34,901 nt of DNA, taken from positions 1 to 34,901 of IMG/VR virus record IMGVR_UViG_3300046520_000093. One strand, 5' to 3'. Both the position numbers and the translations under genes were made by a program. The notes under the pieces were generated by a model, which ran no database searches, was not told the DNA's origin, and worked only from the letters and a program-made list of their open reading frames with translations. Shown one piece after another: positions 1 to 34,901 of this stretch. Every line of letters starts with the position of its first letter. Positions within the stretch are counted from its first letter, which is position 1. Source of the DNA: a virus.

Positions 1-27
1 AGGTATTATGGCGCCCGCAACGCAAAC

Positions 28-115
28 GGAGGTGTGGCCGAGTGGTTTAAGGCAACGGTCTTGAAAACCGTCGACTGTAACAGGTCCATGAGTTCGAATC
101 CCATCGCCTCCGCCA
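28..115 (+). tRNA. tRNA-Ser (anticodon UGA)
   Basis: The 88-nt sequence folds as a class II tRNA. The 7-bp acceptor stem pairs 28-34 with 105-111 with one G-T pair, followed by discriminator G112 and an encoded CCA at 113-115. The anticodon stem ACGGT/ACCGT encloses the loop CTTGAAA with anticodon TGA. A long variable arm and a GTTCGAATC T-loop are present. It points towards the prophage, so the phage probably integrated at its 3' end and restored it. The second att copy would lie outside the window. Confidence 0.97.
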
Positions 116-126
116 TATTTGTACCG

Positions 127-154
127 AAAAAGCCCTGATTATTCAGGGCTTTTT
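127..154 (+). terminator. Rho-independent terminator after tRNA-Ser
   Basis: A perfect 12-bp stem (127-138 with 143-154) with loop TTAT. A-rich at the 5' side and T-rich at the 3' side, so it can work on both strands. It lies 11 bp after the tRNA and may belong to the attachment region. Confidence 0.9.
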
Positions 155-192
155 CGTTTCTGGCGTTTGGGGGAAATGTCGACGCACGCCAT

Positions 193-228
193 GTGTTCCA
201 TAACTATTTTGGAAGTGTTCCATAACTA
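193..228. repeat. Two 14-bp direct repeats, possible integrase arm-type sites
   Basis: GTGTTCCATAACTA occurs at 193-206 and again at 215-228, a 22-bp period (about two helical turns). The repeats are 78 to 113 bp past the tRNA 3' end. Tyrosine integrases of tRNA-targeting phages bind short direct repeats in the att arms, so that role is plausible. It is inferred from position only; no integrase is visible here. Confidence 0.45.
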
Positions 229-322
229 GGCGTCCGATCCACCTCTTTCGGCGTCCTGCCGACCGTTAAAAAACCTTCATGTAACACGGTGCTACGCTGA
301 CCTCATAACCGAGGATCCAGTC

Positions 323-532
323 ATGCCGAATTCAGACCTGCTCCCTTCCCTGCTATTCAAAATCAACGAAAACCAGCTCGCCCTTGAGGCCGCCATCATG
401 GAACTCAGCAACTGGGTCGAGCAACGCGGTGCATCCGAGGTTGCCGAAAACGTGCGCGGCGCCCTGGAAGCGATCGACCGAAACGAGGAATTCATCAAGA
501 TGACGCTCGCCGTCATGATGACGCCGGAGTGA
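323..532 (+). CDS. Small conserved hypothetical protein (69 aa)
   Basis: A 69-residue, mostly helical, acidic protein with no signal peptide and no cysteine. The start is supported by a GAGGA ribosome site about 8 nt upstream. The sequence looks like a small hypothetical protein often seen near Pseudomonas prophages, but this is recollection and no function is known. It is the first gene past the tRNA, on the strand opposite to the phage late genes, with about 200 bp of regulatory or attachment DNA in front of it. Confidence 0.7.
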   Translation: MPNSDLLPSLLFKINENQLALEAAIMELSNWVEQRGASEVAENVRGALEAIDRNEEFIKMTLAVMMTPE

Positions 533-578
533 AAACATTTCGTCGCGCGGTCCTCGCCGAAAACTCTCGCCTCCATTA

Positions 579-594
579 CTGTATATCCAAACAG
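579..594 (+). promoter_or_regulatory. LexA (SOS) box
   Basis: CTGTATATCCAAACAG fits the gammaproteobacterial LexA consensus CTGT-N8-ACAG exactly, with an AT-rich centre. It lies 19 bp before the ATG at 613, the spacing expected for an operator overlapping the promoter of that reading frame. This suggests damage-inducible transcription to the right. Confidence 0.75.
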
Positions 595-612
595 CACTAG
601 TAAGGCGCAATG

Positions 613-1046
613 ATGGGCCGCTACGAAATCGAAGACACCGACGACTGGCTCGGCAGCCCCACGCCGCTTGAGACATGCCGGCATTAATTGCGCATGTACG
701 AAAAAGAAGTGCAGGAACCAACCCTGCAACTGCGCCAGGCTCAGCAACGTCGAGCTGGTTGAGATTCACGCCGAAGTCATCAGACAGCAGGATGAATCGA
801 TGGGTAGTCTTCGGGAAAATCTTGAGAATCGGCAAGTCTGCACAAGTAGCTTTACTACCTGAACGTCTCAGCGAGATTTCATCAGCGTGAGACTGAGCGG
901 CTACGCGTGATGCTAGACGGACTTGATAGCGCATCCGAAAACGTTCAACTAGGTCGACAATTCGGATTATTTTTTCCGCCAAACGGAGTATTTTACCCCT
1001 GCTATGGCGTTCGCCACTCCCGGCAGCCCCCCCTCCAAATGCAATA
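613..1046 (+). pseudogene. Decayed LexA-controlled coiled-coil gene
   Basis: An AAGG site 7 nt before ATG 613 starts a frame (MGRYEIEDTDDWLGSPTPLE...) that meets an in-frame TAA at 685-687 and continues to 762 as helical, Gln/Glu-rich sequence. Protein-like sequence then moves to the +1 frame (about 755-862, including ELVEIHAEVIRQQDESM), and back to the first frame from about 850 to 1046 (including ETERLRVMLDGLDSASENV). Three consecutive fragments on one strand, with the composition of one heptad-rich protein, are best explained by one old gene broken by a stop and two frameshifts. The alternative is a functional 24-codon peptide at 613-687 followed by noncoding DNA. Confidence 0.42.
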
Positions 1047-1070
1047 ATGAATATACCAGCAGGGCATCAC

Positions 1071-1790
1071 ATGGAAATCGGAAATCCAGCAAAGCGCCTC
1101 CAAGACTTAATTTCCAAAGTCTCTGAATATAAAGACAACACTGGCTCGCGAGCAGTATGGGCAGAAGTTTTCGGTATAAAGGACGTTCATTCACCATACA
1201 TTCTTATAAAATATGCCGAGGCCATGCAACTTGTAGACGAGTCAGTAAACATACTTAAAAAAGACTTTCCTACTTTATCGGATATGACCCATCACTGGTC
1301 CACAGCGGTTAGAACCGCTTTTATCAACCAAAATTTCCACGGAACTATAAACTCTTTCACCACCCACATCTCCAAAGAATCAAAAAACTACCTTTCTGCA
1401 GCAAGCTTAATGATCAGCACCAAATACAGCACAACATCAGAAGACACGCTCAACACCATCAAAGATCATCTTCGCAGCTTATGCGAGGAAATTAGAGAAA
1501 GTGCGCTAGAGCCAAAAGTCATGGAATACTGCCTCAAATCAATCGCAACAATTATAAATAAACTTGACGAATACTGGATTTCTGGAGAGATACCCGTAGT
1601 TTACGCAATTGAGCGAACGATTGGTCACGCTATGATAGATGGAGATTTTCAGTCAGCTCTCACCACCCCCATCGGGAAAAAACTTATCGACGCCTTGCAC
1701 GCAGTTGCAAGCGCGGTGACCGTAGTCACCCCGATAGCCAGCCCCGTCCTTGCGCTTCTAGGGTATAAACAAACCAATGCCATTAGTTAA
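1071..1790 (+). CDS. AT-rich moron, unknown function (239 aa)
   Basis: A long open frame with clearly lower GC than the phage genes, typical of an acquired accessory gene. ATG 1071 follows GCAGGG at a 6-nt gap and is preferred; an upstream in-frame ATG at 1047 has no ribosome site. The product is a mostly helical soluble protein with a hydrophobic C-terminal stretch (AVASAVTVVTPIASPVLALL). That stretch could be one membrane segment, as in some phage exclusion proteins. I recognise no family. It converges with the late operon: its stop is 10 bp from the spanin stop. A position at the tail end of a prophage is typical for lysogen-expressed morons, but a defence role is only a guess. Confidence 0.75.
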   Translation: MEIGNPAKRLQDLISKVSEYKDNTGSRAVWAEVFGIKDVHSPYILIKYAEAMQLVDESVNILKKDFPTLSDMTHHWSTAVRTAFINQNFHGTINSFTTHISKESKNYLSAASLMISTKYSTTSEDTLNTIKDHLRSLCEEIRESALEPKVMEYCLKSIATIINKLDEYWISGEIPVVYAIERTIGHAMIDGDFQSALTTPIGKKLIDALHAVASAVTVVTPIASPVLALLGYKQTNAIS

Positions 1791-1800
1791 TGATCAATAC

Positions 1801-2343
1801 TCATTTTGATTCGGAAGTATTTCCAGAAATTAGCCAATGCTCGCTGACACCTTTTACATATTCCTGGCACGCAGCCAAAGCGATCAGTCCTTGGTCGCCT
1901 TCGTCACTGATGGCGACAATTCGTTGAGCATGCGCTGGGTCAAGTTCGGCTCGAACGGCTCCATGAACCACGCCGCCGGCGCCGGTGGTGGCAGGCACTG
2001 AACAGCCACCGGCTGAACCCTGGGCAAGGACGACTGACAGCCGCAGATCAGAAGTGGCAAGGCGATCGCGCAGGCGAGCCTGGTCTTTTCGGGCATTGGT
2101 CAAAGTCTCATGATGGGATTGGTCGCTGGCCGCCAGGCGCTGCTCGAGCGCCAGGTGTTTGTCCTGAACGGCCTTCTGCGCAGCGGCGCCGACCATGGCC
2201 AATTGATTGAGGGTGTCGGTGTGCAACCGCGACTGTTCGGCAAGCTGGGCACCGTATCGCACGCCCTGAACCGTCCAGGCACTGATAGCCCCGAGCATCA
2301 CCAGCGCCAGTGCACCGGCAACCTTCCACGCCAGCGGGCTCAA
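1801..2343 (-). CDS. Rz: Rz-like inner-membrane spanin subunit
   Basis: A type II membrane protein: one N-terminal transmembrane segment (about residues 6-25, VAGALALVMLGAISAW), then a long periplasmic coiled-coil region. This is the i-spanin architecture that, with the o-spanin, fuses inner and outer membranes at the last step of lysis. I chose the TTG start at 2343 (180 aa): it overlaps the endolysin stop as TTGA and has AAGGA 7 nt upstream. A longer frame to 2406 would begin inside the endolysin. The o-spanin gene is nested inside it in another frame, the lambda Rz/Rz1 layout. It is the last late gene before the left end. Confidence 0.85.
   Translation of the reverse strand: MSPLAWKVAGALALVMLGAISAWTVQGVRYGAQLAEQSRLHTDTLNQLAMVGAAAQKAVQDKHLALEQRLAASDQSHHETLTNARKDQARLRDRLATSDLRLSVVLAQGSAGGCSVPATTGAGGVVHGAVRAELDPAHAQRIVAISDEGDQGLIALAACQEYVKGVSEHWLISGNTSESK
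1884..2096 (-). CDS. Rz1: Rz1-like outer-membrane lipoprotein spanin, nested in Rz
   Basis: A 70-residue lipoprotein encoded out of frame wholly inside the Rz gene. The signal peptide ends in ICGC, so Cys20 is the likely lipidated residue. The mature part is proline-rich (CLPPPAPAAW), as in known Rz1 proteins. It would sit in the outer membrane and bind the C-terminus of the i-spanin across the periplasm. The nested layout is strong support for both calls. Cys18 is a possible alternative lipidation site. Confidence 0.85.
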   Translation of the reverse strand: MPEKTRLACAIALPLLICGCQSSLPRVQPVAVQCLPPPAPAAWFMEPFEPNLTQRMLNELSPSVTKATKD

Positions 2344-2765
2344 GGCACATCCTTGAAGAAGACGTGCCCGCCCAGCTTCAGTGTCTGTTTCGCCTTCGCT
2401 GCCCACGCCGGCGACGTCTTCATGGCGATCGCGTAATAGTGAGTGGCGCCGCCGGTTGGGTCAGGCACCTTTCCATCGATCACCTGGTCGGCCACGACTC
2501 GACACTGTGCCAGTTCGCGGAACGGGATCTGCTTCACGCCAATCAGGAATTGATAGTTCGGATCAGTCTTGTTCCAGCAACTGAACTGGTACGGCTTCTG
2601 GCACACCCCGGCATACCCCTCCCCCCACCACGATTTCGCCTTGCCGTCATTTACGCGGTTACGGATGGTCCACGTCGCGGCGATCAGTCCAGCCAATGAT
2701 TCCCCGCGGGCCTCACCCCATAGAGTGCGCGCGAGGATGTCGCGGTCTTTTTCAGAAACGGTCAT
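2340..2765 (-). CDS. Endolysin, SleB/CwlJ-type cell wall hydrolase
   Basis: A 141-residue protein with the SleB/CwlJ hydrolase signature: LARTLWGEARGE near residues 11-22, with Glu18 the likely catalytic acid, then AATWTIRNRV. These enzymes cut the glycan strands of peptidoglycan. There is no signal peptide, so it needs a holin to cross the inner membrane. ATG 2765 has a GGAG site 8 nt before it. The gene is followed directly by the spanin pair, forming the distal lysis module. The holin-like genes are about 28 kb away at 30.4-31.1 kb. Confidence 0.88.
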   Translation of the reverse strand: MTVSEKDRDILARTLWGEARGESLAGLIAATWTIRNRVNDGKAKSWWGEGYAGVCQKPYQFSCWNKTDPNYQFLIGVKQIPFRELAQCRVVADQVIDGKVPDPTGGATHYYAIAMKTSPAWAAKAKQTLKLGGHVFFKDVP

Positions 2766-2781
2766 CGCTTTTCTCCAGTCG

Positions 2782-2804
2782 AAAAAAAGCCCGCACTAGG
2801 CGGG
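2782..2804 (-). terminator. Terminator-like hairpin directly before the endolysin RBS
   Basis: On the minus strand a CCCGC/GCGGG stem (2790-2804, 5-nt loop) is followed by seven T (2782-2788), then the GGAG site and ATG of the endolysin. The stem is short. It also lies between the endolysin and the plus-strand lipoprotein gene at 2846. Confidence 0.6.
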
Positions 2805-2845
2805 ACTCAATAGGTAAGCTATGCGCTCCACGCATGGAGGCATTT

Positions 2846-3064
2846 ATGAAATACAAAACGATTCTTTTGATTACTGCTTTGCTCGGTGGCTGCTCCTCGT
2901 ACAGTGAGCGTGGCACCGGAGAAGGCGGCCGGGAAATCGGCAAAAAGGGCTATACAGTTCGCTGTGATGCGACACCAGCGAATCAGCCTGGCTGCTACGA
3001 GCCTCCACCATCTTGGTCTTGGTGGCCTTCGAACAACATCAAATTTAAGTTAGGTGCGAACTGA
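2846..3064 (+). CDS. Small lipoprotein, antisense moron (72 aa)
   Basis: A short lipoprotein on the strand opposite to the late genes. Signal peptide MKYKTILLITALLGGC puts the lipidated cysteine at residue 16. The mature part is 57 residues, has two more cysteines (40 and 50) that could form a disulphide, and is rich in Pro and Trp near the C-terminus (EPPPSWSWWPSN). GGAGG lies 5 nt before ATG 2846, a strong ribosome site. Short phage lipoproteins are often made by the lysogen and alter the cell surface (lambda Bor, T5 Llp), but no homology to them is visible. Confidence 0.8.
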   Translation: MKYKTILLITALLGGCSSYSERGTGEGGREIGKKGYTVRCDATPANQPGCYEPPPSWSWWPSNNIKFKLGAN

Positions 3065-3155
3065 GCAATCTTCATTCACACGCGCATATGGCATTTCGAG
3101 GAGAGGGGACAGGAAAATAGTACCGCTCGATGGCGGGCCTACAGCGGCGGGTTGT

Positions 3156-3494
3156 TTATGCAGGGCGTATCGGGCGATGCATCAGGTCCGGAAAGAACTG
3201 CGCGCCTTCTTTCCAGGCCCGAACCTTCACACGATAGGTTCGCCAGTCTTCAACGCTTCCTGGCAGAGCTGTCGGATCTTCGTCTTCTATTGACGTGATC
3301 TGGCCAGAGATAAGATTCATCTCCGCCAACTGCCAAGCATCCTCAGTAAAAACAAGTTCACTGCGTACTCGATCCGTTTCAAGTTTGTCGTAGGCCCACT
3401 GAGGCACGTCGTCGTAATAGGTCTCTCCCTCGAACAGTTCCATGTCTTCTGTTACGCCGCGATACGTGCCGCTTTCCTGAATTGCGTACCCCAT
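3156..3494 (-). CDS. Tail fibre assembly chaperone
   Basis: A 112-residue acidic protein placed directly after the tail fibre gene (15-bp gap). The C-terminal pattern VEDWRTYRVKVRAW...FPDLMHRPIRP matches the end of tail fibre assembly proteins (lambda Tfa, Mu U type). Such proteins help the fibre trimer fold and may stay bound to the tip. ATG 3494 was taken as start; the phage ribosome site is GGGGGA about 8 nt upstream. Confidence 0.75.
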   Translation of the reverse strand: MGYAIQESGTYRGVTEDMELFEGETYYDDVPQWAYDKLETDRVRSELVFTEDAWQLAEMNLISGQITSIEDEDPTALPGSVEDWRTYRVKVRAWKEGAQFFPDLMHRPIRPA

Positions 3495-3509
3495 CTGAAT
3501 TCCCCCTGA

Positions 3510-4832
3510 TTATCTTTCGTAAGTGTACCCGTAGACGAACATACTCATTTGTGCGCCAGAAACACCTCCCTGCACGGCGACACCGAACTGGCTGAAAGTT
3601 AGGCCTGGCTCTCGGCTTAATTCAACCTCGTGAGAGATGAGTGCATTATTGACAGCGTTACTCTGGCTGCCGACCACCTGCATAAAGTTGCCAGCGGTTG
3701 GCGATGACTGCTGCTCTGGCAAAAAGTAATAAGCCAGAGAGATGACATTCGTAACTGTTAGCAAGTGGGTGGCGGTCTGAACCGGAGCGACAGGAGCTGG
3801 GCTTACTGGGGAGTACGTCGTCGCCCCCCATTGTGTTACCAGCAAGAAAGGGGCTGTCGTTGAAGCCGCCTGAGTGTACGTGATGCGGTTTTTTGCGACG
3901 TCGTGCCGCCATCTGTACATGTTGCTGGAGGAGTTAGCCAACAAGCTGCCTAAGTATCGACGGCTTGCATCGCCGGTCTTCTGGTATGCGGTCCCGTTGT
4001 ATTTTACCGGGGCGGCTGAGCTGAACTCCAAATCGGGGACGCCAGCGTTAAGGTACAAGTAAACGTGGGTGAACCCGCTTGCCGTGAGGGTTATCGCGGT
4101 CTTGACGATGTCGGCGCCAACTACGATGCGAGTCCCGCTAGGAAGACAGGCAACGCCAGGACCTACAGTCATTGCTCGAGCGCTCTGAAAGGACATCTGC
4201 AGGCCTTCGATGTATCCTTTGCCTACGCCCAGGTTGGCGGCGGTAGCAGCCGACGCTGCAGCGTTCGTTTCCGACACGGCCGCTGCGTTCTTCGATGACA
4301 AAGCATCTGCGGCCGAAGCACCGGCATTTGTTTCAGATGCGGCGGCGGCATTTTTGGAGGCTAAGGCAGCAGCTGCAGAATCAGCTGCATGCCCTTCGGA
4401 GGTAACGGCTGAGTTCTTCGAAATCAGAGCGGCGCTTGCCGAGTTGCCGGCATTCGTCTCTGAGGTGGCCGCTGCATTTTTGTATGTCAGTGCTGCTGCG
4501 GCCGATTGGGATGCCTCGGTGACGCTCTCCTCCAAGCCGTCCAGCGCATCGCCCACCTGCAACGATGCCGCGCGTAACGCATCGGCTGTGTCCTTGTTGT
4601 AACCCTGCATCGGTGCTAGGGCGTAGAATCCAGCGGATGTCGTGGCGCCCCGATAATTCGGCGCAATGGACATTGCCGCGTCGCTGGCAATGTTGGTGAC
4701 TTCATACCAATCACCGTCCGGTCCTTGAAAGGCATCCCCTACCCGACCATTGGCAATAAACGCGGTACCTGCGCCGATCACAGCGTTGGAATTTTGGACA
4801 ACAGAAACCGACCCGGTTTTGTACCAGCTCAT
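3510..4832 (-). CDS. Tail fibre protein
   Basis: 440 residues. An N-terminal domain (about 1-85, MSWYKTGSVSVVQNSNAVIG) resembles the attachment domain of phage fibre proteins. Then come about 110 residues of alanine-rich repeats (units such as SAAAALASKNAAAASETNA, about 95-205), characteristic of rigid trimeric fibre shafts. A C-terminal beta-rich domain (about 210-440) is the likely receptor-binding part. The repeats explain a spurious alanine-rich open frame on the plus strand. The next gene downstream is its chaperone. This is the part most likely to vary between related phages. Confidence 0.85.
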   Translation of the reverse strand: MSWYKTGSVSVVQNSNAVIGAGTAFIANGRVGDAFQGPDGDWYEVTNIASDAAMSIAPNYRGATTSAGFYALAPMQGYNKDTADALRAASLQVGDALDGLEESVTEASQSAAAALTYKNAAATSETNAGNSASAALISKNSAVTSEGHAADSAAAALASKNAAAASETNAGASAADALSSKNAAAVSETNAAASAATAANLGVGKGYIEGLQMSFQSARAMTVGPGVACLPSGTRIVVGADIVKTAITLTASGFTHVYLYLNAGVPDLEFSSAAPVKYNGTAYQKTGDASRRYLGSLLANSSSNMYRWRHDVAKNRITYTQAASTTAPFLLVTQWGATTYSPVSPAPVAPVQTATHLLTVTNVISLAYYFLPEQQSSPTAGNFMQVVGSQSNAVNNALISHEVELSREPGLTFSQFGVAVQGGVSGAQMSMFVYGYTYER

Positions 4833-4853
4833 GAATTACTTCCTTTATTGGGC

Positions 4854-5534
4854 TTACACGGCGAGCTTTGCGAACACAGCCGGCAGAAAGAACGCGTAGG
4901 GATTTGCAGCCGCGACAGTGATCGCGTAGAGCTGGTTATTTGGGAAATCCCACCAGCAGTAGAGATTGCGCGGTATGCCGCTGCCCGACGTCATGTTCAT
5001 GCCGAAGGTGTTCAACAACATGTACTCGTTCTGCGGGAAATCGAATGGAACGCTGTAATAGATCCGGGTTAGGCCCTGGGCGTCCCTGTCATCCCTGACG
5101 TAGGACCAGTTCTGAAATGCCCGGGTGAAAGTAGCGCAAGAGGTTCCGGAATCGAACAGCAGGTTTCCGCCACCATCCCACAGCCGCATCCCGTAAACGG
5201 AAGCCGGCTGCGCGCCAAACGCGGCAACAAAGTACCGGCCATTCGGCTGCGCTGTGAGCGCGTTATACGCCCGAACATAGAATCCGACCCAATTCCCGGC
5301 CGACCCGATAAGCCGCATCCGGCAGAGACCAGCCACGGCGCCCACCGTGTCGGGTCGAACAAACACCAAGGGGGGCTCCTGCGAGGTGACCGGCCTGGCG
5401 AAGTAGGTGGTCGACCCCATCCCTGACTCTTCCGTCGGCGCGAACCGGCCGGATGCGATCACCATCAAGCGAGCAAACTCGGAATCAAGGGTGACGACAT
5501 TGCTGTTGTTCGTAAATTGCAGTCCATAGCTCAT
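4854..5534 (-). CDS. Tail tip-associated protein of unknown role (226 aa)
   Basis: A 226-residue protein rich in aromatic residues and beta-strand pattern, with no signal peptide or membrane segment. ATG 5534 overlaps the upstream stop as TGATG and has GAGG and GGAG sites before it, so the two genes are translationally coupled. Its phrase VYGMRLWDGGGNLLFDSG resembles YGMRIWGADGALQVDEN in the gene before it, so the two share a short recurring domain (YGMR-W-G--G-L--D). The position between J and the fibre suggests a part of the tail tip or fibre base. I know no function. Confidence 0.75.
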   Translation of the reverse strand: MSYGLQFTNNSNVVTLDSEFARLMVIASGRFAPTEESGMGSTTYFARPVTSQEPPLVFVRPDTVGAVAGLCRMRLIGSAGNWVGFYVRAYNALTAQPNGRYFVAAFGAQPASVYGMRLWDGGGNLLFDSGTSCATFTRAFQNWSYVRDDRDAQGLTRIYYSVPFDFPQNEYMLLNTFGMNMTSGSGIPRNLYCWWDFPNNQLYAITVAAANPYAFFLPAVFAKLAV

Positions 5535-5857
5535 CAGCTCCACCTCATCACAATCAGACGCATCGTGCCGCTCGACACGGTGCTCGCTGCGAATGTGCGC
5601 GTGTAGTTGTAGACCCGCGCCACCCCATTGAGCATTTCGGTTTCAAACTGCATCTGGCTGTCGCCGTAGGCGTCAATGGGAACAACAATCGCGGTCCCGT
5701 TGCCTGGACCGACACCTGGCACAGAAAAGTCCTGGTTGCCTTTACTCGCTCCCGCCGGAAACGTCACCAGCACCGACAAGGCCACGCGGATCGTGAACGA
5801 GTTTTCATCGACCTGAAGCGCGCCATCGGCGCCCCAGATCCGCATTCCATATGCCAT
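5534..5857 (-). CDS. Small J-distal tail protein (107 aa)
   Basis: A 107-residue beta-rich protein beginning MAYGMRIWGADGALQVDEN. It starts 3 bp after the J stop, with GGTGA from the end of J as ribosome site, and ends in a TGATG overlap with the next gene. The N-terminal motif recurs inside the next protein (YGMRLWDGGGNLLFDSG), which indicates related modules. By context it is a minor tail tip or fibre-connecting component; the function is not known. Confidence 0.75.
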   Translation of the reverse strand: MAYGMRIWGADGALQVDENSFTIRVALSVLVTFPAGASKGNQDFSVPGVGPGNGTAIVVPIDAYGDSQMQFETEMLNGVARVYNYTRTFAASTVSSGTMRLIVMRWS

Positions 5858-5860
5858 TTA

Positions 5861-8800
5861 TCACCCCAAGTAACCAAGACGGACGCGCAGCACACCATTG
5901 ACGTCGTAGACAGAGACGTTCAGCGAATTGATCACCAAGCGGCCCTGACCGGGAACGATACCGTTGATTTCCAGCGTTCCATCCTTGTTGAGAATCCAAC
6001 CCTGCGTGCCGGCGATGTAATTGGTCGAGCTGATGTAACTGCCGATTTTCGCGTTGGTGATGGTGCCATCCAAGATGAACGCCGAATTGAGGAATGCCTG
6101 ACCACCCTGCACCGCGAACGGCACAGAGATCGCGCCACCGGCGATGGTGTTGACGATGGCGAACCGATCCGCGCTCACAAGGAACTGGCTTTGGAACACC
6201 CCGCCCACGTTCTCGATGCCAAGCCCAACACCTGCCGCGACATACTGGCCATTGGCGGTGACCGACATTTTCACCGACCACATGGTGCTCAGATTACCGT
6301 CCAGGTCTGCAAACGCCTCGGATGTCTCCTGAATAGCTGAGGTGTTTTCCCCCACGCTAGCGGTCAACTGGGTGATCTTGAAAGCGGTCACCTCTTCATT
6401 GGTGGCGACAACCTGCTCGAGCGTCGTGAGGTTGGCAGAGTTCTCACCCACCTCAACATCGAGAGTGGTCAAACGCTGACTGAGCGCGCTGTTTTGCGAT
6501 GTCCGTACCTTGACCTCCTGCGCGAAGCTGGCAGTGGCGTTCCAGCCGCGCAGAGCGTCAAGCGCGTCCCCATTGCCGTCGTCGTCGCGAGTAGCCGAGC
6601 GCAAGGCTTGCAGGCTTGTTGCCTGGGCTGTGACCACGCCGTCGATCTCGGTGATATCGGCGGTGTTGGTCGCAACCTGCTGTGCCAGGCCGTTGGCGGT
6701 TTGCACTGTCTGGCCAACGTCGAGCCAGTAAGCAGGGTTAGGCGGCGGCGTGTTCAGCGGAACATCACCAGTTGCCTGATAGATCCGCTTGCCGACTACC
6801 ACCAGGTCGTACTCTTCGTAGGTTGCGTCCGGGTCATACGCCTTGAGGCCGTCCAGCGCATCGATCTGCGCCTGAAGCCCCGGGATCTTGTCGATTTCAT
6901 CGAGGATGTCCTGTCCCAGCTCCGTGCGGCCAATCTCGCCGGCAATCATTTCCAGAATCGCCGCTGCGTCTGCACTCGATTGACCCTGGACACCCATCCC
7001 GACCGGATACCACGGACCAATATTGCCGATCCGATCCACCAGGCGCGCCCAGAAGTAAAAGGTCACGCCAGCCCGCAGACCAAGCATCGAGAAGTCGCTC
7101 TGAGGGTAAGCCAGGTCCGTCAGCTTGCTCGCTGCCTCAAGGTCTGTGGTTGGCCCGTACCAGACCTCAGTGCGCTGGGTGTCCTCGGCGCCAGCCGGGA
7201 ATCCCCATTTCAAGTAGATACCGAACAGCAGCGGCGTGGCCGTGAGGTATGACACCGCTGGCGGAAGACCCTGCTTGCCGCTGAGATTGGTCAGGATCGA
7301 GTTGCGCCAGATCGACGAGATGTCGAAGGCGCTCACAGCCCGGACGCGGGCCACGTAGGCACCGGCGTAAATACCGACCACGTCCACGTTCGTACCGCCG
7401 GTGCGTTGGAGCTTGATCCAGTTGCCACTGTCCTTGCGCCATTCCACGTCATAACCGACCGCGCCATTTACGGCGGGCCAGCTGATGGTCATGGTGGCCA
7501 CGGCCAGCCCCTGCACGACCGACGAAGTCGACGACAGCGACACGCTCGCCGGCGCGGGAACCACGGTGATCGGAATCACGCTGATTGGGCGCTCTTCCAG
7601 GCGTGCGCCAGTGTCGATGAAAGCAAACTTGCTCGGCTCGAACTGCAACGCGCTGATCTCGTAGTCGCCTTCAGTGGTGCGCTTGGTGCGCAACACGCGA
7701 TACAGCGGGATCGCCAGATCATCGGCATCGAGTGCCCACTGCAACTGCGCCACCGGCGGTTCGCTGTAGGCCACGGTCACGGTGACAGCCCGGCCATTCA
7801 CGCTCTGCACGGTCCGACCTTCGGCGCGGCCGCCCGGCAAGTTAATGATCAGGCGATCACCTGCCTTTGCTTGCGTGTCGCGGTCGAGCGTAATAACGCG
7901 GCCTGCCGCCGCCGAGATCCGGCCGCCAACCTCACGACCAGCCAGCAACGAATCCGCCACCGGAATGATGTGCCCCGGCAGCGGAATCACGCCTTCCATG
8001 CCAGTCTTGAAGGTGACGGTGCGGTCCTGATTGTTGCTGAGGATCGCCCACTTACCGCGGCGCTGGGCTTCGGACGCTCGGGTACAGCCAATGGCACTGA
8101 GTTCGGTCGGGCGGTCGCCATAACGGCGCTGAAGATCCAGGTCAGCGAACGGAATGACGTCGGTGTCGTAGTTGTTCGCTGGATTGTCGTAGCTGACCAG
8201 CGCCCGGGTGTAACGAGTTTTCGCCGAAGCGCTGCCGTATGAGAATTTGCCGTCGATGACGTTCGACCGGGTAAATACGTAGTCGAAGTCCTGCGCACGC
8301 GGCATGTCCGCTTGCATCACCAGCTGGCCCTGCGCCCAGTACGTCATGCCCCGGTAAATTGCCGAGATATCGCGCAACAGTGACCAGGCATCAGCCTTGC
8401 CCTGCAGATTCATGTCACACAGAAAGCGCGGTTCAACGCCGCCGAGCCCGTTCGGCACCAGCTGGTCGCAGTATTGGGCGATTCGGTACAGCTCCCACTT
8501 ATCGACCATGAACGACTTGATGCGTTTGCCCAGGCCGAACATATCGTTGGTGCACACGCCGTAGGTGATCCACGCCGGGTTGTTGGTCCACGCCGACTTC
8601 ATCGAACCGTCCCAGGTACCGGTGTACGTGCGCAGGATCGGGTCATAATTGCTCGGCACCATCCAGCGCCGCGCCTTGCACTTCACGGTGACAGCCGGGA
8701 TGTTGGTGAACTGCTCGGCATCGAATTCGATGTAGAGCAACGCAGTGTTCGGGTAGCGCAGCTTGGCGTCGATGACTTCGGTATAACCGGCCACCAGCAT

Positions 8801-9424
8801 GGTGTCGGCGATCTTGTTGGTGTTCTGGTTCGGCGTCAGGCGGCGCACGCGGATCTGCCAACCCGTAGTGGCGTCCGGCAGATCGATGCGGCGCGAGCGC
8901 TCGTAGCGGGTTGTCGTCTTGCCGTCGACAGCATCGACCAACACCTGCTGGTAGGCACCGCCATCGGTGGCCACGTCGATGGCGTACTCGATGCGATAAC
9001 CGCCAACATTACCCTCGTCGTCAGAGCGTTGCAGCGCCGGCCATGCCAAACGCATGCGCACGGCCGAAAGCTGGGTGTTGGTGATCGAGCGCACCCACGG
9101 CGAATCGCTGCGCAGCTCAATGTTGAGCGACGTCTCGTTCTCGACTGCCGGGATGCCTGGGATATAGGTCTGATCAACCGAACCCGGGCGCCAGTCCCAC
9201 TTCACGTTGGGGAAGTTGTAGTTGCCGCTGGCATCCCGGATCGGCGTGTTGTCCAGGTAGATGTCGTAATCGGTCGGGACTTCATCGAATTCGCCCTCGC
9301 CCACGGCGATCAGGAGCTTTGCCAGGTTGGTCGAGCGCAGACTGTCGCTGGCTTCGCTCGGCGACTTCGGTTTGCTACTGCCGCCCTTCTCGCCACTAAT
9401 GTCCATCTGTAGAGCTGCGCCCAT
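5861..9424 (-). CDS. J: Host specificity / central tail fibre protein J
   Basis: 1187 residues, close to lambda J (1132). The N-terminal half has the conserved J core (about 35-500, with NLAKLLIAVGEGEFDEVPTDYDIYLDNTPI and NNPAWITYGVCTNDMFGLG-type segments, only partly quoted here). Two fibronectin type III-like modules follow around 625-800. Then comes a helical region with repeated coiled-coil segments (about 900-1040). A C-terminal part (about 1045-1187) resembles the DUF1983 domain of J-family proteins. J forms the tail tip spike that contacts the receptor. ATG 9424 has GGAGG 6 nt upstream. It follows gene I across a short gap with a terminator-like hairpin. Confidence 0.95.
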   Translation of the reverse strand: MGAALQMDISGEKGGSSKPKSPSEASDSLRSTNLAKLLIAVGEGEFDEVPTDYDIYLDNTPIRDASGNYNFPNVKWDWRPGSVDQTYIPGIPAVENETSLNIELRSDSPWVRSITNTQLSAVRMRLAWPALQRSDDEGNVGGYRIEYAIDVATDGGAYQQVLVDAVDGKTTTRYERSRRIDLPDATTGWQIRVRRLTPNQNTNKIADTMLVAGYTEVIDAKLRYPNTALLYIEFDAEQFTNIPAVTVKCKARRWMVPSNYDPILRTYTGTWDGSMKSAWTNNPAWITYGVCTNDMFGLGKRIKSFMVDKWELYRIAQYCDQLVPNGLGGVEPRFLCDMNLQGKADAWSLLRDISAIYRGMTYWAQGQLVMQADMPRAQDFDYVFTRSNVIDGKFSYGSASAKTRYTRALVSYDNPANNYDTDVIPFADLDLQRRYGDRPTELSAIGCTRASEAQRRGKWAILSNNQDRTVTFKTGMEGVIPLPGHIIPVADSLLAGREVGGRISAAAGRVITLDRDTQAKAGDRLIINLPGGRAEGRTVQSVNGRAVTVTVAYSEPPVAQLQWALDADDLAIPLYRVLRTKRTTEGDYEISALQFEPSKFAFIDTGARLEERPISVIPITVVPAPASVSLSSTSSVVQGLAVATMTISWPAVNGAVGYDVEWRKDSGNWIKLQRTGGTNVDVVGIYAGAYVARVRAVSAFDISSIWRNSILTNLSGKQGLPPAVSYLTATPLLFGIYLKWGFPAGAEDTQRTEVWYGPTTDLEAASKLTDLAYPQSDFSMLGLRAGVTFYFWARLVDRIGNIGPWYPVGMGVQGQSSADAAAILEMIAGEIGRTELGQDILDEIDKIPGLQAQIDALDGLKAYDPDATYEEYDLVVVGKRIYQATGDVPLNTPPPNPAYWLDVGQTVQTANGLAQQVATNTADITEIDGVVTAQATSLQALRSATRDDDGNGDALDALRGWNATASFAQEVKVRTSQNSALSQRLTTLDVEVGENSANLTTLEQVVATNEEVTAFKITQLTASVGENTSAIQETSEAFADLDGNLSTMWSVKMSVTANGQYVAAGVGLGIENVGGVFQSQFLVSADRFAIVNTIAGGAISVPFAVQGGQAFLNSAFILDGTITNAKIGSYISSTNYIAGTQGWILNKDGTLEINGIVPGQGRLVINSLNVSVYDVNGVLRVRLGYLG

Positions 9425-9441
9425 GCTTTCCTCCAGGCATT

Positions 9442-9463
9442 AAAAAACCGCCTCGCGGGCGGT
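9442..9463 (-). terminator. Terminator-like hairpin between tail genes I and J
   Basis: On the minus strand a 6-bp GC-rich stem (9458-9463 with 9447-9452, 5-nt loop) is followed by a run of six T. It ends about 16 bp before ATG of J. The 30-bp segment 9423-9452 is 28/30 identical to 10095-10124 before gene I. Confidence 0.65.
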
Positions 9464-9481
9464 CTGTGTGCGACGAGCTTA

Positions 9482-10096
9482 TTAAGCTTTGTCTTCAGCC
9501 AGGATCGAGGCCGAGATGATCATCCCGCCCCAGCGGCGTTCGCCGATGCAGATCGGGACCGGGTTTCCGCTGGCCGTGGTGTTCTTGGCGCTGCCGAAGG
9601 CGTAGGACGGGGAGTTTTCGGGCGATGCGCTTTGCGAGAGCCCCTTTGCTTGCGGGCTGAGCATCTGGATAACGCCGCCGGCGGTAGAAGCAATACCTGC
9701 GGCATACAGCGCGGATACCGCTGGGCCTGAAAACGCACCGAAGGGGTTGAAGTAAGCAAGTGCGATCAGTACGGCTCCAACCACTGTTTGAAGCACCCCA
9801 GCTCTCTTGCTGCCCGAGATCACCGGAACGATCTTCAAAACCCTCGTTCCGGACAAGCCGAGCTCGCTCAACCCTGCGCTCTTGCCATTTCTATAAATTG
9901 CAAAGCGCATCCCAAGTCGATCAAGCCTTTTTATTTCCTCCTGAAATCCAGCAAGGATGATGCTGAGTGCTCTGAAGACCTCCGTCGCTTGCCCTGAATC
10001 CAGCAGCAAGTGATGGACTTCACCGAATTTGTTCGCGAGCTGCCTAGTCAGGTGAACACGTGTTCTGGGCGTGTAATGAGCAACTGTGGCCGCCAT
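9482..10096 (-). CDS. I: Tail assembly protein I
   Basis: 204 residues in the position of lambda I, directly before J. An N-terminal ubiquitin-like region (about 1-90) is followed by a Gly/Ala-rich hydrophobic region (about 100-155, VVGAVLIALAYFNPFGAF) and a Ser/Asn-rich segment ending NPVPICIGERRWGGMIIS. The last part resembles the conserved end of lambda tail I family proteins. I is needed to assemble the tail tip but is not found in the mature virion. The frame stays open to 10150, but ATG 10096 has a proper GGAG site and is chosen. A terminator hairpin precedes it. Confidence 0.88.
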   Translation of the reverse strand: MAATVAHYTPRTRVHLTRQLANKFGEVHHLLLDSGQATEVFRALSIILAGFQEEIKRLDRLGMRFAIYRNGKSAGLSELGLSGTRVLKIVPVISGSKRAGVLQTVVGAVLIALAYFNPFGAFSGPAVSALYAAGIASTAGGVIQMLSPQAKGLSQSASPENSPSYAFGSAKNTTASGNPVPICIGERRWGGMIISASILAEDKA

Positions 10097-10113
10097 GCTT
10101 TTCTCCAGGCAAT

Positions 10114-10136
10114 AAAAAACCGCCCTGAGGCGGCTT
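10114..10136 (-). terminator. Terminator-like hairpin before tail gene I
   Basis: On the minus strand a GCCGCC/GGCGGT stem with a G-T pair and a 4-nt loop is followed by six T (10114-10119), then the GGAG site and ATG of I. It is the sister of the hairpin before J. Confidence 0.65.
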
Positions 10137-10149
10137 GAAAAAATGGTCA

Positions 10150-10506
10150 CTATCGGGAGCAGTTCCTAACGACATCCGTAACGCTTGACGATGGATCCTG
10201 CCACGTTCGATAGAAGTGGTAAGCAACCATGGACCCGTTTGGAGTCGGCGTTACGTCAGCGACATGCCAAGGTGATTCTGAGTTAGGCGCTATCACCGAA
10301 TATTTTTCGCCGGAAGTCTGTAAAACGCCTCCTACGCTACCGCCAATCAACGAAGTTCCTTGCCATCCATCACGGATGCATTCGGCGACAAGCTTTGCGG
10401 ACTTACTTGAAGAAACCTTGACGATGGGCGGGTTACTCCGAATGTCGTTCGTGGTCGCGCACCCCGCCAACAGTGCTACCGCCAACGCTCCTACGATCAG
10501 TTTCAT
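10150..10506 (-). CDS. Phage lipoprotein between tail genes K and I
   Basis: 118 residues with a clear lipoprotein signal MKLIVGALAVALLAGC; Cys16 is the lipidated residue. The mature part is small and beta-rich with two cysteines (in AECIRDGW and VRNCSR). ATG 10506 has AGGAG 8 nt upstream; the frame extends to 10536 without a better start. It has the orientation of the late genes but lies next to the plus-strand moron block. It could be a late membrane protein or an independently expressed moron. Lambda has no counterpart at this place. The function is unknown. Confidence 0.78.
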   Translation of the reverse strand: MKLIVGALAVALLAGCATTNDIRSNPPIVKVSSSKSAKLVAECIRDGWQGTSLIGGSVGGVLQTSGEKYSVIAPNSESPWHVADVTPTPNGSMVAYHFYRTWQDPSSSVTDVVRNCSR

Positions 10507-10535
10507 GCAGGTCACTCCTGTGGGAAATGCGGGCA

Positions 10536-10552
10536 ATGTAGCACTCCTACAT
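10536..10552. promoter_or_regulatory. 17-bp palindrome between divergent genes, possible operator
   Basis: ATGTAG-CACTC-CTACAT is a perfect 6-bp inverted repeat. It lies in the 105-bp gap between the starts of the lipoprotein gene (minus, 10506) and the secreted protein gene (plus, 10612), where a shared regulator could act. No promoter elements could be placed with confidence. Confidence 0.35.
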
Positions 10553-10611
10553 CAGCTAAAGAATGCAGTGCCCGCGACGATATAAAAGCTCCACTACAAG
10601 GAATTTTCAGC

Positions 10612-11103
10612 ATGCATTCTCGCGTCTTCGACACACTAGTCATCTTCGCCATTCTGGCGGGGACCGCAACCGCTGCCCAACCAAGTGCCAACGACCAGTT
10701 TCCGCATATTCCAGTGATGGCCCATCAAACAATGACCTACAACGGAAAGGTCATCTACGAAGCAGACGTGGATCAAAACGATCCAAAGCGCAAGCCGTTT
10801 GTTCTCCGAGTAGAGGTTGATAACCTGACAAGTGATTGCGCCACCACCACGGGGAATGTTGCGGGTGCTGCCTCACAGGATAGAAGCATGGGGCAAAAGG
10901 CATCATCTGCATACATGGTGAGCTGCGTGGTGACAGAACTATCATCTGATGGAAAAGCGAAAGCCGATGTCATTTACAGCATCCAAGATGGAACGCGCAA
11001 CATACATAAGTCCGGGCACGTCAAAGCGGGTCTGCAAGTAGGAGAGGTATACAAAACTACCAGTAATGACTCACATGTGACTCTGCTTCTGCAGACTTAC
11101 TGA
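10612..11103 (+). CDS. Secreted protein, antisense moron (163 aa)
   Basis: A Sec signal peptide (about 1-22, hydrophobic core LVIFAILAG, cleavage near TAA-QP) leads a mature protein of about 140 residues with beta-strand pattern and two cysteines that could pair in the periplasm. AAGGA lies 9 nt before the ATG. It is transcribed against the late operon and begins the plus-strand block between tail genes K and I. I recognise no family. Periplasmic phage products expressed from a prophage are often involved in superinfection exclusion or fitness, but this is not shown here. Confidence 0.78.
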   Translation: MHSRVFDTLVIFAILAGTATAAQPSANDQFPHIPVMAHQTMTYNGKVIYEADVDQNDPKRKPFVLRVEVDNLTSDCATTTGNVAGAASQDRSMGQKASSAYMVSCVVTELSSDGKAKADVIYSIQDGTRNIHKSGHVKAGLQVGEVYKTTSNDSHVTLLLQTY

Positions 11104-11111
11104 GTACAAGC

Positions 11112-11152
11112 AAAAAAGCGAGCCTAGCGGATCCCACCATCATTAGGTTCGC
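11112..11152 (-). terminator. Possible minus-strand terminator in the moron block
   Basis: An 8-bp stem (11118-11125 with 11145-11152, one G-T pair) is followed on the minus strand by a run of six T (11112-11117). The loop is long (19 nt). It would stop minus-strand transcription coming from tail gene K before it crosses the 10612 gene. The rest of the 252-bp gap up to 11355 has two small inverted repeats (11229-11243 and 11308-11336) and no evident gene. Confidence 0.45.
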
Positions 11153-11355
11153 GGCGGGATATCTGCCGGTTTCATCTTTTGAATCTTAGAACCAGATCTG
11201 CACGCGTCAGAGCTTGGAGCTGTCCAGGCATCCAGCGTGGATGGAAAGCCAGTATCATAATTGGATCCATCAGTAGTAGCTTTATGCCGCTACGTAAACT
11301 TTCACCCATCCACCGGAAAAGACAATGCTGGTGGATTTGATTCAAGGAACAATAA

Positions 11356-11940
11356 ATGGAAGGCCTTTCTGCTGAGGTGATACCAGTTCTCCAGCAGCTG
11401 ATGCCTGGCTTCTTGGCGATGATCGTTTTCTATTGGTTCGCGGAAATTCCGAAGCCAGCATATTTTGAAAAGATTCTACAGGCACTTATCAGCACGGCGA
11501 TTATTCAGGTTTTTGTTTCAGGTACCGAGAGCCTGTGCTATCTGATTGGCAACTTTGTAGACTTTGGCGTGTGGAGTGAAGCTTCGACAAGCTGGACCGC
11601 TATTGGCTATGCCGCTCTTATGGGCGGGGTCCTTGCGTATTTGTGCAATAACGATATTGCATTCTCAATAGCAAGAAAACTGAATCTGACCACTCGCGCT
11701 TCCCAGAGCGACGCCATCCATGTTTACAAGCAAATGGCAGCTCATCCAGTGATTATCCACTTTACGGATGGCCGTCGAATGATGGGCTACATTGATGCTT
11801 TCCCCAATGACAAGCAAACCGGTATTTATTTAATAAGCAGTCCGCACTGGATCGATGGCGAAAGCACGGTCCCGTCGCCTGGCACGCACTCGTATATGAT
11901 CCAAGGAGCAGACGTCCAGCGGGTCGAGTTTCTAAATTAA
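11356..11940 (+). CDS. Membrane protein with C-terminal beta-barrel-like domain (DUF6338-like)
   Basis: 194 residues. Three hydrophobic segments (about 10-29, 40-66 and 81-98) form a membrane anchor. A soluble part (about 110-194) carries a strand pattern typical of small SH3- or Sm-like barrels (VIIHFTDGRRMMGYIDAF at 132-149, GIYLISSPHWIDGE, then VQRVEFLN). It resembles DUF6338-type proteins from memory; this is unverified. AAGGA lies 7 nt before the ATG. Its stop TAA overlaps the AAGGAG ribosome site of the first of three proline-rich microprotein genes. These four genes end at one terminator, so it is the head of a four-gene operon running against the phage late genes. Confidence 0.8.
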   Translation: MEGLSAEVIPVLQQLMPGFLAMIVFYWFAEIPKPAYFEKILQALISTAIIQVFVSGTESLCYLIGNFVDFGVWSEASTSWTAIGYAALMGGVLAYLCNNDIAFSIARKLNLTTRASQSDAIHVYKQMAAHPVIIHFTDGRRMMGYIDAFPNDKQTGIYLISSPHWIDGESTVPSPGTHSYMIQGADVQRVEFLN

Positions 11941-11951
11941 GGAGAAAAACA

Positions 11952-12110
11952 ATGAGCGACAAACGATCTACTGAAGAGCTTCTCCAGAAAGGCTTGTTGA
12001 GAGACATACATGAAGGCTTCAATCTAACACCGCCAGGCACACGAAACGCGCTACCTACCAGCGTACCCAAAGCGCCGCCGCCTGCTCCTGAGAAACCAAA
12101 AAATGGCTGA
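11952..12110 (+). CDS. Proline-rich microprotein 1 (52 aa)
   Basis: A 52-residue protein in two parts: a charged helical N-terminus (MSDKRSTEELLQKGLLRD) and a proline-rich tail with LPTSVPKAPPPAPEKPK. The ribosome site AAGGAG overlaps the stop of the membrane protein gene at a 7-nt gap, indicating coupled translation. The last 8 bp overlap the start of microprotein 2 (ATGGCTGA). The motif LP-x-x-x-PKAPP recurs in the next two genes. The first six residues MSDKRS are also found at the start of the gene at 12583. No known family. Confidence 0.72.
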   Translation: MSDKRSTEELLQKGLLRDIHEGFNLTPPGTRNALPTSVPKAPPPAPEKPKNG

Positions 12111-12279
12111 GAATCCCGTCGTCACGGCTGAAGAGCGAGAACTACTTCGCAAGCTTAGGAATGGTGAGGTGACCTATTCCCCAGAAAATCATGTGCCGCC
12201 AAATGTAATACGTCGTCCCTTGCCGACTGTGGTACCTAAGGCGCCGCCGGCACCTCCTGAAAAACCTAAAAGCTCGTGA
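12103..12279 (+). CDS. Proline-rich microprotein 2 (58 aa)
   Basis: A 58-residue protein: an acidic/basic helical N-terminus (ERELLRKLRNGE) and a proline-rich tail RRPLPTVVPKAPPAPPEKPK. It starts inside the end of microprotein 1 (8-bp overlap), so translation is probably by re-initiation. The tail is closely similar to microproteins 1 and 3, but the N-termini differ. This points to duplication with conservation of the tail only. The function is unknown. Confidence 0.72.
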   Translation: MAENPVVTAEERELLRKLRNGEVTYSPENHVPPNVIRRPLPTVVPKAPPAPPEKPKSS

Positions 12280-12286
12280 GGGTCCT

Positions 12287-12409
12287 ATGACTTCAAAAAA
12301 ACCCAACGGGCCTACACATACCCAAGATGGTTTTTCACCTACGAGTGTCCGGCGTCCTTTACCTAACCTGCCACCCAAAGCTCCACCGCCTCCTAAGAAG
12401 CCGTCTTGA
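12287..12409 (+). CDS. Proline-rich microprotein 3 (40 aa)
   Basis: A 40-residue protein, nearly half of it a proline-rich tail (RRPLPNLPPKAPPPPKKPS, residues 22-40). GAGGG, partly formed by the stop of microprotein 2, lies just before ATG 12287. RPLPNLP has the form of a class I SH3 ligand (R-x-L-P-x-x-P), which is rare in bacteria. It is followed after 5 bp by a Rho-independent terminator, which marks the end of the operon. The frame is too short for most gene finders; support comes from similarity to its two neighbours and the coupled spacing. Confidence 0.68.
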   Translation: MTSKKPNGPTHTQDGFSPTSVRRPLPNLPPKAPPPPKKPS

Positions 12410-12414
12410 TAAAC

Positions 12415-12437
12415 AGCCCGCTCTCGCGGGCTTTATC
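12415..12437 (+). terminator. Rho-independent terminator ending the microprotein operon
   Basis: A 7-bp stem AGCCCGC/GCGGGCT (12415-12421 with 12426-12432), loop TCTC, followed by a T-rich tail. Confidence 0.75.
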
Positions 12438-12509
12438 TTGCCTGTACGAATCCACAGTAACGCCCGCAACCCAGCCGATAGTAGCCTCTTGCCCTCATGC
12501 AACGGATTC

Positions 12510-12561
12510 CCCAGTCCTTTGCCTGCAAGCCCAAGGACTGGGATTGCGCCAATTTCGGCGC
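12510..12561 (+). other. Two adjacent hairpins in the leader of the 12583 gene
   Basis: A perfect 10-bp inverted repeat (12510-12519 with 12533-12542, 13-nt loop) is followed by a 5-bp GCGCC/GGCGC hairpin (12546-12550 with 12557-12561). They end 22 bp before the start of the next gene. They could be an RNA leader or a protein-binding site; no known riboswitch class is recognised. Confidence 0.4.
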
Positions 12562-12582
12562 GGATAACGCAAGGAAAGTGAA

Positions 12583-12828
12583 ATGAGCGACAAAAGAAGT
12601 CTGACTTCATTTGAGATGGGAACTGTAGCCGCAATTACATTGATCGGTACTGCGCTCGCGGCGTTAGATCCTTCTAAACGGGAAAAAATCAAGGCGTCAG
12701 CCGAATCGCTTTTGCAGTTTCTACCTGATGACAAAGAACTAGCAGATGGATCATCTGCGCATTACGTGGCTCTCAAAGCGCTGATTTCAGGTCTTTACCC
12801 AGGGGAGTCAAACAAATCTTCTGAGTGA
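12583..12828 (+). CDS. Small membrane-associated protein, antisense moron (81 aa)
   Basis: 81 residues with one hydrophobic segment near the N-terminus (about 13-28, GTVAAITLIGTALAAL) and a charged, mainly helical C-terminal part. AAGGA lies 9 nt before ATG. It begins MSDKRS, the same six residues as microprotein 1, and the DNA around both starts is alike. This suggests it belongs functionally with the upstream operon although a terminator and about 170 bp of leader separate them. It converges with tail gene K. No family recognised. Confidence 0.68.
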   Translation: MSDKRSLTSFEMGTVAAITLIGTALAALDPSKREKIKASAESLLQFLPDDKELADGSSAHYVALKALISGLYPGESNKSSE

Positions 12829-12913
12829 TCCATAGCAACAACTTCCCTGTGTCTGCATGATCGGGGAAGTCACTATTCACTAGGTCCTTTTTTACTGCTG
12901 TCTTTTTGCTCAT
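12773..12913 (-). CDS. Possible small late ORF after tail gene K (46 aa)
   Basis: A 46-codon frame beginning MSKKTAVKKDLVNSD, with GGAG 6 nt before ATG 12913, lying 25 bp after the stop of tail gene K. The ribosome site is good and the N-terminus is lysine-rich. But it overlaps the end of the 12583 gene by 56 bp on the other strand and has no recognised relatives. It may be a small phage protein or chance. Confidence 0.3.
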   Translation of the reverse strand: MSKKTAVKKDLVNSDFPDHADTGKLLLWITQKICLTPLGKDLKSAL

Positions 12914-12938
12914 AAGGCACTCCAACGGCCCAGCCGCT

Positions 12939-13703
12939 TCATGTAATTGATTGTGCATCTTTATGCCTAAGAATCAGGCGCGTACGGTCGAGCCACGGAC
13001 CGCCGAAGACGATGACCTCTGATGGCCGTCCGTACAGGTGGTGCAGCAGGAACGGACCCGGGCCAAACGTCGCAGCATCCTCGCCGGGCAGCGCCGGATC
13101 AGCTCCGAGGAATATCCCGGCATGGTTCGGGTAAACCGTCCGCCCCACCTCCATCACGATCATGTCGCCGCGCTGCGGCTGATCAACCCGGTAGAAGCCG
13201 GCGGCCTCGTAGTTGGCTTCGTACAAGCTGGTGTTGTCCTTGCTCTCCCACCAGCCATCGGCGCGCTTGAAGGCTTCGAACTCCAGCCCCCACTCGCGTT
13301 TGTACCAATCAGCGCAGACCTGCCAGCAGTCCCAGGCACCATGTACGAACGGACGCTTCAGCAATTGGACATCGCCGGTCGGCATGAGGGTGCGCAGGTC
13401 GCCCTCTGGCCAGCTGAGGATGTGCCATGGCAGCGCCGTCGCCTCGCACATGGCCAAGTCACGCGGCGAAGGTCTGCTGGTTGCGTCCGGATGCGAATGA
13501 ACCACACCCGTAACTTCGCCGATATCCTCGGCCGCAGCGTATTCCTCCGGATCGATCCGAAATTCCTCGTTCGGCTCGCTGGAAACGTTGCGGCACGGGA
13601 AGTACTGCTGTTTTCGTCCGACCGCTAACAGCAGCCCGCAGCACTCTTTCGGGTACTCGGCCGCCGCGTGCACCTGGATCGCATTCAAGATGTGCTTTCG
13701 CAT
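12939..13703 (-). CDS. K: Tail assembly protein K (JAMM protease plus NlpC/P60)
   Basis: 254 residues with two enzymatic domains, as in lambda K. The N-terminal JAB/MPN domain (about 1-115) has Glu20, the metal-binding HSHP at 69-72 and the following S-x-x-D at 79-82. The C-terminal NlpC/P60 domain has the catalytic Cys126 (in HGAWDCWQVC) and His194 (in YPNHAGIFLG). The product probably processes tail tip proteins and may cut peptidoglycan during DNA entry. ATG 13703 uses the AGGAG at the end of gene L and is preferred to an in-frame start at 13718. In lambda I follows directly; here about 2.8 kb of mostly plus-strand genes separates them. Confidence 0.93.
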   Translation of the reverse strand: MRKHILNAIQVHAAAEYPKECCGLLLAVGRKQQYFPCRNVSSEPNEEFRIDPEEYAAAEDIGEVTGVVHSHPDATSRPSPRDLAMCEATALPWHILSWPEGDLRTLMPTGDVQLLKRPFVHGAWDCWQVCADWYKREWGLEFEAFKRADGWWESKDNTSLYEANYEAAGFYRVDQPQRGDMIVMEVGRTVYPNHAGIFLGADPALPGEDAATFGPGPFLLHHLYGRPSEVIVFGGPWLDRTRLILRHKDAQSIT

Positions 13704-13704
13704 G

Positions 13705-14454
13705 TCAGCTCCTGGCAATCAGGGATACAGCCGGGAAGCCACCGAACGGAAGCGGGTTACCCTCGCCAAAGCGCGGAATACACCCCCGGCCCAGCGTGGC
13801 GTCACACTCGTCCAGTTCAGGATTGTCGGTGGGTAATCCGTCCTTCGTGACGTAGCCGCCGGTGTAGCCGCAATTCGGCCCCCGGTAGCCGCCGGTGAGG
13901 CACCAGTGGCAAAGGGTTGTGGCTTGCCGACCGATGGATTCGTTTCCGACGTCGCCCGGGCTGGCTAACTCCCAGCTGACTGTTTCCCCGTCCTCATTTG
14001 TTTTCTGGTCGATGTACCAGACCTCGATCGTCTCTTGGGTAGGGTCGGCTGTCAGGTTTCCGGTCGGGAAGTTCGCCGCATCGAGGTACGTGCCCAGCGT
14101 GTGGCGCATCGTCAACTTGAACTCGAGAAGATCCTCGAACGCCAAGCACAGCGCGGTGATGCGACCGTTGACGTTACCGACCGAAAGCGTGGGCCGCACT
14201 ACCGTCCCATCTCCGTTTGCCTCGATGCCGTCGATCTGCATCGGCCAGGCGCTGTACTCATTGCCCTGCCAATAGATTGCCTTCGCCGGCAACTGGTCTG
14301 CATCGGCGCCGGCTGCGATCAGTTCGGCGGGTGTGTGCGGAATCGCATGCCCGTGGAAACGCAGAACGTCTGCGCCGTAGTCCGTGCCGTCCAATTCAAG
14401 GAGCAGCACTTCACTGCCGGGCTCAAGCACCTGGATGTCACTGATCAGCGGCAT
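13705..14454 (-). CDS. L: Minor tail protein L
   Basis: 249 residues, the usual size of the lambda L family. The C-terminal domain has cysteines at 182, 185, 195, 217 and 225 (CHWC, NCGY, ECDATLGRGC), the pattern that binds an iron-sulphur cluster in lambda L. The N-terminal domain is beta-rich and joins the tail hub. It lies between M and K in the standard order, with the stop just before the start of K. Confidence 0.93.
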   Translation of the reverse strand: MPLISDIQVLEPGSEVLLLELDGTDYGADVLRFHGHAIPHTPAELIAAGADADQLPAKAIYWQGNEYSAWPMQIDGIEANGDGTVVRPTLSVGNVNGRITALCLAFEDLLEFKLTMRHTLGTYLDAANFPTGNLTADPTQETIEVWYIDQKTNEDGETVSWELASPGDVGNESIGRQATTLCHWCLTGGYRGPNCGYTGGYVTKDGLPTDNPELDECDATLGRGCIPRFGEGNPLPFGGFPAVSLIARS

Positions 14455-14463
14455 GGTTGCCTC

Positions 14464-14802
14464 TTATGGATGGAATGCACGCTCGAACGTGGCGGTGAGT
14501 TTGAAAACGCCGCCGCCGACCGGAGTGGGCACGGGGTTCTTGCAGGTGAACAGGCCGAGCTGGCCCAATGGCGTCGTCCAAAGGAACGCTTTCGCGCCGG
14601 CGTGCCGGTCAAGGAACGCCATGATCTCCAACACTCTGGCTTGGGAGCCGCTGTAGGTGATCGGGTACGCGTCTTCCTTGTTATTCGGCCCGTCGCCAAC
14701 TTCCTGTTTGTAGCCGTCGCCGAACTGCGCGGTGCGCACCCGATAGGTAATCTCGGGTGAGTCACCGTGCTGAGTCGGCCAGATGAATGTCTCGATGGCC
14801 AT
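14464..14802 (-). CDS. M: Minor tail protein M
   Basis: 112 residues matching the lambda M family in size and order: N-terminal MAIETFIWPTQ, a central VRTAQFGDGYKQ segment and a C-terminal GGGVFKLTATFERAF. M caps the tape measure bundle at the tail tip and is needed for tip assembly. The start overlaps the last base of the tape measure stop region (14802), so the genes are coupled. Confidence 0.92.
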   Translation of the reverse strand: MAIETFIWPTQHGDSPEITYRVRTAQFGDGYKQEVGDGPNNKEDAYPITYSGSQARVLEIMAFLDRHAGAKAFLWTTPLGQLGLFTCKNPVPTPVGGGVFKLTATFERAFHP

Positions 14803-17800
14803 CAGCCCCTCCCTTTCGTAAGTCGCCAGATCGAGCCGCCAGGCTGCAGCGCCCGAGCAATTGCGGTTTCGGCTTCGGCTTTCGCCGCCTGCTGAATGCC
14901 CTTGCCCAGCTGCGACGTGTCTTCCGTGCTGGCCGTGCCGCCATTCCCTTGGGTTTGCACCGATACCGCGACGGGGAAGTTGTAAACGCTGCCGCCACTA
15001 CTCCCGGCGGCACTGATTGCGCGCACACCCAGCTGACCGCCGGCGGTGCGTGTTAGAGGCATGATCGCCTCAGGTCCCGCCTCGCCCGCCACCCCGATAT
15101 TGCCGCCAGCCATTCCGAACGCGGTTGGCTGGTTCAGGATGGAGTTGGTGAACGCTGCACCCTTGGCGAACATCTGAACGCCACCAGACCACGCACCACC
15201 GTTCGCTTGAACGCTGCCCGGTGTGAAACCAGACAGATCACCGCTGTAGCCCGCAGCAGTGGAGCCTGCTGAAGTTGCTGCGCCGCCGCCACCGAAGTAG
15301 CTCGCGCCCGCGCCGACCAGGCTGCTCAGCAGTGCCGAACTGGCCTGCCGGGTCGCGATTCGAGCCATATCCGCCAGAATCGACTTAGTGAAATCGGCAA
15401 ACGACAGCTTCCCAGTCATGGCGAAGTTGACGATTGCGTCCTCCATCGAGCTGAAGGCGTTGGTGAACAGACTCTTCGTCTGCCCCGCGACATCCCGCGC
15501 CGATTCCAAGTAGTTCTGCCACGCTGAAGAGGCGCCGGCGCTCCAGTCGCCCTGGGCGGCGGTCATGTCGTCGTAGTTGGCCCGCACGGTGTCGTGCAAA
15601 TCCTGCTGCGTGGTTTTCAACGCGGCCAGCTTCTGGTTGTACTCGTCGAGGCTCATGCCGCGCGAGCCATCTCCATATTGGTTGGCCAGTTCCAGGCGCT
15701 GCTGGTTGAAGCGATCGTCGATCCCGTTCTGCTGATCGGTCAGCGCACGCTGCCGGTCACCCTGGCCGAGGCTCGATGCTGCGCGCAGTCCCTGCTCACG
15801 AAGCGTGTCGACCTGCTGCTGCAAGGCGCTGGTGTAAGTGTTGACGGCCAGCGTCTGCTGGCGAAATCGCCCCTCTTCGTTCGTTGCAATGACTGCCAGT
15901 TCGCTGTCGCTGTCCTGCTGAGCCTTGACCATAGCGGTTCGGGCGTCGGCGATCTTCTGATCAAGCTGGATGATCTGGGCACCAGTGGTGCCCTTCTTCG
16001 CCTTGGCAGCTTCAAGCGCATCGATCTCCGCTTGGTAGCCCTGGGCAACTTCGTCGGCCTGCTGCTTCAACAGGCTGATCCGCTGCTCGGTGTAACTGGC
16101 CTGGCTGATCACGCCGGCGCGCTGGGATGCTTCCAACTCCTTGTCGGCGTTTTTGTAGTAGGCCAGGGTTTCGGCCAAGGAGTTCTTCGCGTTGTTGAAG
16201 CCGGTAGTGTCGACACTGCCCGCGGCGACCTTCGGATCCTTGAACTTGTCGTTGATGTTCGCGACGTTCTTAGCAACCGCAGTTGGATCAAGCCGGGAGT
16301 CGTTCGGATCGACCTTGCGGATGTCGTCCAGGCTTTTCTTGTAATCCTTGATTGCCTCGGCGCGCTTTTGCTCATTGGTCAGCGAGGACTTAGTGATGGC
16401 GTCCACTTTGGACATCGCTACGACTGCGCTTTGCTGCGCCTTCGCCTGCTCGCCTTCCCACTTGGCAATATCAGCAGCCGCGGCCTTCTGATCCTCCAGC
16501 ATGTTGAGCTGGTTGCTGTACAGCTCGACCATTTCTTTCTGGTTTTGAAACGCGCCGATATCGCCAGCCTGAGCGGACGCCAAGTTTCGCCGAGCCTGCT
16601 CGATATCAGAGTCGATATCGGGCCGTCCGATGTTCTTTAGGTTGTCCGCTGCCCGGGCGACAGCGTTGTAGCCTTTCTCCCAGAAGCTCAAATTTTCAAG
16701 GATTTTTGGCGTGCGCTCGTTGATCGCGTCGGCATACTGCTCCGTCGCGAGCTTGACCGCCCCTGCGTGGTCGCCCTGCTCTTCCAAGGCCGCGATCTGC
16801 GAGTAAACCGAGGCCGTCAGGTAGTGGTATTGCTCATTCAGGGCGGCAGATGCTTTGACCGGATCATCAGCCAGCTTGGAAAACTCAGCGACCGTTTCGC
16901 TGACTGCCTTCCCGGTGGCCTCCTGCATCGACACGGCGGCCTGGGCAATACCTGCAAAGCTCTCGCCGGCGATCTTCCCGTTTCCCGCCAGCAGTGCGAG
17001 CACTTCGGCCGCCTGCCCGGTAGTGCCTACCGTGGCGCTCACCTGGCGAGCCATGTCGCCCAACTGCGCAGCGCTCACACCGGCGTAGTTACCGGTGAGG
17101 ATCAGGGATTTGTTGTAGGCATCCTGCTCTTTGCTGCCCTTGTAGTAGGCGACAGCCAAACCACCCACAGCGGCAGTGGCCAGGGCGATAGGTGCAAGGA
17201 TGGCGAGAAGTCCGGCGGCAGAGGCGCCCGCGCCCGCGCCCAGTTGGGCAACAGCACGAACGCCGCTTCCCCAGTCACCGGACGACAGCGCGTTGCCGAG
17301 CTGAACGACATTTTCCTGCGCCTGGCGGGTCCCGAGGCGCAACTTGTCGAAGCCGGTGGAGGTTTTGTTGAGTTTGTCGTAGTCCTTGTCGATCTTGCTC
17401 AGTGCGCTGCTGTACTGGTCCTGGCTGATGCGACCAGCGTCGAGATGCTTGCCCAGTTGCTCAACCTGACCATCCAGTTTGGCCATAGCCGCCCGGGCCG
17501 GGTCAATTGCCCCCAGCAGGCTGTTCAAAGCCTTCTGCTCCTCCATGGTGGACTTGGCCAGGGCGACCTGTTGCTTGTCGAGCTGCGCACTGATTTTGGT
17601 GAATTCAGCTTCACCGTATGCGCCGGTTTGAGTGAGTTTCGCCAGGCTCTCGCGCTGCTTGGCCAGCTCCTGCGTGGAGGTCGCGCCTTTCGACAGCGAC
17701 TTCTCCAGCGCCTCCATCTCCTTCATCAGGCCGACAGCGGACTGCTCAGCGCGATCGCCAGCCTTGGTCAGCTTGTCGAGATCGGTCGCAGCGTTGGCGG

Positions 17801-17843
17801 CATCAGCCGAATCGACCTTGATGCCGAGTTCTGCAATGTTCAT
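14802..17843 (-). CDS. H: Tape measure protein H
   Basis: 1013 residues. Long helical and coiled-coil N-terminal and central parts carry several Gln/Lys/Ala-rich heptad stretches. A hydrophobic region (about 205-235) could insert in the host membrane. The C-terminal region (about 765-850, with SMEDAIVNFAMTGKLSFADF) is typical of lambda-family tape measures. Lambda H is 853 residues for a 135-nm tail, so at about 0.15 nm per residue this tail should be near 150 nm (inference). It follows the G/GT frameshift pair, its expected chaperones. Confidence 0.95.
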   Translation of the reverse strand: MNIAELGIKVDSADAANAATDLDKLTKAGDRAEQSAVGLMKEMEALEKSLSKGATSTQELAKQRESLAKLTQTGAYGEAEFTKISAQLDKQQVALAKSTMEEQKALNSLLGAIDPARAAMAKLDGQVEQLGKHLDAGRISQDQYSSALSKIDKDYDKLNKTSTGFDKLRLGTRQAQENVVQLGNALSSGDWGSGVRAVAQLGAGAGASAAGLLAILAPIALATAAVGGLAVAYYKGSKEQDAYNKSLILTGNYAGVSAAQLGDMARQVSATVGTTGQAAEVLALLAGNGKIAGESFAGIAQAAVSMQEATGKAVSETVAEFSKLADDPVKASAALNEQYHYLTASVYSQIAALEEQGDHAGAVKLATEQYADAINERTPKILENLSFWEKGYNAVARAADNLKNIGRPDIDSDIEQARRNLASAQAGDIGAFQNQKEMVELYSNQLNMLEDQKAAAADIAKWEGEQAKAQQSAVVAMSKVDAITKSSLTNEQKRAEAIKDYKKSLDDIRKVDPNDSRLDPTAVAKNVANINDKFKDPKVAAGSVDTTGFNNAKNSLAETLAYYKNADKELEASQRAGVISQASYTEQRISLLKQQADEVAQGYQAEIDALEAAKAKKGTTGAQIIQLDQKIADARTAMVKAQQDSDSELAVIATNEEGRFRQQTLAVNTYTSALQQQVDTLREQGLRAASSLGQGDRQRALTDQQNGIDDRFNQQRLELANQYGDGSRGMSLDEYNQKLAALKTTQQDLHDTVRANYDDMTAAQGDWSAGASSAWQNYLESARDVAGQTKSLFTNAFSSMEDAIVNFAMTGKLSFADFTKSILADMARIATRQASSALLSSLVGAGASYFGGGGAATSAGSTAAGYSGDLSGFTPGSVQANGGAWSGGVQMFAKGAAFTNSILNQPTAFGMAGGNIGVAGEAGPEAIMPLTRTAGGQLGVRAISAAGSSGGSVYNFPVAVSVQTQGNGGTASTEDTSQLGKGIQQAAKAEAETAIARALQPGGSIWRLTKGRG

Positions 17844-17870
17844 CGACTCACCTTGAAAAAGTGCCCGTTT

Positions 17871-18173
17871 TTACGAGCTGTTATCGCGTGCCTCAGCCAT
17901 GACCGCGATGGCTTCCGACTCCATGGCCCGGATGTCCTGGAACACGCGGCGGCGATCATTCGCCGGGACGCCGACGAGCCGCATCACACTGAGCAGCACG
18001 CCGTAATCAAGACCTGTTGCGCCGCACGCACCGGTACGCCATTGAGTTCCCATGGCATCCATGACGAGGAAGGATGGCCAGTTATCCGGCCAGATTTCGA
18101 ACGTTTCGTCATAGTCCTCGGGCGAGAAGCCGAACACCGCCATTTGCTCGGCGGAGCTGTCGCCTTCATACAA
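17871..18173 (-). CDS. T: T part of the GT tail assembly chaperone (made by -1 frameshift)
   Basis: The open frame of about 100 residues (YEGDSSAEQMAVFGFSPEDY...) resembles small phage proteins of the DUF1799 type found after tail chaperone genes. It has no ATG and no ribosome site; the nominal TTG at 18173 is not convincing. The frame is open upstream to the GGGAAAC heptamer at the end of G, so it is most likely translated as a C-terminal extension of G: 127 + 107 = 234 residues, spanning 17871-18574. In lambda the GT fusion binds the tail tube protein and the tape measure during assembly and is absent from the virion. Confidence 0.82.
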   Translation of the reverse strand: MYEGDSSAEQMAVFGFSPEDYDETFEIWPDNWPSFLVMDAMGTQWRTGACGATGLDYGVLLSVMRLVGVPANDRRRVFQDIRAMESEAIAVMAEARDNSS

Positions 18174-18190
18174 CGCACGGGCGGCGGCGG

Positions 18191-18574
18191 TCAGTTTCCC
18201 AGGCGAGCTTTGCCGAAGGCGTCGCTGTAAGCCTTAACGACTGCGTCCGAGACGCCAACGCAGCTTTTCACCAATGCGGTGATCGACTCATCGTTGAGTT
18301 TGTCGCCAAAGCCCCACGACACCACCAAGTCATTGATCTGCGCGACACCTTGCTCGACCTCGGCAGCAGTGACCTCAGACATGGTCGGCTCGGTGCCGTT
18401 GAAGCGCTCGCCGAGGGCCTCAGCTTTCTCCTTCCAGGAGTCGAACAGCTCAGCCAGTTCGATGCGGTCCCGATACTTGAACGTGAACGGGACCATGGCG
18501 GGCTTGCCGCCCACCAGGGGGATGGCCACATCGACGGTGAACGTCGGTTTCGGCGCGATGGAAAACTTTGCCAT
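18191..18574 (-). CDS. G: Tail assembly chaperone G
   Basis: 127 residues (MAKFSIAPKPTFTVDVAIPL...), a phage tail assembly chaperone by size, composition and position between the tail tube gene and the tape measure. It contains a charged helical core with KEKAEALGERF and ends in GKARLGN. The last two codons GGA AAC and the base before them form the slippery heptamer GGGAAAC, immediately followed by the TGA stop. Most ribosomes would stop to give G; a minority shift to make GT. Confidence 0.88.
   Translation of the reverse strand: MAKFSIAPKPTFTVDVAIPLVGGKPAMVPFTFKYRDRIELAELFDSWKEKAEALGERFNGTEPTMSEVTAAEVEQGVAQINDLVVSWGFGDKLNDESITALVKSCVGVSDAVVKAYSDAFGKARLGN
18194..18200 (-). other. Programmed -1 frameshift site GGGAAAC
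   Basis: The heptamer fits X-XXY-YYZ in the zero frame of G (CTG GGA AAC TGA). After a -1 slip the next codons are CTG ACC GCC GCC GCC CGT GCG TTG TAT GAA, open into the T frame to 17871. Lambda uses the related GGGAAAG in the same gene pair. The stop codon follows the site directly. Confidence 0.88.
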
Positions 18575-18583
18575 GGGAACCCC

Positions 18584-19231
18584 TTAGGCGTTGTAACGGG
18601 TTGGGCGGGAGGCGAACGACAAGGTGATGGTCCGCGTCATGATGTTGTTACGGCTCAGTGTCGGGGTCGCGGTGATCGACACATAGGCGTAGTAATAAAT
18701 CGTCGCGCCGCCCGGCAGGTTTGCGCGGATCAGGCGGGGCTCTTTGTCCTCGTCAGCCGCTTCGACGATCGAGACATATGCCTGCGCAGGATCATCTGCG
18801 ACTGGCAGCGTCATGCTGCTGGCGGACTTGTTGGTCGGAAGCTGGCGGTCATCGTCGTCTTCGAGGAAGCCGTAGGTCAGGAACTGCTGCTCGCCGCCGT
18901 TTGCGGTCGGCTCGGTGATCTGGGAGATCTGCGTCCAGCCAGTGGCCTCGCGAACAGTGCCCGCACCAGAGCCTGCTGGGTAACTCTTCACGCTGGTGGT
19001 ATCCAAGGCCTCGGCGGAGAACTCGTCAGTATCCGAGCCGATGACGCGCGCCGGGCGACCATTCAGCTTTGCCCAGGCGGAGTCGATGACAATTACGTCA
19101 CCATCAGCGAGCCCGTGGGCTGCAGCGGTGAGCACTGCGGGGCTGGCATTGCTGATCGCGGTGAATGCCTTCGGAATGCTCAGGGTTGCTGCAATTTCGA
19201 AGGTGGTGCCGTTGGGAATCTTGACGCTCAT
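18584..19231 (-). CDS. V: Major tail tube protein V
   Basis: 215 residues, the size and position of a lambda-like tail tube protein, between the tail terminator gene and the chaperone pair. The sequence is beta-rich and ends with TPTLSRNNIMTRTITLSF, consistent with a tube fold. The part around 33-75 (AAHGLADGDVIVIDS) looks like a small beta domain found in phage structural proteins. ATG 19231 has GAGGA 6 nt upstream and is preferred to the start at 19258. A terminator-like hairpin lies directly before the ribosome site. Confidence 0.88.
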   Translation of the reverse strand: MSVKIPNGTTFEIAATLSIPKAFTAISNASPAVLTAAAHGLADGDVIVIDSAWAKLNGRPARVIGSDTDEFSAEALDTTSVKSYPAGSGAGTVREATGWTQISQITEPTANGGEQQFLTYGFLEDDDDRQLPTNKSASSMTLPVADDPAQAYVSIVEAADEDKEPRLIRANLPGGATIYYYAYVSITATPTLSRNNIMTRTITLSFASRPTRYNA

Positions 19232-19256
19232 GGGTTTTCCTCTTTGCAGAAATGAC

Positions 19257-19278
19257 AAAACCCGCTCAATGACGGGTT
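19257..19278 (-). terminator. Terminator-like hairpin before the tail tube gene
   Basis: On the minus strand AACCCG (19273-19278) pairs with CGGGTT (19259-19264) across an 8-nt loop, followed by TTTTG. It ends about 26 bp before the start of V, within the late operon. Confidence 0.5.
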
Positions 19279-19301
19279 CTGGGTTTGCCCAACGGGCTAA
19301 T

Positions 19302-19718
19302 TCAGTTGGTGTCGGCTCGGTACAAGAACGAAACCGGCACGGTGTAGGTGGTGTCGTCGGGAATACCGGGGCCTGGGTCCACCGGGCTCATGGTCACCAC
19401 GGTGAGCGTGCCTTTCGTGATTCGCTCGTACAGAGGGAACAAAGCGGCAATCTGGTCGGCTATCGCGCCTGCCGCGCCACGGAACTTGCCGGACGGTGTC
19501 ACGACGCTGACCTGAAACACTCCGGTGAACAGCTTGTGATCACCAGCGAGCGTGTTGCTCGCGGTGTCAGCCGGTAGCGTGAATGCCTTCAGGTAGGTGG
19601 CGCCGTTCGCAGGCGTGTAGGCCTCGTTCTCGACGACGACCTTTAGCGGTACCGGCAAGGCTTTTGCCCAATTGATCAGCTTGGCCTCATAGATCGAGGC
19701 GATGATGTTGTGGCTCAT
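19302..19718 (-). CDS. U: Tail terminator protein (U-like)
   Basis: 138 residues beginning MSHNIIASIYEAKLINWA and ending VPVSFLYRADTN, the pattern of tail terminator-like proteins (DUF4128 type). In lambda, U forms a hexameric ring that stops tube growth and joins the tail to the head. It overlaps the Z-like gene by 4 bp and lies before the tube gene, as expected. Confidence 0.82.
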   Translation of the reverse strand: MSHNIIASIYEAKLINWAKALPVPLKVVVENEAYTPANGATYLKAFTLPADTASNTLAGDHKLFTGVFQVSVVTPSGKFRGAAGAIADQIAALFPLYERITKGTLTVVTMSPVDPGPGIPDDTTYTVPVSFLYRADTN

Positions 19719-20311
19719 ACCTGGTTGTTCCTGATGGCCTCCTGCACGATCTGCTGGAAGCGGGCCGCGGTGATACGGACCATGCCGCCGGGGGCCTGGG
19801 TCGAATGTCCGAACTCGAGCGGAATCGCGTACGGCAGGTTGTTGATGAGGTACGCGGTCTGCCCGGCAGTGAAGTCGCTCACGGCTGAAACCAACGCGGC
19901 AATCGTCTCCTGGCCACCGGGGTCAACCTCGTCAAATGTGACGTTCTCGACGACATCAATCGAAAGGTGCCAGTTGGCCCGGAACCGCCCGCCGACATAG
20001 CCTTCTGGCGCGACGATATCCATTCCATCGTTCAGCTTACGACCAGGCTTGAGTCGGCCTGCCTTAGTCAGGTTGGCGGGATCGCTGCGCAGACTGCTGT
20101 TGTGATCGTCGACCGCTTTGTTGTACTGGCGGGCCACGGTGTTCTGCGCCCAGATCTCCGGGTTACCCACCGGCGACATGCGGATGACGCTACTGCCGAT
20201 CTCGATGATGATCTCGCGCAGGCTCGCGTCGATGGCTTCCGTTGCCTGGGCCGCGAACTCGGCAAGGCTCAGGGCGAAACTGCCGGATTGTCCGGCACTG
20301 GCCCGGCTCAC
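19715..20311 (-). CDS. Z: Minor tail / tail completion protein (Z-like)
   Basis: 198 residues. The pattern RMSPVGNPEIW, then YVGGRFRANWHLS, then LPYAIPLEFGHSTQAPGGMVR is typical of the lambda Z / HK97 gp10 tail completion family. It ends with a helix RFQQIVQEAI. These proteins sit at the head-proximal end of the tail. The gene overlaps its neighbours by 4 bp on both sides, indicating coupled translation. Confidence 0.85.
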   Translation of the reverse strand: MSRASAGQSGSFALSLAEFAAQATEAIDASLREIIIEIGSSVIRMSPVGNPEIWAQNTVARQYNKAVDDHNSSLRSDPANLTKAGRLKPGRKLNDGMDIVAPEGYVGGRFRANWHLSIDVVENVTFDEVDPGGQETIAALVSAVSDFTAGQTAYLINNLPYAIPLEFGHSTQAPGGMVRITAARFQQIVQEAIRNNQV

Positions 20312-20658
20312 GATCTCACCTGCAGTTCATACAGAATCGGCGTGCCAGCGGGGTTGATCTCTTTCAACGGCGGGACGATTGACCAGGTGTGGCCTTGAAC
20401 GATGATTTTGTTCAGCAGGTCAGGCGCCCACTCAAGTCCCTGCGCGGCGATCTTCAGCTTCTTATCGCCCTGCTTGATCAGGCTGTTGTTCTGGAATTCT
20501 TGACCTGTGAAGTCGAGCAGGATGCCTTGGGCAGTCTGCTCTGTGATGGTGTCGGGCGGTGCGGTACCAGTTTCCGGGTCGTACTCGCCGACAGTAAATG
20601 CCCGGATGGTCACGGGCTGGCCGAACTCTGTGATTAAATCTAGGGTGGTAGCGGCCAT
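20308..20658 (-). CDS. Head-tail adaptor protein
   Basis: 116 residues (MAATTLDLITEFGQPVTIRAF...), beta-rich, in the position of the head-tail joining or stopper protein between the connector (20998) and Z. The pattern QGILLDFTGQEFQNNSLIKQGDKKLKIAA is seen in such proteins (quoted only in part as IKQGDKKLKIAA). The start is uncertain: ATG 20658 matches family length but has a weak ribosome site. The frame is open upstream beyond 20700 into the antisense moron. That moron separates it from the upstream connector gene. Confidence 0.75.
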   Translation of the reverse strand: MAATTLDLITEFGQPVTIRAFTVGEYDPETGTAPPDTITEQTAQGILLDFTGQEFQNNSLIKQGDKKLKIAAQGLEWAPDLLNKIIVQGHTWSIVPPLKEINPAGTPILYELQVRS

Positions 20659-20698
20659 TTCATCGTAAAAACTCAATTCCACTCTCCAAGAGGTACGC

Positions 20699-21001
20699 AT
20701 GACAGGTTCAAGCGGATTACAAAATTTGAAGAATTCTGTAGATGATCTGAAGCACGCTATGGCGAACAACCATGGAAATATTCCCGCCAAAGCACTGACA
20801 GTTAAACGGTTGCTGGCTGAAGAGATCGCCACGTCCCCCCTAAAAGATCAGTACTTAGAGATTTATGATGACTGTTTCCCTTATGGAGGCTCCCCTAACA
20901 TTGACCTTTTGGATGAGCTTGCGAACGGCGGTATAACCAAGAGATTGCCACTCACCGGTAAATATTGGTCCAGTAAGTTAGAAGAGGCCCTTGGGCTTTA
21001 G
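20699..21001 (+). CDS. Small soluble antisense moron (100 aa)
   Basis: A 100-residue, mostly helical protein with no signal or membrane segment. AGAGG lies 6 nt before ATG 20699. GC is lower than in its neighbours. It fills exactly the gap between two minus-strand head-tail genes: its stop overlaps the connector gene stop by 4 bp (TTAG, 20998-21001), and its start lies 41 bp from the adaptor start. The precise fit suggests insertion between gene boundaries. No family recognised. A promoter was not found. Confidence 0.72.
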   Translation: MTGSSGLQNLKNSVDDLKHAMANNHGNIPAKALTVKRLLAEEIATSPLKDQYLEIYDDCFPYGGSPNIDLLDELANGGITKRLPLTGKYWSSKLEEALGL

Positions 21002-21501
21002 GCCCTGACGGCGAAAAGCCCGCGCTTCTGGAGATAGTCTGCAAACTGCGTTGCGCTCGGCCGATCCGGCGCCGCCGGCAACAGTCTGCCGCTGGTATTC
21101 GGGATCGTTGCGTACTCGCGGGTCACCGCCCCTTCAACACGCTCCAGGGTAATGGCGCCTTTCCGCTTCTCCACCGGGTCGATGTCGTCCTGATGAATCT
21201 CGGCAGCCAGTGCCATCTGCCCATATTGGATGCGCGCAGGGAGGTAGTTGTCGGGCTTGATCTCGTAATCCAGTTCGACGCCGCGGCGTGGCCAGGACAG
21301 GGCCTGCTCGCTATTGGACTTCCGCCCTTTCCACGTCATGCCATCCATCGCCAAGGCGGTCCGGCGCAACAGCGCTTCTTGCGCCGGCACTTCCGCGGGA
21401 ATAGCCACGCCAAACTTCACTGCGTATAGGACCAGGTCCTCGGCGGATGCGTAGCTTTCGGCGTCTGGCTTGCCGGTGCCATCCTCAATGATCAGAGTCA
21501 T
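20998..21501 (-). CDS. Head-tail connector protein (DnaT-like family)
   Basis: 167 residues. The pattern GTGKPDAESYASAEDLVLYA at the N-terminus, then WPRRGVELDYEIKP and a helical middle, matches phage proteins labelled DnaT-like ssDNA-binding. In many siphoviruses these occupy the head-tail connector position after the capsid gene. A structural connector role is more likely here than a role in replication, because of the neighbours. Confidence 0.75.
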   Translation of the reverse strand: MTLIIEDGTGKPDAESYASAEDLVLYAVKFGVAIPAEVPAQEALLRRTALAMDGMTWKGRKSNSEQALSWPRRGVELDYEIKPDNYLPARIQYGQMALAAEIHQDDIDPVEKRKGAITLERVEGAVTREYATIPNTSGRLLPAAPDRPSATQFADYLQKRGLFAVRA

Positions 21502-21557
21502 GAATCAGCTCGCTGTATGGGTTGGAATCGGGGCCGGATTTCCTGGCACCCGACTTA

Positions 21558-22142
21558 TTACGCCTTTGTCAGATCAGCAACGGCCTTTTCCAGCGATTCT
21601 ACCGAAGCATTCGCCCGATATTGCACGTTGGCGGCGTCGAGTTGCGCTTTGAGGGCTGCGATCTTCTCGGCATTGTCGCCAGACTGATCCGTTGCCGCCT
21701 TGAGTCGTGCAATTTCAGCGCGGAGCGATTCGGCCTCGCCCGCCAGAGTATCGCGTTCACCCTCGATGGTGACGACGCCTTCGTGGATGGCTTTCAGCGC
21801 ATCGAACAAGCGGATCGGTAGTTCGCCAGCACCCGGATGTTCCAGCTCCGACAGGCCTTCGGCGGCGTTGATCAGCAACACGATGCCGTCACGCTCCGCA
21901 CTCAGCTTGTCGATCAGCTCCTGCAACGCAGCCGCATGACCGTCTTGGCTGTCGATTAGCATTACCGACGCCGACTCAACCTGTCGAACCGTCACCTCCG
22001 GAATATCGTCAGCCTCATCCTCGCGGCTTCCGGTGGCGTTCGCGTCGACAATGCGCAGACCGTTTTCCTTGGCCAGCGCCTTCACATCTTCCTGGTACTG
22101 GTGGAATGGGCCGGGCAAGTACCAGATGTTTTTGTTGCTCAT
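21558..22142 (-). CDS. Head-region protein with coiled coil (194 aa)
   Basis: 194 residues beginning MSNKNIWYLPGPFHQY. The C-terminal half is a coiled coil (about 110-190, GERDTLAGEAESLRAEIARL). ATG 22142 has GAGG 8 nt upstream and is preferred to ATG 22148, which is too close. It follows the capsid gene, so a head decoration, head fibre or connector role is possible. I do not recognise the family. A hairpin lies between it and the capsid gene. Confidence 0.7.
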   Translation of the reverse strand: MSNKNIWYLPGPFHQYQEDVKALAKENGLRIVDANATGSREDEADDIPEVTVRQVESASVMLIDSQDGHAAALQELIDKLSAERDGIVLLINAAEGLSELEHPGAGELPIRLFDALKAIHEGVVTIEGERDTLAGEAESLRAEIARLKAATDQSGDNAEKIAALKAQLDAANVQYRANASVESLEKAVADLTKA

Positions 22143-22156
22143 GATCATTACCTCGT

Positions 22157-22181
22157 TGAGCCGGACACGTCGCCCGGCTCA
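22157..22181 (-). other. Hairpin between capsid gene and next gene
   Basis: A perfect 8-bp stem TGAGCCGG/CCGGCTCA (22157-22164 with 22174-22181) with a 9-nt loop and no T run. Located right after the capsid stop and just before the next ribosome site. It could protect the 3' end of the capsid message or weaken downstream expression. Confidence 0.5.
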
Positions 22182-22192
22182 GCATTCAGGAG

Positions 22193-23161
22193 TTACTTGG
22201 AAGCGTCACCGATCAGAGCCACACCGGCGGTGTGCTTGATGCTGGTGGCAGTCTTGTCCCAGTTGGTACCGGTAGCCAGTTCGGCGTCGGTTGGCGACTT
22301 GCCACCGGTGGTGGTGTCCCAGGTGTAACCCTTCAAGCCCAGGCCGAAGGTGTAATCGGTCTGGAGCGTGGTTTCGATACGCTCCTTGCCGTTGGTGGTC
22401 TGAACGTTGCTGATAATGTCGCGACCGTCGTGCACCAGCGCCGCGCCTTGCACCAAGGACAGGATGATCTCCTTGTTTGGGGTGCCGGCCTGCATCAGCG
22501 CCGGCGCGTCTGTCACAACCGAGATCTTGCCAAGGATGTCCACCACGCGAACGTTGCCCGCCTGGAACAGCTGCTGCTGGTTCGCCAGGTTCTGGCCGAC
22601 CAACTTGTGGTAGCTGGTGCCCTGCATAACCTGGGTGACCAGGTTCTGGCTTGCGTCGCCGAACTTCGCATGGGCGTTGTTCAGGCCGGCGTAGGTGATG
22701 CCTGCGGTAGCAGACACGTCGTTGACTGCGGCAGCCTGGGCGGTGATTGCGGCAACCAATGCAGCGATTGCGGTGTTCAGCTGATCCTTCAGCAGGATTT
22801 CAGCAAACGCGCGGCTCGCGACCTCGATGCCTTGCGCGGTCGGGCGCTCCAGCCAGGTCATCTGCGATGGCTCGTAGCGGATCGGACCGAAGCCGCCGGC
22901 TACCTTCACCGAAGTGTTCTTCAGCTCGGTCAGGTCGGTCGCTGCGACAGTAGCGTTTGCGCTGTAGCGATCCACACGGCGCTGGGCAGCGGCCAGGGTC
23001 TGGAAGAACGACTCTTGAAGGAAGTCGCCAGTGAAGCCATCCGGGGACAGCACGATTGCACCGCGGCTTGCGGCGTTGAAAGCTGCGAGATACTGATCCA
23101 GCGTCTCGAGAGTCGCCGGCATGATGTATTCGTTGAAAACCTGCATTTGCGACAGGGACAT
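22193..23161 (-). CDS. Major capsid protein
   Basis: 322 residues, begins MSLSQMQVFNEYIMPATLET. It follows a scaffold-like gene by 10 bp and precedes the connectors, the standard capsid position. Size, lack of signal peptide and alternating helical and beta regions fit an HK97-fold capsid without a large delta domain, since the scaffold is a separate gene. The exact family could not be named by eye. A hairpin follows the stop. Confidence 0.85.
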   Translation of the reverse strand: MSLSQMQVFNEYIMPATLETLDQYLAAFNAASRGAIVLSPDGFTGDFLQESFFQTLAAAQRRVDRYSANATVAATDLTELKNTSVKVAGGFGPIRYEPSQMTWLERPTAQGIEVASRAFAEILLKDQLNTAIAALVAAITAQAAAVNDVSATAGITYAGLNNAHAKFGDASQNLVTQVMQGTSYHKLVGQNLANQQQLFQAGNVRVVDILGKISVVTDAPALMQAGTPNKEIILSLVQGAALVHDGRDIISNVQTTNGKERIETTLQTDYTFGLGLKGYTWDTTTGGKSPTDAELATGTNWDKTATSIKHTAGVALIGDASK

Positions 23162-23171
23162 GAGTTATTCC

Positions 23172-23879
23172 TTACGATTGAGGGAGATCCGGGAACCGGC
23201 TCGCGATTGCGGCCGTGCGTTCCTCTTTGGTGCCGCCGATTTTTCCTTTTGCGGCCCCGCCGCCACCTCCAGCACCAGCAGCCCCGCCGCCCGATGCCTT
23301 GCTACCCGCGATCAACGGCGCGAACGCCGTGTCGTTTGCGAATTCTGCTTTCAGCTCATCCAGCGTTGCCGCCGAGAGCTTGCCCTGCGGATCGAGGACG
23401 ACCACAACAGGCTTCCCGTCGCGCTGCTCGACGCCAAGGCGGCGCTCGATGTGCGGCAACAGGGCTTTGGCGCTGCCCGGGATTGCCAGGGCGGACGCGA
23501 TATCGGTAGCGGTACGGCCAACGGTCAGATCCCGGATCTGTCCACTCAGCGCCGCGCGCTCCTGCTCCAACGTGCCGTGCAGCTCAGCTTCGCGGCGGTT
23601 GTATTTTTCGGACCAGGACTTTTCGAGCTCTTCGACGTTGCCGGACTTGCGAGCGGCTTCTTCGCGCTCCAGGCGAGCAGCTTCTTCCGCCTCGCGCGCC
23701 TTCTTCTCGGCCAACTTCTTCTCGCCGAGCAGCTCATCAACTTTGGCCTTCAGGCCGGATACATCTTCTTGTTGCGGCAGACCTTCAATGCCGAGTACGA
23801 ACTTGCCGTCCTTTTCGGTGTAAAGAGCGCGCACGGTTTCGTCGACACCGTCGAGGCTGTCCAGTTGGAATTTCAGCAT
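23172..23879 (-). CDS. Scaffold protein
   Basis: 235 residues. A highly charged coiled coil (about 40-120, with LAEKKAREAEEAARLEREEA) is followed by a small folded region and a Gly/Ala-rich linker (GGGAAGAGGGGGAAKG) near the C-terminus. This composition, directly before the capsid gene, is typical of phage scaffolding proteins that guide procapsid assembly and then leave. No protease motif is seen. Confidence 0.82.
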   Translation of the reverse strand: MLKFQLDSLDGVDETVRALYTEKDGKFVLGIEGLPQQEDVSGLKAKVDELLGEKKLAEKKAREAEEAARLEREEAARKSGNVEELEKSWSEKYNRREAELHGTLEQERAALSGQIRDLTVGRTATDIASALAIPGSAKALLPHIERRLGVEQRDGKPVVVVLDPQGKLSAATLDELKAEFANDTAFAPLIAGSKASGGGAAGAGGGGGAAKGKIGGTKEERTAAIASRFPDLPQS

Positions 23880-23979
23880 TTGTTATCTCCCAGAGACGTT
23901 GGTGCAGGCCCTGCCTGCGATTGGAGGTGCTTTACTACGGTTAGGTGATATTGATTCTCTACTGATTGGGTGTAGCGCA

Positions 23980-24480
23980 ATGACAGACAAAACGAGTGAA
24001 TCAACCAAGACCGGCCTGAAAGCGATTTGGTTTACGCTAATTGGCGTTGTAATCACTGCAGGTATTAGTTGGTCCTCCACCTACCAAGCAGCATCTGTTG
24101 ACTCCCGTAAGTCTTGCCTCGCACGGCTCGATGCGAAGGAGTCAATTATCCGGGGCAAGGCCGAGACCTTTTTTGCGTCTATAGGAAACTTAACGGCATT
24201 GGCGTCGCACCGAGCGCGAGATAATCAAGAATATGACAGACGGATTGATGCAGTCGTAGTAGCTGCGTTCTCTCTCAGCCCATACCTTGATCGTAAAACA
24301 TACGAAACACCCAAACTTATAGCCCAAAGAGTTGCGGAGATGTTTTATTCAAACAAATCAGAAAAGGATATAAAAAAGGATGAGCAGAACAGCAAAGTGA
24401 TTTTGGAGCTTCTAAATAAATGGACCGACGAATATAACGCTCTGATGGACGCATTTGAGTCCGCCAAAGAAGGATGCTAA
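23980..24480 (+). CDS. Single-pass membrane protein, antisense moron (166 aa)
   Basis: 166 residues with one N-terminal membrane segment (about 15-33, AIWFTLIGVVITAGISW) and a charged, mainly helical remainder. AT-rich compared with the head genes. ATG 23980 is chosen because the upstream extension overlaps the scaffold start region; the ribosome site is weak. It lies between scaffold and head morphogenesis genes, and its stop overlaps the latter's stop by 4 bp (CTAA, 24477-24480). An exclusion or signalling function is possible, but no family is recognised. Confidence 0.72.
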   Translation: MTDKTSESTKTGLKAIWFTLIGVVITAGISWSSTYQAASVDSRKSCLARLDAKESIIRGKAETFFASIGNLTALASHRARDNQEYDRRIDAVVVAAFSLSPYLDRKTYETPKLIAQRVAEMFYSNKSEKDIKKDEQNSKVILELLNKWTDEYNALMDAFESAKEGC

Positions 24481-25565
24481 TTAATCCCAGCCCTCTCGAA
24501 AGCCAGTGGCTCTAGCGCCTTCATCTGCACAAGAGTCAGCGGGACAAAGTTGCGATCAAGCTGCAGCTCGGCAAAGCGCTCAATACTCAGTCCGCCTTCA
24601 CGGAACAGCTTCGCGCGGACCGGGCCGATGGCCTTGTCCTGAAACGCCGCCGGCTGCTGCTTCAACCAGTCGTAATAGCTGAGGTCTGCCCTTACCTGCT
24701 GCGCGCCGCTGTCACCGATGGATGCCCGGGTGGCGTCCTTGGCGAACAGGGCACTGAAGCGGGTCACAGCAACAACCGTCGAGCGACAGTTGATGTGGAT
24801 CGGAGGTCGAGGCCCCTCGGTCAGCTTGAATCGACGCTTGTCGAGCGTCCGGCACTGGCTGGTCGTCTTCGTGTCCAGGGTGCTGACCCACTCCACCGAT
24901 TGCACGACATCGGAGTTCTCTTTCAGCGTCTCCATGCGCGCCTGGGTGGCGACGTGCTGCACCGCCGTCCGCACGATCGCACCAGCGTTCCGACTGGTCG
25001 TGGCCAGAATGCCGTCGTTGTACTGGAGTGCTTTGGTCCCGCGGATGCTCTTGATGATCTGGAAGTTGGTCTTGCCTTCGAAGAAGCCTTGCCGGATTGC
25101 GCCTGTGAGGCGTTGTCGTTCGGTGGCGGTGAAGCCATCAATGAAGGTCTTGAGCAGCTTGCCGCCGTCGGCACCGCGCACGCTGAGCGGATTGGTAAGG
25201 ATGGCAGCACGAATTGCAGCAGCACCTGGTACCGCGGCGTCGAACGAAACACCCACCGGCGCCGCTCGGGTCAAACTGGTCGCCTCAAACTCGGCCTCGT
25301 AGTTGGCGATATCCACCAGGTCGAGGTTCAGCTTCTCGATGTACCGATTGAAGATGCCCAGCAGCAGGCTGTCGACTTCGCTCAGCAACCGTTCCAGGCG
25401 AGCGACGGTGTAATCCGTAAGGTCTGCCCGGGTCAGCCGCTCCCGTATCGAGCGGTCGATTTCTTTGAGGAAAGGCCCGAACTTCTCGACCTCTCCCGAC
25501 TTCAGTTGCTCGAGGAAGACGGCGTGCCGAATTGTGGCATTAAGGATCGCTTGGTTTGCCGCCAT
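24477..25565 (-). CDS. Phage head morphogenesis protein (SPP1 gp7 / Mu F-like)
   Basis: 362 residues. The C-terminal half has the signature of the gp7/F family: VEWVSTLDTKTTSQCRTLD, then RPPIHINCRSTVVAV (about 230-270). The N-terminal part is helical. These minor head proteins bind the portal and enter the head. The start overlaps the portal stop by 26 bp with GAGG 8 nt before ATG 25565. The usual order portal, gp7-like, scaffold, capsid is kept. Confidence 0.9.
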   Translation of the reverse strand: MAANQAILNATIRHAVFLEQLKSGEVEKFGPFLKEIDRSIRERLTRADLTDYTVARLERLLSEVDSLLLGIFNRYIEKLNLDLVDIANYEAEFEATSLTRAAPVGVSFDAAVPGAAAIRAAILTNPLSVRGADGGKLLKTFIDGFTATERQRLTGAIRQGFFEGKTNFQIIKSIRGTKALQYNDGILATTSRNAGAIVRTAVQHVATQARMETLKENSDVVQSVEWVSTLDTKTTSQCRTLDKRRFKLTEGPRPPIHINCRSTVVAVTRFSALFAKDATRASIGDSGAQQVRADLSYYDWLKQQPAAFQDKAIGPVRAKLFREGGLSIERFAELQLDRNFVPLTLVQMKALEPLAFERAGIN

Positions 25566-26997
25566 TCGGGGTTACCTCATCGTCATCCAGGTCGGGGCCG
25601 GGATTCTCGGTTTCCAGTTCATCGCGGATCTGGTCGTCGGTCTTTTCTGGATCGATAACCCCGCGATCGCGCAGGTACTGCCAGAAGTCGCCCGCTGGCA
25701 GCTTGCCGCCCTGCACTGCATTGAACAGTGCGGAAAGGATCGTCGCGTCCAAGGTGATCTGGCTGAAGTCCTGATTGAGTTTGTAGAGGGTTTCGCCCGT
25801 GGCATTCACGAACTCGGTCATCCAAATCAGGCACTGGCTGTAGGCCTCGCTGACATTGCTCACCACCAACGACAAGACGCTGTGTTCGGCTGCGCTGTCG
25901 TTGTCAGCCTGGGTCGCGGTTTTCACCGCGCTGCCCCGTTCGATCAGCCGGGCGCCGAGCGAAACCATGTCCTCTTTCTTGGAGTCCATGGCCTCTTTGG
26001 CCACAGTGTTCGGCTGAGCCTGCCATACGCCACATGTGCCGCTGACCGGCAGAAGCCAAGGTGCACGGGAGCCAAGAAAAATGCCGTTCTTCTCCATGTG
26101 GTCACGCCACTGCTCATCGAGCCCTGCCATCCACGGCTGAGGCTGGCCCACTAGGTAAGCCGCCTCTTCGTAGTCCGCGCTGTTGCGGTAGTGACCCACA
26201 TTGACTTCCGCCATGTCGTACAGCGGCGAATCGTCGATTGTTGTGTCGTTGTTCTCGCTGCCTAAGAACTGGAACGGGATGATCCGCCATGGCTGGCCCA
26301 GGCCATTCAGGGGCGCGAATGGGGCGACCGTCATTTCCGTCTTGCTGCTGCCCTCTTCCCAAACCTCCTGGGTGTAGATGCCAGCCGAGAGCCGCAACAC
26401 CCTGTATTGCACAACCCGCTCACTGCCAAAGCCGTCGTCTGTATCGACATCAACCGTTTCGCGCAGTACGACAAGGCACAGCAGGTGCTGGCCGCCGACC
26501 TGACGTGTCTTCCAGTTAATGATGGCTTCGGCCGGGTAGCTGGCGACGTTCGCCCGAGCCCGGCCCGCTTGTTCGTCCGCCTTGCTCACGGTGCCAGCCT
26601 GGACAGCCGCGTAATCCACCAGTAGCCCGTGGCGGCCAACTTCGAGCAGATGCCCAATGACAGACTGCGATTGCTGGTAGATGCTCACACCCTGCCCGTC
26701 GATGTCCTTTGACACGTAATCGAGAGCGCCTGGAACAGTAAGCGTTGGCCAGGTGCGGAACACCGCGCCGACGAGACTGTGTTTCGTCCGGCCTGTAGCG
26801 TTGTAGAACACAGCGCGCTTCTTGTAGGCGTCGTAGCGGTCCCGATTGTCCTGGCTAGTGTCGGATGCGTTCGGCCGCGGCAGATATCGGTCACCAGCAG
26901 CTTTGATGGTTTCCGATCCTTTGCAGACGTCGCGCACCAATCGCCAGCGGTACTGCGCCGCGTCGTACTCGGGACGGGTAAAAGTGACGTCCGTCAT
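25540..26997 (-). CDS. Portal protein (DUF4055 type)
   Basis: 485 residues. Patterns such as YKKRAVFYNATGRTKHSLVG near 58-77, the region IPFQFLGSENND around 245, and a C-terminal helical clip/crown region match portal proteins labelled DUF4055. The portal forms the dodecameric DNA channel at one vertex. It begins at 26997, overlapping the large terminase stop by 4 bp, and is followed by the head morphogenesis gene. Confidence 0.9.
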   Translation of the reverse strand: MTDVTFTRPEYDAAQYRWRLVRDVCKGSETIKAAGDRYLPRPNASDTSQDNRDRYDAYKKRAVFYNATGRTKHSLVGAVFRTWPTLTVPGALDYVSKDIDGQGVSIYQQSQSVIGHLLEVGRHGLLVDYAAVQAGTVSKADEQAGRARANVASYPAEAIINWKTRQVGGQHLLCLVVLRETVDVDTDDGFGSERVVQYRVLRLSAGIYTQEVWEEGSSKTEMTVAPFAPLNGLGQPWRIIPFQFLGSENNDTTIDDSPLYDMAEVNVGHYRNSADYEEAAYLVGQPQPWMAGLDEQWRDHMEKNGIFLGSRAPWLLPVSGTCGVWQAQPNTVAKEAMDSKKEDMVSLGARLIERGSAVKTATQADNDSAAEHSVLSLVVSNVSEAYSQCLIWMTEFVNATGETLYKLNQDFSQITLDATILSALFNAVQGGKLPAGDFWQYLRDRGVIDPEKTDDQIRDELETENPGPDLDDDEVTPNGGKPSDP

Positions 26998-28295
26998 CGG
27001 GCGACTCCCATTTTCATTGAGGTGACAGGCTTCACGATCGGGTACTCGCGGTGGATGAAGTAACCGCCGCCGTCGTTGGCGTGGTCATTGCCCTGGCTCT
27101 TGTCCGGCTCGCCGTTGGGCGCCCAGATCTGCTGCTCGAGGCCGTCTGCGTAAGCCGGGCAGGTGAATGGATTGACCAGGTAACGCCGCTCTCCTTGCGC
27201 GTTGCAAAACATGGCATTCATAGCGTTGATCCGGTCTTTCACTGGTGGGTTAGCCGCCGGCGCGATGACTGCGAAGCCGGCCTGTTTGAGCATTGCCAGG
27301 TCCGTGACGCTCGCGTTGACCGACTTGCGTGAGTCGCCCGATGCGTCCGGGTAAATCCGGATCTCGCAGGTTTTCTCGAAGTCGTTGCCGTTGTGCCGCC
27401 AGTAGCGCTCCTTGATGCGGCGAATCATGTCCGGCGTGTCGTAGCCATCCATCAACTCATCCACGGCACGCGGCAGACCCTGGTCGCGTTTGACGTGGGT
27501 GATCGCCGCCATCTTGCCGACGTTGAAGTCCATGCCTATGAAGAGCGGCTCGCCTGGCTGCACAGTGTCGAAGCACTGGTTCAGCTTGCGGTCGTATGCG
27601 TGATAGATCGAACCGGAGGTCAGATTGACGAACTGGCCATTGAGGTAAGCGCGGATCAGTTGTTCGGGGTACGACTCCATCAGCGATGCGATGTAGTCGT
27701 CCGGCAGGTTCAGTTCGTTGTCGAAGGTGCTGGCCTGAATCAGGCCGTACATTTCATTCAGCGCCGGCTTGTCACGCAGCTGCTTTACGAACTGGAGGAA
27801 GACAAACTTGAAGCCTTCCGGCGTCGTGGTCACATCCACACCGTTCTTCAGCTTGGGCAGGTTGTAACGCATCCGGGCGATGATCTTGCGCCAAGCCTGC
27901 TGAGCCTTCAGCGACGTCAGCACGTCCAGCTCATCCACCAAAGCGTGACCAATCTTGAAACCGACGATCGTCTGAGGCTTCTCCATCGAGCGACAGATCA
28001 CAGTGCCGCGATACTGCCGGCCGCTGTATATGTGAACCTCATGGTTCGCCTGGTTGATCTTGGTCTTCAGCCCCCAGTCGTAAGCCACCTCTTCCATCGT
28101 CGGATAGAAGATGTCGCGAATCTGCGGGTAGGTCGGCGCGAAGTAACCAGCGTTAACGCCGGGCCACTCCATGAAATGCTTGCTTAGTGCCGAGCATCCG
28201 ACCCAGGTCTTTCCTGAGCCGAAGCCAGCAACAAATGCGCGAAACTTGTGGGGCAACAGAAGGAACTGCGACTGCGGAACGTTAAGGCTCGGCAT
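26994..28295 (-). CDS. terL: Terminase large subunit
   Basis: 433 residues. The ATPase domain has the Walker A motif AGFGSGKT (23-30) and Walker B ALVDELD (118-124). The RNase H-like nuclease domain has acidic residues in IGMDFNVG (Asp256), IYPDASGD (Asp317) and NDHANDGG (Asp404/408). The enzyme powers DNA packaging and cuts concatemers. The true start is ATG 28295 with GAGGA upstream, inside the end of the small subunit gene (14-bp overlap). The frame runs upstream to 28439 only as a shadow. Confidence 0.95.
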   Translation of the reverse strand: MPSLNVPQSQFLLLPHKFRAFVAGFGSGKTWVGCSALSKHFMEWPGVNAGYFAPTYPQIRDIFYPTMEEVAYDWGLKTKINQANHEVHIYSGRQYRGTVICRSMEKPQTIVGFKIGHALVDELDVLTSLKAQQAWRKIIARMRYNLPKLKNGVDVTTTPEGFKFVFLQFVKQLRDKPALNEMYGLIQASTFDNELNLPDDYIASLMESYPEQLIRAYLNGQFVNLTSGSIYHAYDRKLNQCFDTVQPGEPLFIGMDFNVGKMAAITHVKRDQGLPRAVDELMDGYDTPDMIRRIKERYWRHNGNDFEKTCEIRIYPDASGDSRKSVNASVTDLAMLKQAGFAVIAPAANPPVKDRINAMNAMFCNAQGERRYLVNPFTCPAYADGLEQQIWAPNGEPDKSQGNDHANDGGGYFIHREYPIVKPVTSMKMGVAR

Positions 28296-28743
28296 TCGGC
28301 TTCCTCGCATCCACCACATCCACCTGGATCCGGGTCGGGATCGCCGGCTCGTCGTCGGGCTCGTCCTTCCGGTTGCGGTTGACGTAGATGTCGCCGACCT
28401 CCTTCGCTGCCTGCTCCAGAATCTGCATAGCCAGGCCAATGTTCTTCATCGTCTCGGCACGCTCGACAAACCGGCCAAGTGCTCGGAGCCTGAACGCACG
28501 GTTGGCGATTGGAATCTCGGCTGTCTCTTCACGAAAGCGCTTGCGGGTGTCATGGAACAGGGTCACCCACTTTGCAGCCAGGTTCACGCCAGCTCGCTTT
28601 GTGGGGTCATGCTGTTCCACCTGTTGCCGTGTCACATCAATATCGAATTCTTGCTTCACCGCTTGCGAGACTTGGGTCGGAGTGTCGAAGCACGCCAAAG
28701 CCTGAACGATGAAGGCTTTCACATCGTTTTTCAGGGCTGCCAT
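28282..28743 (-). CDS. terS: Terminase small subunit (DUF2280 type)
   Basis: 153 residues. The N-terminal helical region MAALKNDVKAFIVQALACFD, then QVEQHDPTKR, matches the DUF2280 family found directly before large terminases. The family forms a ring that recognises the packaging site; the N-terminal part is the likely DNA-binding region. The C-terminal tail is charged and rich in Pro/Asp. It lies 31 bp downstream of the metallopeptidase gene. Confidence 0.85.
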   Translation of the reverse strand: MAALKNDVKAFIVQALACFDTPTQVSQAVKQEFDIDVTRQQVEQHDPTKRAGVNLAAKWVTLFHDTRKRFREETAEIPIANRAFRLRALGRFVERAETMKNIGLAMQILEQAAKEVGDIYVNRNRKDEPDDEPAIPTRIQVDVVDARKPNAEP

Positions 28744-28774
28744 AGATTGGATTCCGTCTCATACCTGTCTCACA

Positions 28775-29398
28775 TCAGGCCGTCTTGAGCAGACAGGTTC
28801 CGCAGGCCCTCGATATGTTCAATTTTCCCACCTCGGCAGGCTTGTTCGCAGCGTCTACCAACGCCTGTACATCAGGGCTCGCACCGTAGCGTCGTACGAC
28901 ACCGACAAACTCTTCAACGTCGTGTCCGCGCATCTCAAGCTTGGGCAATCCTTCCTGGGTAAACTTGGGGGCGCCGTACTGATCCGTCGCCTGAGTAATG
29001 TGATACAGCTCATGCTCTACCAACGCGCAGAAGTCAGCATCGGAGCATTGGGCGCAGTAGTCAGCAGCCAGGGTAATGATGTAGGCCGGCACGTCGCCGA
29101 ACCAATCCAGCATCTGCTGTTCCATCCGGGCCTTCTGCCAGCCACCGGCGCGGAACGCTACTTGTTCGGCCTGCCCCACCACCGTGCGCCCCTTCTTCAT
29201 GAAAGAAGCAGACGCCCACATGACTCTCACGTCAGCATCGATCAGATGAGCGTGGTCTTCGTTGTGGATGCTGCCTGTATCGGCAAGGATTTCGGCTTGT
29301 AGCCACTCCCACAGTTCAGGCGCAGGGATCAGGCGAATGCCGAAGTCTGATAGCTCTGACAGCTCAAGCAATGACGCTGGGGGCATTGGCCTGTTCAT
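28775..29398 (-). CDS. Putative phage metallopeptidase
   Basis: 207 residues. A zinc protease motif HELYH (129-133) lies in a helix ALVEHELYHITQ, followed by a conserved GHDVEEFV (158-165), as in the putative phage metallopeptidase family found near terminase genes. The N-terminal part carries VRVMWASASFMKKGRTVVG. The physiological substrate is unknown; a role in host takeover or head processing has been suggested only by position. GGAG lies 6 nt before ATG 29398. It is the first gene of the head block after the holin region. Confidence 0.82.
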   Translation of the reverse strand: MNRPMPPASLLELSELSDFGIRLIPAPELWEWLQAEILADTGSIHNEDHAHLIDADVRVMWASASFMKKGRTVVGQAEQVAFRAGGWQKARMEQQMLDWFGDVPAYIITLAADYCAQCSDADFCALVEHELYHITQATDQYGAPKFTQEGLPKLEMRGHDVEEFVGVVRRYGASPDVQALVDAANKPAEVGKLNISRACGTCLLKTA

Positions 29399-29524
29399 GC
29401 CGTCTCCCAGTCGGATTGCTTGGTTGTCATGGGTTTTAAAAAAGTGCTAACAACGATGATTGAAATACTGGCCATCTGCCCCAATTACAGCCCATTCATT
29501 CCCCTCTTCGCATACGAGCGTCCC

Positions 29525-30349
29525 ATGGCACGAATAGACTTTACGAAGCCAACTAAACTGCAATTAGGTATCAGGGTGAACTTCAAGTGCGTTTACCCAG
29601 GCTGTGACAGGGTCACGAATGGCCCAACTGCTGCTGGTGACCGAGTTATAAGTATTGGCATAGCCGCCCACGACGCAGGGGCTTCCCCGGGCGGACCTCG
29701 CAGCGACCCCGCATTAACACCGGAACAAATCCGGGCATACGAAAATGGCGCATGGTTATGCGCTACTGATGCCACTCTGGTAGACCGGGATACGCGATCG
29801 TTTCCACGAGGGACTCTTTCAGGCTGGCAATCAGCGGCTGAAAATCGTGCAAGTCGAGCGATGTACGTAGCGCCAATCAGCACCCATGCAAGCACCCAAG
29901 AAGTGTGCTCCAAGCTTTCCGCTTTTTTGACAGCAGCTCGAAAGATTCGATTTACGCTCTATTCGATAGGAAAGGAAAACACAACTTTCACTCGAGATAG
30001 CATTCGAGAAGCTTGGACGTTTATCGATAATTGCTCTGGTCCTCGCTGGAAACCAACACACCCTCTGCACTCACTCCATCCACATACGGTTGCGATTCAA
30101 AATGAAGCTATAGGTTGTTTGAAGGCAATTTATGATGAAGTGACCAATCGGGATTGCTGGGAACTTGACGAATACGGGCACCAGTACCAAATGAAGCAAT
30201 TGGTTAGCGCATTCCGGCCAACTTTGACTGAAGCGCAGCAAATAGGCATCGATAGAATTTACAGCTGCTACGAGCGTTACCTTAGACATATTGACGAGTT
30301 GAAGACCTACGAAAAGGGTGAAGGACACAATATCTATTCAACATTTTGA
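29525..30349 (+). CDS. HNH-like protein with altered metal site, antisense moron
   Basis: 274 residues. The N-terminal domain (about 1-110) follows the HNH pattern: a knuckle C22-x4-C27 (FKCVYPGCDR), then IAAHDAGASPGGPRSDPALT with His49, then AYENGAWLC with Asn74 and Cys79. The position expected to hold the last Cys or His is Asp82 (WLCATDATLVD), so metal binding may be weakened. The C-terminal domain (about 115-274) is helical and unrecognised. ATG 29525 suits the family N-terminus; other in-frame ATGs at 29429 and 29456 are possible. It is antisense between the holin and metallopeptidase genes. It may be a defence nuclease or a relative of packaging HNH proteins. Confidence 0.75.
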   Translation: MARIDFTKPTKLQLGIRVNFKCVYPGCDRVTNGPTAAGDRVISIGIAAHDAGASPGGPRSDPALTPEQIRAYENGAWLCATDATLVDRDTRSFPRGTLSGWQSAAENRASRAMYVAPISTHASTQEVCSKLSAFLTAARKIRFTLYSIGKENTTFTRDSIREAWTFIDNCSGPRWKPTHPLHSLHPHTVAIQNEAIGCLKAIYDEVTNRDCWELDEYGHQYQMKQLVSAFRPTLTEAQQIGIDRIYSCYERYLRHIDELKTYEKGEGHNIYSTF

Positions 30350-30365
30350 CCACCTCAACCACTGG

Positions 30366-30716
30366 CTACCTTGAGCGGCGGCGCCGCTCGATACCGCCCG
30401 GCGCCTTGTCGCAGCGCATGCAGTGCTCGCACTTCAGCGTCAGGCAGAGCCAGGCTTTCACCCGCTGCCACCAGTTAACCATGAAGATGTGGCGCAGACC
30501 GGCAAGTGCCAAGGACACATGTAGGGTCAGCCCGGCCGTCGTCGGGCCGAAGAAGATATTCTGGTTGCGGGTCATCACAACGAAACCGCTGATGGCGATC
30601 GCCGAATAGATCAGCTTGCCGAGGATGCCGTCTCGCACCCGGCCGCTCAGGACACACCAGGTCGCCCACAAGGCAATCAAGCCGCAGGCGATGGAGTTGA
30701 TCAGTTCAAGATTCAT
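30366..30716 (-). CDS. Holin-associated membrane protein
   Basis: 116 residues with three hydrophobic segments (about 5-23, 33-50 and 62-80), a Cys cluster C-x2-C-x2-C near the end (CEHCMRC) and a basic tail (ERRRRSR). It starts in an ATGA overlap with the stop of the LydA-like gene, so the two are co-translated. A second membrane protein paired with a holin is often an antiholin or second holin. Which one it is cannot be told from sequence. It converges with the HNH-like gene. Confidence 0.72.
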   Translation of the reverse strand: MNLELINSIACGLIALWATWCVLSGRVRDGILGKLIYSAIAISGFVVMTRNQNIFFGPTTAGLTLHVSLALAGLRHIFMVNWWQRVKAWLCLTLKCEHCMRCDKAPGGIERRRRSR

Positions 30717-31051
30717 GGTGGATTGCCTCCTCCGAACCGCTGGCGGATGAGCGCCCAGAGGTCAGCGGCTTTGATGGCGCGGTTGATGGCAGCCAGGAGC
30801 GAACCACCGAACGTGCCCAGCAGGAAGCCGATGCCCGCGACAATTCTCGGCTCAGTCACACCCAGGTAGGTGCTGACCATGCTCGTCAGGTACCACGAAC
30901 AGGCGACGCCGGTAATCAGGAAGATCGCCCAGGCGCGCCAGTCCGTTAGGTCGTCCTTGTGCCACCAGCTGGCAATGACGGCGCCAGTGAAGCCAGCGAT
31001 CAGCAATCCAAACCTGTCGAGATTGTCGAGCAGGCGCTGCAAATACTCCAT
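30713..31051 (-). CDS. Holin (LydA / holin superfamily III type)
   Basis: 112 residues with three likely membrane segments (about 13-29, 41-63 and 69-88) and a short charged C-terminus. The pattern FGLLIAGFTGAVIASWW and later GIGFLLGTFGGSLLAA fits LydA-type holins. These form the inner-membrane lesion that releases the endolysin. ATG 31051 has GGAG 8 nt upstream; the frame extends to 31114 but has no better start. The endolysin and spanins are at the opposite end of the late operon. Confidence 0.8.
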   Translation of the reverse strand: MEYLQRLLDNLDRFGLLIAGFTGAVIASWWHKDDLTDWRAWAIFLITGVACSWYLTSMVSTYLGVTEPRIVAGIGFLLGTFGGSLLAAINRAIKAADLWALIRQRFGGGNPP

Positions 31052-31129
31052 GCGCTCGACTCCGTTGGCATGAGAACTCGGCCGAAGGCCATGTAGAATC
31101 CCCCTCGCCAACAATTCAAGGACAAGGGC

Positions 31130-31516
31130 ATGAAAATAAAATCAGTTGTGCTGCTCGCGTCGTTTGGCCTCGCAGCTACGGTGCAGGCGGACGACTTCAC
31201 TAGCGCAGAAATTTGCAAGGCTGCAATTTCCGTGGAAATGGGCCGACCTACAAAAACGATGAAGGCGAAAACCTCCGGATCAGATCCAGAGATCTCCTAT
31301 AAGCGGCCAGATGGCGACTCATTCAGATATCGCTGCCAAGTGACTGATGATCGAGTTGTCTGGTCGGGCTTCATGAATGACACCAAAGAATGGGGACGCT
31401 GGCGAAACCGCTACTCGGAGGGCGACGCCTCTACAACGTATTCAGTTTCAAATGGGCTGTTGACGATCAGTAACGATCAGTCCGGCGACAAAACCTTCAA
31501 GAAGAAGGACTTTTGA
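31130..31516 (+). CDS. Secreted protein, antisense moron (128 aa)
   Basis: 128 residues with a Sec signal peptide (about 1-20, SVVLLASFGLAATVQA, cleavage before DDF) and a mature beta-rich domain of about 108 residues. It has two cysteines (in AEICKAA and RYRCQV) that may form a disulphide in the periplasm. AAGGA and AGGG lie just before the ATG. It is divergent from the holin gene (79 bp between starts) and ends with its own terminator. No known family was recognised. Confidence 0.78.
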   Translation: MKIKSVVLLASFGLAATVQADDFTSAEICKAAISVEMGRPTKTMKAKTSGSDPEISYKRPDGDSFRYRCQVTDDRVVWSGFMNDTKEWGRWRNRYSEGDASTTYSVSNGLLTISNDQSGDKTFKKKDF

Positions 31517-31542
31517 GACCCTGAATAGGTGCGAGGGTCTTT
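31516..31542 (+). terminator. Terminator after the secreted protein gene
   Basis: A 7-bp stem AGACCCT/AGGGTCT (31516-31522 with 31534-31540), 11-nt loop, followed by a short T run. It begins at the last base of the stop codon. Confidence 0.6.
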
Positions 31543-31740
31543 CCCCTCCGTCCGCCAATGACCTTCGCAACGTCGACGCCCCATTGCATCGATCTCGCTG
31601 TTCTAGTCTCGCGCCACTCTGCAAGCATGTGAGGTCAGAGTGCGGGGCTGCCGGTGTTGATTCCGTACGTCGCACTCTCCGGCTATCGACGTCCAGGCCT
31701 TCCGTGAGGCCGCCCTGGCTGCGGTGAATTCAAGGCAATA
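31543..31740. other. Hairpin-rich stretch without a convincing gene
   Basis: About 200 bp upstream (in late direction) of the holin cassette. Inverted repeats include ACTCTG/CAGAGT near 31615-31641 and GGCCT/AGGCC near 31696-31711. A plus-strand frame ends with the protein-like remnant IDVQAFREAALAAVNSRQ (31685-31738), but stops shortly upstream at 31658. It may be the last part of a decayed gene or a structured leader RNA. Confidence 0.35.
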
Positions 31741-31767
31741 AAAACCCCGCTGATTGAGCGAGGTTTT
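31741..31767 (-). terminator. Terminator after the 31.8-kb membrane protein gene
   Basis: AAAACCCCGCT (31741-31751) pairs with AGCGAGGTTTT (31757-31767) apart from one mismatch, loop 5 nt. On the minus strand the hairpin ends in a long T run. Confidence 0.7.
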
Positions 31768-31795
31768 GGGTTACAACGGTTCTTTTGAAACCTTT

Positions 31796-32134
31796 TTAAA
31801 AGCGCCGGTCCGCCATGAGATAGCTCATTCCCAAATAGGCCACACCTGCGCCGATCACAGAACCCCAAAAATCAGCTTGGAACAACGCAGAGGTTGTTGC
31901 ACCACGCTCATGAGCCCGAATAACAGACTCCCAGCCCGTGTCATTCGCCCCAAAAGCTAGATCCCACCCATAAGGGAATACAATCAATAGGAACAAGCCG
32001 GCTAAAGACCCTACGCCGAACCATTTTGATTCTGTGTGAGCGAACCACACTTTTAGAAACTGCGCTGCAGCAATCAGTACCGCTGCCGCCAAGCCGCTCT
32101 TAAGAAACTGTTCCACCACTTCGAAGAAGGCCAT
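31796..32134 (-). CDS. Small membrane protein between Q-like and holin genes (112 aa)
   Basis: 112 residues with three hydrophobic segments (about 14-31, 40-57 and 88-107), a topology like a small holin or regulator. ATG 32134 is chosen over a TTG one codon upstream; the ribosome site is weak. It is bounded by a strong terminator upstream (32187-32216) and one downstream (31741-31767), so it may have its own promoter or depend on antitermination. It could be a third holin-like protein or an exclusion membrane protein. No family recognised. Confidence 0.65.
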   Translation of the reverse strand: MAFFEVVEQFLKSGLAAAVLIAAAQFLKVWFAHTESKWFGVGSLAGLFLLIVFPYGWDLAFGANDTGWESVIRAHERGATTSALFQADFWGSVIGAGVAYLGMSYLMADRRF

Positions 32135-32186
32135 CAAAAAACCCGCGCCAAATTATTGAATACAGATACTAGCCTTTTGATGGCAC

Positions 32187-32216
32187 ATAAAAAAGCCCAG
32201 CGGCATGGCTGGGCTT
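32187..32216 (-). terminator. Strong terminator ending the early operon
   Basis: A 9-bp stem AAGCCCAGC/GCTGGGCTT (32193-32201 with 32208-32216), 6-nt loop, followed on the minus strand by a T run. It lies about 75 bp after the Q-like stop, where lambda has its late promoter and tR'. Confidence 0.85.
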
Positions 32217-32292
32217 AAAGTATTCGCGTGCGTGTTGCGTGAATTGCGCACTATGGGAAAAGTACGCATTAACCCCCGTCATGTCAACAAGT

Positions 32293-32970
32293 TTATGCCG
32301 CCTCTTCATCTTTCTCCGCGTGAATCACCTGCCACAACGGTTTTTGTGCCTGAATATCCACTTCCGCGATCACGGACTTCAGGGATTCCCATAGGTCGAG
32401 CCAGTCTCGGGTCCAATTTTTCGGATCGATCGTCACCCCGAAGAAGGTATTCAGCTCGGCCGCGACCCGGGCCGGCCCCCACTCTGCCGCTCCACTGACC
32501 TGAGCCTTGTAGGACTGCAGCGCCAGAGTCACCAGGTAGTGAGCTTTCACACGCTTGGCTGAAGTGAGATCCGGTAGCTCAGCTTTCGAAGCCACCAACA
32601 GCACCGCGTTCATTACATGCTGCATGGTCATCATCGGGTGATAGAGGAAGTGGCCGAACTGCTGCACCTGGAACGGCAAGGTGCCGATTGCGTGCTGGAT
32701 CTTCCCCATGGTGACCAGGTGCGCAGCGCGGGCGGTGGACCGGCCGATCGGTTTCCGGCGCGTCTCGCTGATGCTGATCTTCTGCCGAGCGACCATGATG
32801 CGCGCTTCCTTGTCCTCCCCCATGGCGGCAAACACCACCTCATGCTGGCGCGCCCTTGCCTTTTTTACTGCTGCCGTCGATTGCGCAGAGTCGATGGCTG
32901 CCGCGGTGATCGAGGCGTTCGATTCGTGTTGAGAGTCAGTCCATGCCTGACGTGCTCCGATTAGCTTCAT
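32293..32970 (-). CDS. Q-position protein, possible late antiterminator (225 aa)
   Basis: 225 residues, basic and helical, beginning MKLIGARQAWTDSQHESNAS. It is the last gene of the early operon, after NinB and NinG and before a terminator and the lysis/late genes. Antiterminator Q has this place in lambdoid phages. The sequence does not resemble lambda Q: no zinc-binding cysteines are present. The role is therefore inferred from position only. ATG 32970 overlaps the NinG stop (ATGA) and has GAGG 8 nt upstream; a longer frame to 33051 lies inside NinG. Confidence 0.7.
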   Translation of the reverse strand: MKLIGARQAWTDSQHESNASITAAAIDSAQSTAAVKKARARQHEVVFAAMGEDKEARIMVARQKISISETRRKPIGRSTARAAHLVTMGKIQHAIGTLPFQVQQFGHFLYHPMMTMQHVMNAVLLVASKAELPDLTSAKRVKAHYLVTLALQSYKAQVSGAAEWGPARVAAELNTFFGVTIDPKNWTRDWLDLWESLKSVIAEVDIQAQKPLWQVIHAEKDEEAA

Positions 32971-33569
32971 GCTGCTGCCCTCTTCAGGTCTCTGATCATT
33001 GCTCGATATTTGGCCTTGATGGCCTTTATTTCTTCGACGGTGTATCTGCAAGCCGGGTGAGGCCCTTCAATCCACGCCACCTTGTCCGCGCCGATGCGCT
33101 GCACCAGGCGGATGCGATACTCCACGCCATTGCCGGACAGGTTGCGATTGCACTTCACACACTGGCGGTGGATGTTCAGCGGCTCGAAGCGCAGCTCCGG
33201 ACAGGCCCCCACGGAACGGTAGTGCCCGGCGTCCCAGCGGCTGCCGGTCATGAGGTCGTTGTCGTTCGGCATCGAGTCGCAGCTGATGCATGGCAGGTGC
33301 GCGTCACGCAGGCGCACGTACTCGTTCACTGCGGTCTGGGCCTCGCGCAGGTGCTCTGCCCTGCTCTTCAGCCCCTCCTTGCGGACCTTGATCTCGCGGC
33401 GCTCGCGCTGATCAATGGCCCTGCGGGCTTTCTCCTGGTTCTTGGGCGCATCGATCATTGCGCAGGCCGGGCTGCAAACTACCTGACCCAGGCGCTGCGG
33501 GACGAATGAGGCCCTGCAGGTTTCGACGCGGCACTTCTTCGGGCGTGGCTTCCTTGCTGTAAGACTCAT
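32967..33569 (-). CDS. ninG: NinG (Rap) recombination protein
   Basis: 200 residues with the NinG layout. An N-terminal zinc site (Cys13, Cys18, Cys32, Cys36), a long basic helical region (about 40-85), and a C-terminal HNH-like zinc region follow: Cys94, Cys97, His116 in DAGHYRSVGACPELRF, His134, Cys137, Cys140 in IHRQCVKCNRN. In lambda, Rap/NinG is a Holliday-junction nuclease that acts in RecBCD-type recombination. Overlaps of 4 bp with NinB and the Q-like gene show tight coupling. Confidence 0.92.
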   Translation of the reverse strand: MSLTARKPRPKKCRVETCRASFVPQRLGQVVCSPACAMIDAPKNQEKARRAIDQRERREIKVRKEGLKSRAEHLREAQTAVNEYVRLRDAHLPCISCDSMPNDNDLMTGSRWDAGHYRSVGACPELRFEPLNIHRQCVKCNRNLSGNGVEYRIRLVQRIGADKVAWIEGPHPACRYTVEEIKAIKAKYRAMIRDLKRAAA

Positions 33570-34036
33570 GCAGCCTCCTGGCTCAGAAGGTCATCGAAGT
33601 ACACGCCCTGGGGGGCGAAGCGCGCGACGATGCGATCTGTGTACGCCACGCCCTGGGCGCGATTGAACAGACTGGTCACCGGGAAGCCGTCCGGGCCGAA
33701 GAGCTTGCAACCGCCCATCATGGCCAGCTTCGCTTCGTACGGGAGGTGGCGCATCACCCGGTACCACTCAGCCTGAAATCCGGAATCCTCGTTCAGCAGG
33801 ATCTGCACGCCGATGTGCAGCTTGCAGTACCGGCGGGCGTCGGCCTCGTCGCCGATCTGGGTCATCTGAGCGATGCGCTTGTACATGGCGAACCACAGGC
33901 GGTTCTGGTCGAGCGTGCGATCCTTGCCCGGGCGCAGGCTGACCACGACGAACTTCTTATCGCGGAACATGGTGCTGAGTTTGGTGATGGCCTCGGAAAG
34001 CTTGGCTTGGCAGTTGACACTGATTTTGTCGGTCAT
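33566..34036 (-). CDS. ninB: NinB-like recombination protein
   Basis: 156 residues. The motif RTLDQNRLWFAMYKRIAQ (about 40-57) matches the core RSLDQN of NinB (Orf), and the gene directly precedes NinG as in lambda. NinB is a DNA-binding mediator that can replace RecFOR functions. ATG 34036 overlaps the upstream stop (TGATG) with AAGGAG before it; the apparent GTG one codon upstream is less likely. Confidence 0.82.
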   Translation of the reverse strand: MTDKISVNCQAKLSEAITKLSTMFRDKKFVVVSLRPGKDRTLDQNRLWFAMYKRIAQMTQIGDEADARRYCKLHIGVQILLNEDSGFQAEWYRVMRHLPYEAKLAMMGGCKLFGPDGFPVTSLFNRAQGVAYTDRIVARFAPQGVYFDDLLSQEAA

Positions 34037-34830
34037 CACGGGTGCTCCTTTCGCATCAGTTGCTCTAGCGCTTTTAGTTGCTCAGCCTTGCGTGAGGCGA
34101 GTCGCCGGCGCTCTGCCCGCGCATCCCATCGGGATTGAATTTGTTTGCGGCGGCGTAGTGCCTGCAGGTCGTCCCTGACCTCTTGCCAACGGGCCCGAAG
34201 CTTTGCGGAAGGCTGCACAGCTGACCCTGTTAGCAAGCCAGCAATGGCCTGGCCATCTTCGGTGATTGGCGCAATGCGAAGGTCAGACAGGTACTGGGTG
34301 CCGGTTTGCTGGCTGATCAGTTGCATGCGAACTGCCGATTCAATTGCCGTCACCCGCCGTACTGGGTCATGGCCCAGCGAAACACTCCAAGACACCGGGG
34401 TCGCTTCGGCGCGAGCCTGGGCTACCAGGCGTTCGTACGCACTCATGAACGCCATTCGCGCGCCGACCTTGTCACCCAATCGAAGGATCGAATCAGCCGT
34501 AGTCATGGCTTGCTGGATCTCAGCGGTGAGAACGACAGTTTCGCTTTCGTCGTGCCCGCAAAGAGCAATCGACCATGCCTCATCCTTGCCCGGGCGGCCG
34601 TCGGCGGCCTGGACGCGCTGCAGGATGTCCGCCATGGCCAGCTTGCCCTTCACCTCGAAGCGGCAGGCCTTCAGCGCCGCCTTGACGACGGGTACCGGGT
34701 AGGCACAAAGGTCTTCGGCCATCATCGCTGCGGTACCCGGGTTCATTTCCTGGCCCATCGCTTCGGCAGTCGCGCAGATGGCGGCGGCCAGCCCGGCTAC
34801 CTGCTGGTCGTTCATTTCAGAGGTATTCAT
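34036..34830 (-). CDS. Conserved replication-region phage protein (264 aa)
   Basis: 264 residues, mainly helical and charged, with a coiled basic C-terminus (RARWQEVRDDLQALRRRKQI). It is coupled to NinB by a TGATG overlap. The place directly before ninB is where lambdoid phages keep the helicase loader or an associated replication gene. No ATPase motif is visible, so it is not a DnaC-type loader. The pattern AWSIALCGHDESETVV, then GARMAFMSAYERLV, is familiar from Pseudomonas prophage proteins without known function. ATG 34830 (AGGTGA upstream) is chosen over GTG 34839. Confidence 0.75.
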   Translation of the reverse strand: MNTSEMNDQQVAGLAAAICATAEAMGQEMNPGTAAMMAEDLCAYPVPVVKAALKACRFEVKGKLAMADILQRVQAADGRPGKDEAWSIALCGHDESETVVLTAEIQQAMTTADSILRLGDKVGARMAFMSAYERLVAQARAEATPVSWSVSLGHDPVRRVTAIESAVRMQLISQQTGTQYLSDLRIAPITEDGQAIAGLLTGSAVQPSAKLRARWQEVRDDLQALRRRKQIQSRWDARAERRRLASRKAEQLKALEQLMRKEHP

Positions 34831-34901
34831 TGCGGTCACCTGCTTGGCGCTTGGCCAGAACCATCTGGGCGGCCTGCTCCGCTGCGGAGTGGTTTGCCTC
34901 A
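34817..34901 (-). CDS. Partial gene cut by the window edge (3' end)
   Basis: The last 27 complete codons of an upstream minus-strand gene, ending ...MVLAKRQAGDRNEYL, overlap the start of the next gene by 14 bp. The frame is open to the window edge. The context suggests a replication gene such as a helicase loader or primosomal protein, but the fragment is too short to identify. Confidence 0.6.
   Translation of the reverse strand, partial: EANHSAAEQAAQMVLAKRQAGDRNEYL

Follow-up and report, generated by a model that had tools for sequence, protein, structure and literature searches.

A DUF6338 membrane protein with a predicted Sm-like barrel and its proline-rich microproteins form a recurrent, probably defensive gene module of prophages and bacteria

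Results

Organisation of the operon in the prophage

The window analysed here is the whole stretch of 34,901 nucleotides of the IMG/VR record IMGVR_UViG_3300046520_000093, a lambda-like siphophage whose tail genes lie on the minus strand. Between the NlpC/tail-assembly gene (12939-13718) and a tail assembly gene (9482-10150), we found a plus-strand insert with a GC content of 48-54%, as compared to about 60% on either side. It carries a gene for a DUF6338 membrane protein followed by three genes for proline-rich microproteins, and the following features were assigned:

11356-11940, plus strand: DUF6338 membrane protein, 194 aa (Pfam PF19865; AlphaFold2 pLDDT 88.3)
11746-11931, plus strand: predicted Sm/LSm-fold beta barrel, residues 131-192 (Foldseek against the PDB; conservation in the 50-row alignment A7)
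11952-12110, plus strand: microprotein 1, 52 aa, head starting MSDKRSTEELLQKGLLRDIHEGFN (orthologues in L003, L010, L012 and L044; dN/dS)
12051-12107, plus strand: proline-rich tail of microprotein 1, LPTSVPKAPPPAPEKPKNG (sequence; motif statistics)
12103-12279, plus strand: microprotein 2, 58 aa, head containing LRKLRNGEVTYSPEN (its first 8 bp are the last 8 bp of the microprotein 1 gene; dN/dS)
12211-12276, plus strand: proline-rich tail of microprotein 2, RRPLPTVVPKAPPAPPEKPKSS (sequence; motif statistics)
12287-12409, plus strand: microprotein 3, 40 aa (dN/dS)
12350-12406, plus strand: proline-rich tail of microprotein 3, RRPLPNLPPKAPPPPKKPS (sequence; motif statistics)
12415-12432, plus strand: intrinsic-terminator-like hairpin with a 7 bp stem, closing the operon

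The genes are tightly coupled. Two junctions are overlaps of a stop codon with a ribosome binding site, which read taaggagaaaaacaATG and tgagggtcctATG, and the genes of microproteins 1 and 2 share 8 bp at 12103-12110. An earlier note on this DNA had described four coupled plus-strand genes ending at one terminator, and all coordinates and junctions were confirmed. With minus-strand tail genes on both sides, the cassette lies antisense in the tail module, as the note had also proposed. These data support the view that the operon is moron-like cargo of a Pseudomonas prophage. A pattern-based scan, which is uninformative for Pseudomonas, gave no sigma-70-like promoter upstream of the operon.

Other plus-strand genes were seen in this region. 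Just upstream in the same low-GC insert, the ORF 10612-11103 encodes 163 aa with a signal-peptide-like N-terminus and a weak match to phrog_9559 (E 0.0036), and it may be a further cargo gene. Downstream of the terminator, the plus-strand ORF 12583-12828 encodes an 81-aa protein (phrog_17867, E 1.4e-17), of which a copy with 94% identity is present in L007; since this locus was not returned by the DUF6338 searches, the protein may be a separate cargo. The plus-strand ORFs 1047-1790, 20699-21001, 23899-24480 and 29420-30349 within the minus-strand late region possibly represent additional prophage cargo.

The membrane protein is predicted to end in an Sm-fold barrel

The window protein belongs to the Pfam family DUF6338 (PF19865) with an E value of 1.9e-7 and 31.3 bits, above the gathering cut-off of 26.5. 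The Pfam entry gives no function and contains nothing on microprotein partners, and PHROGs has no family for either DUF6338 or the microproteins. AlphaFold2, run on the 50-row alignment, yielded a model with a pLDDT of 88.3 and a pTM of 0.67. In this model, three helices predicted to span the membrane (residues 2-28, 36-65 and 75-98) are followed by two short helices (101-108 and 119-127) and by a six-strand C-terminal barrel at residues 131-192. Comparison of the predicted model with the PDB by Foldseek gave 1i4k as the best match (E 1.1e-4, TM-score of 0.82 for the target); there were 68 matches at E <= 1e-3, and the best 50 of the 68 were all Sm/LSm proteins. DUF6338 is thus predicted to consist of three transmembrane helices and a cytosolic C-terminal barrel of the Sm/LSm fold. 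The C-terminal domain had been suspected from the sequence to be SH3- or Sm-like; the barrel and the Sm/LSm assignment stand, and the SH3 alternative does not appear among those best 50 matches.

Conservation in the alignment A7 (50 rows) concerns both parts of the protein. The residues P17-G18-F19, Q42-A43-L44, G90 and R107 are invariant or nearly so, and D138, R140, R141, G144, P150, G156, P163, W165, E191 and F192 are near-invariant in the barrel. The protein shares the barrel fold with Sm/LSm proteins such as AF-Sm1 (1i4k); however, it is anchored in the membrane by three helices and has no sequence similarity to any PDB chain detectable by a search with the window protein. The Arg-Gly of the Sm2 motif of archaeal and eukaryotic Sm proteins was not seen by eye in A7, a motif that some other Sm-like proteins lack too. 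MscS channels have the same order of elements, three transmembrane helices and then an Sm-fold beta domain, but DUF6338 does not have their C-terminal alpha/beta cage. Profile comparison gave no similarity to MscS (hhalign probability 0.6%), and kinship was rejected.

DUF6338 and the microproteins recur together

Relatives of the window protein were gathered from viral contigs, bacterial genomes and plasmids. A narrow profile run over the genome collection returned a single locus, and the wide profile A4 was needed. To count as a microprotein, an ORF had to be 25-80 aa long, to contain at least six prolines in its last 25 residues and to begin within -60 to +40 bp of the DUF6338 stop; the 352 other genes of at least 150 aa in the same loci served as background. 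By this rule, a microprotein stands beside DUF6338 in 74 of 88 distinct loci and beside only 4 of the 352 background genes, one of the four being DUF6338 itself in another frame call. The Fisher p value of 4e-64 is nominal because the loci are related by descent and not phylogenetically independent, and the argument rests on the range of families in which the pairing occurs. Among the 14 misses, most have a microprotein that falls outside the filter (L008, L057, L059, L061, L063, L074 and L098), and others are cut by the contig end (L068) or frameshifted. The pairing was found again in two later sets that had not been used for the rule (23 of 24 genomes and 8 of 8 loci). The earlier note had named a lack of microprotein relatives next to homologous membrane proteins as a refutation of its view; the outcome speaks strongly for that view, and the recurrence in all three sets indicates that the operon arrangement is not due to chance. 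We conclude that DUF6338 and the microproteins form one conserved multi-gene module, which is well supported.

The number of microproteins per locus ranges from one to seven. It is one in 61 of the 79 loci counted and four in three loci; five were found in L080 and seven in L085. In the latter locus, the seven tandem proline-rich microproteins stand behind one DUF6338 gene (4001-5610) and form the longest array found. The module extends to the planctomycete Paludisphaera borealis, where a plasmid encodes a DUF6338 protein of 28.6% identity and a microprotein, MSADQKPPNPPREQTNGGRNEITRGQGTDGPPALTRPLPTPPPPPPKQS, whose gene overlaps the end of DUF6338.

Conserved tails, distinct heads and purifying selection

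The three tails share LPTSVPKAPP, LPTVVPKAPP or LPNLPPKAPP, and RRPLP is present in microproteins 2 and 3, as had been read from the window. Across loci, the tails follow the positional motif R/L-P-x-x-P-P-x-A/P-P, with proline at 95%, 85%, 77% and 99% of four key columns. RPxxPP occurs in 41% of the tails as compared to 5-8% of shuffles, showing that the order of residues is conserved and not the composition alone; on this sequence evidence, the tail has the look of a recognition motif. It does not follow the class I SH3 ligand pattern that had been proposed, since [RK]xxPxxP is no more frequent in the tails (0.53) than in shuffles of the same tails (0.49). The microproteins contain 26% proline and carry a mean net charge of about +4, and a Shine-Dalgarno match of at least 4 nt precedes 97 of 117 microprotein genes.

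All three microproteins have recognisable orthologues, and both heads and gene order are kept in L010 and L012. The head of microprotein 2, for instance, reads LRKLRNGE-TYSPEN in L010 and has a close variant in L044. Because each head is kept, in the same order, in orthologous loci, these are three distinct conserved proteins. The view that differing heads are carried on a conserved tail is therefore correct, except that the heads are not arbitrary. Several clades have a short head of low complexity, and profile searches of Pfam and PHROGs gave no likeness of the heads to a known domain. The changes between orthologues are mainly synonymous, with pS of 0.5-0.9 and pN of 0.08-0.29 for the more distant pairs. 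Where it could be calculated, dN/dS was 0.03-0.15 for microprotein 1, 0.08-0.17 for microprotein 2 and 0.10-0.46 for microprotein 3, much like that of DUF6338 (orthologues in L003, L010, L012 and L044). All three microproteins are thus under purifying selection.

The proteins detected in P. stutzeri are members of the family

Three novel proline-rich proteins of less than 50 aa, encoded in an operon with a DUF6338 gene, were reported in P. stutzeri ATCC 14405 (PMC10433244). In the proteomics described there, 44-114 spectra were assigned to each microprotein and none to the DUF6338 protein. In the same source, the proteins are stated to have no conservation beyond the species and to be possible de novo genes, and antimicrobial roles are raised for proline-rich small proteins (PMC10433244). 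The operon (Pstu14405_RS12030; our L148/L222) has the same layout as that of the window, DUF6338 and then three proline-rich proteins with the same tail motif. In L222, DUF6338 and the third microprotein are both read in frame +3 and the other two microproteins in frame +1, in agreement with the frames given in PMC10433244 for the gene and SEP2 and for SEP1/SEP5, respectively. The matching reading frames show that the published proteins belong to the DUF6338-microprotein family, which extends beyond P. stutzeri. Hence, while no relatives outside the species are reported in PMC10433244, they are widespread here. The two operons differ in location, that of ATCC 14405 being chromosomal, between Gabija and PDC-S06, and that of the window lying in a prophage tail module.

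Prophage, defence-island and ordinary chromosomal locations

The prophage copies are mostly situated among tail genes, and some are near the antitermination gene Q, a methyltransferase or other genes. Both neighbours are on the opposite strand in 19 of the 44 prophage cases that could be scored. Prophage exclusion proteins and tail-region morons are known from such places, as are HK97 gp15 and, by position, lambda lom. Morons of this type likewise lie within or close to the tail module and are often encoded on the opposite strand, but they are single genes, whereas here a membrane protein comes with one to seven microproteins.

Several non-prophage copies lie in defence islands. The P. stutzeri copy stands between Gabija (GajA, E 1e-277; GajB, E 1e-257) and the candidate system PDC-S06; AbiEi and a TniQ-like gene are close by. 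In G119, the module has a TnsB/TniQ element on one side and Thoeris on the other, along with SIR2-HerA; in G002, it is beside a type III CBASS (NucC, TRIP13, HORMA, cyclase and CapP); in Paludisphaera, it is directly behind IetA-IetS; and in G733, it is beside an OLD-like ATPase and a RelA/SpoT gene. Two further observations concern these islands. The operon detected by mass spectrometry is part of an island (L222, 4059-11993) with a TniQ-like gene and with Gabija and PDC-S06 on either side, which is not mentioned in the part consulted of PMC10433244. In L119, a 373-aa DUF4062 protein is encoded on the minus strand (8752-9870) between type III CBASS and the DUF6338 module.

The P. fluorescens-type clade (L024-L041 and similar) lies outside such islands. 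Its copies have one microprotein and stand beside LysR, GMC oxidoreductase, Pyr_redox and ABC genes, and they served as an internal control, with 3 PADLOC families matched by 89 neighbours in eight neighbourhoods as compared to 132 matched by 98 neighbours in the remaining ones. The module can thus also exist as a stable pair of chromosomal genes, and the near absence of defence genes at these ordinary loci suggests that defence may not be its only role. No model of PADLOC-DB 2.0 matched the window DUF6338 protein, the best E value being 0.008 and obtained with two relatives only.

DUF6338 is present in 54 of 399 Pseudomonas genomes, 34 of 398 genomes of the family, 3 of 392 of the order and 6 of 398 of the phylum (the draws overlap). 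A plasmid search returned Paludisphaera only. None was found with four queries in 50,697 isolated phage genomes, so that laboratory phages carrying DUF6338 are lacking. The distribution is patchy and cargo-like.

A tethered model of the tail and the barrel

The reading frame of microprotein 1 continues that of DUF6338 beyond its stop in five viral loci, so that a stop-readthrough single chain can be folded from natural DNA. In the resulting model, the head was disordered with a pLDDT of 47-51, the tail of 62 and the very C-terminus of 77, values to be read with the tethering of the chain and with the tendency of polyproline to raise pLDDT; only the tail end of the microprotein gained confidence. 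The pLDDT of a free disordered end usually falls, and the rise to 77 therefore fits docking. The support given by this model is weak because the chain is tethered. Taken with the other observations, it is moderately suggested that the tails may dock on the barrel.

Discussion

The module described here is probably a defensive, previously undescribed bacterial system, and its pairing was seen in no fewer than 80 distinct loci of prophages and bacteria, often beside known anti-phage defence genes. In the literature searched, DUF6338 was mentioned solely in PMC10433244; no structure or mechanism of DUF6338 was found, and nothing relevant tied proline-rich small proteins to prophages, defence or Sm proteins. 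Neither the general module nor the Sm fold, the tail motif or the defence context is described in that literature, which has a family by name and one reported locus. Three microproteins detected by mass spectrometry and regarded in PMC10433244 as restricted to one species are one case of a widespread, selected gene family. DUF6338 gains partners, and many overlooked short genes gain a reading.

From the genomic context, an anti-phage role appears the most likely one, and we favour it without great assurance. We propose, with a probability of about one half, that prophages express the docking complex as a device for anti-phage defence or superinfection exclusion. One or more soluble, mostly disordered microproteins would dock by their proline-rich tails on the Sm-fold barrel, which, by analogy with Sm proteins, would perhaps form a ring offering several sites; different heads would thereby be displayed together on one membrane complex. 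The microproteins would hold the membrane protein in a resting state. The trigger could be the loss of short-lived microproteins after host shut-off by a phage, or the capture of a head by a phage component; the released membrane part would then disturb the envelope and stop the incoming phage. We infer each of these elements, the tail-barrel contact, the ring, the trigger and the output. If the tails dock on a membrane Sm-like barrel, the Sm fold would here be put to an unusual use. The role in defence can be tested directly in a sequenced laboratory strain in which expression is already documented (PMC10433244).

Two more specific forms of this proposal can be considered. It is conceivable, and put forward tentatively, that a membrane Sm-like ring binds up to seven microproteins by their common tail, their heads being interchangeable sensors or baits for phages, on prophages, Tn7-like elements and defence islands. 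The other form, a scarce membrane effector kept in check by abundant and short-lived microproteins, is rather doubtful and one of several possibilities. Membrane proteins are expected to be under-detected in proteomics. The restraint by labile microproteins would fit the spectral counts reported in PMC10433244, where the microproteins were detected and DUF6338 was without peptides.

Among the alternatives, DUF6338 could be a scaffold to which the tails anchor the microproteins, while the heads block phage or host components; exclusion would then result from recruitment and involve no channel or toxic membrane activity. The conservation of each head across orthologous loci, the number of microproteins (1-7), as expected if each has its own target, and the position of prophage copies among tail genes are consistent with it, but 61 of the 79 counted loci have a single microprotein, and the heads are short and of low complexity in several clades and resemble no known domain. 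We consider this scaffold unlikely. Less likely again would be a housekeeping or regulatory membrane Sm-like complex tuned by proline-rich peptides, acting in RNA handling or stress and carried by prophages and islands for a fitness benefit that has nothing to do with defence. The Sm fold is best known for RNA binding, and the P. fluorescens-type clade occupies ordinary loci devoid of defence genes. Expression in ordinary P. stutzeri cultures, as described in PMC10433244, points the same way. Against such a complex stand the patchy distribution (54/399 Pseudomonas genomes and 3/392 in the order), the repeated location beside Gabija, Thoeris, CBASS and IetAS, and the Sm2 Arg-Gly, not seen by eye in A7.

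It is very improbable that the microproteins act as proline-rich antimicrobial peptides or translation inhibitors and that DUF6338 exports them or confers immunity: the proline content of 26% and the mean net charge of about +4 are of the expected kind, but no signal peptide or leader is visible, conservation concerns the C-terminal tail and not the whole peptide, and the PRP core is depleted (6% vs 21% in whole-sequence shuffles), which rules against such peptides. Finally, an origin of the short ORFs as chance frames or as recently arisen de novo genes, which their small size and low complexity and the species-restricted de novo origin considered in PMC10433244 might suggest, is already refuted by the adjacency (74/88 vs 4/352), the purifying selection, the mass-spectrometric detection reported there and the copy in Planctomycetota.

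Decayed copies of the cassette were also encountered. In L003 (1485-1680), microprotein 2 has lost its frame by one base while its neighbours are intact; this cassette copy is 88% identical and is found in a different context, behind a helix-turn-helix regulator. DUF6338 copies broken by stops or split frames are present in several Pseudomonas chromosomes (genomes G377, G354 and G1423; loci L030 and L039), some of them with the microprotein intact.
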